Source: Actinomycetota bacterium | GTDB lineage: Bacteria > Actinomycetota > Actinomycetes > Mycobacteriales > Pseudonocardiaceae | Assembly (NCBI GenBank): GCA_021324675.1 | Contig: JAJPIR010000312.1 | Location: 1-61,555 of the forward strand | DNA: 61,555 bases | Direction of reading: 5' to 3' | Made by a program: the position numbers and the translations under genes | Notes under the pieces: generated by a model | Seen by the model: only the letters and a program-made list of their open reading frames with translations | Databases searched by the model: none | Told to the model about the DNA's origin: nothing | In this document: positions 1-61,555 of the stretch, one piece after another | Numbering within the stretch: position 1 is the first letter of the stretch | Layout of the letters: each line of letters opens with the position of its first letter

Positions 1-3000
1 CCCTGGTCTGCTTGGGAAAGCGCGTGGAAAACAATGCCAGCCTGCATCGAGGTCAGCGGGTAGATGTCCTCGATGCAGCGCCCCTGGCCCACCAAACGAT
101 CCACGCCGGCCTGGTCAAGACCGGCGAGCGGGTAATCGGAGGGAGTACGCCCGCCCGCACCGGGTGTCGAGCAGTGCTCGATGATCTCCAGCAGTGCGGT
201 GAGCAGACCCTGGGCCAGGGTATGGATGGTGTCGTGTCGGTGCAGGGCCTGGGAATAAAACCAGCTGAACTCCAAGCAGTCGTGTTCCACTCGACCCACC
301 ACGTCGATCACGTGAGTCCGCTGCTGCGCTGGGTCTGCGGCCAGGACCAGTTCCTCGCGCATGGCCTGGAACAGCCCGTTGCCGGTAAGCCAGTCGAATT
401 GGCCGAGGTAGTTGAAGCTGACCTGGGGGGTGGGTTGCTTGGTGAGTGTCTCGGCCTGGGCGAGGTAGCGCAGGGCTCCGTAGCCCAGACCCCGGCCGGG
501 TATGGCGCGCAGTTGCTCTTTGATCGACTTAAGTGTCGGGCCCCAGTTGTCGCGCTGAGTGCCGAGGTCGAGCGCTACGGGGAAGATGGTGGTGAACCAG
601 CCGATGGTGCGGGATAGATCAACTCCGTCGAAGATTTCTTCCCGGCCGTGGCCTTCCAGGTCCACCAAGATCCGCTGATGTCCGGTCCAGTTGGCCAGTA
701 CGTGGCCCAGCGCGGCCAGCAGGACGTCGTTGATCTGGGTGCGGTAGATACCGGGTACGTCCTGCAACAGGGCTTTGGTGTGCTGGGGGTCTAGCCGCAC
801 GCTGACCGATTTCATCGACGCGACGGTGTTGAGCCCCGCGCTGTCGGTGGGCAACACCGGGTTGGCATGATCGATTACTGCGGCCCAGTAATCACACTCG
901 CTGTTCCACCCACCGGCGGCGGCGTGTTCGGTCAACCGTAGTGCCCAGGTTTTCCATGAGCTGGTCTTGGTGGCCAAGCCGACTTGCTGGCCCTGTGCCG
1001 TTTGCTGGTAGGCGGTGGCTAAATCTTCTAGCAGGATCCGCCAGGACACCCCGTCGATCACCAGATGGTGCACGGTGATAAACAGCGCTGGATGCCGATC
1101 AGCGCCGAAATTGAACAAGACTGCCCGGAGCAAGGGCGGCTCGGTGAGAGTGAAACTCGTCTGCGCTGCCTCGATGATCCGGGCCATGGCCGCGTCCCGG
1201 TCTGCGGGCGCGATGGCGGACAGATCGTGGTAATCGAGCACGTCAACCGGCTGGACCGGTGCGTTGTCTTGCCGCCACTGCCCGTCTCGGTACTCGAACC
1301 GCAAGCGCAGCCCGTCGTGATGCTCAATCACCGCGTCTAGCGCCACGCGTAATGCGTGTTCGTCGACCTCGTCGATCACGTCGAACATCAACGCCTGGTT
1401 GAAATGCTCCAGCCGGTACAAGTCACACTCAAAAAACCAACACTGAACCGGGGTCAACGCCACCGGCCCCACTACCGGCTCCTGCTCGGCCACCTCCGGC
1501 GCCACCACAATCACCTGCGTCGCTAGTGACGCAACGGTCTGATGCTCGAAAATATCGTTAGACGTCAACCGCATACCAGCTTGCCGAGCACGGGACACCA
1601 CCTGAATACTCAGGATCGAATCCCCGCCAAGCTCGAAGAAGTTATCCTCGATCCCTACCCGATCAACCTTGAGCAACTGCGCCCAAATATCACACAAGAC
1701 ACGCTCTACATGAGTTCGTGGCGCCACATAATCACGGGCCGGCACCAATCCGCCCACCGGTGCCGGCAACGCACCACGATCCACTTTCCCATTCGGACTC
1801 AATGGCAACTCATCCAGCACGACAAACACCGAAGGCACCATGTAATCCGGCAACCTCTGGCGGAGGAACCCGCGCAAGGTTTGTGCAGCGGTTCCCGGCG
1901 CCGCGCCCGGAGCCAGGACCACGTAAACCACCAGGCGCGGGTGCTCGGCGTGCTCACCAGAAACGATGGCGATCGCCTCAGCAACGTCGGGGTGGCGAGC
2001 CACAGCGGCCTCGACCTCACCCAGCTCAACCCGGAATCCGCGGACTTTCACCTGTTGATCGGACCGGCGCAGATACTGCAATTCGCCGTCGGTGTTCCAT
2101 CGCACGACATCTCCAGTGCGATACATCCGCGTACCCGGCGACCCGAACGGATTCGCCACAAACCGGGACGCGGTCAAACCCGGACGGTGCAGATACCCAC
2201 GCGCCAGCCCAGCACCACCGAGATAAAGCTCCCCTGGCACACCCGCTGCTACCGGACGCAAGCTGGCATCGAGCACATATACCTGGGTATTGGCAATCGG
2301 CCGGCCGATCGGCGGCTGCTGCTCGCCGTCGAACTCGCCCGCATCGTGGTACCACGCGGTGGCATATACCGTGGCCTCAGTCGGTCCATAGATGTTGGCG
2401 ATCCGACGGCACGACGTAACCGAACGGATTTTCCGCAGCGCCTGGGCTGACAACGCTTCTCCGGCGAGCACCACGGTCTTTGCCGTGATCGCTACCGTCC
2501 CGCTGCCGATCACCTGCGCGAATGCTGACGGCACTGCGCTAACCAAACTCGCTACCCAGCCTCCGTCTGGTGGTTCCAGTAAGGCGAGTAAGTCACGCAC
2601 CACCTCGATGGAGCCACCGACCACCAGCGGGCAGAAAATCTCGAACACCGACACGTCGAAGTTCAGGGAAGTCGAGGTGATCACCCGGGAAAGCCCTGAT
2701 GGTCCGAAGTCCGCTGCTGCCCAAGCCGCGAGATCTCGCACGCTCGCATGCGTGACGACGACGCCTTTCGGCCAGCCCGTGGAGCCCGACGTATAAATCA
2801 CGTAGGCCGGGTGGGTCGGCAGCACCGCGCACACTCGGTCGGCCTCGGTCACATTTCGGCCCGGGAAACCCGCCAACTCCTTGGTTACCGCCGCATCATC
2901 AAGGATCAGCCGGTCGGCTCCCGCTAACTCGGGCACCTTGTCGGCGACGGCCCTTATGGTCACCGTCAAGGTCGGGCAGGCGTCGGAGAACATGAACTCG

Positions 3001-6000
3001 ATCCGCTCCCGCGGATAGTCGAGATCGATCGGCAGGTATCCCGCACCTGACTTCCAGATCGCCACCAAGGCCACGATCATGTCCACTGAACGCGGCACTG
3101 CCAGCGCCACGAATTGCTCTGGACCCACTCCTCGCTGGATCAACAGGCGCGCCAGCCGGTTCGCCCGTGCGTTTAACTCCCGGTAGGAAAGTTGTTCGCC
3201 TCGGCAGCAAACCGCCAGCTCGTCCGGTGTCCGCACCACCTGCAGCTCGAACAATCCGGTCCACAATGCCGAAGGCACGGGCGCAGCGGTGTCGTTACGC
3301 TCGACCAGCAATCGATGGCGCTCTTCCTCGGTCAGCGAAGGAAGCTCGGCCAGCTGCCGATCCGGATGCTCAGAAATCCCTTCGAGCAGCACGCCCAGGC
3401 CGGTCACGAACCCGGCGATCGTCGCGGCGTCGAACAGATCGGTGTTGTATTCGACCGCGACATTCAGTGAACCGTCTCGAGGAAGGAATTCCACGAGGAG
3501 GTCAAAGCGGGAGGAGGGGCGGGGCAGATCGTATTCCGTGATCCGCAGGTCGGGAAGCTCGCGCGTCCGAACCATGTCCTGTTGCAGCACCACCATGGCC
3601 TGCACCAGCGGAGTGCGGCTGGGGTCGCGTGCCGGCCGGAGTTCCTCAATCACCCGGTCGAAAGGGGCTTTGTCATGAGCAAACGCGTCGAGCACGGTCT
3701 CCCGGACCGTGGTGAGAAAATCTCCGAAGAACTGGGTGGGTTCGATCCGGGAACGCAACACGACGGTATTGACAAAGAAACCGACCACACCCTCCAGCTC
3801 GGTCCGGTCGCGCCCGGTCGTCACGGTGCCCACGGCAATGTCTCGCTGGTTGCAGTAACGAGACAGCAGCAGCTCAACCGCCGCGGTCAACGTCATGAAA
3901 AGCGTCGCTCCATGCGCCTGCCCCACCGCGGTGAGCCGTCGGATCAGGCTCGCTGGCAGGTCGTGCCGGTAAACCGCACCGGATGACGTGCGCACCGGCG
4001 GTCTAGGCCGGTCGGTCGGCAACTCGAGCGCTTCGATGCCAGCAAGTTGGCGCTTCCAGTAGTCCAGGTGCGGTTGCAGCGCAGCATCCGAAAGCTGTGC
4101 GTGCTGCCACACCGAGAAGTCCGGGTACTGGATCGGCAACTCCGCCAGGTCGGCGCGGACGTTGCGCCTTGCGGCGTCGTACAGTTCAACCAGCTCATCG
4201 ACCAGGACGCGAACGGACCAGCCGTCAGTAATGATGTGGTGCTGGCTGAGCAACAGCACGTTGTCGTCATGGGCCAGCCGGACCAACAAGGCCCTGGCCA
4301 GCGGGCCGCGCCGCAGGTCGAAGGCAATGGCCAACTCTCCCGCGAGTTCCCGGTCGAGGGCGTCGTCGTCGCGGTGGTCACCCAGGTCACACACCCGAAG
4401 TGGTATCTCGCCGGCCGCGTGGACGATCTGCGCACCGTGCCCGTCGATGGTGTCGAACGTGGTGCGCAGCGACTCGTGCCGGTCAGTCAATGCCGTCAAG
4501 GCCGACCGCAGCGCCTTGATGTCGACCGGCCCGGACAACCGCAACCCAACGCCGGTGTTGTACTCGGTCCCGCCGGAGCTCAGATCATCGAGAAACCACA
4601 ACCGACGCTGAGCCGGCGCCAGCGGGACCACCGGGCCCCGGAGCGCGGCAGTGATCCTTTCAGCCGGGCCTGACGCGGGATCCGGCAGGAGCTCTGCGAG
4701 CCTGGCGATGGTCCGGGCGTCGAACAACGCGCGGCTGGGCAGCTTGAAGCCGAATGCCTCGCGGATCAACGACAGCGCACGAAAGCTCAGAATCGAGTCG
4801 CCCCCGAGAGCGAGGAAGTCGTCCTCGACACCGACGCCCTGCACGCCCAGCACGCTTGCCCAGATACCGGCCAGCACCCGCTCAGCAGCAGTTCGCGGTG
4901 CGACGTAACCATCGTGCCCGGCCGTGCTGGCCTCCGGCGCGGGCAGCGCTCGCCGGTCGAGCTTGCCGTTGGCACTCAGCGGTAACCGGTCTAGCACCAC
5001 ATACGCCGAGGGCACCATGTACTCCGGGAGGGCACCGGCGACCAACGCGCGTAACTCGTCTGGAGCCGGCATTGCCCTGTCGGCGGGAGCGAGGTAAGCG
5101 ACCAGTCGCTTGTGGCCTGGCTGGTCCTCGCGAGCGATCACGGCTACGTCGCCGACGTCAGGGTGCCGGCGCAGTGTCGCCTCGACCTCTCCGGTCTCGA
5201 TGCGGAATCCCCGGATTTTGACCTGCTGGTCGGCGCGCCCGGCGAACTCCAGCTGACCGTCAGGGCTCCACCGGGCCAGGTCGCCGGTGCGGTACAGCCG
5301 CGAGCCCGGGTCTCCGAACGGGTTCGCGAGAAATCGCTGGCTGGTCAGCCCGGGTCGGTTGAGGTAGCCACGCGCCAGGCCATGCCCGGTGACGTACAGC
5401 TCACCCACGGTGCCCACCGGTACCGGACGCAAGGTGGCGTCGAGCACGTAGGCCTTGGTGTTCCAGATCGGCCGGCCGATCGGCGGAGCCCCGCCTGGAT
5501 GCAGCGGCTCGGTCCAGGTCGACACCACTGTCGATTCGGTCGGCCCGTAAGAATTGATCATCCGGCGGCCCGGGGCCCAGCGGTCGACCAGCTCACCCGA
5601 ACACGCTTCGCCGCCGACGATCAGGGTCTGGAAGTGTGGTAACTCGCTTGCCGCCGCAGCCGGCACGGTAGCCAGTGCAGCTGGCGGAATCAGTGCGTGC
5701 GTCACCCGCCGGTCGGCGAGTACGGAGACGAGCTGCTCACCCAGCAGTGAACCCGGCGGCGGCACGACGAGCGCAGCACCGGCCGGCAGCGACATGCACA
5801 GCTCCAGAATCGAGGCATCGAAACTGGGTGAAGAAAATTGCAGTACCCGGTCTCCCGCCGTGACGGCGTAGCGATCGACCTCGGCGGCAGAGAAGCTGGC
5901 CAGCCCAGCGTGGGTAACTGCCACGCCTTTTGGCTGCCCGGTCGAGCCCGAGGTGTAAATGACGTAGGCCAGATGCTCGGCAACGAGCGGGAAACTCCGG

Positions 6001-6617
6001 TCGGCGTCGGTAGGGCGGCGATCCGGCATCGTGGCCAGTTCTGACCGGACTGCGAGCTCGTCGAGCACCAGTAACGAAACACCCTCGATACCGCGCATGA
6101 CCGGGGCGATGTCGCGCCGGGTCAGCACCGAGACCGGACGGGTGTCGGCCAGCATGAACGCTATCCGCTCCGCCGGATACGTCGGGTCTACCGGCAAGAA
6201 GGCCGCTCCTGCCTTCAGCACAGCGAGCTGGGCGACAACAATGTCCACCGAACGCGGTAAGGCCAGCGCCACGACCTGTTCCGGCCCCGCCCCCGCGGAG
6301 ATCAGAAAATGAGCCAATCGGTTGGCCCGTAGCTCCAAATCGGCATAGCTCAAGGACAACTCGGTTGCTGGCAACCCGCTTCGAGATGTGCCGGTATACA
6401 GCAGGGCCGGCGCGTCTGGGGTCCGGGTTACCTGCGCCTCGAACAGATCAGGGAATGTGGCCGGGATGACGTCGCGGTCGGTGTCGTTAAACGCGATGAG
6501 CAACTGGTGGCGCTCCGCCACAGTCAACACGTATTGCGGGGCAATCGGCGCCTCCGGTGCACCGCGAGGGACAGGAAGCACTCCAGCCAGCACGGGCATC
6601 GGCTTGTGCGGCACCAT
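1..6617 (-). CDS. Non-ribosomal peptide synthetase, 5' part (A-T-C-A-T-E-C...)
   Basis: Partial gene: about 2,205 residues are visible and the frame runs off the left edge. The ATG follows a strong AAGGAGGA. Domains in order: adenylation A1 (about 30-520), carrier T1 with LGGDSILS near 605, condensation with HHIITDG near 794, A2 (about 1120-1600), T2 with LGGDSILS near 1664, epimerisation with HHLVIDG near 1855 followed by an NYLGQFD motif, then the first residues of another condensation domain. There is no C domain before A1, so this looks like the initiating synthetase. My hand-aligned specificity residues are D-A-L-L-I-G-S-V-V for A1 (no confident substrate) and D-V-F-S-V-A-I-V-Y for A2, which resembles alanine-type codes. 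The E domain predicts a D-residue at position 2. No MbtH or thioesterase is in the window. The product is unknown. Confidence 0.93.
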
Positions 6618-6674
6618 ACTTTGTCGAATCCTCCTTGGCGCGGCCAATAAAAAATGGATTCCGATACAAAATGG

Positions 6675-8168
6675 TCAGGCGAGGACACCGCGTAGCGACT
6701 CGATCGGCGATCGAGATTCCGGCACAGCAACAGGCCGCCGTGAAGCCAGCCGGCCACCGATCTGGAAATGCTCTATCTGGTTGGTGCTCGGATCGCGAAG
6801 AAAACGCCCGACATGCTGACCCTGGCCTGAGTTCGGGTCCTGAATCACAAAATTGAGGTCGTCGTAGAAAACCAGGCGAGCGATGAGGTCACCGCCGGCT
6901 TCGATGCACAGGGCTCCATCATCCCCAGCAGTAACCAGGTATTCAGCCGGGCCGTTCGAGTAGTTACCCACGAACTCGGCGGGGCAGATGACCGGCGCTC
7001 GGGACGAGGTGTCTGGCTGGCGCGCGGCCAGCGGCACGTTCGCGCGCTGTAATTCGACCTGTAGCTCCTCCCACAGCAAGGCCCCGGTGTTGGCATTGGT
7101 GGTAAGTGCCACCACCCAGCCGCCATCCGGCTCGATACGCAGGTGGCAGGAGGTGCCGTCGGCATTGCCGTCGTGGCCGACCCAGCCGGTGCTGCCCTCC
7201 CAGAATGTGGCCAGCCCAGGGCCCCAGCCGTCGGCTAACCCGAAGGGATCGGCGCCGGGAACAGGTTGCCGCATGCACTCGGCATAACTCACCGGAAGCA
7301 ACTCCGGGAAACCAGACCCGACGTGCATCAGACCCAAAGTCACAAGGTCAATGGCACTCATCGCCAATGCCCCAGCCGGAGCTTCGGCCGCGGCAAGTGA
7401 TTGCTGTACGGGCCGGATCCGGTCCAGGATCGGATTAACCGAGTGACCGCTGGCGACGGGGCGTCCGGCGGATGTCCGTCTCGATCCCACCACCATGGTG
7501 AGGTCAATGCCCAGCGGCCGCAGCAGGATCGCCTCCATGGCCTCCGGCCAGCTCATGCCCGTGATTGTTTCGATCAGGTAGCCGACGAGGGCGTAGTTCC
7601 GGGTCGAATAAGAAAAACCGGTCCCAGGAGGTAAAAGCAGGTCCTGCCAACGGCAGTGCTCCCGCACGTAGCGCCCCAGCGACAATGTGGACAACTTGGG
7701 TGGATCCGGGCTCTCGGCGAATCCGCTGGTGTGGCTGAGCAAGTGGCACAAGGTGAGCTGGTCACCCAAGTCATCCAGTTCGGGCAGGTGCTCCGCCAAC
7801 GGGGCATCGAGCTCGATATCACCGTCTGCGACCAGGATCATCGCCAGAGTTGCGGTGGCCAATTTGGTGATCGAACCAATAGGAAAGGCGGTCTCCCTCG
7901 AGACCGGAATCCCGGTCCCGTGCTCCATCTCGCCGAATTCGGCGGTGATGGTCTCCCCGCCGTGGTGTACGGCGAGCTGCGCACCGGGCACCTGGTGGCG
8001 CTCCGCCAGTGCGGCGACAGTGGCGGCTAACCAGTGAGGATCCAGCGCCGCTGACGTTACACCCATTCCATTTAATGGGACGCTGCCGTACCCCTGCCGT
8101 GGTCCTATGGAGTGAAAATCGTCCGACTTGCTGACGGCAGGCAGATCACACGCCGCAACCTCTCCCAT
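6675..8168 (-). CDS. Beta-lactamase/PBP-fold serine hydrolase (possible peptide-release or D-peptidase enzyme)
   Basis: 497 residues, class C beta-lactamase/penicillin-binding fold. The nucleophile motif is SITK (SxxK). The usual YSN triad is YST here (GFSYSTRNY), and the third motif reads HDG in WVGHDGNADG. The last 110 or so residues form a separate C-terminal domain. No signal peptide is evident, which suggests a cytoplasmic enzyme. The gene lies 57 bp upstream of the NRPS on the same strand and is probably cotranscribed with it. PBP-type enzymes next to epimerase-containing NRPSs can act as stand-alone release or cyclising thioesterases, or as D-amino peptidases. Either would fit, but this is inferred from context. 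The start could also be the ATG about 34 codons further in. The Asn-to-Thr change in the second motif is unusual. Confidence 0.8.
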   Translation of the reverse strand: MGEVAACDLPAVSKSDDFHSIGPRQGYGSVPLNGMGVTSAALDPHWLAATVAALAERHQVPGAQLAVHHGGETITAEFGEMEHGTGIPVSRETAFPIGSITKLATATLAMILVADGDIELDAPLAEHLPELDDLGDQLTLCHLLSHTSGFAESPDPPKLSTLSLGRYVREHCRWQDLLLPPGTGFSYSTRNYALVGYLIETITGMSWPEAMEAILLRPLGIDLTMVVGSRRTSAGRPVASGHSVNPILDRIRPVQQSLAAAEAPAGALAMSAIDLVTLGLMHVGSGFPELLPVSYAECMRQPVPGADPFGLADGWGPGLATFWEGSTGWVGHDGNADGTSCHLRIEPDGGWVVALTTNANTGALLWEELQVELQRANVPLAARQPDTSSRAPVICPAEFVGNYSNGPAEYLVTAGDDGALCIEAGGDLIARLVFYDDLNFVIQDPNSGQGQHVGRFLRDPSTNQIEHFQIGGRLASRRPVAVPESRSPIESLRGVLA

Positions 8169-8251
8169 GGCTCACACGTTAGGGTTGAGCCCTTCGGAGG
8201 GCCTTAAGGTGGACTTAAGGGGCCCATGCAGTACGGAGTTAGTCCTTCGCG

Positions 8252-8923
8252 CTACGTAGAGACGGTGCCCACCAACCCGGTCTCATAACCGACGATGACC
8301 AGCTGGGCACGGTCGCGGGCATCGAGCTTGGCAAGCAGCCGCCCAATGTGGGTCTTGACGGTTCCGCGGCTTAAATGCAGGTAGTTTTCGATCTCGCTGT
8401 TACACAATCCGCGCGCGATCAGTGTGAGCACCTCCCGCTCCCGGTCAGTGATCCCGGCAAGTGAGCGGGTGGGGCGCCGGGCCGGTGCCGGATTGCGGAT
8501 GAACTCAGCGATCAGCCGCCGGGTGACGGTGGGGGCCAGCAACGCCTCACCGGACGCAACTACCCGTATCGCATCGAGTAACTGAGCCGGCGGGGTGTCC
8601 TTGAGAAGAAAGCCACTGGCGCCGGCGCGCAGCGCAGAATACACGTATTCGTCCAAGTCGAACGTGGTGAGGACGAGAACTCTCGGGGAAGATTCCTTGG
8701 CGGTAATCCGCCGGGTGGCCTCGATGCCGTCCATCACCGGCATGCGCACGTCCATCAACACAAGGTCGGGATGGCACTGCTGGACCAGCTGGACTGCCTC
8801 CGCGCCGGTACTCGCTTCACCGACCACCGTCAGGCCCGGGTCGGTGTCGATGAGTACTCGCAGGCTGCCGCGCAACAGTGCCTGATCGTCAGCGAGCAGT
8901 ACCCGGACTTCAGAGCCAGTCAT
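8252..8923 (-). CDS. NarL/LuxR-family response regulator
   Basis: 223 residues. The receiver domain (about 5-120) has acidic residues in LLADDQ, the phospho-acceptor Asp in VLMDVRMP and the switch Lys in LLKDTPP. A LuxR-type helix-turn-helix occupies about 155-215 (ITDREREVLTLIARGLCNSEIE). Its ATG overlaps the stop of the upstream sensor kinase by 4 nt (ATGA), so the two are translationally coupled. Targets are not visible. The divergent ABC ATPase just beyond the kinase is the classic target position for such pairs, and the neighbouring NRPS genes are another possibility. Confidence 0.92.
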   Translation of the reverse strand: MTGSEVRVLLADDQALLRGSLRVLIDTDPGLTVVGEASTGAEAVQLVQQCHPDLVLMDVRMPVMDGIEATRRITAKESSPRVLVLTTFDLDEYVYSALRAGASGFLLKDTPPAQLLDAIRVVASGEALLAPTVTRRLIAEFIRNPAPARRPTRSLAGITDREREVLTLIARGLCNSEIENYLHLSRGTVKTHIGRLLAKLDARDRAQLVIVGYETGLVGTVST

Positions 8924-10122
8924 GCAGGCCCCACGTCGTACGGCAAGCGGGCGTGCACCGCGAAGCCGCCGTTGGGCTGGCGGCCCGCGGTGAGAGTTCC
9001 GTGGTGCAGGGCGGCCCGTTCTCTCATGCCGATCAAGCCATGGCCGGGCCGGCCTACCGGGCCATTCGGTCTACCGTCATCGATAACCGCCAGCTGGAGC
9101 TCGCCCGGCTCGGCGGTGATGCGGACAGTGCATCGCACTGGCGCCACGGCGTGCTTGATGACGTTGGTCAGTGCCTCTTGCACGATCCGGTATGCAGACA
9201 GCTGAACCGCGGTGGGCAATGCTGGGATGGGACCGCGATCGAGTTCGACCTGGACGTCAGCGAGTCGCGCATTCTCGACCAGGCGCGGGAGCTCGTCAAG
9301 GCCTGGACTGGGTGCCAGGTCCGCCTCATCCTCGGACCTCAACGAGCCGAGTACGCGGTGGATGTCGGCAAGTGCAGCGCGGCCCACGGACTCGATGACG
9401 CCGAGCGCTTCCCGGCTCTCCTCTGGACGCGTGTCGTACACGTGGTTGGCCACAGCGGCTTTCATCACGATCACGCTCATGCTGTGCGCGACCACGTCAT
9501 GCATTTCCCTGGCGATCCGCAACCGCTCTTCGGAGACAGCCTTTTGTGCACGGTGCTCGGCAATCTGGTCGGCGTACTCCCGGCGCGCTCGGACGTTGCG
9601 AGCGAACGCCCAGGCGACGCCGATAGCCAACCACCCGGAAGTCAGCGAGGCAAAAAGGTCAGTGTATTTGGGGTCCGGTGTGACGAGAAGGAAATGAGGC
9701 TTCAGTACGGTGGAGGTGACTACCGCTACCACCGTGACGGACAGCAGCGCGACCCGGAGCGCGATGGCCGCCTTCCGGGGTCCTACGGACAGTGCAACCG
9801 GGTAAAGGGCGACCGCCACCCCCAGCACGGTGACCGCAATCGGCATACCCAAGAACGCGGCGACGACGGTGACGGTAAGGACGAGGCCGAACACCGGGAT
9901 CGGCTGCCACCTGCGGATGGCCAGGAGAACACCTAGCGCAAGCGCCACCAACCCCACCCCGACGACCGCCGCGATGGATGGACCCACGGCCGCGTAGAGG
10001 GTGGCGTTGACCGTAAGCAAGACAATCCACACGGCAGGCAACAGGTCGAACACGACGACCTGCCACAGGCGTTGTCGAAACCGCGGCGGCGACACGCCCG
10101 AAATGCCAGCGGGTTCGGTCAC
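8920..10122 (-). CDS. Membrane sensor histidine kinase (HisKA_3 type)
   Basis: About 400 residues. Several N-terminal membrane helices (about 20-160) precede a HisKA_3 dimerisation/phosphoacceptor region with the His in AREMHDVVAHSMSVIV. A C-terminal HATPase domain follows, with a G-rich box (VGRPGHGLIGMRERA). The frame stays open far upstream, but the membrane domain and the divergent gene at 10234 argue for the GTG at 10122. The best Shine-Dalgarno, GGAGG, lies about 20 nt upstream of that GTG and directly abuts an ATG in another frame, so the start is uncertain. It pairs with the overlapping response regulator. Confidence 0.85.
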   Translation of the reverse strand: MTEPAGISGVSPPRFRQRLWQVVVFDLLPAVWIVLLTVNATLYAAVGPSIAAVVGVGLVALALGVLLAIRRWQPIPVFGLVLTVTVVAAFLGMPIAVTVLGVAVALYPVALSVGPRKAAIALRVALLSVTVVAVVTSTVLKPHFLLVTPDPKYTDLFASLTSGWLAIGVAWAFARNVRARREYADQIAEHRAQKAVSEERLRIAREMHDVVAHSMSVIVMKAAVANHVYDTRPEESREALGVIESVGRAALADIHRVLGSLRSEDEADLAPSPGLDELPRLVENARLADVQVELDRGPIPALPTAVQLSAYRIVQEALTNVIKHAVAPVRCTVRITAEPGELQLAVIDDGRPNGPVGRPGHGLIGMRERAALHHGTLTAGRQPNGGFAVHARLPYDVGPA

Positions 10123-10233
10123 ATCAGCAACGGTAACCGCATCCTCCGGACAGTGCGTCAGACCTGGGTCCGACCACGTATTCCAGACCGTGCTCCGATG
10201 TGTATCGGACCTGGATACAGCAGCATTACAGGC

Positions 10234-11121
10234 ATGATCGAGGTACGCGAGCTGATCAAGGATTACGGAGATAAGCGCGCGGTCAACCAGCTGTCGTTCA
10301 TCGCTCGTCCGGGCATGGTAACCGGTTTTGTCGGGCCGAAGGGTTCCGGAAAGTCGACCACCATGCGGATCGTCCTCGGCCTCGACACCCCGACGTCCGG
10401 CACAGCACTCGTGAACGGGCAACACCACGCCGCCTTGAAACGGTCGATGCGGACAGTAGGGGCAATGCTGGAAGTCCAGGCGGTGCCAGCTGACTGCACT
10501 GCAGCCGATCATCTGCGATTCCTCGGGCGCGAGTCGCGCATCTGCCCACACCGCGTGACCGAGGTGCTCCGGCAGGTGGAGCTGTCCGCGATGGCAGACA
10601 AGCGGGTCAGCGAGCTGCCCCACGGTATGCGCCAGCGGCTCGGAGTCGCCGGGGCACTCCTGAACGACCCTGGTGTCCTGCTGTTCGACGAGCCCATGCG
10701 GGGGCTGGACGCGGAAAACATCGAGTGGAGCCGGGATCTGATGCAGTCGCTGGCCGATGAGGGCCGAACGGTGCTCGTCTCCAGCAGTCAGATGCAGGAC
10801 ATGGCTCTGACCGCCGACCATCTGCTCATCATCAACCACGGAGAATTGATCATGGAAGCTGCTACCGCAGAGCTGATCGATCGATTTCACCGTGACGTAC
10901 TCGTGCGCTCGCCGCGCCGCAGCGGGCTGACGCGGGTGCTCACCGATCTGGGTGCCACCGTGCGTGCCGAGTCTGGCGGTGGGCTGTCAGTCACCGGTAT
11001 CGACTCGTGGAGGATTGCCTCGGCCGCCGCGGAGCATCACATACCGCTGCAAGAGTTGACCCCGCGCAACCGGTCACTCGAGGACTTCTACCAGGAACTG
11101 ACCGGCATGAAACCTCGATGA
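10234..11121 (+). CDS. ABC transporter ATP-binding protein with degenerate signature and H-loop
   Basis: 295 residues, family of drug/bacitracin-type exporter ATPases. Walker A is GPKGSGKS (34-41) and Walker B is VLLFDEP (148-154), both plausible. The signature region reads ELPHGMRQR where relatives have a Ser-Leu-Gly-Met core, so the conserved signature Ser is replaced by Pro129. The H-loop reads VSSSQM where VSSHLM is usual, so the switch His is Ser185. The D-loop context is PMRGLD instead of PxxGLDP. No permease gene follows: the next gene is convergent. It is divergent from the two-component pair. It may be a decayed transporter ATPase, or one acting with a distant permease at low turnover. 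Confidence 0.85.
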   Translation: MIEVRELIKDYGDKRAVNQLSFIARPGMVTGFVGPKGSGKSTTMRIVLGLDTPTSGTALVNGQHHAALKRSMRTVGAMLEVQAVPADCTAADHLRFLGRESRICPHRVTEVLRQVELSAMADKRVSELPHGMRQRLGVAGALLNDPGVLLFDEPMRGLDAENIEWSRDLMQSLADEGRTVLVSSSQMQDMALTADHLLIINHGELIMEAATAELIDRFHRDVLVRSPRRSGLTRVLTDLGATVRAESGGGLSVTGIDSWRIASAAAEHHIPLQELTPRNRSLEDFYQELTGMKPR

Positions 11122-11132
11122 AGCAGGAGGCC

Positions 11133-11801
11133 TCAGCCGAACTTGGCCTCGGCACGATCCAGGCGCCGGATAAGCATGCTCGCCAACGACAAGTACTCCA
11201 ACGTCTCTTCCACCGTGGCCGGCATTCCGCCAGCTGCCATGCTGTGGCTGCGCATCCCGAGCATGGCACCGAGGAACAGCAGCCGGAATCCCTCGCGTTC
11301 GTCCCTGGCAGCCGGACCCCCCGAGAGAGCAATATCCAGTTTCGGCGGTCTCGTCCCGAACACCGACTCCATCAGCGTATGTCCCGTACCGTCACTTCCG
11401 GTCAGCGACCGGACCCGATCTTCAACCAGCCGGAACGCCTCGGTCACCGCTTCGGAAGTCCGCCCATCTTCCGCCAGTTTGACCGGCACAGACATCGCCG
11501 GATGCAGCACCGGCGCCACGAACGGAGGAAAGGTCACCCGCGTGACCGGTACGCAGGTCACCTCGATGTGATCATCGTCTTCCCTGGCGCCAGGCATGGA
11601 CGGCGAGACGACATCGATCACGAGCATCCGTCGCATCTCGTCGTTGGCAGGCACATGTTCCAGATGATCGCCCGCCTGGACGTCCGTACCAATTGGCAGG
11701 CGAACCGTGGTGCCTTCTACCCGGGCAGGAGTGCCTCGACGCTTTTCGGTCCACTCTTGACTACGCCGTATTACCGTGACGTAAGTGGTGAAAAAAATCA
11801 T
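11133..11801 (-). CDS. TIGR02391 (Ymh)-family protein with degenerate HEPN-like motif
   Basis: 222 residues. The C-terminal half (about 115-218) matches the Hypoth_Ymh/TIGR02391 pattern: a Glu-rich helix, LTG...G..LM..VFG, then GFRLLFLGAMLGMRSHSMA and a final helix LEYLSLASMLIRRLDRA. Relatives carry an IRNPxAH HEPN-like motif at the position of MRSHSMA. Here the Asn is Ser185 and the terminal His is lost, so RNase activity is doubtful. The first 90 residues look like a small beta-rich domain that I do not recognise. The family is often found in phages and abortive-infection loci. The gene is convergent with the ABC ATPase (11 bp apart) and otherwise isolated. Confidence 0.7.
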   Translation of the reverse strand: MIFFTTYVTVIRRSQEWTEKRRGTPARVEGTTVRLPIGTDVQAGDHLEHVPANDEMRRMLVIDVVSPSMPGAREDDDHIEVTCVPVTRVTFPPFVAPVLHPAMSVPVKLAEDGRTSEAVTEAFRLVEDRVRSLTGSDGTGHTLMESVFGTRPPKLDIALSGGPAARDEREGFRLLFLGAMLGMRSHSMAAGGMPATVEETLEYLSLASMLIRRLDRAEAKFG

Positions 11802-12093
11802 TTCGGCCCACCTACCGCTACGTCAGCCCCTGCCTGCGCACATCCCGCTTGAGAGCATCGGGCCGTGACATGCCGCTGTTACGTGCGGACAGCCAAAATG
11901 TCGCGCAGATGTCACTCAACAGCGGCGAGTGCATAAACGGTTTCGGTAAGTGAACCAAGATGATGACGATTCGTCACCGAGTGATAACGCAGAGCGTACC
12001 GCCCTCCCCAGTTATTTGAGTGCGATGCGCTTACCACTCCATGCACAAAAGAGGCATGCAAAGCATCGTTGCATTACCTTGAATCACATCTGA

Positions 12094-13161
12094 TCATGAG
12101 GGACGGATGACAGTGACGGTGCCGTCTCCGCGGGATGTGATGTATGCGGTGCTGTCGGGACCAACCGCAACCTGATCCGGGGAAAAACCGACGTATGCGG
12201 TGTTGATCAACGCCGAATTCTGGGTGTCGATGACGCTCATGGTGTCTTCACCGGTGTTGACGACGAAGGCATGGTGACTGTCCGGGTCCACCGCCAGCCC
12301 ACGTGGATTGATGCCTACCGGGATGACGTTGTTGACCTTCAGCTTGAGCAGGGACTGGACGTAAGCGAGATCCAGCTGCATCGGCGCGTCGATCACGCTC
12401 ACGGTGTTGTCGCCAAAATTCGTCACGTAAATGTGCTTGCCGTCGGGGTCGATCGCCACCTTCTGCGGGGCGCGGCCAACCACGATGGTGCGGACCAACT
12501 TCTGGTTCTTGACGTCGATCACGCTGACCGTGTTGCTGCCACTGTTGGCCACGTAAGCGAGCTCACCCCGGGGGTCGATCGCCACCCCGTCGGGGCTGAT
12601 GCCGACCGGAATCGTGCCGACCACTGCCAGCGTAGCGCTATTGATCACGCTGACGGTGTGGGCGTAGAAGTTGGTGACCAAGGCATAGTGCCCACGGGGA
12701 AAGACCGCGACGCTGGCCGGATTGTCACCGACCGGTACGTTCTTGATCAGCTTCCCGGATGCGGTGTCGATCACGCTGACCGAGTTCTCGGAGAAGTTGG
12801 TGACGAAGGCGTGCCGGCTGTCGGGATCGACCGCCACACCCAGCGGGTTGGCGCCGACATGGATGCTCCCGATCACCCGCTTGGTGTTGGTATCGATCAC
12901 CCGCAGGGCGTTGTCGGCATAGCTGGCCACATAGGCGTGCTTGCCGTCAGCATCGACGGCCACGCCTTGCGGATCACCACCGACGATCACGGTGGGGTTC
13001 GGGTTGTCCGCTGCGCTGGCCATGCGTACCGCGCCCACCACCGTGGTCACGGTGGTGACCGCCAGCATCGGGACGAGCATCGCCACCCAGCGCCGCGACC
13101 CTTGTCGGGACGGGCGGGCGGGCTTGCTCTTCCGATGCCTGCCTGCGGAGCGGATCGTCAT
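12094..13161 (-). CDS. Exported YVTN-family beta-propeller protein
   Basis: 355 residues. The N-terminus has a basic region ending in SRRW followed by a hydrophobic stretch (about 28-48) and ASAAD, a Tat- or Sec-type signal peptide. The rest is about seven repeats of 40-45 residues with the pattern GxxPxGVAxDPxGxxAYVxNxxxxTVSVIDTxxxK, typical of YncE/YVTN seven-bladed propellers. These proteins work outside the membrane, usually in protein, carbohydrate or redox-cofactor binding; no catalytic motif can be assigned. It stands alone, about 290 bp from the gene downstream, in which I see nothing. Confidence 0.88.
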   Translation of the reverse strand: MTIRSAGRHRKSKPARPSRQGSRRWVAMLVPMLAVTTVTTVVGAVRMASAADNPNPTVIVGGDPQGVAVDADGKHAYVASYADNALRVIDTNTKRVIGSIHVGANPLGVAVDPDSRHAFVTNFSENSVSVIDTASGKLIKNVPVGDNPASVAVFPRGHYALVTNFYAHTVSVINSATLAVVGTIPVGISPDGVAIDPRGELAYVANSGSNTVSVIDVKNQKLVRTIVVGRAPQKVAIDPDGKHIYVTNFGDNTVSVIDAPMQLDLAYVQSLLKLKVNNVIPVGINPRGLAVDPDSHHAFVVNTGEDTMSVIDTQNSALINTAYVGFSPDQVAVGPDSTAYITSRGDGTVTVIRPS

Positions 13162-13286
13162 ACTGCTCTCTCCTCAATTGCCAAAGCAGGGCTACGCCAC
13201 AAGGAGTAACGACGGTTTCGCTGTTGCGTTTCGCGCCGCGCCGGACAGACACGCCGACCGGTCGGGCCGCCGCCCCTGACCTGCAC

Positions 13287-14747
13287 TCAGGCCAGGGGCA
13301 GCAAGACCCGGAAGGTCGTGCCCGCCCGGGGAGCGGTATGTAACTCGATGCGACCGTTGTGGGCTTCCAGGATCGCCGCGGTGATCGCCAGACCCAGGCC
13401 TGAGCCACCACGGTTGCCGTTGCGACGCTGATCGCCCGGATGGCTACCGGGCACGAAACTGTAGAACCGGTCAAAGACCTGCGTGGCCGCCTCGACAGGG
13501 ATGCCCGGGCCGTCATCGTGGACTTCTAGCACGCCCAACGTCGGCGGTTGCTCCTGGTATAACTGCCCCGCCTGCGCTACCGGTGGGGTGTCCGGAGCGC
13601 ACGCATCATGCGCCCGCACCCTCAGTTGCACCGGGGTGCCTGCCGGGGTATGCGTCAGCGCGTTGGTGACCAGATTGCTGACCACCTGGCGGAGTTTGTC
13701 TTCGTCGCCCAGCACGTGCACGGCATCGCTACCTGGTGCCAACGTCACCGGCCGGCCCGGATCCCGGGCTTGGGCGTCGTGCACTGCGTCAGCGGCCAGC
13801 ACGAGCAAGTCGACATCGGTGATATCCAGTGCCCGCTCCTGATCGAGCCGGGCCAGCAGCAGCAGATCCTCCACCAGCACACCCATCCGGGTGGCTTCAG
13901 CCTCGATCCGGCCGGTGAGCAGCTCGATCTCGGCGGGGGTGCGGGCACCGCCGCGGCGGTACAGCTCAGCGAAACCGCGGATGGAAGTCAACGGAGTGCG
14001 CAGTTCGTGCGACGCGTCGGCCACGAACTGGCGCAGCCGTCGCTCGGAGCGCTCGCGTTCGGAGATGGCAGCAGCAAGCCGGCCCAGCATGACGTTCAGT
14101 GCGGCACCGAGGCGGCCGGTCTCCGTGCGGGGGTCACTGTCTGGCACGCGGCGCTGCAGATCGCCCCCGGCTATGGCTTCCGCGGTGCGCTCGATCCGGG
14201 TCAGCGGCCGCAACCCTAGGGCGACCACCACCGTTGCCACCACCCCGATCATGGCCAGGATGACGCCGCCCACGATGCACTCGATGATCTGTAGCCGGCC
14301 TAGCGTCGCGTCCACCGAAGCCAGCTGCACGGCGATAACCACGCTCCGGCCGTCTGGGAGCTGCACGGCGCGGGCCCGCCACGCACTACCGCCAGCCATG
14401 TCGGGCACCGTGAACGGGGTACTGGCGCGGGCGAGCTCGCTGGACCGGTCCCCAGTAGGGGGCAGTTTCGGGCCGCCGGATTGGCCTGGTTGCGGACCCA
14501 TTTCCAGGGCAACCGTGCCGTCGGGTCTGAAGACGGTGATGCGGACATCACTGGGCACACGGGGCGGGGTGTCGAATACCCGGTGCACGGAAAAGTGCAT
14601 CAGCTGCTGGTCAACCCGGCTGAGCAGGTAGTGCCGCAACAGCAGCACGCTGGCCCCGCCGAACAGCAGCAGGCCGACCGACGAGAACACCAGCAGCGCG
14701 GCGATCAACCTGCCGCGCAGGGTCAACGGTCGACGTGGAACCTTCAC
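13287..14747 (-). CDS. HAMP-containing sensor histidine kinase (TrcS/MprB-like)
   Basis: 486 residues. TM1 is at about 12-35, followed by an extracytoplasmic loop of about 110 residues and TM2 at about 148-172. A HAMP domain (to about 225) and HisKA with the phospho-His in FVADASHELRTPLTSI come next, then a HATPase with N, G1 (DDGPGIP) and G2 (GGSGLGLAI) boxes. The GTG start overlaps the stop of the response-regulator gene by 4 nt (GTGA). The ligand is unknown. The order regulator then kinase matches the actinobacterial TrcR/TrcS and TcrX/TcrY systems. Confidence 0.93.
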   Translation of the reverse strand: MKVPRRPLTLRGRLIAALLVFSSVGLLLFGGASVLLLRHYLLSRVDQQLMHFSVHRVFDTPPRVPSDVRITVFRPDGTVALEMGPQPGQSGGPKLPPTGDRSSELARASTPFTVPDMAGGSAWRARAVQLPDGRSVVIAVQLASVDATLGRLQIIECIVGGVILAMIGVVATVVVALGLRPLTRIERTAEAIAGGDLQRRVPDSDPRTETGRLGAALNVMLGRLAAAISERERSERRLRQFVADASHELRTPLTSIRGFAELYRRGGARTPAEIELLTGRIEAEATRMGVLVEDLLLLARLDQERALDITDVDLLVLAADAVHDAQARDPGRPVTLAPGSDAVHVLGDEDKLRQVVSNLVTNALTHTPAGTPVQLRVRAHDACAPDTPPVAQAGQLYQEQPPTLGVLEVHDDGPGIPVEAATQVFDRFYSFVPGSHPGDQRRNGNRGGSGLGLAITAAILEAHNGRIELHTAPRAGTTFRVLLPLA

Positions 14748-15484
14748 GGCACACCGGCACCGAGCGCATCACGGGGCAGCCGCAGTGTGTACCCGACACC
14801 CCGGATGGTATGGATCAGCGGCAGGCTCGTCCGGTCGATCTTGCGGCGCAGGTAGCTGATGTAGGACTCGACGATCCGGCTGTCACCGCCGAAGTCGTAG
14901 TTCCACACCCGCTCCAGGATCTGGGTCTTGCTGACCACCTTCCCCGCATTGATCATCAAGTACCGCAGCAGGTTGAACTCGGTCGGCGACAGCTGCACCA
15001 GCTGGCCGGCACGACGTACTTCGTGCGCCTCTTCATCCAGTACCAGATCGGCGTAGGTGATCGTGGTCGCGCTGGATTCACCGTTGCGGGCCGGTTGGGT
15101 GCGGCGCAGTATCGCCCGCAGCCGCAACACCAGCTCCTCCAGGCTGAACGGCTTGGTCACGTAGTCATCGCCGCCCGCGGTGAGTCCCGCGATTCGATCA
15201 TCAACGCCATCGCGGGCTGTGAGAAAGAGCACCGGTAGCTCGTCGTGCTCCGCGCGTAGCCGGCGGGCGAGAGTGAAGCCGTCGCAGTCCGGCAACATCA
15301 CATCCAGCACCACGATGTCTGGCCGGACCTGCGCGGCGGCGTTCAATGCACCGGCACCGCTATCCGCCTCGTGTACCTCGAAGCCGGACAGGCGCAGCGA
15401 TGCCGACAGTAACGCCAAGATGTTCGGCTCGTCGTCAACGACGAGCACACTGGCTCGATGCGCGTCTTCCACACTGTGCAGCAT
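14744..15484 (-). CDS. OmpR-family response regulator
   Basis: 246 residues. The receiver domain has DDEPN, phospho-acceptor Asp in VVLDVMLP, and Lys in VTKPFSLEEL. A winged-helix DNA-binding domain occupies about 140-235 with the LSPTEFNLLRYLMIN and VESYISYLRRKID motifs. The ATG follows GAGGAGA with 8-nt spacing. It is translationally coupled to the kinase downstream. The 190 bp between this gene and hrpA holds its promoter region; no clear operator was identified. Confidence 0.94.
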   Translation of the reverse strand: MLHSVEDAHRASVLVVDDEPNILALLSASLRLSGFEVHEADSGAGALNAAAQVRPDIVVLDVMLPDCDGFTLARRLRAEHDELPVLFLTARDGVDDRIAGLTAGGDDYVTKPFSLEELVLRLRAILRRTQPARNGESSATTITYADLVLDEEAHEVRRAGQLVQLSPTEFNLLRYLMINAGKVVSKTQILERVWNYDFGGDSRIVESYISYLRRKIDRTSLPLIHTIRGVGYTLRLPRDALGAGVP

Positions 15485-15676
15485 GGCCCAATCTCCTCAC
15501 GGCCACCTGGCCGGGGGCGGTTGCCCGGGCAATCCGGCCGCCCAAGCTACGAGCAATTCAGCGCTGGTTTGAAGTCCCTGCCGACGACCGCCACCGGGGC
15601 GTTCACCGCGGCCGGGCGGTGGCACGCCAGCACCGTTTCGGCACGGCGGTTCGGCGACGGCCTGCCGGGCCTTCAA

Positions 15677-18600
15677 CTAGCTCACGGCCGGCGCAGCTGG
15701 TTGCCGGGCAGCCAGGACGGCCTGGTAGATGCGCTTATCTGAAACGGAATAAGGCGTACGCAATTCCTGGGCAAAGTAGCTGACCCGCAGCTCCTCGATC
15801 ATCCAGCGGATCTGGACCACCTGTGGCAGGTCACCGACGTCGTCTCGAAGCTGCTGGTAAGCGCCGGTGACGGCGGCGATGCGGTGCATCCAGCCGGCGT
15901 CGCGGTCGGGGTCGCGGGGCAGCTTGTCCAGTCGCCGCACGATGGCCTGCATGTAGCGCACCAGGTCAGGCAGCCGCTGCGCGCCGGCCGCCGTGACGAA
16001 ACCCGGCCCGAGCAGGCCGGCCAGCTGCGCTCGGACGTCGGCAACCGCGGCGGCCAGCGCCGGCGCAGCGAGTCCGGCAAGCCGGGTCTCGGCAGTGTGC
16101 GCACCGCTCACGATGCGCTCGACGTGGCCGATCACGGCTTGCACCATGGTGGCCAGCTCGGCGCGGGCACGTTCACGCAACGCGGTGAAGCCGTCCTCGT
16201 CGTAGGGCGGTCCGCCGAAGGCGGCGATCAGCGCGTCGGCGGCGCAGGTGACGCAGTCGGTCAGCAGGGCCACGATGTCGCCGTCCGGGTTGCGCGCCAG
16301 CTCTAGCTTGGTGCGCTGGTCGAGGCTACGCTGCACCGATCTGATCAACCCGGGCATCGTGAGCAGCAACAGCCGCCGCGTACCCGCCCACATGGCGTGG
16401 CGCTGCTGCGCCTCGGTAGGCAACAAGGTCAGAGCAACACTGTCACCCTCGTCCACCAACGCCGGGTAACCGGTGACCAGATGCCCGGCCTGCTCGTACT
16501 GGCAGGTCCGCGGCACAGTGCCGGCATCCCAGCTGCGCAGCCCCCGCCGCTCCAGACCACCGCCGGAACCCGCCAGCGTGGCCCGCAGTTGCGGCTGCAG
16601 CAGTCGGGTCAGTGCTGCGAGGTCCTTTCCCTCGGCCAGGATGACCTCGCCGTCGCGCACCTGGAAGGTGACGGTCAGGTGCGCCGGTACCTGGCCGAGC
16701 CGCCAGTCCGACCGGCGCACCGGTATGCCGGCCTCAGCCAGCTCGCGCTCCAGGGCGTCGAGAAGCGGCTCCTGGTAGGGCGTCATCCGGGCCAGCAGGG
16801 CCCTCGCGTGGTCAGGCATCGGAACCAGCTGGCGGCGCAGCGGCTTGGATAACGACCTGAGCAGCGCGGTAACCAGTTCCAGCCGCAGGCCGGGCACCTG
16901 CCAGGTGAAGGGTGCCGGATCGATCTGGTTGAGCAGCTGCAGGGGCACCTGCACGGTGACCCCGTCGGCGTCGGAGCCCGGTTCGAATCGGTATGACAGT
17001 GTTAGTGGGGCCAACGGGGTTACGGGGTTATGGAAACCCCAGGCGGATGGCCAGGAATCGGGGTAATCGCGCTCGCTGACGCTCGGACCGGCGACCAGCA
17101 TCGCTGGGTCGAAATCCAGCAGGTGCGGCTGCGTCCTGCGGGCCCTGCGCCACCAGCTGTCGAAGTGCCGGGCCGACACGACCTCGGCCGGGATGCGCTG
17201 GTCGTAAAAGTCGAACAGGGTGTCGTCGTCGACGGCAATGTCGCGGCGGCGGGCGCGCGTTTCCAGCTCGTCGATGTTGTCGAGCAATGCCCGGTTGGCG
17301 TGGAAGAAGGCGTGCCGGGTACCCCAGTCGCCCTCGACCAGCGCGTGCCGCAGGAACAGCTCGCGAGCCAGCTTCGGGTCGACGCTGGCGTAGTTGACCT
17401 TGCGTGCGGTCACGATCGGGATGCCGTAGAGCGTGACCTTCTCGTAGGCCACCACCGCGCCGCGGTCGCGATCCCAGTGCGGCTCGCTGTAGCTGCGCGT
17501 GACCAGGTGACCAGCCAGCGGCTCGAGCCACTGCGGCTCGACGCGTGCGACGATGCGGCCCCATAGCCGGGAGGTTTCCACCAGCTCTGCGGCCATCACC
17601 CAGCGCGGTGGCTTGCGAAACAGTGCCGAACCGGGAAACACCGCGAACCGGGCGCCACGAGCGCCCAGGTAGTCGCGGGTTGCGGGGTCAAACAGTCCAA
17701 TGTGTGACAGCAGCCCGGTCAGCAGTGAGAGGTGCACCTGCTGCACGTCGTGGCTGCTAGCCGGCGCCGGCCTTGCTGCCGACTCTCCAGCCGGCATCTT
17801 GAGGCTGCGGGTGATCCGGCGCAGCTGCCCGTGCAGATCCTGCCATTCCCGTACCCGCAGATAATGCAGGTATTCCGCCTTGCACAGCTTGCGGAACTGG
17901 GTTGACGACAACGCCTGCTGCTGCGAATCGAGGTAGCGCCACAGGGCGAGAAAGCTGGCAAAGTCAGAAGTCTTATCGGTGAACCGGGCGTGCCGGGCGT
18001 CTGCGGCTGCCTGAGCATCGGTGGGGCGTTCCCGTGGATCCTGGATGGACAGCGCCGCCACGATCACCAGCACGTCGTCCAAGCACCCGTTGTGAGCGGC
18101 GGCCACCACCATCCGCGCCAATCTGGGATCCAGCGGCAGCTGCGCGAGCGTGCGCCCGATCCGAGTCAGCCGGGCCGTTGGCTGCTCTTGAAGACCACCC
18201 AACTCCCGCAGCAGCGCCACGCCGTCGGTGATCTGCCGGTGATCCGGGGGGTCGATGAACGGGAACGCCGCTACCTCATCCCAAGAGGATTGACACAGGC
18301 CCAGCGCAGCCATCTGCAAGATCACCGACGCCAGGTGGGTGCGCAGGATCTCCGGATCGGTGAACTCCGGGCGGGACCGGAAGTCGTCCTCTGAGTACAG
18401 CCGGATGCAGATGCCGTCGGCGGTGCGGCCGCAGCGCCCGGCGCGCTGGATCGCCGAAGCTTGCGAGATGGGTTCAATGGGTAACCGCTGCACCTTGAGC
18501 CGGCGGCTGTAGCGGGAAATCCGGGCGGTACCGGGATCGATCACGTACCGGATGCCCGGCACCGTCAATGACGTCTCCGCGACGTTTGTCGCCAGCACGA

Positions 18601-19528
18601 TCCGGCGTGTCGCGCCCTGGTGCCCGGTGTGTCGCTTCCTGGTGCCCGGCGGCTCGAAAACCCTGTGCTGCTCAGCGGCGGACAATCGCGCGTACAGCGG
18701 AAGGATCTCGATGTCGGTGAGCTTCAGCGCGTCCAGGGCATCACGGGTATCGCGGATCTCGCGCTCACCGGACAGGAACACCAGGATGTCGCCTGATCCG
18801 GCAGCACGCAGTTCGGCCACCGCGTCGCAGATCGCCTGAGTTTGATCGCGGTCATCGGTGCTGTCCACACCGTAAGGTCGGTACCGGATCTCCACTGGGT
18901 AGCTGCGGCCCGAGACTTCGATCACGGGGGCGCCGCCGAAGTGCCGGGAAAACCTTTCGGGATCGATCGTCGCCGACGTGATGATCACCTTCAGGTCGGG
19001 CCGCCGGGGCAGCAGCAGCTTGACGTAGCCCAGCACGAAATCGATGTTCAACGACCGTTCGTGAGCCTCGTCGATGATCAGCGTGTCGTACCGGTTCAGG
19101 TCCGGATCAGACTGGATCTCGGCCAGCAGGATGCCGTCGGTCATCAGCTTGACGACGGTGTCGTCCGATGCACGATCGGTGAACCGGACCTTCCAGCCGA
19201 CGACGCCGCCGACCGGGACGCCGAGTTCGTCGGCGATGCGCTCGGCCACGGTGCGCGCCGCCAGCCGGCGCGGCTGGGTGTGCCCGATGGTGCCGCGGAT
19301 CCCGCGACCCAGCTCAAGGCAGATCTTGGGAAGCTGGGTGGTCTTGCCGGATCCGGTCTCCCCCGCGACGACCACCACCTGATGATCCCGGATGGCCTCA
19401 GCGATCTCACAGGTGTGCCGGCTGATCGGCAGCGCCTGCGGGTAGTGAATCCGCGGTATGGCGGCCTGCCGGCGCGCGAGCTGGGCTTCGGTTAGCAATG
19501 CGCCCACGAACAGCGATCTCCTTGTCAC
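15677..19528 (-). CDS. hrpA: ATP-dependent RNA helicase HrpA
   Basis: 1,283 residues, the full length of bacterial HrpA. N-terminal DEAH-helicase motor: motif I GETGSGKTTQ (about 56), motif II DEAH (about 155), motif III SATI, motif VI QRAGRCGR. Winged-helix, ratchet and OB-fold domains and the long DUF3418 C-terminal region follow. HrpA is a 3'-5' RNA helicase linked in E. coli to fimbrial mRNA processing and rescue of stalled ribosomes. The GTG start has GCGTGAC context; no partner gene lies in the operon. The divergent alpha/beta hydrolase starts 127 bp away. Confidence 0.96.
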   Translation of the reverse strand: MTRRSLFVGALLTEAQLARRQAAIPRIHYPQALPISRHTCEIAEAIRDHQVVVVAGETGSGKTTQLPKICLELGRGIRGTIGHTQPRRLAARTVAERIADELGVPVGGVVGWKVRFTDRASDDTVVKLMTDGILLAEIQSDPDLNRYDTLIIDEAHERSLNIDFVLGYVKLLLPRRPDLKVIITSATIDPERFSRHFGGAPVIEVSGRSYPVEIRYRPYGVDSTDDRDQTQAICDAVAELRAAGSGDILVFLSGEREIRDTRDALDALKLTDIEILPLYARLSAAEQHRVFEPPGTRKRHTGHQGATRRIVLATNVAETSLTVPGIRYVIDPGTARISRYSRRLKVQRLPIEPISQASAIQRAGRCGRTADGICIRLYSEDDFRSRPEFTDPEILRTHLASVILQMAALGLCQSSWDEVAAFPFIDPPDHRQITDGVALLRELGGLQEQPTARLTRIGRTLAQLPLDPRLARMVVAAAHNGCLDDVLVIVAALSIQDPRERPTDAQAAADARHARFTDKTSDFASFLALWRYLDSQQQALSSTQFRKLCKAEYLHYLRVREWQDLHGQLRRITRSLKMPAGESAARPAPASSHDVQQVHLSLLTGLLSHIGLFDPATRDYLGARGARFAVFPGSALFRKPPRWVMAAELVETSRLWGRIVARVEPQWLEPLAGHLVTRSYSEPHWDRDRGAVVAYEKVTLYGIPIVTARKVNYASVDPKLARELFLRHALVEGDWGTRHAFFHANRALLDNIDELETRARRRDIAVDDDTLFDFYDQRIPAEVVSARHFDSWWRRARRTQPHLLDFDPAMLVAGPSVSERDYPDSWPSAWGFHNPVTPLAPLTLSYRFEPGSDADGVTVQVPLQLLNQIDPAPFTWQVPGLRLELVTALLRSLSKPLRRQLVPMPDHARALLARMTPYQEPLLDALERELAEAGIPVRRSDWRLGQVPAHLTVTFQVRDGEVILAEGKDLAALTRLLQPQLRATLAGSGGGLERRGLRSWDAGTVPRTCQYEQAGHLVTGYPALVDEGDSVALTLLPTEAQQRHAMWAGTRRLLLLTMPGLIRSVQRSLDQRTKLELARNPDGDIVALLTDCVTCAADALIAAFGGPPYDEDGFTALRERARAELATMVQAVIGHVERIVSGAHTAETRLAGLAAPALAAAVADVRAQLAGLLGPGFVTAAGAQRLPDLVRYMQAIVRRLDKLPRDPDRDAGWMHRIAAVTGAYQQLRDDVGDLPQVVQIRWMIEELRVSYFAQELRTPYSVSDKRIYQAVLAARQPAAPAVS

Positions 19529-19654
19529 GCGGGAACGGCCTGGAAAGGTCCCGGAACGATCTTCAGCAGCGGACGTGCCCGAGCACCGCGACCATCCAAC
19601 CCCCGCTCCCCCACCCTAGAGCACTAGTTACCGGAGAGTCACAAATCGAATACA

Positions 19655-20458
19655 GTGTTCGCTGTGCAGCTGGCTTACGACCGACGCGGTACCGGGCCAC
19701 CGCTGGTGTTGCTGCACGGGGCCGGACACCGGCGGCAAGCCTGGCTGCCGGTCATCGAGCGGCTGGCTCCGCACCGTGAGGTGATCACGGTGGACCTTCC
19801 GGGATTCGGTGAGTCGCCGCCGTTGCCGGATCACCTGGCCTACGAGCTGGACACCGCGGTGATCGTGATGAAGGAGTTCTTCGCCGATCTGGGCCTGCGC
19901 CGTCCGCACGTGGCGGGCAACTCGATGGGTGGATTGATCTCCCTGGTGCTGGCCCAGCACGGGCTGGTCAGCAGCGCGACCGCGCTGTCGCCGGCGGGGC
20001 TGTGGACCCCACTGGGCCGGCGGATCTCACTGGCCCTGATACGCCAGGTGCACCGCACCGCGCGGTACATGCCGCCAAGGCTCGCCAACCGGCTGTCCAA
20101 GACGCCAGCCGGGCGAACCCTGATGTGCGGCATGCTGTTCGGCCGTCCGGACCTGCTCGAGCCGGAGGTGTTGCTCGCGGACATGCAGGCGATGATCAGC
20201 TCGGTGGGATTTAGCCCTACCCTGGCCGCGGGTGCCCGGATCGTCTTCGCCAGCCAGGTGCACGACGTGCCGGTGACCATCGCCTGGGGCTCCCGGGATC
20301 GGCTCTTCCGCCGACCCCGAGCCGCCGCGATCCTCTCGCTGATCCCGCACGTCCGGCTCCTACGGCTTCCCGGTTGCGGCCACGTACCGATGAACGACAA
20401 TCCCGAGCTCGTAGCCCACGTCCTGCTTACCGGCAGCGAAGAGCAATCCACCGGGTAA
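19655..20458 (+). CDS. Alpha/beta-hydrolase fold protein
   Basis: 267 residues. The oxyanion region is LLHGAGHRR, the nucleophile elbow is GNSMGG (Ser about 90), the acid is probably the Asp in WGSRDRLF and the His lies in GCGHVPMNDNP, so the catalytic triad is complete. The substrate cannot be read from sequence; relatives include lipases, esterases and C-C hydrolases. The start is GTG at 19655 or GTG at 19664, neither with a strong Shine-Dalgarno. It is divergent from hrpA and convergent with the PIG-L gene. Confidence 0.88.
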   Translation: MFAVQLAYDRRGTGPPLVLLHGAGHRRQAWLPVIERLAPHREVITVDLPGFGESPPLPDHLAYELDTAVIVMKEFFADLGLRRPHVAGNSMGGLISLVLAQHGLVSSATALSPAGLWTPLGRRISLALIRQVHRTARYMPPRLANRLSKTPAGRTLMCGMLFGRPDLLEPEVLLADMQAMISSVGFSPTLAAGARIVFASQVHDVPVTIAWGSRDRLFRRPRAAAILSLIPHVRLLRLPGCGHVPMNDNPELVAHVLLTGSEEQSTG

Positions 20459-20483
20459 CCCAGGTTGTGCCGATATCGGCCGG

Positions 20484-21212
20484 TCAGCGGGTGTCGAGCA
20501 GGAGGTAACCCTCGGCCAGCCTGCCCTCCGGGAGGTCGGCGGCCTCGGCTTGCAACGTACCCCAGGCCCGCATCCGCTCCTCCAGGGTCGTCATGTGTGC
20601 GGTCTGGCTGGTGTGCGCGCGCAATGCCGCAATCTTGCGGTCAAAGGTGTCGGTGATGTCGACATAGTGATCGGCCTTGTCGTTGGCGCTGACCACCCAG
20701 ACCTCACCCACCGTGTGCGCGTCCAGTCCTTCCTCCTCCAGAAGCTCCGGGTGGGCAAAGGGATTGCGGGCGTCGGGATAGATGGCGCACAGGCCGGCCT
20801 CCCCGGCTGCCACATGGTCGGGGTGACTGACGTAGACATTGCGCAGATCACGTTGCGGGGGCGGGACCACCACCCGGTCCGGGCGGGTCCGGCGGATGAC
20901 CCGGGTGATATCGCGGCGCAGCTCCAAACTCACCACCAGCCGGCCATCGGGATAGCCGAGGAACTCGACGTCAGTAACACCCAGGATGGCGGCCGCCTTG
21001 CGCTGTTCATCCTGGCGGATACCGGCGATCGCCGAGCGGGGCACCGTCGGATCGAAACCACCTGCGTCACCATCGGTCAAGATGCAATACGACACATCCA
21101 GCCCCGCATCGGTCCACGTTGCGATCGTGCCGGCGGACGTGAAATCCACGTCGTCTGGATGTGCGGCGATGAGCAGCACCCGCTGTACCGGCTGCTCCTG
21201 CTCTGCTGCCAC
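20484..21212 (-). CDS. PIG-L/LmbE-family deacetylase (MshB/Mca-like)
   Basis: 242 residues from the GTG at 21212, which has a good GGGAGGG Shine-Dalgarno; the frame is open further upstream. The zinc-site motif is AHPDD and a second His pair lies in SHPDH (about 120). Family members are zinc-dependent N-deacetylases of GlcNAc-type sugars or mycothiol conjugates (MshB, Mca). This one is shorter than MshB, so its exact substrate is open. It lies directly downstream of the transglycosylase gene and may be cotranscribed with it. Confidence 0.85.
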   Translation of the reverse strand: MAAEQEQPVQRVLLIAAHPDDVDFTSAGTIATWTDAGLDVSYCILTDGDAGGFDPTVPRSAIAGIRQDEQRKAAAILGVTDVEFLGYPDGRLVVSLELRRDITRVIRRTRPDRVVVPPPQRDLRNVYVSHPDHVAAGEAGLCAIYPDARNPFAHPELLEEEGLDAHTVGEVWVVSANDKADHYVDITDTFDRKIAALRAHTSQTAHMTTLEERMRAWGTLQAEAADLPEGRLAEGYLLLDTR

Positions 21213-21320
21213 GGCACCCTCCCGTCGTCGGCCGCAGTAGGCAGTAACAACCATGAGTCCGCCGACGTTCCCCCGGCGCAGCCGCAATCCGAAGCCGGCC
21301 GGCGGAGCCAGTGATCGAAT

Positions 21321-22175
21321 CTACTGCCCGGGCAGCCCGGGCAGCGGCTCGTTTTTCCAGAGCTTGCGCAGCTGCGGCGCCTCTTCGTTGAGGTTGACGT
21401 TATAGGTCCCGCAGCCGGCTCCCCCGTAGCCGATGTAGTTGCCGCGAGCATCACGCCGCCCGCCGGCCATCACCGTGCCGATCCCATGATGAGCAATCAT
21501 GCTGCGAACCCCCGCGGTGATGTTGGCCACCGGATCGGTGATCGACCGGTCGGCCAGGCTGGGCAGCACGCACGCCTTGAAGGTGCTGGGGATGGTCTGC
21601 ATGAGGCCCTGGGACGGGGTACCCGCTGCAGCGTTGCTGTCCCAGGTGTTGATCGCGTTGGGATTACCGCCGGACTCGTGCATGATGATCGACTTGACAC
21701 CCTCGGCCAGGGCCTGGGGCAAACCCATCAGGCCGAGGGCCTTGGCGATCCAACCGTCCAAACTGTGGTTGTTGCCAGCCTGGTAGGGCTGCCCGAGCCG
21801 GTTTTGCACCGCCGCCTGGTAGGCGGCCGCCCGGGCGGCCGCGTCAGCCCGGTCAACGGCGCGGCGCAGCGCGGGCAACTCCGGCGCGGTTTCCCGGGCC
21901 GCGGGAACCTGCATGACCTCGGGCTCGAGCGATGGAGCGGTCAGTGCTGCCGGGGCGATATCCGCGACCTGCTCGGTGGCATCTGACGTGGTGGTATGCA
22001 CCGCATGACCAGCCACCGCCATAGCGCCCGCGGCAACAGCTGCGGTCACCGCCCGACCACGCAATGCCGGGCCTGGCCTGGGCATGCGGTGCGCACCGCG
22101 GGATCCGGGCGCAGCGGGCAGCGGGGGAACGAACTGGGAATGTTGACGACCGCGGGTGGAGCGGTGACGCGCCAA
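21321..22175 (-). CDS. Secreted lytic transglycosylase (SLT domain)
   Basis: 284 residues from a TTG start, after GAAAGGG. A basic N-terminus (about 1-40) precedes a hydrophobic segment (AVTAAVAAGAMAVAGHAV), a signal anchor or signal peptide. A linker with an Ala-rich helix follows, then an SLT/lysozyme-like domain (about 145-265) with the catalytic Glu in IIMHESGGNPNAIN and the SQGLMQTIPSTF motif. It would cleave peptidoglycan glycan strands outside the membrane. The 255 bp upstream shows no riboswitch that I could confirm. Confidence 0.9.
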   Translation of the reverse strand: MARHRSTRGRQHSQFVPPLPAAPGSRGAHRMPRPGPALRGRAVTAAVAAGAMAVAGHAVHTTTSDATEQVADIAPAALTAPSLEPEVMQVPAARETAPELPALRRAVDRADAAARAAAYQAAVQNRLGQPYQAGNNHSLDGWIAKALGLMGLPQALAEGVKSIIMHESGGNPNAINTWDSNAAAGTPSQGLMQTIPSTFKACVLPSLADRSITDPVANITAGVRSMIAHHGIGTVMAGGRRDARGNYIGYGGAGCGTYNVNLNEEAPQLRKLWKNEPLPGLPGQ

Positions 22176-22433
22176 CTGTTGATCCCTTTCACACCGGGGA
22201 CCTGGTGCGGACGGCTGCCCGCGGCCAGATCGTGATCTGCGACGGGCGGAAAGTTAACGGCCAGCCACAACTGCGGCAAACCCCGAAAACGTGTCAGCGC
22301 GGGGTATGCGCCAGGTGTGCCGGCAAGAGCGGCGAGCGGTCAGTAATTGACCCGCTGGCGCTGGCAGTGCCTGACCGTCCAGCGCGCAGCGGTGCAACTA
22401 CGTCGGCGTGGTGATCAGGCTGGCAGGTGAGGC

Positions 22434-22701
22434 TTACCGGCGATGAGCCGCACGGTGAAGCCATGTGCGTGGGTATCGAAGGTGACCAGGTTGCACAGCT
22501 GGTGGGCCATCCAGAAGATCCTCCGCCAGCGTCTGGAGATCATCCGGGAGCGACGTAATACACCCGCTGATCCAGCGCCAGGCCCTCGGCCAGGAATTCT
22601 CGAGCACCGATCCGGAAGTCCTCTGGATTGCTATACACCCGGTACATGTGATCCTGCGCACCGAGACCCCGCGCAGTCTCAATTACCCCAGAGATGTGCA
22701 T
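22434..22701 (-). pseudogene. MEDS-domain gene remnant (frameshifted)
   Basis: From ATG 22701 a 53-residue frame reads ...DHMYRVYSNPEDFRIG followed by AREFLAEGLALDQRVYYVAPG, then TGA at 22540. This matches the start of MEDS (DcmR-sensory) domains, which usually read DHxCWxYxxPxEFRxRAxEFLxxGLxxGxRVxYV. After the stop, the adjacent frame continues with DDLQTLAEDLLDG, a plausible continuation, so one frameshift near 22545 broke the gene. The rest of the domain is too short and diverged to follow. MEDS proteins in actinobacteria usually feed anti-sigma/STAS signalling. Confidence 0.6.
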
Positions 22702-22827
22702 CCTGCGGGCGGTACCGTACTAGTCGGTGTCACTCATCCGGTTGCACGCCGAATCGCGACCACGATATGTGTATTGCTAGCCGGGGAGAGTCTCGCCGCC
22801 AATAGGTGCGAGCACCTCACCTCACCC

Positions 22828-23352
22828 GTGTAGTAGCTGGACAGCCGCTGAGCTGCGAAGAACACGTAACTCGGCGCGATCTCATCGGGATGCGCGGCGC
22901 GACCCCTCGGTACCTGCTGGCCGAACGATCCGGCTTTTCTGGCGGGAAGGGATGATCGCGGCACCGTCAGGCAGATACTGCAATGCGGCTTTCGTCGTCC
23001 AGAAATGACTGTAGATGTTCGCCTTGAAGGTGTAATCGAATGGCTCGGAGCTCAGCTCTTCCAGTGACTTCGCCGGAGTCCGGGTCCCGACGTGGTTGAC
23101 CAGGATGTCCAGGCCGCCCAACTCCTCCACGGTCCGCTCGACGATCTGCGTCGCATGCTGCTCGTCGGCAAGCTCGCCGGGCAGCAGCACCGCACGCCGT
23201 CCGGCTGCGGCGACCAGATTGGCGGTGTGCCGGGCATCCTCGTGCTCGCACAGGTAAGCGATCGCGACGTCTGCGCCTTCCTTGGCGAACGCCACCGCGA
23301 CCGCCCGGCCGATCCCGGAATCGCCACCGGTGATCAAGGCCCGCTTGCCCAC
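22828..23352 (-). pseudogene. Short-chain dehydrogenase remnant
   Basis: The frame begins without a start codon at GKRALITGGDSGIGRAVA (NAD-binding TGGxxGIG) and runs through LDILVNHVG to PDGAAIIPS. It then shifts frame and picks up GQQVPRGRAAHPDEIAPSYVFFA and YYTGEV, the C-terminal signature of the family. About 65 residues in between, including the catalytic YxxxK, are missing. The N-terminal 35-40 residues expected before GKRAL are also absent: the inverted-repeat element at 23355 sits exactly there. This is a decayed oxidoreductase of the YghA/general-stress SDR type. Confidence 0.8.
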
Positions 23353-23354
23353 CC

Positions 23355-23416
23355 GCAGTCTGGATGCAGACTGCTGTTTTAGCGGGCCCCTAAACAGCAG
23401 TCTGCATCCAGACTGC
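23355..23416. repeat. Nested inverted-repeat element, copy 1
   Basis: Two 20-bp arms, GCAGTCTGGATGCAGACTGC and its exact reverse complement, lie 22 bp apart. The pairing extends inward through CTGTTTTAG/CTAAACAG. Each arm is itself an interrupted palindrome (CAGTCT/AGACTG). It begins 22 bp after the marP stop and replaces the 5' end of the SDR remnant. Two further copies occur at 56231 and 58191. Confidence 0.9.
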
Positions 23417-23437
23417 AGGTAAAAGGGGCGCAGGCGG

Positions 23438-24622
23438 TCAGGAGGCACACGAGCCGGTAGAGACCTCGACGTTGCGGCTCGCTGCGGCGGCCACGTCATC
23501 AGCGATCTCGTCGTCGGCGAGCACGAACCCGGTCTCATCGTTGTCCACGGCCGCGCCGAACACCAGCCCGAGCACCTGGCCGGATCCGTCGAGCAACGGA
23601 CCACCCGAGTTCCCACTGCGCACCACGGCGCGCACGGTATAGACGTTGCGGACCACGGTGGAGGCGTTGTAGATGTCGGGACCGCGCAGGTGAATGCGGT
23701 CACGCACCCGGGCGGCGGAGGCGGTGTAGGGGCCGTCCAGCGGGTAGCCGAGGACCAGCCCGCTGGCCCCGGAGACAGCCGGCTTGGCGGCCAGCTGCAA
23801 CACGGGCGCATGTAGTCCGGGCACCTTGAGGACCGCGACATCGGTCTCCGGGTCGTAGAGCACCACCGTGGCGTCCAGCGTCCCGTCCGCTGTCTCCACC
23901 TGGACCCGGTCGGTGCCGGCGACGACGTGCGCATTGGTGATCACCCGTTGGGGCGCGATGACGAACGCGGTACCTTCCAGCGCCCTGGAACACGATCTTG
24001 CGCGTCCCCGCACCTTCAGCACGCTGGACCGGGCCTGCCGCACCACGGGGCTGTTGAGCAGCACCGGGTCGGCTGGCCCGACATCGGTGATCGGCGTCGG
24101 CGAAAACGGCGCGAGCACGTCGGGGAAACCGGAGACGTCCAGCAGCCGGGTCAGCTCGGAGGGCAGCTGGCGCAGGACGTTGGGCATCATTGTGTCGACG
24201 ATCCGGAGCACTGACGAGTCCCGCACCGCTCCGGTCAGCCCGGTGTAAGCAGATGATTTGGTCAGCGGCAAGGCGACTAGCCAGGCCACCACCAAAGCGG
24301 CCATGCCCTGTACTACGGCGCCCAGGAAGGTATCCACCTGGCGCACCGCATCGGCGTCGATCCGCCGCTGCACCGCCCGCCCGAGCAACACGCCCAACGT
24401 CTCGCCCAGCGCCACCAGCACGATCACGATCGACACGCCGAGCGCGACCCTGACCTCCGGGCTCTCGTAGCCGGCGATCAGTGACGGCGCGATGCGCACG
24501 CCGATCACAGCACCGGCGAGCACCCCGATGAACGACGCTGCGGCAGCCACCATGCCCTGCCGGGCGCCGGAGATTCCGGCCAGCAAGGCCAGCACCAGCA
24601 CCAGCACGTCCACCCAGTTCAC
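23438..24622 (-). CDS. marP: MarP-like membrane serine protease (CvpA + trypsin domains)
   Basis: 394 residues from the GTG at 24622, whose GTGA overlaps the NUDIX stop. An N-terminal CvpA-like domain with four predicted membrane helices (about 1-150) is followed by a chymotrypsin-fold protease facing outside. The triad is His in TNAHVVAG, Asp in DVAVLKV and Ser in GNSGGPL. In mycobacteria MarP (Rv3671c) is needed for acid resistance and cell-wall hydrolase processing. Gene order marP-NUDIX-TlpA-nth is the same here as in mycobacteria, which supports orthology. An inverted repeat 22 bp after the stop could serve as its terminator. Confidence 0.92.
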   Translation of the reverse strand: MNWVDVLVLVLALLAGISGARQGMVAAAASFIGVLAGAVIGVRIAPSLIAGYESPEVRVALGVSIVIVLVALGETLGVLLGRAVQRRIDADAVRQVDTFLGAVVQGMAALVVAWLVALPLTKSSAYTGLTGAVRDSSVLRIVDTMMPNVLRQLPSELTRLLDVSGFPDVLAPFSPTPITDVGPADPVLLNSPVVRQARSSVLKVRGRARSCSRALEGTAFVIAPQRVITNAHVVAGTDRVQVETADGTLDATVVLYDPETDVAVLKVPGLHAPVLQLAAKPAVSGASGLVLGYPLDGPYTASAARVRDRIHLRGPDIYNASTVVRNVYTVRAVVRSGNSGGPLLDGSGQVLGLVFGAAVDNDETGFVLADDEIADDVAAAASRNVEVSTGSCAS

Positions 24623-25338
24623 CGGATCACCTCGGTCCGCTCGGCCAACCGCCACGCAGCTTCCAGGTCGTACTCAGCCGCCGGCTCCCAAGGTCGCGCC
24701 CAGCCGCCCAATGTCAGCAGGGCAGCCAGCAACCGGCCGGTGAACCCCCAGGCCAGCATTCCAGGTAGCGCGAACGCGGGATACGGGCAGCCACTGGGAC
24801 CGCGCACGATCAGCCGGTTGGCGGGATCCGCAAGCACCCGCACCAAGACCCGGGCGACCGCGACGGTCTCCCGGTAGTCCACCGGGGCCACCGGTCCGGG
24901 CCGCTGCCAGTACCCCAGCACGGGCGTGATGAGAAAATCCGACCGCGCCAGGTATAGCTGAGGCAGCACCGCGACCGGCAGCACATCCTCGGCCCGCACC
25001 CCGACTTCCTCACCTGCCTCCCTCAGCGCGGTGGCCACCGGGCCGTCGTCCACCTTGTCGACCGCGCCACCAGGAAAGCAGACCTGGCCTGGGTGTGCAG
25101 ACACCCGTGGGGAACGCCGCTGCAGCAGCACGTCAGGCTCATCAGTGTGCGGATCGGAAGCGAAGAGCACGAGCACAGCGGCGCGCCGTCCAGCCGTCGG
25201 TGGTACCGGGTCCCGGTCTAGATCCTCTGCGACCAGCCCAGCAGTGCGGCTGACCAGTGTGGCCAGCCAGCTCGGCAGCGAAGCAGGGTCGACCAGCGGC
25301 CCAGCCAGTAGCGACCCGGAGGTGGATGGCCCGGTCAT
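24619..25338 (-). CDS. NUDIX hydrolase (CoA pyrophosphatase type)
   Basis: 239 residues from the ATG at 25338, which overlaps the TlpA stop by 4 nt. A complete Nudix box occurs: G-G-A-V-D-K then ALREAGEEVG, preceded by SAHPGQVCFPGG, which is typical of CoA/NADH diphosphatases such as the Rv3672c family. It would hydrolyse a nucleoside diphosphate linked to another moiety, in the cytoplasm. The frame is open upstream but that part overlaps other genes. It is coupled at both ends in the marP operon. Confidence 0.92.
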   Translation of the reverse strand: MTGPSTSGSLLAGPLVDPASLPSWLATLVSRTAGLVAEDLDRDPVPPTAGRRAAVLVLFASDPHTDEPDVLLQRRSPRVSAHPGQVCFPGGAVDKVDDGPVATALREAGEEVGVRAEDVLPVAVLPQLYLARSDFLITPVLGYWQRPGPVAPVDYRETVAVARVLVRVLADPANRLIVRGPSGCPYPAFALPGMLAWGFTGRLLAALLTLGGWARPWEPAAEYDLEAAWRLAERTEVIR

Positions 25339-25970
25339 TCGCTGGCTCCGGGGCCGAGATAGCGCGCCACCACGGCACGCACCTGCTCTGGGCTGCGCAT
25401 CACCTCGGGGGGGTTGACCTGGGTGACTTTGCCGTCCGCGGAAACCAGGTAAGTGAGCGGGATAACCGGCGGGGCGTGCAGGACGGCACGCAGCTTGCCG
25501 TCTGGATCGCTCACCGAGGGATAGTGCACGTTGAGGGCAGCCAGCTCCTCCAGCGCGGCATCGGGCAACTGCTGCACCTCGACGCCGAGCACCGTCACCG
25601 CGCCCGGCTCGGCAGCGTAGGCGGCGAGCGCTGGCAATTCCTGCGCGCAGGGTTGGCACAACGGCCCCCACAGGTTGAGCAACGCGGCCCGGCCGGCTAA
25701 CGCCACCGCCAGGTCCACCGTGCCGGGCTGGCCAAGGCACGGCAGCACCAGCCCCGCCAGCGGGCTACCTACCGGTCCGGCACTGCCGTGCGCGGCCGGG
25801 CAGGGTTGCAGCGCCGCCCGGGATCGCAACTGATCGATACTCGGCGCTCCGACGACAGCCTCCGTGATCGGCGAGGGCGCCGGCGCCGGGCTCGCCCGGG
25901 GCCACAATGCCACGACCAGCGCTGCGGCCAGCAACGCCACGGCCAGCGCCCACCGCAGCGCATGCTTCAC
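25335..25970 (-). CDS. TlpA-like membrane-anchored thioredoxin-fold protein
   Basis: 211 residues, GTG start overlapping the nth stop. One N-terminal hydrophobic helix (about 5-24) acts as a signal anchor, followed by a Pro-rich linker and a thioredoxin-like domain. The redox motif is WGPLCQPC (CxxC), and a cis-Pro candidate lies in VIPLTYLV. A further Cys pair, PCPAAHG and LPCLGQ, lies before the fold. It probably acts as an extracytoplasmic thiol-disulfide oxidoreductase; the ortholog in mycobacteria is Rv3673c. Confidence 0.9.
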
Positions 25971-26773
25971 GGGATCGCCTCTGGAGTCTGCACTTTGGTC
26001 ACCGCGCCGGTCGCTAGATCGACCGGCAGCCCGGCCATTGCCAACAGGTGCGGTGTCTCGGGGCCGCGCAGCAGTGCGGCAGCAACCTCCGGTTCAGTGG
26101 GTCCGCTGCCGTACGACGGGCAGTCGGCGGCCACCGGGCACACCCCGCAGGCTGGGCGCCGCGAATGGCATACCCGCCGCCCGTGAAAGATCACCCGGTG
26201 GGACAGCATCGTCCAGTCCCGTTTGGGAATGAGCTGGCCGACCGCCTCCTCGACTTTGACCGGATCCTCGTGGTGGGTCCAGCCCCACCGGCGGACCAGC
26301 CGCCCGAAATGGGTGTCCACCGTGATGCCAGGCACGCCGAACGCATTGCCCAGGATCACGTTGGCGGTCTTGCGCCCGATTCCAGGGAGGGTGACCAGGT
26401 CGCTGAGCCGTGCGGGCACCTCGCCATCGAAGCGCTCGATGAGCGCTGTTCCCAGCCCGATCAACGCCGTGGCCTTGTTCCGGTAGAACCCGGTAGGCCG
26501 GATCAGCTCTTCCAGCTCACTGCGATCAGCCGCCGCGTAGTCAGCTGCGCTGCGGTACCGGTCGAACAGCGCCGGTGTGGTCTCGTTGACCCGCTTATCG
26601 GTGGTTTGCGCCGAAAGGATGGTGGCCACAGTCAGCTCTAGCGGTGTGCGGAAATCCAGTTCGCAGTGCGCATCCGGGTAGGCAAGGGCCAGCACCCGGT
26701 CCATCCGGCGGGCTCGCCGGACCAGCGCAAGGTGACTTTCCGCCGCGAAGGACCGGCGCGACCGAGCTGACAC
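25967..26773 (-). CDS. nth: Endonuclease III (DNA glycosylase/AP lyase)
   Basis: 268 residues. The helix-hairpin-helix [14 protein letters not shown] carries the catalytic Lys and VDTHFGRL the catalytic Asp. The 4Fe-4S cluster motif C-x6-C-x2-C-x5-C is complete ([17 protein letters not shown]). It removes oxidised pyrimidines in base-excision repair. A C-terminal extension of about 45 residues follows the cluster. It heads the nth-TlpA-NUDIX-marP operon with 4-nt overlaps throughout. Confidence 0.96.
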
Positions 26774-26899
26774 CCCTTAAGACTACGGATCTGGGGCCAG
26801 ACCCCGTCGCGCAGCCTGGCTACGGAGATCGGGCAGCTGCAACTGTCAGCGACACGCCCAACACCGACCCCCGCGCGCACGCCGGCCACGCAATAGGGA

Positions 26900-27187
26900 A
26901 TGATGCGCCGCACCATGACCATCTGGTTCGTTGCCGCCATCCCTGCCTTGATCATGTTCTTCGCGCTCGCGATGGAGCGGCTGGAGCACCGGCTGCGCTA
27001 CCTCGCTGCTCGGGAGAACCTCGCGGTGCAAGAAAACGAGGTTGAAGAGTTCCTCCAGGCGGCGCGCCCGGACGAAGTGCGAGCGCTGTTTCGCAGTGGT
27101 ATCACGGGCGCGCTGGAACTGTTCCGACGGCGCCGGTCACGCCGCAGCCCGCTAATCCGGTCACGCCGCGTCGAGCAACAGTCCTAG
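26900..27187 (+). CDS. Small single-pass membrane protein upstream of crp (Rv3675-like)
   Basis: 95 residues. One N-terminal membrane helix (about 7-25, IWFVAAIPALIMFFALAM) is followed by a charged, probably helical cytoplasmic part and an Arg-rich tail (RRRRSRRSPLIRSRR). Similar short membrane proteins lie between nth and crp in related actinobacteria. I know no function. It is divergent from nth and lies 69 bp upstream of crp on the same strand, so cotranscription is possible. Confidence 0.7.
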   Translation: MMRRTMTIWFVAAIPALIMFFALAMERLEHRLRYLAARENLAVQENEVEEFLQAARPDEVRALFRSGITGALELFRRRRSRRSPLIRSRRVEQQS

Positions 27188-27256
27188 ACTCACCGTAGGT
27201 GATCGGGTAGATCCCTTAACGGCGGGTGAGTCCGCCGGGATCAGCTGGAGGACGCG

Positions 27257-27931
27257 GTGAACGACGCCCTGGCCCGGGCCGGCATCTTTCAGGGTGTCGA
27301 TCCGTCGGCAGTTCAGGATTTGAGAACCGCCCTGGAGCCGGTCAGTTTCCCTCGCGCGCATGTCATCTTTGCCGAGGGGGAGCTGGGTGACCGGCTCTAC
27401 ATCATCGTGTCCGGCAAGGTCAAGATCGGGCGTAAGTCGCCCGACGGCAGGGAGAACCTGCTTGCCGTGTTCGGCCCTTCAGACATGTTCGGCGAGCTTT
27501 CGATCTTCGATCCGGGACCCCGCACCTCGACGGCCACCACAGTTACCGAAGTGCAGGCCGTCACCATGGATCGCACCGCGTTGCGGGAGTGGATTGCTAA
27601 GCGGCCGGAGATCGCCGAGCAGCTGCTCCGGGTGATCGCGCGGCGGCTGCGCCGCACCAACAACATGCTCGCCGACCTGATCTTCACCGACGTGCCAGGG
27701 CGGGTGGCCAAGGCGCTGCTGCAGCTTGCGCACGATTTCGGTACCCAGGAGGGCGGCATGCTGCGGGTGACCCACGATCTCACCCAGGAGGAGATCGCTC
27801 AGCTCGTCGGTGCTTCCCGGGAAACGGTCAACAAGGCGCTCGCCGATTTCGCTCAGCGCGGCTGGCTGCGCCTGGAAGGCAAGAGCGTGCTCATCCTGGA
27901 ACCTCAGCGCCTCGTCCGCCGCGCCCGCTAA
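27257..27931 (+). CDS. crp: Crp/GlxR-family cAMP-responsive transcription regulator
   Basis: 224 residues from a GTG with a GGAGGA Shine-Dalgarno. The cyclic-nucleotide-binding domain has [18 protein letters not shown], with the Glu-Leu-Ser and Arg-Thr residues that hold cAMP. The C-terminal winged helix contains [24 protein letters not shown]. It corresponds to Rv3676/GlxR, a global regulator of carbon and respiratory genes. Neighbouring gene order is conserved with mycobacteria. Confidence 0.95.
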
Positions 27932-28014
27932 GTTTGTAGCCCTTCACGTACCGCCAACCGGGGGCATGGCTGCTGCTAATAGCTACCAACCCGCACCGCG
28001 GCGCGCGTTGCCCG

Positions 28015-28467
28015 TCAGACCTCGACGACCAGTTCGATTTCCACTGGTGCACCCAGCGGCAACTCAGCGACCCCAACCGCCGATCGGGCGTGCCTACCCG
28101 CCTGACCGAATATCTTGCCGAGCAGTTCGGATGCCCCGTTGAGCACCGCGGGCTGCGCGGTGAAGCCGGGTGCCGAAGCCACGTAACCCACCACCTTCAC
28201 CACCCGAACCACCGCGTCGAGACCGACCAGATCGTGCACCACGGCCAGCGCGTTGAGCACACACGTTTCAGCCAACCGCTGACCCTGGGCGGTGTCGATC
28301 TCGGCGCCGAGCTTGCCGGTAGCCGCCATCGCCCCACCAACCAGCGGGAGTTGACCAGCGGTGAAGACGAACGACCCGGTGCGGACGGCAGGCACGTACG
28401 CCCCAGCCGGGGTCGCTACCGGCGGCAACACCAGGCCGAGCTCTGACAGCCGCGCCAAGGCGCTCAC
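28015..28467 (-). CDS. RidA/YjgF-family enamine deaminase
   Basis: 150 residues. The GTG start overlaps the DUF4177 stop (GTGA). The Rid fold is seen in SFVFTAGQLPL near residue 35 and in the C-terminal GRHARSAVGVAELPLGAPVEIE, which contains the Arg expected to bind the substrate carboxylate. Family members hydrolyse reactive enamine/imine intermediates such as 2-aminoacrylate. The gene corresponds to Rv3678c in the conserved block. It is convergent with crp. Confidence 0.88.
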   Translation of the reverse strand: MSALARLSELGLVLPPVATPAGAYVPAVRTGSFVFTAGQLPLVGGAMAATGKLGAEIDTAQGQRLAETCVLNALAVVHDLVGLDAVVRVVKVVGYVASAPGFTAQPAVLNGASELLGKIFGQAGRHARSAVGVAELPLGAPVEIELVVEV

Positions 28468-28619
28468 TGCTTGGGGCGCTTGAGGTAAGCCACCAGCTGC
28501 TCGCCGGTCGGACCCGGCATCACGGTGACCAGCTCCCAGCCGTCAGCACCCCATTGATCGAGGATCTGCTTCGTGGCATGGGTCAACAGCGGCACCGTCG
28601 CGTATTCCCAGGTGGTCAT
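28464..28619 (-). CDS. DUF4177-family small protein
   Basis: 51 residues: MTTWEYATVPLL, then a helix containing ILDQWGADGWELVTVMPG and a C-terminal strand VAYLKRPK. This is the compact DUF4177 pattern (WEYxxxP...LNxxGxxGWELVxV). Function is unknown. It is coupled to ridA by a GTGA overlap, as in mycobacteria (Rv3678A-Rv3678c). Only 28 bp separate its start from the start of the divergent recombinase, which marks the left edge of the island. Confidence 0.88.
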   Translation of the reverse strand: MTTWEYATVPLLTHATKQILDQWGADGWELVTVMPGPTGEQLVAYLKRPKQ

Positions 28620-28647
28620 GCGGGCACGCTATCACATGATTGTTACT

Positions 28648-30075
28648 ATGCCACACGTGACACGGGCACGGGCGATCATATATACCCGCCGGTCGTTGGA
28701 TCGGACCGGCGACGGTCTGGCTGTGGCCCGGCAGGAGCAGGGCTGCCGCAAGCTTTGCGACCAGCGCGATTGGTCGGTGATCGAGACCGTCACCGACAAT
28801 GACGTCGGCGCGTCGAATGGCCAGCCCCGGCCCGGCTTCACCCGAGTGTTGCGCATGATCGACGAGAAGGCCGTTGATGTGGTGGTGGTGTGGGCTGTCG
28901 ACCGTCTCGTGCGCAAGCTGGCTGACTTGGGAGACGTGATTGAGCGTTGCGAGCGCGCTGGAGTGAAGCTCGCCACCGTTAGCGGTGATATTGATCTGAG
29001 CACCGATGCGGGCCGTTTGGTGAGTCGGATCCTGGCATCGGTGGCCCGGGATGAGATGGAGCGTAAGGCTGCCCGGCAGCGCCGCGCGTGCCTGCAGCGG
29101 GCCGAATCCGGGAAACCGAACCCTTGGTCGTGTCGTCCGTTCGGCTATCAGAAAGACAAGATGACCCTGGTGCCGGCTGAGGCCCGCGCGGTCGCCGACG
29201 CCTGTGAGCAACTACTAGCCGGGGGGACGCTGCGCGGTATCGCGGCGCAGTGGAATGCCGCCGGTCTCGCGCCGCCGCAAGGCGCGCCAATGTGGATGGG
29301 CCAGACGGTGCGCACGGTGCTGGGCAATCCACGGATCGCTGGGCTGTCCGCTTACCAGGGTGAGATCGTCGGTTCCGGGACGTGGCCGGCGCTGGTCAGT
29401 GAGGAGACGTGGCGCGCGGTGCATGCGGTGCTGGATGATCCGGCCCGGCGTCGCAAGACTCGAGGTGTGCGCTCGCTGCTGGGTGGGCTGGCGCGCTGCT
29501 ACTGTGGCGCACCGGCCTATGGCACGCGTGGTTCCCGGGGGGCTCCCGCCTACCGGTGCCGTGAGATGGCCGGTACCCCAAGGGGAACGGGCGGCCGGGG
29601 GCACGTATGCCGCCTAGCCGGCCCCGTAGACCACTATGTGAGCTCGATCGTCATCGAGCGGTTATCAAGGCCCGATGCGGCCGATTTGCTGATCGACCAC
29701 TCCCGGCCCGATGTCGATGCGCTGCGCAACCAGGCTCAGGTGTTGCGGGAACGGCTCGCGGAGATCGCCCGCGAGTTCGCCGATGATCCCAGCATGCCCG
29801 TGACCATGGTTCGCACCATGACCGAGCGCGTGCAGACCAAGCTCACCGATGTCGAAAATCAGATCGCTGACGCTGGGAGGGTCTCGGTGCTGGGCGGGCT
29901 GATTGGTGCTGAGGATGTGCGCGCTGTGTGGGACGGGTTAGATCTCGACCGGCACCGGGCTGTAATCGACGCGCTGATGAGCATCACCCTGAACTCACCC
30001 GGCAAAGGTAAGCGGGTTTTCGACCCGGCCACGGTGCTGATCACGCCGAAGGGCAGGAAACTTAAGCCCACGTAA
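28648..30075 (+). CDS. Large serine recombinase (phage-type integrase)
   Basis: About 475 residues from ATG 28648 (GTG 28657 or ATG 28636 are alternatives). Resolvase catalytic domain: nucleophile Ser16 in YTRRSLDR, with VWAVDRLVR and VASVARDEMERK downstream. A Recombinase domain follows (KPNPWSCRPFGYQ to about 290), then a zinc-ribbon with Cys in RCYCGAP, YRCRE and HVCRLA, and a coiled coil (about 365-420). All parts of a functional enzyme of the phiC31/TP901 class are present. It would integrate or excise a mobile element between attP and attB. No recognisable excisionase is next to it. Confidence 0.92.
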   Translation: MPHVTRARAIIYTRRSLDRTGDGLAVARQEQGCRKLCDQRDWSVIETVTDNDVGASNGQPRPGFTRVLRMIDEKAVDVVVVWAVDRLVRKLADLGDVIERCERAGVKLATVSGDIDLSTDAGRLVSRILASVARDEMERKAARQRRACLQRAESGKPNPWSCRPFGYQKDKMTLVPAEARAVADACEQLLAGGTLRGIAAQWNAAGLAPPQGAPMWMGQTVRTVLGNPRIAGLSAYQGEIVGSGTWPALVSEETWRAVHAVLDDPARRRKTRGVRSLLGGLARCYCGAPAYGTRGSRGAPAYRCREMAGTPRGTGGRGHVCRLAGPVDHYVSSIVIERLSRPDAADLLIDHSRPDVDALRNQAQVLRERLAEIAREFADDPSMPVTMVRTMTERVQTKLTDVENQIADAGRVSVLGGLIGAEDVRAVWDGLDLDRHRAVIDALMSITLNSPGKGKRVFDPATVLITPKGRKLKPT

Positions 30076-30516
30076 GCGGCATGCGCCCGGCTGACGGACG
30101 CGCACTGGTGGCTGGCTGACGTGATCTTCGTAGGCGTGCGGCACCGGCAATGCCGCCCATTACCTATGACTGCCTGCACCGCCACGGCGTCACCGCAATG
30201 TCCACCGCACCGTGCTTATCGCAACCGCGGCCCAGTTACCCACGGCCCGTGGGCTCCATTGATCAGTATTATCGCCTCGGTGTCCAACTCCGCCCACGCA
30301 GGCAGCTGATCCGGCAAGTTGGCGTGCTGACTATTAACTCCGGTAACGAACTTTTGGACCACCCGTTGGACGCAGTCTTTGAAGCCGGTTTCGCGGCCGG
30401 AGTTTGTGTTTTGGTGGTGGGAGGGCCAGTCTAGTTGTTGGCCTCGGGGTTGAGATCGCGGTAGGCACAACCATCGAAAGCGGATCCAGCCGCCAAGGAC
30501 CCTGCTTGAGGTCGGG
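30076..30516. other. Non-coding stretch with a possible minus-strand coding remnant
   Basis: No complete gene is supported. On the minus strand, 30227-30435 reads FKDCVQRVVQKFVTG followed by LPDQLPAWAELDTEAI and ILINGAHGPW, which looks like the amphipathic C-terminal end of a real protein. It has no start codon of its own and I do not recognise the family. It may be a gene fragment left by the island's assembly. Confidence 0.35.
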
Positions 30517-31548
30517 GTGATCGCCATGGACGCGGATGACCCGCAGCTAGCTGTGAATGCCGGTGCCGAGGATTTCCTCTGGGAGGAGGAGTCCAAGGTG
30601 CTGCAACGGGCTCGCAAGGACGCCGACCTGACCTCGTCGGCCGACTCGGTGCGCGAATATCTCAAGCAGATCGGCAAGGTTGCCTTGCTTAGCGCCGAGC
30701 AGGAAGTGCAGCTTGCCCGACGCATCGAGGTCGGGCTGTATGCCGCCGAACGGATCAACCGGGCTAAGGACTGGGCCGACGATTTGTCCCCCCAGCTACG
30801 CCGGGACCTGTGTTGGCTTGTTCGCGATGGGCAGCGGGCCAAAAACCTGCTGTTAGAGGCGAACCTGCGTCTGGTGGTCTCGCAAGCCAAGCGCTATGCC
30901 GGTCGCGGTATGTCGCTGTTGGACCTGATCCAAGAAGGTAATCTTGGCTTGATCCGTGCGGTGGAGAAATTCGACTACACCAAAGGCTTCAAATTCTCTA
31001 CCTATGCGATCTGGTGGATCAGGCAGTCAATCACCCGGGCGATGGCCGATCAGACCCGTACCATCCGGCTGCCGGTACACCTGACAGAGGTCGTCAACAG
31101 GCTGGGCCGGCTCCATGATGAGCTGTTCCAGGATCTGGGCCGCGAACCCACCGCTGAGGAACTGGCGACGAACATGGACATTACTCCGGCACGCGTCCTG
31201 GAGCTTCGGCACCTCACCCAGGAGCCGCTGTCGCTGGACCAGACCATCGGTGAGCAGGGTGATACCACGCTTGGCGAGTTCGTCGAGGACACCCAGGCAC
31301 TCGACGCCGTCGACGCGGCGTCATACACGCTGCTGCAAGACCAGCTGGCATCCGTGCTGGACACATTGTCCCCCCGTGAGGCCAACATCATCCGGCTACG
31401 TTTCGGCCTCACCGACGGTCGCATACACACCCTCGATGAGATCGGCCACCTCCACGGGGTCACCCGAGAACGTATCCGACAGATCGAGAACAAGACCATG
31501 GCAAAATTACGTCACCCTCACGCTCCCGGCGTCTTCGTGACTATCTGA
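30517..31548 (+). CDS. Group-2 RNA polymerase sigma factor (SigB/Hrd-like)
   Basis: 343 residues from GTG 30517 (ATG 30526 is also possible). Region 1.2 is [12 protein letters not shown]; regions 2.1-2.4 contain [20 protein letters not shown] and [20 protein letters not shown]. Region 3 follows, and region 4 has [21 protein letters not shown]. It lacks the long N-terminal region 1.1 of the primary sigma factor, so it is a SigB/HrdA-type paralog. The C-terminal tail [13 protein letters not shown] differs from the usual LRHP-S-R-... ending. Region 2.4 is close to the primary factor's, so it probably reads housekeeping-like promoters. It lies inside the putative island. Confidence 0.93.
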
Positions 31549-31789
31549 ACTAAATCCTCTTGCGACTTTAAGTTACGTTGCCAACGCGGTAGATATCTCA
31601 GGAAAAGACCATGCGGACAGGGCTAGCCCTCGTCAGCCTGGTTCGGTAATCGCACTGTGGTCACTGCCAAGCGATCGGGCCGCCGCACACAACGCCGCTG
31701 TTACCTGGCACAGACCGTAGGAGGTCTCGGCCTTGACGAAGGCACAGGTACAGAGCGTGATCAGCCCTCTAGGACGGCCAGATAAGAAC

Positions 31790-32212
31790 CTACCTGGTTG
31801 TGCCGGGCACCGTGGCAGCGTCGGATTGGGCTGGAAGACCAGTTTCGGCGTCCCGGACACGGTTTTGTAGCGAGCGGTATTCCTGGTTACCCGTCAGTCT
31901 CGTTTTCACCTTGAGTTCGAACGTAGCCAGGGTTCGCCATGGTGATACCCAGGTACGGTTGACCTCGTCGGTGACCTCTTGTTTGATCACGGCCATTCGC
32001 TCGCGCAGCTTTGTCACCTCCTGTTGCAGAGCGTCCAAGCTGCTCTGGACGTTCGTACACTCTTGCATCGGCTGCACGCTGCTGTCGGGTGCCTGGCAAG
32101 GGTCAGCGCTGTGGTCGTGTCGGTCGTCGCCGGGGACTTCCCGGGCCTGTGCGGCATCAGCTTGTTCGCTGAGCAGCTGTTGTCGGGTCTTGATCCTGTC
32201 GCCCATGGTCAT
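31790..32212 (-). CDS. Hypothetical coiled-coil protein
   Basis: 140 residues from ATG 32212, which follows GGAAGGA with 8-nt spacing. A heptad-rich helix at about 55-90 (VQSSLDALQQEVTKLRERM) is followed by a mixed region with WVSPWRTLATFELKVKTRL. The first 50 residues are charged and probably disordered. I do not recognise a family. It lies 37 bp downstream of the DUF5994 gene, so the two are probably one transcript. The longer frame upstream is not coding-like. Confidence 0.55.
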   Translation of the reverse strand: MTMGDRIKTRQQLLSEQADAAQAREVPGDDRHDHSADPCQAPDSSVQPMQECTNVQSSLDALQQEVTKLRERMAVIKQEVTDEVNRTWVSPWRTLATFELKVKTRLTGNQEYRSLQNRVRDAETGLPAQSDAATVPGTTR

Positions 32213-32249
32213 GCCGAGTGTCCTTCCGATCGCGGATAGGGAGATAGCC

Positions 32250-32861
32250 CTAGTCAGCCGGGCCAGTGCGCCGACAGGGCAGCGTCGTCGGCGGCCGGCG
32301 ACGCTGGATGAGGCGTCCCGGCCCGGTTGGGGCATGGTGGTCCGGGGCGCCATCTTCGTCGTCCGGGGATGCCTTGGCTCCCGCCGCAGGATCTCCCGGC
32401 CCAGACACAGGTGCAGAGTGGTCGCCAACCGTGGCGGTGAGGTCAGGATCGTGGCCCTCGGCCGCCATAGCGAGCGCAAGCTCAGCGGTGACTTCCTCGG
32501 TGCCGACCGGGATGAGGAGCAAATCGATCCGCTGATCATCGGTGCCGACAATCCGGACCAGGTGAACACCCGAGATCCGGAACCAGTCCACAGCAACCCT
32601 TTCGCTGCCGCTGGGTGGGATCCGGCGAGGAGCGTTGTCCCATCCGGCCATGTTCAGCGCGATGCGACGGACTGGTACGCCGACTGCCTCGATTAGTGCG
32701 GTGAGCTCGATGGCGGGATCTGTCGACCGTGGCCACCACGCACCGTCGAGAGCACCCCTGACGCACCCCTTCGGCTTGAGGCTCAGGCGTGCCGAGCCAT
32801 CGCTGGTGCCCACGCTGCGCGCATCGCCTTGGTCTGAGTTGGTAGCGCGAACCGACGTCAT
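32250..32861 (-). CDS. DUF5994-family protein
   Basis: 203 residues from ATG 32861, which has AGGA 8-10 nt upstream. Residues about 28-135 match the DUF5994 pattern: RLSLKPKGCVRGALDGAWWPRS, then IRRIALNMAGWDNAPRR-type and DLLLIPVGTEEVTAELA segments. The C-terminal 65 residues are low-complexity, acidic and proline-rich. The function of DUF5994 is unknown; members are common in actinobacteria as small stand-alone proteins. It is followed by the coiled-coil gene. Confidence 0.8.
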   Translation of the reverse strand: MTSVRATNSDQGDARSVGTSDGSARLSLKPKGCVRGALDGAWWPRSTDPAIELTALIEAVGVPVRRIALNMAGWDNAPRRIPPSGSERVAVDWFRISGVHLVRIVGTDDQRIDLLLIPVGTEEVTAELALAMAAEGHDPDLTATVGDHSAPVSGPGDPAAGAKASPDDEDGAPDHHAPTGPGRLIQRRRPPTTLPCRRTGPAD

Positions 32862-33472
32862 GGTGACGTTCCTATCCCGGCATGTACCACAGCCAGTGTC
32901 ATGGTTAGGCCGAGAACGACGCAGGCGAGGCTGCCCGGCGCACGAAGGGTAATCGGTCACTACCGACGCTACGCGCAATCGGTTCACCACGCCACCGACC
33001 GCGGCGATCAGCCAACGATGTGCCACGTTCTACCAACGCTAGTGACCCCTACTAACGCTCGTGCGCCGCAGCCGCCGACTGGAGGAAAGCACGAATCGAG
33101 AGCGCTGGCCGGACAAGTGCTGGTGTCGGGGCGGGGACATCCAAGGACGGTTAGTCAAAAACGCACACAGCAGGAAACCGACCGAACCTTTTTTCGTCTC
33201 AAATGGCCAGGGCAAGGCTTCAAAGACAATTGGCGCGGTCAATTCATCCGCCGTGTATGCGTCGCCCTCGAGTCTTTTGGCGGCGTGATCAAACAAATAC
33301 CGGCAAGTACCCCTGTACCGACCACGGCACAGGGACAGGATTGCCCGGGCCGGCCAGGAGGGTCGACGTCTGCAGGCCTAACAGCCCGGCACTGCGCCTT
33401 GTGACACAGGAACAGGATCCCCATACCCTGGTTGGGACGCTGCGAGCAGCCCGGCCGGCGGCGGATACGCCG
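32862..33472. other. Non-coding stretch, nothing recognised
   Basis: 610 bp between the DUF5994 start and the csp terminator. Short open frames exist on both strands (for example 33039-33296 minus), but none has a Shine-Dalgarno or a recognisable product. A small GGCGGCG/CGCCGCC hairpin sits at about 33457-33475. Confidence 0.5.
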
Positions 33473-33508
33473 CCGGGAGCCCTCCTCGAAGGCGAGGCGG
33501 GCTCCCGG
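33473..33508 (-). terminator. Hairpin terminator of the cold-shock gene
   Basis: A 10-bp perfect stem (CCGGGAGCCC with GGGCTCCCGG) encloses a smaller CTCG/CGAG stem. It lies 9 bp past the csp stop. There is no T-run, as is normal for high-GC actinobacterial terminators. Confidence 0.8.
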
Positions 33509-33517
33509 TTGACGGGA

Positions 33518-33721
33518 TCAGACGGCGCGGACGCCGGTGGCCTGCTGACCCTTGTCGCCCTGGCGGATCTCGAATTGCACGCGCTGCCCCTCGTCGAGGC
33601 TGCGGAAGCCGCGAGCGTCGATTTCTGAGTGGTGGACGAAGACGTCATCGCCGCCGTTGTCCTGGGCGATGAAGCCGAAACCCTTCTCGGCGTTGAACCA
33701 CTTCACAGTTCCCTGTGCCAT
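33518..33721 (-). CDS. CspA-family cold-shock protein
   Basis: 67 residues, full length for a single-domain CSP. RNP1 is KGFGFIAQ and RNP2 is DVFVHHSEI; it starts [14 protein letters not shown]. The ATG follows AGGAG. These proteins bind single-stranded RNA/DNA and melt mRNA structure. It is well conserved, in contrast to the sparse surroundings, and has its own terminator. It lies inside the putative island and could be a second copy besides the chromosomal one. Confidence 0.96.
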
Positions 33722-34685
33722 GCGATGTGCTCCTAGATGGTGTGGTGGGTCTCCCACTGTGTGGGGCCCGGCCGGCCCTGGCAGCGCTGGCCAGAGTCCT
33801 GTTGACGCGGGCCCTCGTCCACCAACTTGTTCCTGCGGGCGTGCATCACACGAACACCGAAACTGAACGACCTCAATCGATACTACCCGTGTGCCATGTT
33901 GGCCTGTTTCCGCATGGGGCCGGGAGGCGGGACTCAGCGTATCAACGCCGCCGGGTCGGTGTTGAGCCGAGCCAGGCGATCGGATCCCATGGTAGGGAAG
34001 CCAGACAACGGCCCGGCAGGTCCGCCACCGGTGTCTCCGGAACGGCGGTGGCACCCCGTCCCCACGCGGGGCGACCAGCCTGAGTAACGGCGACCAGCCT
34101 GAGTAACACGGACTGCGGCGACGCCACACCGATCTCTCGGCCGACGTCCCTCTGCGGCGAATCGGAAGTGGTGGTTAACACCAGTCAGCGCAAGCCAACC
34201 TTGCCGCGAAGATGCATGACCCGTCGCCCAACCCAGCGTATCGAGCACATTCTCATTGCAGCCATTGACATCGGCGAGATTGACGGTCAGGTACCGGGCT
34301 CCGCTATCGAGGACCGCGCCAAGCTCAGCTAGGAGTCGCTACCCAGCGCGGTGATCGAGATGACCCCGCAGGATCACGCGGGCATACCCGGCACCACGCG
34401 GCACGGTGACACAGATACGCTAAAAACTGTTATGAGGGTACGCATTATCCAGGGCCGCAGACAGCCCATCGCGTGCCACGTGGTCTTTAAGTCAGTCTCT
34501 TTTCCCTGACGACGACGCGTGCAAGACCAAGTGTGCGGATGGGGCTGACTTGCCGGCTATCGACGGTTGTTTACGTCGAAGGGGAACTGCAGTGAGCCGC
34601 GCTGACCGGCAGCCCCACCCAATGACCCACACCACGAACGTTCCGCAAACTGGACTTCGCAGCAGAGTACTGTTGGTCCCGTCGC
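33722..34685. other. Long non-coding stretch upstream of csp
   Basis: 960 bp without a supportable gene. It holds a 19-bp tandem repeat (34070-34107). A plus-strand segment near 34225-34330 reads THPTQRIEHILIAAIDIGE and then stops, possibly a coding fragment. The part next to csp would contain its promoter and 5' leader. I see no tRNA or known RNA motif. Confidence 0.45.
34070..34107. repeat. 19-bp tandem direct repeat, two copies
   Basis: GGCGACCAGCCTGAGTAAC occurs twice head to tail with no mismatches. It lies in non-coding DNA of the island; no function is evident. Confidence 0.8.
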
Positions 34686-35483
34686 TTACCGAGACCCCGC
34701 TTCGGCATGCGCACCTACCCCGGAGGCCGTAAAGCCCTGCCGGTTGCACATCGGGGCGCCTGGTTCAGCCGATCCACACCCGTTGAGCTCTCGCAGCTGT
34801 GCGGCCAGATAGGTCTTCAAGCGGGTGCGGTATTCACGCTCCCATGCGCGCAGGTCTTCGATCTTGTTCTCCAGAGCGCCCTTCTCCTGGCTGAGCACAC
34901 TGATGATCTCGGCGTGTTTACGTGTCGCCTCGTGCTCCAACGACCCAGCCTTGTCCCGGGACCGCTGTTCCACAGTCCCGACCCTGATACGAGCGTCGGT
35001 GAGCATGATCTCGACCTGGCTGTTGGCCTCGTTGACCAGGCCATCAGCCTTCACCTTCGCCTCAGAAAGCAGCTGCTCTGCTTTCCTGCGAGCTTCGCTC
35101 ACCATCCCGTCCACCTCGGCTTGGGCCTCACCGGTCAACCGGTCAACCATCGCCTGAGCCAGCCCCAACACTGTGGCGGCTTGAACATTGGGGTCAACAC
35201 CAGGTGAGGGCTGCTCGATCACCGGTGGCAGTGCCGGGACCATCACCGGCCCAAGCCGCTCGACCGGGAAAAGATCAGGCCCGGTGGCCACCTGCGCGCC
35301 GCGTTGCTGTTGACCGAGCTGCTCGACCCGGTTGCCAAGGCCGTGGTTCTCCTCGACCAACCGAGCGAGCTCGGTCTCCAACAGATCAAGGAAGGCGTCC
35401 ACCTCCTCCTCGTGGTAACCCCGCTTGCCGATCGGCGGCTTACTGAATATCACGTTGGCAACATCGGCAGGGGTCAACGGCAC
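34686..35483 (-). CDS. DivIVA/Wag31-like coiled-coil protein
   Basis: 265 residues from GTG 35483, preceded by AGAGGTGA at good spacing. It starts [20 protein letters not shown] and continues [18 protein letters not shown], the DivIVA N-terminal membrane-curvature-binding domain. A variable linker (about 55-110) is followed by a long coiled coil (about 115-235). Wag31/DivIVA directs polar growth in actinobacteria. The genuine wag31 normally lies by the division cluster, so this is probably a paralog. The last 30 residues ([11 protein letters not shown]...) are not coiled. It faces the ArsA genes divergently and lies in the putative island. Confidence 0.88.
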
Positions 35484-35898
35484 CGGATCACCTCTACGCA
35501 CTCCTCGACGACTCTGCACACGCTGGCATGGCCACCTGGGGCATCGGCACCGAACCTGGGTGGCAGCAACGGTCTCGAATCGACCACCGGCATCCAGACG
35601 AACACCACAAGTGGCAGAACCTTACAAGTCCACACCCCGCCTCCCCATGCGGATCGGTGCCCGCTCGGCAGGCCCAGGGTAGCGAGAGGACGCCATGCGC
35701 CGGTCCCATCGAGGGCTTCCTCCGGGCTGCTGCGCGGTGGGCTCCGCCACCCTGTGGCTGTCAGGGGCACGTGTGCACCAGATCTATCGCATGGGCAAGC
35801 GCGTGCCGCCGTGACCGCGCGCAGTGGCACCGGCGTGGGAGCACGGTGACGCGCTTACCAGCCGCAACCGCCGGGCTCGCCGCATTACGCTCGCGGAC

Positions 35899-36912
35899 AT
35901 GTGGTCTGACGAGCTGGTGCGGGCGCGCCTGCATGTCGTCACCGGCAAAGGAGGCACCGGCAAAACCACGGTGGCCGCCGCTCTGGCGGTGGCGCTGGCC
36001 ACCGGAGGCAGGAAGACATTGCTGGTCGAAGTCGAGGGCCGGCAGGGCATCGCGCACGTGTTCGACGTCCCGCCGCTGCCGTACGAGGAGCGGCGCATTG
36101 CAGTCGCTCCTGGCGGTGGTGAAGTCCGCGCGCTGGCCGTCGATGCCGAAGAGGCGCTGCTGGAGTACTTCGCCTTGTTCTACAACCTGGGCTTTGCGGG
36201 TCGGACACTGCGGCGGATGGGAGCGATCGAGTTCGCTACCACGCTGGCACCCGGACTGCGCGATGTCCTGCTCACTGGCAAGGTGAAGGAGGCGACGATG
36301 CGAGCCCGTGACGGCATCCATAGTTACGACGCGGTGGTGCTCGACGCCCCGCCGACCGGGCGGGTGGTGAAGTTCCTCGACGTCACCCGGGCAATGGCTG
36401 ACTTGGCGAAGGTGGGCCCTATCCACAGCCAGAGCAAGGGAGTGGTGCGGTTGCTGCACTCGGCCGACACCGCGGTCCATGTGGTCACCCTGCTCGAAGA
36501 CCTCCCTGTCGCAGAGACCCTGGAGACGGTCGCAGAGCTAGATCGGGCCGACCTGCGTCCGGGTGCGGTCCTGATCAACCGAGCCCGGCCCTCCCGGTTG
36601 CCCGAACGGTGGGCAACGACCGGCACCGACCCGGCGGGCTCTACGAACGGCCAGGTAGACGCCGATCGAGTCCGGGCCGGGCTACTCGCCGCCGGACTGG
36701 ATCTAGACAGCGCGGTGGTCAACGGCCTGGTCACGGAAACCGTCGAGCATGCGATGCGGGTGCACGCCGAGCGACAGGCGCGCGCCAGGCTCGCCGACGC
36801 CGGCATGCCGTTGATCGAATTGCCTGATCTCACCGATATCGGCGGTGACGGAGTGGATCTCGGTGGGATCTACGAGCTGTCCGATGTGCTGCGCGAGCAA
36901 GGAGTGCGGTGA
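35899..36912 (+). CDS. ArsA/Get3-like ATPase, first of a pair (Rv3679-like)
   Basis: 337 residues from ATG 35899. The deviant Walker A is GKGGTGKTT (about 17-25); switch motifs include VEVEGRQG and [14 protein letters not shown]. There is no Cys arsenite site, so it is not an arsenic pump subunit. The pair with the next gene corresponds to Rv3679-Rv3680, Get3-like ATPases that work together in mycobacteria. Its stop overlaps the next start (GTGA). Confidence 0.9.
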
Positions 36913-38099
36913 GTCCCGAGACCAGCGCACCGCCCTCGTTCGACATCGACGAGCTGCTGACCAACCGCACCACCCGGGTGGTGGTGTGTTGCGGCGCAGG
37001 AGGGGTGGGTAAGACGACAACGGCTGCGGCGCTTGCGCTGCGGGCTGCCGAGCAGGGCCGCTCGGTGGTGGTACTCACCATCGACCCGGCGCGCCGGCTG
37101 GCCCAATCGATGGGCTTGCGCGAGCTGACCAACCATCCACGCCGGGTCACCCCGACCAAGGAGATCGATCTGGCCGGTGGGGCCATGCACGCGATGATGC
37201 TGGACATGCGGCGCACCTTCGATGAGATGGTGCAGGCCCACGCCAGCCCGCAGCGAGCTGCCCAGATCATGGCCAATCCCTTTTACCAGGCCATTTCGTC
37301 GTCTTTCTCCGGAACTCAGGAGTACATGGCGATGGAGAAGCTGGGGCAGCTGGTATCGGTTGATCAGTGGGACCTCATTGTGGTGGACACCCCACCGTCG
37401 CGCTCCGCACTGGATTTTCTGGACGCCCCGCAACGGCTGTCGTCATTCCTGGACGGACGGATGATCCGCCTGCTGTCAGCCCCAGCACGGGCCGGTAGCT
37501 GGGGGGTGCGGCGGCTGGTGGGGGCCAGCTTCGGGCTGTTCAGCAGGGCCATCTCAACCATCCTGGGCGGGCAGATGCTGGCCGACGCCTCGGCGTTCGT
37601 GCAGGCTTTCGACACCATGTTCGGCGGGTTCCGGGAGCGCGCCACGGCCACCTACGAGCTGCTGCGTGCGCCCGGCACCGCATTTGTGGTGGTGGCAACT
37701 CCGGAAGCCGACGCTGTCCGTGAAGCGGTCTATTTCGTGGATCGGTTGGCTACTGAGTCAATGCCGCTGGCCGGGTTGGTGCTTAACCGGACGCACCCGG
37801 TGCTCGCCAACCTGCCAGCAGCCCGGGCCGAGACAGTGGCCGAAACCCTCCAGCGCTCCGGTAACGCGCCGCTGGCTGCGGCAGTGCTGCGGCTACACGC
37901 CGACCGGGTAGCGCTGGCCGGTAGGGAGCGCCGGCTGCTGGCCCGGTTTCGCCGGGCGCATCCGGCCGTCGCGGTGGTCACCGTGCCAGCGCTGGCTGTC
38001 GACGTCCACGACCTGCCAGCGCTGCGCCAGATCGGCTGCCTGCTGGCAAACCGCAACACGCCACCCGGCATTGACTCCCTGTCACAGATCCAGGACTAG
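36909..38099 (+). CDS. ArsA/Get3-like ATPase, second of a pair (Rv3680-like)
   Basis: 396 residues from GTG 36909. The Walker A is [16 protein letters not shown] (about 26-41), with [12 protein letters not shown] (switch I) and [17 protein letters not shown] (switch II) further on, typical of the anion-transporting ATPase family. It is translationally coupled to the first ATPase, and the two probably form a hetero-oligomer. The substrate is unknown. The last 18 bp overlap tail-to-tail with the convergent reductase gene. Confidence 0.9.
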
Positions 38100-39758
38100 A
38101 CGCTCGCTGTAGGCACGGGAGACGCAAATCAGCATCGCACCGGCGGCGCGCTCGGTGCTGCTGAGCAACTCATCGCGATGATCGGGTTCGCCGGCCAGGA
38201 CCGTGGTACGGCAAGCACCGCAGATGCCCCGTTCGCAGCTGGCCGCCACGGTGGGAATGACCTCACGGACGGCCTGCAGAACAGTACGGTCACCGGGAAC
38301 CTTGATGGTGCGTCCGGTGCGGCGCAGCTCGACGTCGAACGCGGCGCCACCACTATGCCCACCACCGGCAAAAAGCTCGGTATGCAGCGTCAGGTCCGGC
38401 CGGCTGGCGACCCGTTCCCGGACAGCTTTGAGCAATCGCCCCGGACCGCAGCAGTAGACCGCGGTGCCGGCAGCGGCCGAGCCGATGATCTTGTCCAGGT
38501 CAGGCCGTGCGCGCTCGTCACCGGCGATCACCTCGACCTGGTCCGGTCCCAGCGCGCTGACCTCGTCGACGAACGCCATCCCGGCACGGCTGCGGCCGGC
38601 GTAAACCAGCTTCCACTCGCTGCCGGCGCTGGCAAGCTGGCGTGCCATCGCCAGCATGGCGGTGATGCCTATCCCCCCGGCGATGAACAGATACGCCCGG
38701 CTAGGTACCAGGGGAAAATGGTTACGCGGGCCTTGGACGGTGATCAGCTGACCGGCCCGGGTGCTGGTGTGGACCTCGACCGAGCCACCGCGTCCGGCTG
38801 GCTCCTGCAACACCGCGATCCGGTAGGAGAAACGGTCCTCCGGGTCACCGCACAGCGAGTACTGCCGGCGCCGGCCTGAGGGCAGGATCAACTCGATATG
38901 CGCGCCTGGCTCCCAGCTCGGTAATGGCGCTCTATCTGGCGAATACAGGCGCAAGGACATGATGTTGTCCGCTTCCCAGGTGGTCTGCCCGACAAGCAGG
39001 CTCGTCCCTGGCTCCGCCGGGGTCGCGGCCAGCGGGGGGCTCGATTGCCGCTGTTGGGGCACGTGGACTACTGGCAGGCTTGGCTGGGCTCGATCCCGAT
39101 CAGCCGAAGGGACTCGCGCGGTCAGCAGGCGCAGTACGGCCAGGAACAGGATGCCTACGCCCACCACCAGGCCAGCCCAGTGCGCGACCGGGCTGGTGGT
39201 GTCCGTACCGGCCAGTGCGGTGTGGACACAGGCAAGGGCGAACAGCGGCAACGTCAGCAGGTGCACACGGCGCCACCACCGCCACGGCAAGGATGCCCGC
39301 GCCCACGACGTCACCGTCACCGCCATCAGCAGGTAGCAGGCCAGCACCCCGCACCCCTGAGCGACCGGATTGTCTGGGCGGGTAAAAGGAACGACCACCT
39401 GCCGCAGTCCGATTCCCAATTGGTCAGCGGCGAGCACGGAGCTGACATGGATTGCGGTAAAAACCACCGCCAGCACCCCGACGAACTCGTGCAGGCCCTG
39501 AATCCAGGCGCGCCGGGATCCCTGGGCTAGCCGCGTGGCCAGCAGCAGCCCGCCCACCACAGACACCGCCAGCAACGCCCATGCCACCATGCCGGACGCG
39601 CGGGCCACGTACCACCACGCGGCATCCCCGAGCACCCCGCTCGCGGCAATGCCCGGCGCGGGCCCCATCAGCACGACCAGAACCACCAGGGTGATGGCGC
39701 TGAGGCCGCCAGCCCAAACGCGGGCAGCACCGGCTGGCCGGACCTGGGCGTCAGCCAT
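38082..39758 (-). CDS. Membrane flavo-iron-sulfur oxidoreductase (ferric-reductase-like)
   Basis: 558 residues from ATG 39758. Domains: about six membrane helices with candidate haem His in [15 protein letters not shown] and [17 protein letters not shown] (ferric-reductase-like domain, about 20-230). Then comes a ferredoxin-NADP reductase unit with RRQYSLCG (FAD) and a nucleotide-binding [12 protein letters not shown], and a C-terminal 2Fe-2S ferredoxin with [16 protein letters not shown] and a last Cys in MLICVSRA. It would move electrons from NAD(P)H via FAD and 2Fe-2S, possibly to haem in the membrane. The ATG overlaps the stop of the upstream gene by 8 nt, so translation is coupled. Confidence 0.85.
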
Positions 39759-40446
39759 CGCGCCCGTTGTTTCGGCCACGCGGGTGGTGCTCGGCAGCGC
39801 CCGCCTTGGTTCCCGGTCCACGTAGCCGGCCGGAGGGTGGTGCATCATGGTCGCCGGACGGCCCAGCGCGGCCAACCCTGGAATCGGGAACCCGTTCAAG
39901 AATGGCCCTGATCCGCGCTAACTCAGCGGCCCGCTTCTGCCTATCGGTAATCGGGCCGTCACGATCCGGTCGTTTATCAAAAATTGGCGAAGGAGCCTTT
40001 TTCTTTTCCGCCGGCATATCCGGTCTATTGACCTCACGTGGTGGCGCCGGAACAGGAGGCGGACCGGTTTCGGCCAACGGCGAAACCACCACAATCTCTG
40101 GTGACTTCGGGTGAGCAGCGGGTTCGCGCGGGTAGTCCTTGATCTCCCGGGCAGCGTCTGGCGCTGCAGGCACCGCAGTTTTCGTCGTCGCCAACAGCGC
40201 GGAATCGCCGGGCGCAGGATCGGGATCTGGCGCGGAAGTGCCGGGGACCGGTGGGAGCTGAGGAGCATCCGGGGCAGGCGCTTGTTGCGTGGTTTGTGGT
40301 GTTGGTCCTGGGCCGATCACCTGGATCTGGGGGGCGCGGGAGATGCCTAGACCGAATCCTCCGAGGGTCGAGCCCACGACGAGCGCGGTCACACCGCCCA
40401 TGAGGGCGATCGAACCGGCCCATGCGATCGCTCGGCGGCGCTCCAT
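39751..40446 (-). CDS. Proline-rich membrane-anchored hypothetical protein
   Basis: 231 residues. After MERRRAIAW a single hydrophobic helix (about 9-33) is followed by 120 residues rich in Pro, Ala and Thr, then a charged segment (DRQKRAAELARIRAILERVPDSR). It probably extends outside the cytoplasm or serves as a scaffold; no known domain is seen. The end overlaps the reductase start, so the two products are likely made together and may interact. The 246 bp upstream of it hold no gene. Confidence 0.6.
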   Translation of the reverse strand: MERRRAIAWAGSIALMGGVTALVVGSTLGGFGLGISRAPQIQVIGPGPTPQTTQQAPAPDAPQLPPVPGTSAPDPDPAPGDSALLATTKTAVPAAPDAAREIKDYPREPAAHPKSPEIVVVSPLAETGPPPVPAPPREVNRPDMPAEKKKAPSPIFDKRPDRDGPITDRQKRAAELARIRAILERVPDSRVGRAGPSGDHDAPPSGRLRGPGTKAGAAEHHPRGRNNGRDG

Positions 40447-40692
40447 AAGTCACTCCGCACCTAGTCCAGCCTTCGGCGAGTTAGGGAAGGCTAACTTAAT
40501 GCAGAGCAAAGGTCCAGAGCGCCGCCCGTTGTCATCGATTGTTGTGGCCAACAATGGGTTGGCAGATACAGACAGCGGTCGGTTCGCATGCGAAATCTTC
40601 ACTGATTGGCTGCAGTCAGCGACCGATCAGCTACTGACTCAACAGCACCGACAATCTCGACAACAATGGCCAGGCCATACCGAGAATGCAGC

Positions 40693-41643
40693 TCAGCGAA
40701 CTGAATCCAGCATGTGATAGAGCAGTAGCAGCTGAGTAATCGCCAACGGTTCGCTGCGGGCGCTGTCACCGATGTGGCCCAGCGAGGAGGGCAGCTCAGT
40801 CTCGGTGTCCAGCTCCGCCCAGATCGCCTTCTCCAGCAGCTGGCTCTCTTCCCGGGGCACATAACCGTGGATGTGCAGCTGTTCGACTGGCCTGCCGATC
40901 TCGTCACGAGCCAACCGCAGATGCATGGCGCGCCGGTCGGTCTCCCGGAAGACGTGGGTCAGATCAGGGTGGCGGATCGTCGGGCGCAGCGTCAGCTCCG
41001 CTGACAGCGGCGTATCCGGCGGGTCGTGGCGTTGCTCGATAGGGCCGAACCGGACCACGATGTCGGCCGCAGAGCGCTGCGGGCGGATGAAGGCCTCGGA
41101 CTCAGGCTCTCGCTTGTCGAGTTCGGCTAGCACCTGCTCGGGGGTGTACCCGCGCTTGGTGGTATCCCGCTTGACCTTCCATTCGCGCCGGATGTGCTCG
41201 GGGGGGTCAAGGTAAACCGTGATGTCGAAGCATGCCCGCGCCAGCCGGGTATGCAGCGGCAACAGGCCCTCCACGATCACGAACTCGGTGGGCTCGATGA
41301 GTTCGGGCCTGGTGAGCTTGCCGGTGTCGTGGTCATAGACCGGTTTGAGCACTGGCTGGCCGGTGGCCAGCAACTGGAGGTGCTGCTCCATGATCTGGAC
41401 ATAGTTGCAGTCCGGGTGTAGCGCGGTGAACGGCAGGCCTTTGCGTTCCTGCCGGTCATAGCGGTGGTAATCGTCTACGCACAGCGACGTAATGCGATCG
41501 GCACCGAGCGCATCCACCAGGCCTTTAGTCAGGGTGGTCTTCCCTGCAGCGCTATCACCGGCGATCGCGAGCATCACCGGCCGCGGCGAACTCGATCCGG
41601 CGCGCTCCATCCGCAACAACTTGTCGGGCACGACACACCCCAT
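40693..41643 (-). CDS. prkB: Phosphoribulokinase
   Basis: 316 residues. Walker A GDSAAGKTT (about 30) in the PRK/uridine-kinase fold, with CVDDYHRYDR, FTALHPDCNYVQIMEQHL and EGLLPLHTRLARACFDITVYLDPPE. These are the marks of phosphoribulokinase rather than uridine kinase. It makes ribulose-1,5-bisphosphate, the RuBisCO substrate, from ribulose 5-phosphate. The ATG is directly preceded by AAAGGA; a GTG four codons in would have a more normal spacing. The kinase lies 3 kb from cbbLSX, not in the same operon. The exact gene symbol (cbbP or prk) is a convention. Confidence 0.88.
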   Translation of the reverse strand: MGCVVPDKLLRMERAGSSSPRPVMLAIAGDSAAGKTTLTKGLVDALGADRITSLCVDDYHRYDRQERKGLPFTALHPDCNYVQIMEQHLQLLATGQPVLKPVYDHDTGKLTRPELIEPTEFVIVEGLLPLHTRLARACFDITVYLDPPEHIRREWKVKRDTTKRGYTPEQVLAELDKREPESEAFIRPQRSAADIVVRFGPIEQRHDPPDTPLSAELTLRPTIRHPDLTHVFRETDRRAMHLRLARDEIGRPVEQLHIHGYVPREESQLLEKAIWAELDTETELPSSLGHIGDSARSEPLAITQLLLLYHMLDSVR

Positions 41644-41781
41644 TCCTTTCCCAGACCGTGACTGACCTTAAGCGCGTCACTGCTGTTCCGGCGTCCCCTT
41701 CTGGAGGGATTGGCAGGGGGGACCCCACGCGCTTTTGCCGCCCTTTCCCACGGCGCCAGCTGGCCTCATTACACTCAGCGC

Positions 41782-42441
41782 ATGGAAGGCCAGCCGCTTC
41801 GTGTCGTGCTGGTCGATGACCACGAGATGGTGCGCACCGGCTTGAAAGCGATGCTCAGCCGGTTCGCCGGGCAGGTCCGGGTGGTCGGGGAGGCCGGTGA
41901 TGCCGCGACCGCGCACCAGGTGGTAGCCGCGTTGAACCCGGACATCGTGCTGGCCGACGTGCGGTTGGGCGGGCAAAGCGGATTGGACCTATGCCGGGAG
42001 CTTGTCCGGGAAGCCCCCGGACGCCGGGTGGTATTGCTCACCGTCTACGACGACGAGCAATACCTTTTCCAAGCCATGCAGGCCGGTGCCGCCGGCTACC
42101 TGCTCAAGCGGATCGACGGTCCGGAGCTCGTCGAGCACTTGCTGCGGGCGCATGCCGGCGCGATCGTGATCGATGCCGGCCTTGCCGCCAGGGCGGGGGC
42201 GTCGGCTGCTCGCCTGCAGGCTGGCGAGTTCTGGCCCGGCGCCCGTCTAGGCCTGACCCAGCGGGAGAGCGAGGTGCTGTCCCTGATGGTGGCCGGCGCG
42301 TCCAACCGGGCTATCGCCGCCAAGCTGGTGGTGGGCGAGGAGACCGTCAAAAGTCACGTGCGCGGGATCTATCGCAAGCTGGACGTGACGGACCGCGCAG
42401 CGGCGGTCGCGACGGCGTTGCGCGAGGGCCTGTATCGCTAG
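41782..42441 (+). CDS. Orphan NarL/LuxR-family response regulator
   Basis: 219 residues from ATG 41782. The receiver has DDHEMVRTG, phospho-acceptor Asp in IVLADVRLGG and Lys in LLKRIDGPEL; the LuxR HTH is LTQRESEVLSLMVAGASNRAIAAKL. No kinase gene is adjacent. It is divergent from the phosphoribulokinase gene with 138 bp between their starts, so it could regulate that gene, or the regulator may answer a distant kinase. A strong terminator follows. Confidence 0.9.
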   Translation: MEGQPLRVVLVDDHEMVRTGLKAMLSRFAGQVRVVGEAGDAATAHQVVAALNPDIVLADVRLGGQSGLDLCRELVREAPGRRVVLLTVYDDEQYLFQAMQAGAAGYLLKRIDGPELVEHLLRAHAGAIVIDAGLAARAGASAARLQAGEFWPGARLGLTQRESEVLSLMVAGASNRAIAAKLVVGEETVKSHVRGIYRKLDVTDRAAAVATALREGLYR

Positions 42442-42448
42442 CACCGGT

Positions 42449-42487
42449 GGTGATGTCGCCGAGTTCGATCAGCTCGGCGACATCACC
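42449..42487. terminator. Bidirectional terminator between response regulator and aldolase genes
   Basis: A perfect 15-bp stem, GGTGATGTCGCCGAG pairing with CTCGGCGACATCACC, with a 9-nt loop. It lies between two convergent stop codons (42441 plus and 42502 minus), the usual place for a shared terminator. Confidence 0.88.
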
Positions 42488-42501
42488 GTTGCGGGTAGCC
42501 C

Positions 42502-43488
42502 TTAGGCGTTGACCAGCACAGCAGAGTTGGGCTCGACCCGGCTGAACAACGCCTGCTGGCCCTCTTTGATCAGGCTGGGCTCGCCGTGCCAAGCCTTGAG
42601 TGCCGGGTCAACCAGGGCACGCCCGAACGAGAAGGTCAACGGCCAAGGAGTGTCGTGTTTCTGCATGGCCGCCAAGTTCGCCGTCGCCTCTTCCGGCGAC
42701 TGCCCGCCGGACAGGAACGCTACCCCGGCCAGCGAGTCGGGCAGCGCCGCGCGCAGCACGGACACAGTCGCCTCAGCGACTTCCTCAGGACTGGCTTGCT
42801 GACCAGACTCTTTGCCAGGCACGACCATGTTGGGCTTGAGCACGGTGCCTGCGAAATCCACGCCCGCCAGTTCCAGCTGCGCCATGACCTCCTGCAGCGT
42901 GGCCCGCGTGACCTCGGCGCACCGCTCGATGGTGTGGCCGCCATCCATCAGCACTTCCGGCTCGACGATGGGTACACACCAATTCTCCTGGCATAGCGCG
43001 GCGTACCGGGCCAGCGCGTGGGCGTTGGCGTGCAGCGCGTTGCGGGTTGGCAAGCCGTCACCGATGACGATCACCGCGCGCCACTTGGCGAACCGGGCGC
43101 CGCGGGCGACGTAGTCCTTCAGCCGCTCGCGCAGCCCGTCGAGACCCTCGGTGATCTTCTCGCCGGGCGACAGGGCAAGGGGCTTCGCGCCGGTGTCTAC
43201 CTTGATCCCAGGCAGGATGTCCAGATTGTGCACGGCCAGCGGGAAGGTGTTCCCGTCGCTGAGCTTCTGGTTGAAGGTTTCGTCGGACATGATGATCCCG
43301 CTGATTCCCCGCGCGAGATCCGGTGTGGTCACCAGCATCTCGCGGTAGGCCCGCCGGTTTTCCGCACTGACTTCCACCCCGGCCTTCTCCAGCCGGGAAG
43401 ACATCGTGCCGATGCTCTCGTCAGCGGCGAGGATGCCGCGCGGCCGGCTCACCATCGTTCGAGCGGTTTCGTGCAGCGCCTCGTTCAT
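42502..43488 (-). CDS. fda: Class I fructose-bisphosphate aldolase
   Basis: 328 residues. It begins with the class I signature RGILAADESIGTMSSRL, and the Schiff-base Lys is in GTVLKPNMVVPG. The ATG follows GGAGGGAG. It cleaves or forms fructose-1,6-bisphosphate and, in the Calvin cycle, also sedoheptulose-1,7-bisphosphate. It sits between the phosphoribulokinase and cbbR, on the same strand as cbbR. The class I type is unusual for an actinobacterial main aldolase, which is normally class II, suggesting a dedicated Calvin-cycle enzyme. Confidence 0.9.
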   Translation of the reverse strand: MNEALHETARTMVSRPRGILAADESIGTMSSRLEKAGVEVSAENRRAYREMLVTTPDLARGISGIIMSDETFNQKLSDGNTFPLAVHNLDILPGIKVDTGAKPLALSPGEKITEGLDGLRERLKDYVARGARFAKWRAVIVIGDGLPTRNALHANAHALARYAALCQENWCVPIVEPEVLMDGGHTIERCAEVTRATLQEVMAQLELAGVDFAGTVLKPNMVVPGKESGQQASPEEVAEATVSVLRAALPDSLAGVAFLSGGQSPEEATANLAAMQKHDTPWPLTFSFGRALVDPALKAWHGEPSLIKEGQQALFSRVEPNSAVLVNA

Positions 43489-43535
43489 GACTCTCCCTCC
43501 ACGGCGGCGACCCCATCTGCGCCGCCCACATTGAC

Positions 43536-44489
43536 CTAGACCTTGTCGTTGACCCTAAACCGTGCCCGGCGCGGCGTACCACCGTTGGTGCCTGGAACGG
43601 GTGACGCGGCGACCTGACTACTACCAGGTGCCCGCCAGCCGGATGATCGCAGGTGCCCGACGAACAGCCGCGTGGCGGCACCGGAGTGGGAGCCGACCAC
43701 CGCATGCCAGGGTCGCCGCATGGGAGTGCCCGGCACGGGCAATTGCACCAGCCGCCCATCAGCCAGCTCGCCGGCGACCGCATCCCGGGACACCAGCGTG
43801 CAGCCCAGCTCAGCGACCGCGCCGGCCACCACCGCACCGTTGGATCCCAGCACCAGGCGTGGCGGGGCGGCATGCTGGGCCTTCAGATAGGACTCGGCTC
43901 TGGTGCGGGTAGCCGATCCCTGCTCCCGGAGTAACCACGGGGTGTTCGCCCAGTCGAAGGCTTCCGCAATCGAGGGTGCCGCGACCACGATGAGTTCGTT
44001 CGGCTTGGTGGCGACCACACTGGCCTCAGCTCCGGAGGGGGGCGCGCCGGCGATGACCAGATCGACTTCGTGAGCGCCGATCAGGTCCCAGACCTGCGCG
44101 CTCGGTGCCACCTCCAGGGCCAGCGCGATCGCCGGGTGCTGGCGGCGGAAGTCGGCGAGCAGCGCGGGGAGCAGGTGCTCCCCCGCGGTGGTCACCGCAG
44201 CCAACCGCAGCCGGCTCCGTTCCGGGTCCAGTTCGGCGGCGGCAGCAGCAGCACCTTCGTCGAGCAGTCCCAAAACCCGGCGCGCGTAGCGGGCGTAGAC
44301 GGTGCCGGACGCGGTCAGCCGCAACCCGCGACCTACTGGCTCGACGAGCGGCACGCCGAGCTCCCTGGCCAGCGCCCCGATCGACGCCGACACCGCGGAC
44401 TCGGTAACCGTCAAGCGGCTCGCCGCACCGCGCACCGATCCGGTGGCCGCAAGCGCCACCAAGGTTCGCAACCGGGATTCCGTGGTCAC
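43536..44489 (-). CDS. cbbR: LysR-family regulator CbbR
   Basis: 317 residues from GTG 44489. The N-terminal winged HTH reads RLRTLVALAATGSVRGAASRLTVTESAVSASI; the effector-binding domain occupies about 90-290. It is divergent from cbbL with 101 bp between starts, the standard arrangement for CbbR, which activates cbb genes in response to Calvin-cycle metabolites. Binding would occur at the inverted repeats in that gap. Confidence 0.9.
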   Translation of the reverse strand: MTTESRLRTLVALAATGSVRGAASRLTVTESAVSASIGALARELGVPLVEPVGRGLRLTASGTVYARYARRVLGLLDEGAAAAAAELDPERSRLRLAAVTTAGEHLLPALLADFRRQHPAIALALEVAPSAQVWDLIGAHEVDLVIAGAPPSGAEASVVATKPNELIVVAAPSIAEAFDWANTPWLLREQGSATRTRAESYLKAQHAAPPRLVLGSNGAVVAGAVAELGCTLVSRDAVAGELADGRLVQLPVPGTPMRRPWHAVVGSHSGAATRLFVGHLRSSGWRAPGSSQVAASPVPGTNGGTPRRARFRVNDKV

Positions 44490-44509
44490 AACGCCCCACT
44501 CCTGAATAA

Positions 44510-46057
<1,548 letters not shown>

Positions 46058-46087
46058 CTGCGTGCTGGTGATGGGAGAAAGCCGACA

Positions 46088-46522
46088 ATGCGTATCACGC
46101 AGGGAACATTTTCGTTTCTACCAGATTTAACCGACGAGGAGATCACCAAGCAGATCCAGTACGCGCTGGACAACGGGTGGCCGTGTTCGGTGGAATTCAC
46201 GGACGATCCGCATCCCCGTAACACTTACTGGGAGATGTGGGGATTGCCGATGTTCGACCTCACCGACGCCGCAGGAGTGCTTGCTGAGGTCAACGAGTGC
46301 CGCAAGGCCAAGCCAGAGCATTACATCCGGCTCAACGCCTACAACGCAAACTACGGCAAGCAGACCGTTGCACTGTCCTTCATCGTCCAGCGGCCGTCGG
46401 AGGAGCCCGGCTTCCGGGTGGAGCGCCAGGAATGGCACGACCGCGCCATCCGGTACACCTTGCATCCCTATGCCGCCGATAAGCCACACGGCCAGCGGTA
46501 CCAGCAAAACGGACAGCAATGA
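46088..46522 (+). CDS. cbbS: RuBisCO small subunit
   Basis: 144 residues. It begins [19 protein letters not shown] and has the red-type [28 protein letters not shown] core. The C-terminal extension after 120 residues (typical beta-hairpin of red-type enzymes) is present. It lies 31 bp after cbbL and its stop overlaps the cbbX start (ATGA). Confidence 0.96.
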
Positions 46523-47556
46523 CACCCCCTGACCGGCTACCTGGTAGCAAGATCCCCGCGACCCGCGTGGGTTTCGGAATGGCCCGGCCCGGCAGCAATG
46601 CTGCCGGGCCGCAGGCCCCCGAAGAAGCCGAAGAGAAAGAGACGCTGCCGCCGGATGCGCGGATCGATCTAGCCAAAGAGCGCGCCGAAACTGGCATCGA
46701 TGATGTCTTCAACGCTCTGGATTCCGAGCTGGTCGGGCTGGCCCCGGTGAAGAATCGGATCCGCGAGATCGCCGCATTGCTGCTGGTGGACAGGGCACGC
46801 GCGCAGTTCGGCCTGTCCACATCGAGACCCAACCTGCACATGTGCTTCACCGGCAGTCCGGGCACCGGCAAGACCACGGTGGCCATGCGGATGGCCGACC
46901 TGCTCTACCGGCTAGGTTATTTGCGGCGCGGACATCTAATCTCCGTAACCCGCGACGACCTCGTCGGTCAGTACGTCGGCCACACTGCACCCAAGACCAA
47001 GGAGGTCCTCAAGCGGGCTATGGGAGGTGTCCTCTTCATTGATGAGGCCTACTACCTGTACCGCGAGGACAACGAGCGCGACTACGGGCAAGAATCCATC
47101 GAGATCCTGCTCCAGGTCATGGAAAATCAGCGTGAAGACCTCGTGGTCATCCTCGCTGGTTATAAAGACCGGATGGACGCGTTTTTCGTCTCCAACCCGG
47201 GAATGGGCTCCCGCATCGCGCACCACATCGATTTCCCCGACTATACGCTCCAGGAGTTGGATGACATCGGTAAACTCATGATCCGCGCAGAGGGTTACAA
47301 GTTCAGCCCAGACGCGGAGAAGACTTTCCGGGAATACCTGAATCGTCGCATGAAACAGCCGCGGTTCGCCAACGCTCGCAGCGTCCGTAACGCGATCGAG
47401 CGGGCCCGGCTGCGGCACGCGAGCCGCTTGATGGAAGCGGACAAACCGGTTGGCAAGGAGGAACTCACCACCCTGAGCTCAGAGGACTTTCTCAGTAGCC
47501 GGGTCTTCGCCAATTCGGATTCGGCCCGGACCAGCGACGACTCGTTGACGGAATAA
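46519..47556 (+). CDS. cbbX: Red-type RuBisCO activase CbbX (AAA+)
   Basis: 345 residues. An N-terminal extension of about 55 residues, Walker [14 protein letters not shown], pore loop YVGHTAPKT, Walker [12 protein letters not shown] and arginine-finger region [11 protein letters not shown]. CbbX uses ATP to pull on the large-subunit C-terminus and release inhibitory sugar phosphates. Its presence independently identifies the RuBisCO as red-type. The last 25 residues are Ser/Asp-rich. Confidence 0.95.
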
Positions 47557-47585
47557 CGCCGTCATCGGCGGGATAACGCCCGCGA

Positions 47586-48422
47586 TTAGCGGCGCGCCGC
47601 GCGGCGGGGCGCTGACGGCGGCGGGACGACGGGCCCGCAGTCGCCGTCCGGTGCCTCGTCGAGGTCGACGATGACCGGGGCGTGGTCGCTCGGCGCGGTA
47701 CCCTTGCGGGCCTGGCGGTCCACCCAGGCTGCGCAGGTTCGAGCCGCAACGGCGTCGCCGGCCAGCACCAGGTCGATTCGCATTCCCAGGTCCTGGTGAA
47801 ACATGCCAGCGCGGTAATCCCAGTAAGTGAAGATCCGCTGCCCGGGCCAGCGTTCTCGGACCAGATCATGCAGGCCCAGCGCGCGCAGCGCGTCGCGCTC
47901 CGGTGGGGTGACATGCGTGGATCTTGCGTACGCAGCGGGGTCATACACGTCGTCGTCGGTGGGCGCGACGTTCATGTCGCCACAGACGACGGTCGACGCC
48001 AGGTCCCCGGCGGCGACAGTGGCGCGCAACGCGGCCAGCCAGTCCAGCTTGTAGCGGTAGTGCGGGTCATCGGGGCTGCGCCCGTTGGGCACGTACACCG
48101 AGCTGATCCGCAACCCACCGCAGGTGGCGCTGACCGCCCGCGCCTCGATGTCCGGGTAACCCGGCTCATCTATCAAACCGGCGACGACGTCATCCAGCCC
48201 GACCCGGGAGGCGATAGCGACACCGTTCCACCGGCCGTCGCCGTGATGGGCGACGGCATACCCGCGCTCGACCAGCGCCGGCCGGACCAGTTCATCGAAG
48301 GCATCCGCCGGAAGTTTGGTCTCTTGCAGGCACACCACGTCAGGCGCACGCGAGTCCAGCCATGGCAGTAGGCGAGGCAGCCGTGACCGCACCGAATTCA
48401 CATTCCACGTGGCCAGCCGCAC
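47586..48422 (-). CDS. xthA: Exodeoxyribonuclease III / AP endonuclease
   Basis: 278 residues. EEP-fold motifs: MRLATWNVNSVRSRL, VCLQETKL (metal-binding Glu), VCGDMNVAPTDDDV and a final SDHAPVIVDL (catalytic Asp-His). It cuts DNA at abasic sites. The C-terminal 20 residues are a basic tail. It is convergent with cbbX (30 bp) and lies 4 bp downstream of the NUDIX-like gene. Confidence 0.93.
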   Translation of the reverse strand: MRLATWNVNSVRSRLPRLLPWLDSRAPDVVCLQETKLPADAFDELVRPALVERGYAVAHHGDGRWNGVAIASRVGLDDVVAGLIDEPGYPDIEARAVSATCGGLRISSVYVPNGRSPDDPHYRYKLDWLAALRATVAAGDLASTVVCGDMNVAPTDDDVYDPAAYARSTHVTPPERDALRALGLHDLVRERWPGQRIFTYWDYRAGMFHQDLGMRIDLVLAGDAVAARTCAAWVDRQARKGTAPSDHAPVIVDLDEAPDGDCGPVVPPPSAPRRAARR

Positions 48423-48426
48423 CCCC

Positions 48427-49014
48427 CTACGCTATCGCCACCCGGATGCGCCGCTGGTGCAGTACCAACTCCCGGAACTGGTGCAACACCGCCGCCGCCG
48501 GCGCATGCAGCCACTCACCCTGCAGCGGTAACCGGATCTCCGGCCGCTCGGCGTGCGCGCTGGAGACGAAGACTGGTTCGGCGTCGAGATCGGCCAACGG
48601 AACCACGATGACGCCAGCCGTAGTGCTGTACTCGCCAGCCCACACCACCACGGGTGTGATCACTTGTGGCGCCCTGGTCCGGAAGTCGTCACCAGGGTCA
48701 ACGGGATAGTCATCGAGCAGCCCGAGCACCGCCTCCGGCGGCAGGTGGATCCCGAACTCGTCGGCGAGCTGCCCGCGGGCGGCGGCCGGCGCCGACTCCC
48801 AGCGGCGCGCCCACTGCCCTGGCAACGCAAGCTGACCAGCGCGCACAGTGAGGCCATCGACACGCCGAGTGAGCAGCACGGCCAAGCCGTCGCAGGTGGA
48901 CACTATCGGCACCGCCAGCGCGGCCCGCTGGGCGCCCCAGCGCCGGACGCGGCGGCGCCGGAAGCGCCGCAATGCAGACCGGATCTCCGGTGGCGGGACC
49001 ATTTGATCACCCAT
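48427..49014 (-). CDS. NUDIX-like protein with degenerate catalytic box
   Basis: 195 residues from ATG 49014 (ATG 49002 also possible). The fold pattern is that of a Nudix hydrolase, with AGQLALPGQWARRWESA and AARGQLADEFGI at the box. The canonical REUxEE is replaced by GQLADE, so the catalytic Arg and first Glu are missing. It is probably non-hydrolytic or has changed function. It is probably cotranscribed with xthA, 4 bp away. The N-terminus is strongly basic (RRFRRRRVRRW), which could suit nucleic acid binding. Confidence 0.65.
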   Translation of the reverse strand: MGDQMVPPPEIRSALRRFRRRRVRRWGAQRAALAVPIVSTCDGLAVLLTRRVDGLTVRAGQLALPGQWARRWESAPAAARGQLADEFGIHLPPEAVLGLLDDYPVDPGDDFRTRAPQVITPVVVWAGEYSTTAGVIVVPLADLDAEPVFVSSAHAERPEIRLPLQGEWLHAPAAAVLHQFRELVLHQRRIRVAIA

Positions 49015-49108
49015 CCCTTTCCGGCACACCCCAACTGGGGCACGATTGTGCACCCAGACGGAGGACTCGCCCTTACCCTGGGGGCCTCAGGATGCGCATC
49101 GACCATGG

Positions 49109-49762
49109 TCAACGCGGCAAGCTCTCCCAGAACAGCAGCTCGTAAGCCTGCAGCAGCCGAGCTGCCCGGACGATGCCGGCCGGGTCCGTGCCGTGCGCCA
49201 GTTCGGCGTCGATCACCGCCAGGCTCGCTCGCTCCAGCTCGGTCGCCGGTCCGGCGAAGTACCTGAAGAAGGCGCGATCTGCCTGGCTGAGCTGGTAGTT
49301 AACCAGCAGTGCATCAGCCATCCGAGCGCAGCACCTGCCCCAGGCATCGAGATTAACCAGGAAGGCGCCCGCTACTTGCGCCGCGGTGCCGTCGCGGGCC
49401 AGGCGAGCCACGTACGAGGGGTACACCTGACAGCCTGGTACCGGCTCGTAGTCCCGCTGCGCCGCGTCATCGAACCCGACCGCGGCAGCAAACGCGTCCA
49501 ACTCGCCGAGTGCGGTGCGCTCCCCGGCGGCCAAGCCGGCGAAGTAGTCATGGGCTGGAGCAGCGGCAAACCGCTGCGCGAGCATCTCGAAGCTGCGCAG
49601 ATCGCTGGGAATGATCAGCAGTTGTTCCCCCGCGAAGGCGCGCAACGCTCCGGTTGACAGCCGCCCGGCCGACAGCTCCGCCAACCACGAGTTGGCTTTG
49701 ATCCGTTCCTCGACGTCAGCCAGGTCCTGGCGGATCCGGGCGCATAACGCCTGCGCCTCCAT
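49109..49762 (-). CDS. TenA/haem-oxygenase-like helical protein
   Basis: 217 residues, ATG after AAGGGGA. All-helical with the motif order of TenA-like and iron-containing redox enzymes of the haem-oxygenase superfamily: LSTGALRAFAGEQLLIIPSDLRS, VPGCQVYPSYVARLA, LVNLDAWGRCCARMA, and a conserved-looking final FWESLP. TenA's catalytic Cys position cannot be confirmed from this alone. It is isolated from thiamine genes here, so the substrate is open. Confidence 0.6.
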   Translation of the reverse strand: MEAQALCARIRQDLADVEERIKANSWLAELSAGRLSTGALRAFAGEQLLIIPSDLRSFEMLAQRFAAAPAHDYFAGLAAGERTALGELDAFAAAVGFDDAAQRDYEPVPGCQVYPSYVARLARDGTAAQVAGAFLVNLDAWGRCCARMADALLVNYQLSQADRAFFRYFAGPATELERASLAVIDAELAHGTDPAGIVRAARLLQAYELLFWESLPR

Positions 49763-50084
49763 AGCGATATTCCCCTTCTATCCTATTTGGGCGAATGCTG
49801 GAAGCTCTGCCGGGGTCGTTCGTGTAAAGATCGCGCTATGGAATGGCCCCTGACCTGCACCCCCACCGGGTATCATGGCAACCCACCAGCTCAAGACACC
49901 AGGGACGGCCTTCTGGTACCCCGGGGGGCTACGGCGTGGCCTGACTTTCGCGCCTTCGGGGGTGGCACCTCACAAGTGATAACGACTTGGTAACCCGCTG
50001 AGGTAACCTGCGGATTACCGCAGATGGGTGCACGTCGTCCCGATGCGTGTATCGAGTGAGTAATCGAGACGACGGGAGGTGCTC
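49763..50084 (+). promoter_or_regulatory. gltB leader with hairpin abutting the Shine-Dalgarno
   Basis: The 320 bp between the TenA-like start and gltB has no gene. Near gltB a CTGCGG-ATTA-CCGCAG hairpin (50008-50023) is followed by a longer imperfect stem, CGTCGTC-C-CGAT pairing with ATCG-A-GACGACG (50033-50044 with 50063-50074). The 3' arm ends on the first base of the GGGAGG Shine-Dalgarno (50074-50079). The structure could modulate gltB translation. It matches no riboswitch family I could recognise. Confidence 0.4.
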
Positions 50085-53000
50085 GTGAGCGCTAACCACC
50101 TGCCAGAAGGGTCGAGCCCCCGCCAGCAAGGTCTTTATGACCGGGCCTATGACCATGATGCGTGCGGCGTTGCCTTCGTGGCCGACCTCGCCGGGCATCG
50201 CGATCACGCGATCGTGCGTAAGGCGCTGACTGCGCTGCGCAACCTGGAGCATCGGGGAGCCCGCGGCGGCGAACCCGATACCGGCGACGGCGCCGGAATC
50301 CTGCTCCAGGTGCCCGACGACTTTTTCCGGCACGTGGTCGACTTCGAGCTGCCCGCACCCGGCCAGTACGCCGTGGGGACAGCGTTTTTGCCCGGTGACA
50401 AACCCGGTAACAGCTCTGGTGACCAGGCTACAGAGGTGATGGCTGGTATCGAGGCCATCGCGACCCAAGAGGGCATGCGCGTGGTCGGCTGGCGCGACCT
50501 CCCGATCAACCCCGAGGGTGTAGGACCGACCGCCCTGTCGGCGATGCCCGGATTCCGCCAGCTGTTCCTCGCGGGTAACGGCAACCAGTCAGGGCTCGCC
50601 CTGGAACGGCTGGTGTACTGCGTGCGCAAGCGCGCCGAGCATGAGCTCGACGTCTACTTCCCGAGCCTGTCCGGGCGCACCATCGTCTACAAGGGAATGC
50701 TCACCGAGGAGCAGCTGGTGAGCTTCTATCCCGACCTGTCCGACGAGCGGGTCACCAGCTCGCTGGCGCTGGTGCACTCCCGGTTCTCCACCAACACCTT
50801 CCCCTCGTGGCCGCTGGCGCACCCGTACCGCTACGTGTCCCACAACGGTGAGATCAACACCCTGCGCGGCAACCGGAACTGGATGCGTGCCCGGGAAAGC
50901 AAGCTTGACACCGACCTCATCCCCGGCGATCTGAAACGGATTTATCCGATCGTCACCCCGGGGGCGAGCGACTCGGCGTCGTTCGACGAAGTGCTCGAGC
51001 TGTTGCACCTGGGCGGCCGCCCGCTGCCGCATGCCGTGCTGATGATGATCCCGGAGGCCTGGGAGAACCACACCGAGATGGATCCGGCCCGCCGGGCGTT
51101 CTACGAATTCCACTCCACGCTGATGGAGCCGTGGGACGGACCTGCGTTGATCGCGTTCACCGACGGCACTGTCATTGGCGCCGTGCTGGACCGCAACGGG
51201 CTGCGCCCGGCTCGCTACTGGGTCACCGAGGACGGCCTGGTCGTGCTGGCCAGCGAAGTTGGCGTGCTGGACATCGATCCCGCCACCGTGGTCCGCAAAG
51301 GACGGTTGGAACCGGGCCGGATGTTTCTCGCCGACACCGCAACCGGCCGGATCGTCAGCGACGACGAGCTCAAGGGTCAGCTCGCCGCCGAGCACCCCTA
51401 CGCCGACTGGGTCGCGCGGGGGCTGGTGCACCTGGAGGATCTGCCCGAGCGTGATCGCGAGGTGCCCAGCCACGACTCGCTGGTACGCCGCCAGCACAGC
51501 CTCGGCTACACACAGGAAGAGCTGGCGGTGCTGCTGACGCCGATGGCGCTCACCGGTGCCGAACCGATCGGCTCGATGGGCAACGACGCCCCGCTAGCCC
51601 CGTTCTCCGAGCAACCCCGGGCGCTGTACGACTACTTCACCCAACTGTTCGCACAGGTCACCAACCCGCCGCTGGATGCGATCCGGGAAGAGCTGGTGAC
51701 CTCGCTGCTGGCCCAGCTCGGCGCCCAACCCAACCTGCTGGTAGCCAACGAGGACTCCTGCCGGCGCATCGTGCTGCCCTTCCCGGTGCTGGACAACGAC
51801 GAGCTCGCCAAGATCATCCATATCAACGATGACGGTCAGTGGCCGGAGTACCAGTCGCACACGGTCAGGGGCCTGTATGACGTGCACGGGGGTGGCCAGG
51901 CACTGGTGGCGCGGATCAAGGAGATCTGCGTCGAGGTCAGCAAAGCGGTCACCGACGGCGCTCGGCTGATCGTGCTCTCCGCCCGGGGCGTGGACGCAGA
52001 TCATGCGTCGATCCCCTCACTGCTGCTCACCGGCGCGGTGCACCACCATCTGGTGCGCGAGAAGACCCGCACCCAGGTAGGGCTGGTCGTCGAAGCGGCA
52101 GACGCCCGCGAGGTGCACCACATCGCGCTGCTCATCGGCTACGGCGCTGCGGCCGTCAACCCGTACCTGGCGATGGCCACCGTGGAGGACCTCATCGATC
52201 GGGGCCTAGCTGGTATCGATGCCAAGACCGCTACCCGGAACCTGATCAAGGCGCTGGGCAAGGGTGTGCGCAAGACGATGTCGAAGATGGGCGTGTCCAC
52301 GGTGGCCTCCTACACCGGTGCGCAGATCTTCGAGGCGATCGGCCTGGGACCCGAGGTCATCGACTCCTGCTTCACCGGCACCACCTCCCGGCTCGGTGGG
52401 GTCGGGTTCGACGTCCTGGCTGAGGAGGCCGCACGCTGGCATCTCAAGGCGTTCCCGCGCGACGGGGTGCACGCCCCGCACCGGGAACTGCCGATCGGCG
52501 GTGACTACCAGTGGCGCCGCGAGGGCGAAGCGCACGTGTTCAACCCCCAGACGGTGTTCAAGCTGCAGCACTCCACGCGGGCTGGCCGCTACGAGATCTT
52601 CAAGGAGTACACCCGGCTGGTCGACGACCAGTCGCAGCGGTTGATGACCCTGCGCGGACTGTTCGCCTTCCGGGAAGGCGTGCGCCCGCCGGTCCCGCTG
52701 GACGAGGTCGAGCCAGTTGAATCGATCGTCAAGCGATTCGCCACCGGCGCCATCTCCTACGGGTCGATCTCCAAGGAGATGCACGAGGTGCTGGCCATCG
52801 CAATGAACCGGCTGGGCGGTAAGTCAAATACCGGGGAAGGCGGCGAGGACCCCGACCGCTACACCCCCGACCCGAATGGAGACTTCCGCCGCTCCGCGAT
52901 CAAACAGGTAGCTTCCGGCCGGTTCGGGGTGACCAGCGAATACCTTGTCAACGCCGACGACCTGCAGATCAAGATCTCGCAGGGGGCCAAGCCCGGCGAA

Positions 53001-54644
53001 GGTGGTCAGCTGCCTGGCACCAAGGTGTACCCGTGGATCGCCAAGACCCGGTACTCCACCCCGGGGGTGGGGCTGATCTCACCGCCGCCACACCACGACA
53101 TCTACTCCATCGAAGACATCAAGCAGCTCATCCACGACCTGAAAAACGCCAACCCGCAGGCTCGGGTGCACGTCAAGCTGGTCTCCGAGGTCGGGGTCGG
53201 CACGGTGGCCGCCGGGGTAGCCAAGGCGTACTCCGACGTCGTGCTGATCTCCGGGCACGACGGCGGTACCGGAGCCTCGCCACTGTCGTCGATCAAGCAT
53301 GCCGGCACGCCGTGGGAACTGGGCCTGGCCGAGACCCAGCAGACGCTGATCGCCAACAAGCTGCGGGACCGGATCGTCGTGCAGACCGATGGGCAGCTCA
53401 AGACCGGCCGCGACGTGATGATCGCCGCGTTGTTGGGTGCCGAGGAGTACGGCTTTGCCACGGCGCCCTTAGTGGTGTCCGGCTGCATCATGATGCGGGT
53501 CTGTCACCTGGATACCTGCCCGGTGGGAGTGGCCACCCAGAACCCGACGCTGCGGGCAAAGTTCACCGGCAAGGCCGAATACGTCGTCAACTTCTTCGAG
53601 TTCATCGCGCAGGAAGTCCGCGAATACCTGGCCGAGCTCGGGTTTCGCACCCTGGATGAGGCCATTGGACGTACCGAAATGCTGGATATGCGCCCGGCGA
53701 TCGACCACTGGAAAGCTGCCGGGTTGGACCTGTCGCCAATCCTGCACGTGCCCGAACATGGCCCGGATACCCCCCGGCACCGGATCAGGGAACAGGACCA
53801 CGGGCTAGACAAAGCGCTCGACAACACCCTCATCGCGCTGGCTGAGGGGGCGCTGGCCGATGGCTCACCGGTGCACCTGGACCTGCCGGTGCGCAACGTC
53901 AACCGCACGGTGGGGACCATGCTCGGCTACGAGCTGACCCGGCGGTGGGGCGGGAAAGGATTACCCGACAACACCATCGACATCACCCTGACCGGTTCGG
54001 CCGGCCAGTCGTTCGGGGCTTTCCTTCCTCGCGGGATCACCTTGCGCCTGATCGGCGATGCTAACGACTACGTCGGCAAGGGCCTGTCCGGCGGGCGGAT
54101 CACCGTCCGCCCGCACGCCGAGGCCCAGTTCGTCGCGGAGCACAACATCATCGCCGGCAACGTGATCCTCTACGGCGCGACCGGCGGCGAGCTGTTCCTG
54201 CGCGGGATCGTCGGGGAACGATTCTGCGTACGTAACTCCGGCGCGCTGGCCGTCGTCGAAGGCGTCGGCGATCACGGTTGCGAGTACATGACCGGCGGCC
54301 GGGTGGTGGTGCTCGGAGCAACCGGACGCAATTTCGCGGCCGGGATGTCCGGTGGCACCGCCTACGTGCTCGATCTGGTGGTCGGCCGGGTCAACCAGGA
54401 GATGGTCGACCTCGACCCGCTGACCGACGAGGACCGGGCATTCCTGGCCGACGTGGTGGCACGGCACCATGCCGAGACCGGATCCGCCGTAGCGCACGCG
54501 CTGCTTACCGACTGGGACACCGCGGTAGACCGGTTCAGCAAGGTCATGCCCAAGGACTTCAAGCGGGTGCTGGCCGCCCAGGCGGCGGCGCAGCGCGACG
54601 GCCGGGACGTCAACGAAGCCATCATGGAGGCCGCCCATGGCTAG
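50085..54644 (+). CDS. gltB: Glutamate synthase large subunit
   Basis: 1,519 residues from GTG 50085, chosen because GGGAGG is 5 nt upstream (a GTG at 50079 overlaps it). A 26-residue propeptide precedes the catalytic Cys27 in DACGVAF, the glutaminase nucleophile. Central and FMN-binding domains follow, with the 3Fe-4S cysteines in [16 protein letters not shown], and a C-terminal GXGXG beta-helix domain. It makes glutamate from glutamine and 2-oxoglutarate with GltD. The stop codon overlaps the ATG of the mini-ORF (ATGGCTAG). Confidence 0.97.
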
Positions 54645-54777
54645 ACCGACCATCAGCACGGAGGCCGCCATGGCCAGGCCGACCATCAGCACGGAGGCCG
54701 CCATGGCCAGGCCGACCATCAGCACGGAGGCCGCCATGGCCAGGCCGACCATCAGCACGGAGGCCGCCCATGGCTGA
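54626..54777 (+). repeat. 33-bp tandem repeat carrying Shine-Dalgarno and ATG
   Basis: One 34-bp unit (54626-54659), three identical 33-bp units (54660, 54693, 54726) and a partial fifth (54759) that forms the gltD start. Each unit opens with GGAGGCCGCC(C)ATGGC, a ribosome-binding site 5-6 nt before an ATG. The units differ only in an extra C and in CTAGA/CCAGG at the first copy. Confidence 0.97.
54637..54777 (+). CDS. Repeat-encoded 46-residue mini-ORF between gltB and gltD
   Basis: Frame starting at the ATG inside the gltB stop region and ending at a TGA inside the gltD start. The predicted product is four copies of [11 protein letters not shown] followed by His-Gly. Every copy has its own GGAGG at the right distance, so ribosomes could start at any of the four ATGs. 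Both ends overlap the neighbours: ATGGCTAG with gltB and ATGGCTGA with gltD. The gltB C-terminus itself ends MEAAHG, so the unit seems to derive from the gltB-gltD junction. Whether the peptide is made or matters, or only its translation, is unknown. Confidence 0.55.
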
Positions 54778-56221
54778 TCCCAAGGGTTTTCTCACCACCC
54801 CGCGGCAGGGACCACCACGCCGCCCGGTCGAGCTGCGATTGCGGGACTGGCGCGAGGTCTACGAGGAGATGGACCGCGGCACGGTCGAGGCGCAAGCCGG
54901 CCGGTGCATGAACTGCGGGATCCCGTTTTGCCATGTTGGCTGCCCGCTGGGCAACCTGATCCCGGACTGGAACGACCTGGTCTGGCGGTCGGACTGGGCA
55001 CAGGCCATCGAGCGGTTGCACGCGACCAACAATTTTCCCGAGTTCACCGGCACTCTATGCCCGGCGCCCTGCGAGTCGGCCTGCGTCCTGGCCATCAACG
55101 ACGACGCGGTGACCATCAAGCAGATCGAGATCGAAATCATCGACCGGGCGTGGGACGAGGGCGGGGTGTACCCCGTGCAGCCCGAAGTGCGCACCGGTAA
55201 GAAGGTCGCGGTGGTCGGATCGGGTCCGGCGGGGTTGGCCGCCGCTCAGCAGCTGACCCGGGTCGGGCATGACGTGGTGGTCTACGAGCGGGCGGACCGG
55301 ATCGGTGGATTGCTGCGCTACGGCATCCCCGAGTTCAAGATGGCCAAGCACCGGCTGGATCGCCGGTTAGACCAGATGCGGGCGGAGGGCACCGAATTCC
55401 GGGCCGGCGTCAACGTCGGGGTGGACGTCAGTGCGGAGGAGCTGCTGGCCGGGTTCGATGCGGTGGTGCTCGCCGGCGGGGCCACCGCGTGGCGTGACCT
55501 GCCGGTTCCCGGCCGCGAGCTGACCGGGATCTACCAGGCGATGGAATACCTTCCCCCGGCTAACCGGGTGCAGGAAGGTGACCTCGAGCGATCACCGATC
55601 GACGCTGCCGGCAAGCACGTGGTGATCATTGGTGGCGGCGACACCGGAGCAGACTGCCTCGGTACCGCACACCGCCAGAGCGCCGCCTCGGTAGTGCAGC
55701 TGGAGATCATGCCGCTGCCGCCGGAAACGCGTCCGGAGCACCAACCGTGGCCCACCTACCCGATGATCTACCGGGTCTCCTCGGCCCACGAGGAGGGTGG
55801 TGAGCGGTTGTTCTCGGTGAGCACCCAGAAGTTCCTCGGCGACGACGACGGCCGGGTGCGCGCCCTACAGCTGGGCGAAGTGGTGTTCGAGGCCGGCAAG
55901 TTCGTTCCGGTGCCCGGCACCGAAAAGGAGCTGCCGTGCGATCTCGTGCTGCTTGCCATGGGCTTTGTCGGCCCGGAGAAGGGCAAGCTGCTCGAAGGGC
56001 TCGGTGTCGAGTACGACGCCCGCGGCAACGTCGCCCGGGACGCATCGTTTATGACCAATGTGCCTGGCGTGTTCGTCGCCGGTGACATGGGCCGCGGTCA
56101 ATCCTTGATCGTGTGGGCCATCGCCGAAGGCCGCTCCGCTGCCGCCGGCGTGGATCGCCACCTCACTGGCCGCGACGTCCTGCCCTTCAGCATCGCCCCC
56201 ACCGACCGCCCAATCTCTTGA
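54770..56221 (+). CDS. gltD: Glutamate synthase small subunit
   Basis: 483 residues. The N-terminal part has two 4Fe-4S cysteine sets ([17 protein letters not shown] and CPAPCESAC). An FAD site ([17 protein letters not shown]) and an NADPH site ([17 protein letters not shown]) follow, and [18 protein letters not shown] closes the FAD-binding fold. It passes electrons from NADPH to GltB. The start overlaps the mini-ORF stop. Confidence 0.97.
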
Positions 56222-56230
56222 CCCGTCCTT

Positions 56231-56300
56231 AACCGCAGTCTGGATGCAGACTGCTGTTTTGGAGGCCCAAAAAACCGCAGTCTGCATCCAGACTGCGGTT
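56231..56300. repeat. Nested inverted-repeat element, copy 2
   Basis: Arms of 24 bp (AACCGCAGTCTGGATG... at 56231-56254 and its exact complement at 56277-56300) with a TGTTTTGG/CCAAAA inner pairing. It lies 9 bp after the gltD stop and 11 bp from the stop of the convergent EEP gene, where a shared terminator would be expected. Confidence 0.92.
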
Positions 56301-56311
56301 GGTGGGCCCGG

Positions 56312-57040
56312 TTAGAGGGCGAGGTCGGCGAGCAGGAGGGGGTGGTCGCTGCCAGCGGCAATCGCCTCATCAGTCAGGCGTTGCACGCTGTGGACTTCAA
56401 GATCCGGCGTGGCCCAGAGGTGGTCGTTGTCGATGCTGAGCACCTGCTGGAGGTGGTGCACTGCACCCCGGCCAAGCAGGGGGTCGGCGCCCTCGAACAT
56501 GGCAGGGCCGGCGTCAACGCCGAACACGACAGGACCAGCCACGCCGGCAAGCCACTTGGCGATCCCGGCGTGAAAGGCTTGCTGTAGCGACGCGGCGGGT
56601 TGGCCCGAGGGATGCCGGCCGTGGAAACAGCACACGGTCACGATGTCACCGCTGGACAGCGCGGCCTGTGCCACCACGGTGCGCCACAGGAACCCGACCC
56701 GCACCGGTTCCTGGACGTCGAACGGCGCACTGTCCAGCACCCCGGAATCGAGCAGCGCCGTGGTAGGGCCCCCCAGGATGGCGCAACCAAGCCGGTACTC
56801 GCTGGCCCGCGGAGTGCTCAAGTCGGTCGACAGCGCGCCCCAGACAAAGTGCCGTTGTTTGCGGTGCATCCGTTCATGGGCCGACGGGTGCGGCATCAAC
56901 GCGCGGTACACCGGGCGGCCGATCTCCTGGAGCAACGCGAGGTCAGGTTTGAGCCGGCGGATCAGGTCGACCTTGGCGTCCAGGAGACCTGTCGGCCGGG
57001 AGTCGACGTTCCAGCTCACCACCCGGATGCGCAGCGACAC
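56312..57040 (-). CDS. Endonuclease/exonuclease/phosphatase-family protein
   Basis: 242 residues from GTG 57040, preceded by GGAGGG at 4-nt spacing. EEP motifs: IRVVSWNVDSRPTG, LALLQEIGRP (metal-binding Glu), TVCCFHGRHPSG and the final SDHPLLLADL (catalytic Asp-His). Substrate not known; members act on DNA, RNA or phospholipids. The GTG overlaps a TAG that ends the long frame of the RecB-like gene upstream, so the two were built as a coupled pair. Confidence 0.85.
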   Translation of the reverse strand: MSLRIRVVSWNVDSRPTGLLDAKVDLIRRLKPDLALLQEIGRPVYRALMPHPSAHERMHRKQRHFVWGALSTDLSTPRASEYRLGCAILGGPTTALLDSGVLDSAPFDVQEPVRVGFLWRTVVAQAALSSGDIVTVCCFHGRHPSGQPAASLQQAFHAGIAKWLAGVAGPVVFGVDAGPAMFEGADPLLGRGAVHHLQQVLSIDNDHLWATPDLEVHSVQRLTDEAIAAGSDHPLLLADLAL

Positions 57041-57225
57041 TAGCCCTCCGCACCAGGCGCGCGGTGCTCGGCGACCCGGTAGACCTCGGGCACGAATCCC
57101 CACACCGATCCCAGCCGGCCGGGCTCGAAGTCCTCGCTAGTCCGCTTGCGGTAGGACGTTTCGAGGATCGAGTTGTCGTCAGTACCCTGGGTCATCGCCA
57201 GGCACGGCGCCCGGTAGGCGCAGCC
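57040..57225 (-). pseudogene. C-terminal remainder of the RecB-like nuclease after the amber codon
   Basis: The same frame as the upstream gene continues for 61 codons after the TAG at 57226-57228: GCAYRAPCLAMTQGTDDN and onward to TAG at 57040. It supplies the last two cysteines of the WENC-x-x-C-x5-C cluster motif. Its stop overlaps the GTG of the EEP gene (TAGTG). Only readthrough or a sequence error would link it to the N-terminal part. Confidence 0.75.
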
Positions 57226-58146
57226 CTAGCAGTTTTCCCAGGATGGATTCGGGTAGATCCGCACCGCCGGGTCGGTCATGTCCTGCATTTCCAGCGCCAC
57301 CCCGACGCCGTGGCGGGCGATTTCCACCTCGGTTCTCGGCAGATGCGTGCGGCGAAACGATTCGGTGCTGCGCTGCGTGATGATCCCGCCTGGCCCCGGC
57401 ACCGCACGGACTTTCACCGCGGGGTTGCCAGCGCTTGGCGGGCCGGTATCCGGCAGGGTTAGGCGGAGCTCGTTGTAGATAGTGCCCTCGAGCTTGGCGA
57501 GGAAAGCCAGTTGCCACGCCCAGCTGCGGGTGAGAGCCTGCTCGTCCAGCCGGAGTTCATCGAGATCTGGCCACTGCGAGCCGGTGATGACACGGTGCTC
57601 GACGAGCCAGTACAGGTCATGATCGTCAATCACTGCCAGGTCGATACGCACGCGGTACTGCAGCGGGCGCCCATCATGTGTCGTCAGCCCGCGATCCGGG
57701 TCGTCCGGGTCGGGCAGGTTGATGTCGAACTGCGAGGCGACCCCGATCGGGGTGAACCGGTCAAGATCACGGGTCCACTCGAAGTAACGCGGCAGCAGGT
57801 CCTTGCCCAGCTCCACATGCCGATCCCAGTCTTGGGCCTCATCGTCGGACAGCTGACGGCTCTGCGTGTAGGCGTTGCGCTGGCGGCGCATCGATTTCTC
57901 GAAACCGGCGACGGCTAGCGGGCGGACGATTTCCCGGTTCCACGCCCACATGCCGGGAAAGTAGTAGACGTCTAGCGCGTCGTGAATGGCTTCGCTGAAG
58001 CTGAACACTTGCGCCGGTTCGGTGGGCTCGTAATTGCGCCGCTCCCGGGCTCCGAGATCCCAGGCTCGCCGGCACTGCCGGAACAACCTGCTCTCCCACG
58101 GCCGAGCCACATAGTTCACGCCCATGTAGTTCGCGCCCACGGCCAC
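57226..58146 (-). CDS. RecB/Cas4-like PD-(D/E)XK nuclease, interrupted by an amber codon
   Basis: 306 residues to a TAG. An N-terminal Cys in LFRQCRRAWDLG pairs with a C-terminal cysteine triplet in Fe-S-bound RecB/AddB/Cas4-type nucleases. The core has YRVRIDLAVI (catalytic Asp) and WLVEHRV, where an E-x-K is expected and Arg stands in place of Lys. The frame stops right after WENC, the first of the three C-terminal cysteines; the other two are encoded in frame past the stop. Either a pseudogene, a sequence error, or a stop that is read through. Start: ATG 58146; a GTG or later ATG is also possible. Confidence 0.65.
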   Translation of the reverse strand: MAVGANYMGVNYVARPWESRLFRQCRRAWDLGARERRNYEPTEPAQVFSFSEAIHDALDVYYFPGMWAWNREIVRPLAVAGFEKSMRRQRNAYTQSRQLSDDEAQDWDRHVELGKDLLPRYFEWTRDLDRFTPIGVASQFDINLPDPDDPDRGLTTHDGRPLQYRVRIDLAVIDDHDLYWLVEHRVITGSQWPDLDELRLDEQALTRSWAWQLAFLAKLEGTIYNELRLTLPDTGPPSAGNPAVKVRAVPGPGGIITQRSTESFRRTHLPRTEVEIARHGVGVALEMQDMTDPAVRIYPNPSWENC

Positions 58147-58190
58147 CTCCTGCCGCCCCTGCGAACCTGAGGGTACCTCGGACTCCCAGC

Positions 58191-58254
58191 GCGTTCCGGA
58201 TGCAGACTGGGGTTTTTCGGACCTCGAAAACCGCAGTCTGCATCCAGACTGCGC
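58191..58254. repeat. Nested inverted-repeat element, copy 3 (degenerate left arm)
   Basis: The right arm GCAGTCTGCATCCAGACTGC (58233-58252) is identical to the other copies. The left arm keeps only GGATGCAGACTG (58198-58209); the inner GGTTTT/AAAACC pairing remains. It lies about 20 bp after the acyl-CoA dehydrogenase stop and upstream of the nuclease gene. Confidence 0.85.
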
Positions 58255-58274
58255 TCGGGATCGGAGGCTTGGGG

Positions 58275-59435
58275 TCAGTTGAGGCCCAGGTGGCGGGCGA
58301 TCAGCAGGCGCTGGATCTCGCTGGTGCCCTCACCGATTTCGAGCACTTTGGCGTCCCGGTAAAACCGGGCTACCGGGTACTCGTTCATGAAGCCGTAGCC
58401 GCCGAAGACCTGGGTGGCATCCCGGGCGTTGTCCATCGCAGCGTTGGACGAGACGAGCTTGGCGATGGCCGACTCCTTCTTGAACGGCTGGCCGCGCAGC
58501 ATCCTGGCCGCAGCGTGGTAGTAGGTCAACCGGGCGGTGTGTGCCCTCGCCTCCATATCAGCGATCTTGAATTGGATCGCCTGGTAGCTGCCTATGGCGT
58601 GACCGAAGGCGTGCCGGTGCCTGGCGTAGGCGACGCACTCGTCGATGCAGCCCTGGGCCAGGCCGACGCCAAGGGCAGCGATCGCGATACGACCCTCATC
58701 GAGAATGGACAAAAATTGGGCGTACCCGCGACCGCGCTCGCCGAGCAGGTTGCCCACCGGTACCCGGCAATCGTCGAAGTACAGCTCACGGGTGTCCGAG
58801 CATTTCCAGCCGACCTTGGAGTAGTTCTTCGACACGGTGAAGCCCGGGTGCCCTGCCGGAACCATGATGGTGGAGATCTCCTTGCGCCCCCCGTTGACAC
58901 CGGTGATCGCGGTGACGGTGACTACAGAGGTGATGTCGGTGCCCGAATTGGTGATGAACGACTTCGATCCATTGATCACCCACTCGTCCCCGTCGCAGCG
59001 GGCGGTGGTGCGGGTAGCGCGGGCGTCGGATCCCCCACCGGGTTCGGTCAACCCGAACGCCCCGATCCGCTTGCCGGTGCACAGGTCCGGCAGCCAGTGC
59101 TGTTTCTGTTCCTCGGTACCGAACCGGAAGATCGGCATCGTGCCCAGCGACACGCTGTCTTCCAGGGTGATGGCGACCGAGGAGTCCACCCGCGCCAGTT
59201 CCTCCAGCGCCAGGCACAGCGCGAAGTAGTCACCACCCATCCCGCCGTAGCGCTCCGGAAAGGGCAGCCCGAACAGGCCCATCTCGCCCATCTTCGCCAC
59301 CAGCGCGTAGGGGAAGGTCCCCTGCTCGTAGAGGTCGGCGATCACCGGAGCGACTTCCTTGCGCGCGAAGTCCTCCACCGTGGCGCGCAGCGCGGCGTGC
59401 TCTGCACTCAATTCCATTTGGCCACTTAGTTCCAT
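58275..59435 (-). CDS. Acyl-CoA dehydrogenase (FadE19/isovaleryl-type)
   Basis: 386 residues. Typical ACAD features: [16 protein letters not shown]-type FAD motif (reading [15 protein letters not shown]), a flavin/substrate region [14 protein letters not shown] and the C-terminal [35 protein letters not shown] catalytic Glu is likely in the last segment. It removes hydrogens from an acyl-CoA, probably branched-chain, because it follows a carboxylase alpha subunit as in the fadE19-accA1 operon. The ATG overlaps the accA stop; the start itself is a near-duplicate, [12 protein letters not shown]. Confidence 0.93.
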
Positions 59436-61465
59436 GGGGACAGCCTCCCTGGGGCCGGTGACCCCAGAGGGTCGACGACCACCACCACTGCGTCGCGCTC
59501 AACGGTCTCTCCGGCGCGGGCAGACAGCTTGCGCACCACTCCCTCGATCGGCGCGGTGAGCACATGCTCCATCTTCATCGCTTCCAGCACGAGCAACCGT
59601 GCGCCCGCGCTGACCTGCTGGCCCTCGACGACGTCGACCACGGTGACGGTGCCGGGCATGGGCGCGCGCACTGCTCCATCCACGCTTGACTCGGTGGGCT
59701 GAGCGGCGGCCAGCGGCGGCTGTTCGCGCAACTCCCAGCTGTGCCCGTCGCGGCCCAGCCACACCACCGCCCCGTCGGCCGCGCAGGTGTAGCGGCGGGT
59801 GATCCCCTCCAGGGTGACGGCAAGGTCGCCGCCCTCCCAGCGCGCCGACGCGCGGCCCACGGCACCGTCGCCCACCACCACCTCAGCAGCTGCAGCGCGG
59901 CCCCGGATCCGGACGTCGACCGGGTCGTGCCCGCTGGCCTCGACTCGCCAGCAGGTCCAGGCTGGCTCGCCGAGGCGCCAACCGCCGGGCAGGGCGAAGG
60001 GATCCACCACCGGCCCGGGGGGCTCCAACGCCAGCAGCGCGCGCAGCCCCGCCGCGGCCAGGACGTCGCCGGACGGTTCGGCCGGCTCCGGGACAACACG
60101 CTCCACCAGTCCGGTGTCCAGCGTCCCGGCCTGCACGCCGGGATCGGCGAGCAGCGCCCGGAGGAAGGCCACATTGGTGCCCACACCCAGAATGCTGGTG
60201 GCCGCCAGCGCGGCGTCCAACCGGCGCAGCGCGGTGCCGCGATCCGGCCCGTGCGCGATGACCTTGGCCAGCAGCGGGTCGTAGTGGCTGCCCACCTGCT
60301 CCCCCACGCGCAACCCGGAGTCCACGCGCAAGGCCGGCCCGGTGGGAGGCTCGTGCAGCAGCAGGACCTGCCCGCCGGTGGGCAGGAAGCCGGCCGCAGG
60401 ATCCTCGGCGTAGATCCGCGCCTCGACAGCGTGCCCGTTGACGCGGATGCCGTCCTGCATGAAGTCCAGCGGCTGCCCGGCCGCTACCCGCAGCTGCCAC
60501 TCCACCAGATCCAATCCGGTGACCAGCTCGGTCACCGGATGCTCGACCTGCAGCCGGGTGTTCATCTCCAGGAAGAAGAAGCGGTCGGGCGTGGCGGCTG
60601 GCACCAGGAACTCCACCGTCCCGGCACCGGTGTACCCCACCGCTTTGGCCACGGCGACCGCGCATTCACCCATCCGGGCCCGGGTCGCCGGATCCAGTAC
60701 CGGGCAGGGTGCTTCCTCGACGATCTTCTGGTGCCGCCGCTGCAAGCTGCATTCGCGCTCACCGAGGTGCACCACGTTGCCACGCGCATCGGCCAGTACC
60801 TGGACCTCGATGTGCCGGGACCTGGCGATCAACCGCTCGACGAGCAGCGTCGCGTCACCAAAGGCGCCTCGGGCCTCCCGGCGAGCAGCGGCGATCGCCT
60901 CCGGCAGGTCCTGCGGGCGGTGCACTACCCGCATGCCCTTACCTCCGCCACCGGCAGACGGCTTGAGCAGCACCGGGTAACCGATCCGGCCGGCAGCCGA
61001 AGCCAGCTCAGCGTCATCGCCGCAACCATCGTCGCTACCTGGCACCACGGGTACCCCCGCAGCGGCCACGGTGGCCTTCGCGCGGATCTTGTCCCCCATC
61101 AGCTCGATCGCCTCTGCGGGTGGCCCGATGAAGACCAGTCCGGCTGCACTGCAGGACCGTGCGAAGGCTGGGTTTTCGGACAGGAAGCCGTAGCCGGGAT
61201 GCACGGCTTGCGCACCGGTGCGTGCGGCGGCGTCGAGCACCGCCTCGGCACGCAGGTAAGACAAGGCTGCCGGCGCCGGACCGATCCGAACCGCGACATC
61301 TGCCTCGCGCACATGCCGTGCACCTGCGTCGGCATCGCTGTACACCGCCACCGACCGGATGCCCAACGCGCGCAAAGTGCGGATCACCCGCACTGCGATC
61401 TCGCCGCGATTGGCCACCAAGACCGTGTGGAAGATACGCGAAGCCTGCTCGCAGGGCTGAGCCAT
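59426..61465 (-). CDS. Acyl-CoA carboxylase alpha subunit (biotin carboxylase + BCCP)
   Basis: 679 residues from ATG 61465, or 701 from ATG 61531. Domains: biotin carboxylase N ([17 protein letters not shown]), ATP-grasp with GGGGKGM and [14 protein letters not shown], biotin carboxylase C, then a linker and a biotinyl domain with the target Lys in [11 protein letters not shown]. It carboxylates biotin for a partner beta subunit. Being followed by an acyl-CoA dehydrogenase, it is probably the AccA1/methylcrotonyl-type enzyme of leucine breakdown. The beta-subunit gene would be upstream, outside the window. Confidence 0.93.
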
Positions 61466-61555
61466 GACCTCCGAAGCCTGCGTGAGGCCTGCTTGCAGGG
61501 CCGAACCATCACCATCGCAGGGCTGAGCCATGACCTCCGAAGCCTGCGTGAGGCC
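61450..61555. repeat. 66-bp direct duplication of the carboxylase start region
   Basis: A 40-bp segment (61450-61489) recurs identically at 61516-61555, the window's last base. Each copy contains a Shine-Dalgarno GGAGG and the ATG that begins MAQPC. The period is 66 bp, 22 codons, so both starts are in frame. More copies may lie past the edge. Confidence 0.92.

Follow-up and report, generated by a model that had tools for sequence, protein, structure and literature searches.

A tandem mini-ORF between gltB and gltD in Pseudonocardiaceae is probably a MIRU-like insert that preserves translational coupling

What is a short tandem repeat doing exactly at the junction of gltB and gltD, the genes for the two subunits of one enzyme, glutamate synthase? 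The question is raised by a 61,555-nt stretch of the Actinomycetota bacterium assembly GCA_021324675.1 (family Pseudonocardiaceae; contig JAJPIR010000312.1, positions 1 to 61,555 of the forward strand; hereafter the window). A preliminary description, made from the letters of the window, reported a coupled mini-ORF built of four 33-bp units, saw in the unit a duplicated gltB-gltD junction, and proposed that unit number tunes the GltB:GltD ratio or that the encoded peptide itself acts.

The repeat is real and non-random, and its sequence has the layout of a translated bridge. TRF returned a 33-bp array at 54626-54774 (period 33, score 266), in which four units with GGAGG and ATG cover 132 bp (54637-54768); units 2-4 are identical and unit 1 carries two differences. 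With up to three mismatches allowed, the unit matched four times in the window and not once in 100 shuffles, and the same four matches, against none in 100 shuffles, were obtained within two mismatches. As had been described, one frame runs through all units, a 46-codon ORF encoding the same 11 residues four times plus HG, and it overlaps the gltB stop (ATGGCTAG) and the gltD start (ATGGCTGA) by 8 nt each. The distance from GGAGG to ATG is 5 nt at the internal starts, and 6 nt at the first start of the mini-ORF and at that of gltD. An extra C at 54769, ahead of the gltD ATG (CCGCCC there, CCGCC within the array), makes the last register 34 nt long, so that gltD is read in another frame and the mini-ORF stops inside gltD. 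The coordinates are collected in Table 1.

Table 1. Features of the gltB-gltD junction in the window
Feature	Position	Strand	Basis
gltB, glutamate synthase large subunit (coordinates of the longest ORF; start putative)	50079..54644; stop TAG 54642-54644	+	longest ORF; Pfam
GGAGG (SD), inside gltB, 6 nt before first mini-ORF ATG	54626..54630	+	sequence
8-nt overlap ATGGCTAG, mini-ORF start / gltB stop	54637..54644	+	sequence, ORF list
mini-ORF, 46 aa	54637..54777	+	ORF list
unit 1, two differences from units 2-4	54637..54669	+	unit matching
unit 2	54670..54702	+	unit matching
unit 3	54703..54735	+	unit matching
unit 4, then one extra C at 54769	54736..54768	+	sequence, unit matching
internal GGAGG, 5 nt before ATG at 54670	54660..54664; again 54693-54697, 54726-54730	+	sequence
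GGAGG preceding gltD, 6 nt to ATG	54759..54763	+	sequence
8-nt overlap ATGGCTGA, gltD start / mini-ORF stop	54770..54777	+	sequence, ORF list
gltD, glutamate synthase small subunit, 483 aa	54770..56221	+	protein query from that start; Pfam

Pfam identified GATase_2, Glu_syn_central, Glu_synthase and GXGXG on GltB, and Fer4_20 and Pyr_redox_2 among 15 families on GltD; the mini-ORF had no Pfam match. Folding of the stretch revealed no strong RNA structure: its stability is mildly above that expected from composition (z -1.82), a level reached by 10 of 200 shuffles. When the window was scanned for other bridging mini-ORFs, three minus-strand rows at two places were returned besides the one at gltB-gltD. 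A perfect 19-bp tandem duplication, GGCGACCAGCCTGAGTAAC, is present at 34070-34107 of the window. Allowing up to three mismatches, we found the 33-bp unit at no other place in its own 5.63-Mb draft genome.

Comparison of the junction among relatives, which had been proposed as a check, showed that unit number differs between species. Within the window's genus, the junction query matched 9 of the 11 genomes searched (G009 and G010 gave no match). Four units are present in G000, the genome of the window, and a single 34-nt unit (MARPTINTEAAHG) in G004, and in G001, G002, G003, G005, G006, G007 and G008 there is no unit and the gltB stop directly overlaps the gltD start. GltD was detected in 382 of the 390 genomes of the family, and we read 121 junctions: 30 came from the best GltD hits, a further 80 were taken from that list, and 11 were selected by their match to the pattern ACGGAGGCNGCNCATGGCTGA, which hits 16 of the 390 genomes, in 4 of 46 genera. 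The bare 8-nt overlap, typically GGAGGCNGCNCATGGCTGA, is the prevailing state in the family, seen at 96 of the 121 junctions (93 with a spacing of -8 by script and three unparsed ones by eye). The other 25, including the 11 pattern-chosen ones, carry an insert of 34-266 nt between the two genes. Without the pattern-chosen junctions, inserts occur in 14 of 110, a proportion that applies to the best GltD hits, which are no random sample, and that may be slightly low, as places already in the set were skipped. Many of the carriers are close relatives, and the 25 inserts are therefore not 25 events. An order-level pattern search matched 5 of 397 genomes, all in the window's family, and none of the 318 from other families, with a pattern that is tied to the junction letters of this family and that, within it, missed the insert-bearing G000, G263 and G331. 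Matches in Nocardioides terrae and in a deltaproteobacterial MAG were rejected as gltB junctions, their translations being unlike gltB; the Nocardioides terrae locus (L103) has ACGGAGGCNGCNCATGGCTGAYCC at another stop/start overlap, between frames unlike gltB and gltD.

All 25 inserted junctions keep the chain of overlaps: whether one ORF or several, what begins in the overlap with gltB terminates exactly 8 nt inside gltD. The same layout, with a mini-ORF ending 8 nt into gltD, is seen in G255 and G258, found later through the order-level search, which brings the inserted junctions laid out for coupling, with 8-nt stop/start overlaps at both ends, to 25 + 2. Such constancy across all inserts read speaks for the importance of translation through the insert. 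The chain can be built in two ways. Separate ORFs form a relay in G158 (three, with a 73-nt period), G105 (two) and G316 (two); fused units form one frame in G000 (33-nt period), G331 (72 nt, three units) and G341 (72 nt, three units, the last one longer). All ATGs share one frame in G000 and G331, where each internal unit has one base less than the last register. Changes of length also keep the phase, as in the fused periods of 33 (G000) and 72 nt (G331) and in inserts of 73 versus 100 nt in G102 versus G106. Amycolatopsis oliviviridis and A. rubida also carry the 73-nt insert. We also observed a different insert, of 175 nt (60 codons), bridging gltB and gltD in two g11 genomes (G095 and G105; loci L053 and L060), with a second, internally shorter copy of 91 nt in G105.

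Could the number of units set the level of GltD? More SD-ATG units might load more ribosomes, or separate units might attenuate serially, and it is consistent with such tuning that GGAGG lies 5-6 nt before the ATG in every unit and that unit number varies among relatives, being 0, 1 or 4 in the genus and two or three in G158, G105, G316, G331 and G341. However, fused (G000, G331, G341) and separate (G158, G105, G316) chains both exist, so that no one arithmetic of ribosome steps is conserved, and a unit is absent from the majority of the junctions read (96 of 121). In the window, moreover, the units are fused in one frame, and extra copies therefore add no termination-reinitiation step and only possible internal starts. 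Copy number there need not add reinitiation steps, and the internal SD-ATG pairs could add starts. Tuning of the GltB:GltD ratio by copy number is thus a possible role, albeit one that we hold to be rather unlikely.

A locus-specific minisatellite without a role, untranslated or irrelevant and in frame by chance, would account for the identity of units 2-4, which suggests recent duplication, and for the restriction of the unit to the gltB-gltD junction within its genome. It is harder to reconcile with the openness of the inserts, 25 of 25 and then 2 of 2 with overlaps at both ends. Under random phase, the chance of an open bridge is 0.14-0.31 for each of 11 representatives of our choosing; the product, about 10^-7, assumes an independence that may not hold, and with six independent events it becomes roughly 10^-4. 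We accordingly regard a chance frame as improbable, more so than tuning.

The proposal that the peptide is the agent found no support. A functional small protein, for example a glutamate synthase assembly or regulatory peptide, would fit the likeness of the 13-codon versions in three genera (MARPTINTEAAHG, MARPTLETEAAHG, MAEPTINTEAAHG) and the recurrence of a related peptide within g11. However, other inserts encode unrelated peptides, and 96 of the 121 junctions do without any insert. Versions of a core like CCGACCGGGTGCGGGTGTCCCGCAAG are present in several inserts (g11, g27, g28, g33, g34), and the g33 reading of this core is DRVRVSRKV or DRVRVPRKTQ, that of g11 and g28 CRPGAGVPQ or RRPGAGVPQ; with related core DNA used in different frames, it is not the peptide that is conserved. 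Among nine 73-nt mini-ORFs of g11, pN/pS was 0.82 (codons 3-20) versus 0.21 in 81 upstream gltB codons, a noisy comparison, as values for the two alternative frames of the mini-ORF were 0.39 and 0.84, the data sets are small, and pairwise counts are not independent. Frame use and pN/pS together led us to judge peptide action unlikely, and a functional peptide is, in our estimate, less probable still than a chance frame. The least credible alternative is an assembly artefact, for although the source genome is a 364-contig draft and tandem-repeat copy number is prone to misassembly, the 132-bp array has differences in unit 1, a one-unit form exists in another genome (G004), and tandem forms are present in single-contig genomes (G158 and G331).

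The window's own 33-34-nt unit is without the core; its likeness is to bridges of 13 codons found in G388 and G316. The core related to the inserts is, as read from its copies, a dispersed repeat in G126 (genus g11, which contains Amycolatopsis) and appears to bridge other gene junctions as well. An 18-nt pattern, GTGCGGGTNTCCCGCAAG, has 50 exact copies in G126, compared with 0 for a backwards control, and is present at least once in 21 of 68 genomes. All 50 copies on G126:C1 (loci L222-L261) were read; 38 share one head, 4 share another, and 8 are others. The 38-copy head mostly comes with the palindrome gggggcatgc...gcatgccccc, and some of its copies stand in tandem. Four coupled bridges in G126 have long open frames on both sides: the gltB-gltD insert, L096, L098 and L099. 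L096 (G126:C1:6071219-6071290) lies in a second gltB-gltD-like pair, with GTG starts, a coupled insert and 8-nt overlaps; the bridge overlaps of L098 and L099 are 4 nt, and L099 is without the exact 18-nt pattern. A further locus, L097, overlaps its upstream frame by 4 nt and has only a 5-codon ORF downstream. Exact end repeats measure 20 nt in L096, 15 in L097 and 18 in L098. The same palindrome is found in the window's genus, in two tandem 24-nt copies inside a long open frame (L102, G000:C143:28676-28725) and in three copies at 24-nt steps in G002.

We examined how the inserted state is distributed on a quick tree of 118 gltB C-termini, a tree in which 55 of 113 inner branches are weak and gain is not distinguishable from loss. 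Insert state changed at least 16 times, with at least 6 changes forced by starred branches. Shuffled labels averaged 23.1 changes and none of 500 was as low as observed, so that the state is also clustered on the tree. Near pairs that differ in insert state include G256/G257, G342/G343, G338/G330 and G291/G265.

A module reaching from the SD through the stop/start overlap is present at each end of an insert. Around the ATG, the two copies are exactly alike over 17-22 nt in 12 of the 25 inserts. For the remaining 13 this block is 7-12 nt long; nine of these are g11 inserts (73 or 100 nt), all differing at the same two bases. We compared third bases between the ends in 11 representatives of our choosing, with a pattern that the four g33 genomes do not fit and with G316 represented by its last unit end only, and 16 of 22 agreed (shuffle mean 8.6, p 0.0004). 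Most g11 inserts of 73 nt have neither third base in common between their ends, and the same holds for G316. In the four g33 genomes the repeat takes in even the lineage-specific end of gltB (EVANG). These shared ends fit a local duplication of the junction at insertion followed by drift, or gene conversion. The idea of a duplicated junction is borne out for the ends of the window's unit, which copy the junction; a simple 34-bp tandem duplication of the junction accounts for both ends and not for the middle of the unit.

We consider it probable that the window's repeat began as a MIRU-like insert, a coupled mini-ORF at the junction of two operon genes, and later expanded in frame, with coupling from gltB to gltD preserved. 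The anatomy, the bare sites in relatives, the repeated change of state, the kept overlaps and no sign of peptide conservation are what we observe; a mobile-repeat-type insert, tolerated by keeping gltB and gltD translation linked, is most likely what lies behind them. In the bare state, a ribosome finishing gltB could restart on gltD through the 8-nt overlap. In the window's lineage, a 34-nt insert would have entered this overlap, leaving an SD-to-start module at both ends. Its product would be a 13-codon ORF that has its SD and start inside the end of gltB and that overlaps gltD as gltB does in the bare relatives. By our inference, ribosomes leaving gltB would then resume on the mini-ORF, terminate 8 nt within gltD and start again on that gene. 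In G000, the unit would have been amplified, presumably by slippage, to four copies with a 33-nt period and so fused into one frame. The insert would have been kept since coupling is kept, rather than for an added function. As the window's unit is without the dispersed core and occupies a single locus, it could also be a plain local duplication rather than a mobile element.

Published work on coupling bears on this proposal in both directions. Short overlaps are enriched among genes for subunits of heteromeric complexes, according to one study, in which reinitiation fell steeply with distance and was almost lost at an intergenic spacing of 20 nt (PMC10666635). Given such dependence, coupling would be expected to suffer or fail across 34-266 nt of inserted DNA, unless the insert brings a bridging ORF of its own, as all those read do. 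According to a review, by comparison, coupling can extend to about +40 nt, albeit with its efficiency reduced 3- to 10-fold (PMC12548453), which means that distance alone need not abolish coupling for the shortest inserts. The former study also reports that 8-nt overlaps are less efficient than shorter ones (PMC10666635), and two such steps could therefore lower GltD.

Among known systems, MIRUs are by analogy the closest and would work alike. MIRUs share the orientation of their operon, and the window's mini-ORF likewise lies on the plus strand between two plus-strand genes. According to the review cited above, MIRUs are apparently mobile repeats that insert at start codons, with an ORF coupled to the gene at -4 nt, an arrangement that likely limits the effect on expression (PMC12548453). 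Their copy number is reported to vary, and most are said to be intergenic (PMC3635867). The two share a small ORF coupled to a neighbouring gene by a stop/start overlap, and tandem copies in varying number, here 0, 1 and 4 within the genus and between species only. The layout agrees and the spacing does not, since the coupling reported for MIRUs is -4 nt and that found here is -8 nt, with 4 nt at two of the three other G126 bridges. Furthermore, the window's unit is only 33-34 bp long, is likened to MIRUs by layout and published description rather than by sequence, and is found at one locus instead of being interspersed (up to three mismatches), although another core is dispersed in G126. The family's inserts also differ in recurring at gltB-gltD and in their repeated SD-to-start module, whose copies are exact for 17-22 nt in 12 of 25. 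As the window's unit is not interspersed, we do not claim that it is a MIRU.

Other systems share single features. TeRe-coupled pairs have a short stop/start overlap between genes for subunits of one complex (PMC10666635); TeRe links two genes directly, whereas here at least one interposed mini-ORF keeps the chain. At iraD, translation of an upstream short ORF feeds the next gene (PMC5574718), but the mini-ORF described here lies between two structural genes, is repetitive and was recurrently acquired. The insert core of G126, with its 50 exact 18-nt copies, recalls REPIN-type dispersed miniature repeats (PMC3116915), yet only a few of these copies are coupled mini-ORFs, and the window's unit lacks that core. 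The translational relay had been put forward as new, and in this it is not wholly so, as mycobacterial MIRUs have been described as coupled inserts of similar kind (PMC12548453); what stands is the recurrence at gltB-gltD outside mycobacteria. We found no description of such inserts in Pseudonocardiaceae or at gltB-gltD among the top-ranked open-access literature matches. From the junctions compared here, what appears to be new is that inserts preserving coupling have recurred at a single operon junction, and in a non-mycobacterial family.

A bolder extension would be that inserts in Pseudonocardiaceae repeatedly enter operon overlaps via SD-to-start duplication and that, in some lineages, unit number has become a heritable dial of the GltB:GltD ratio; we regard this as speculative and would expect it to be wrong. 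Together, our results present the gltB-gltD junction as a natural series of bare, single, fused-tandem and separate-tandem bridges between the subunits of one enzyme. With this series one can test directly whether reinitiation passes along a row of short ORFs and whether kept coupling lets small repeats survive in operons, and it points to a MIRU-like class of inserts in a family other than mycobacteria.
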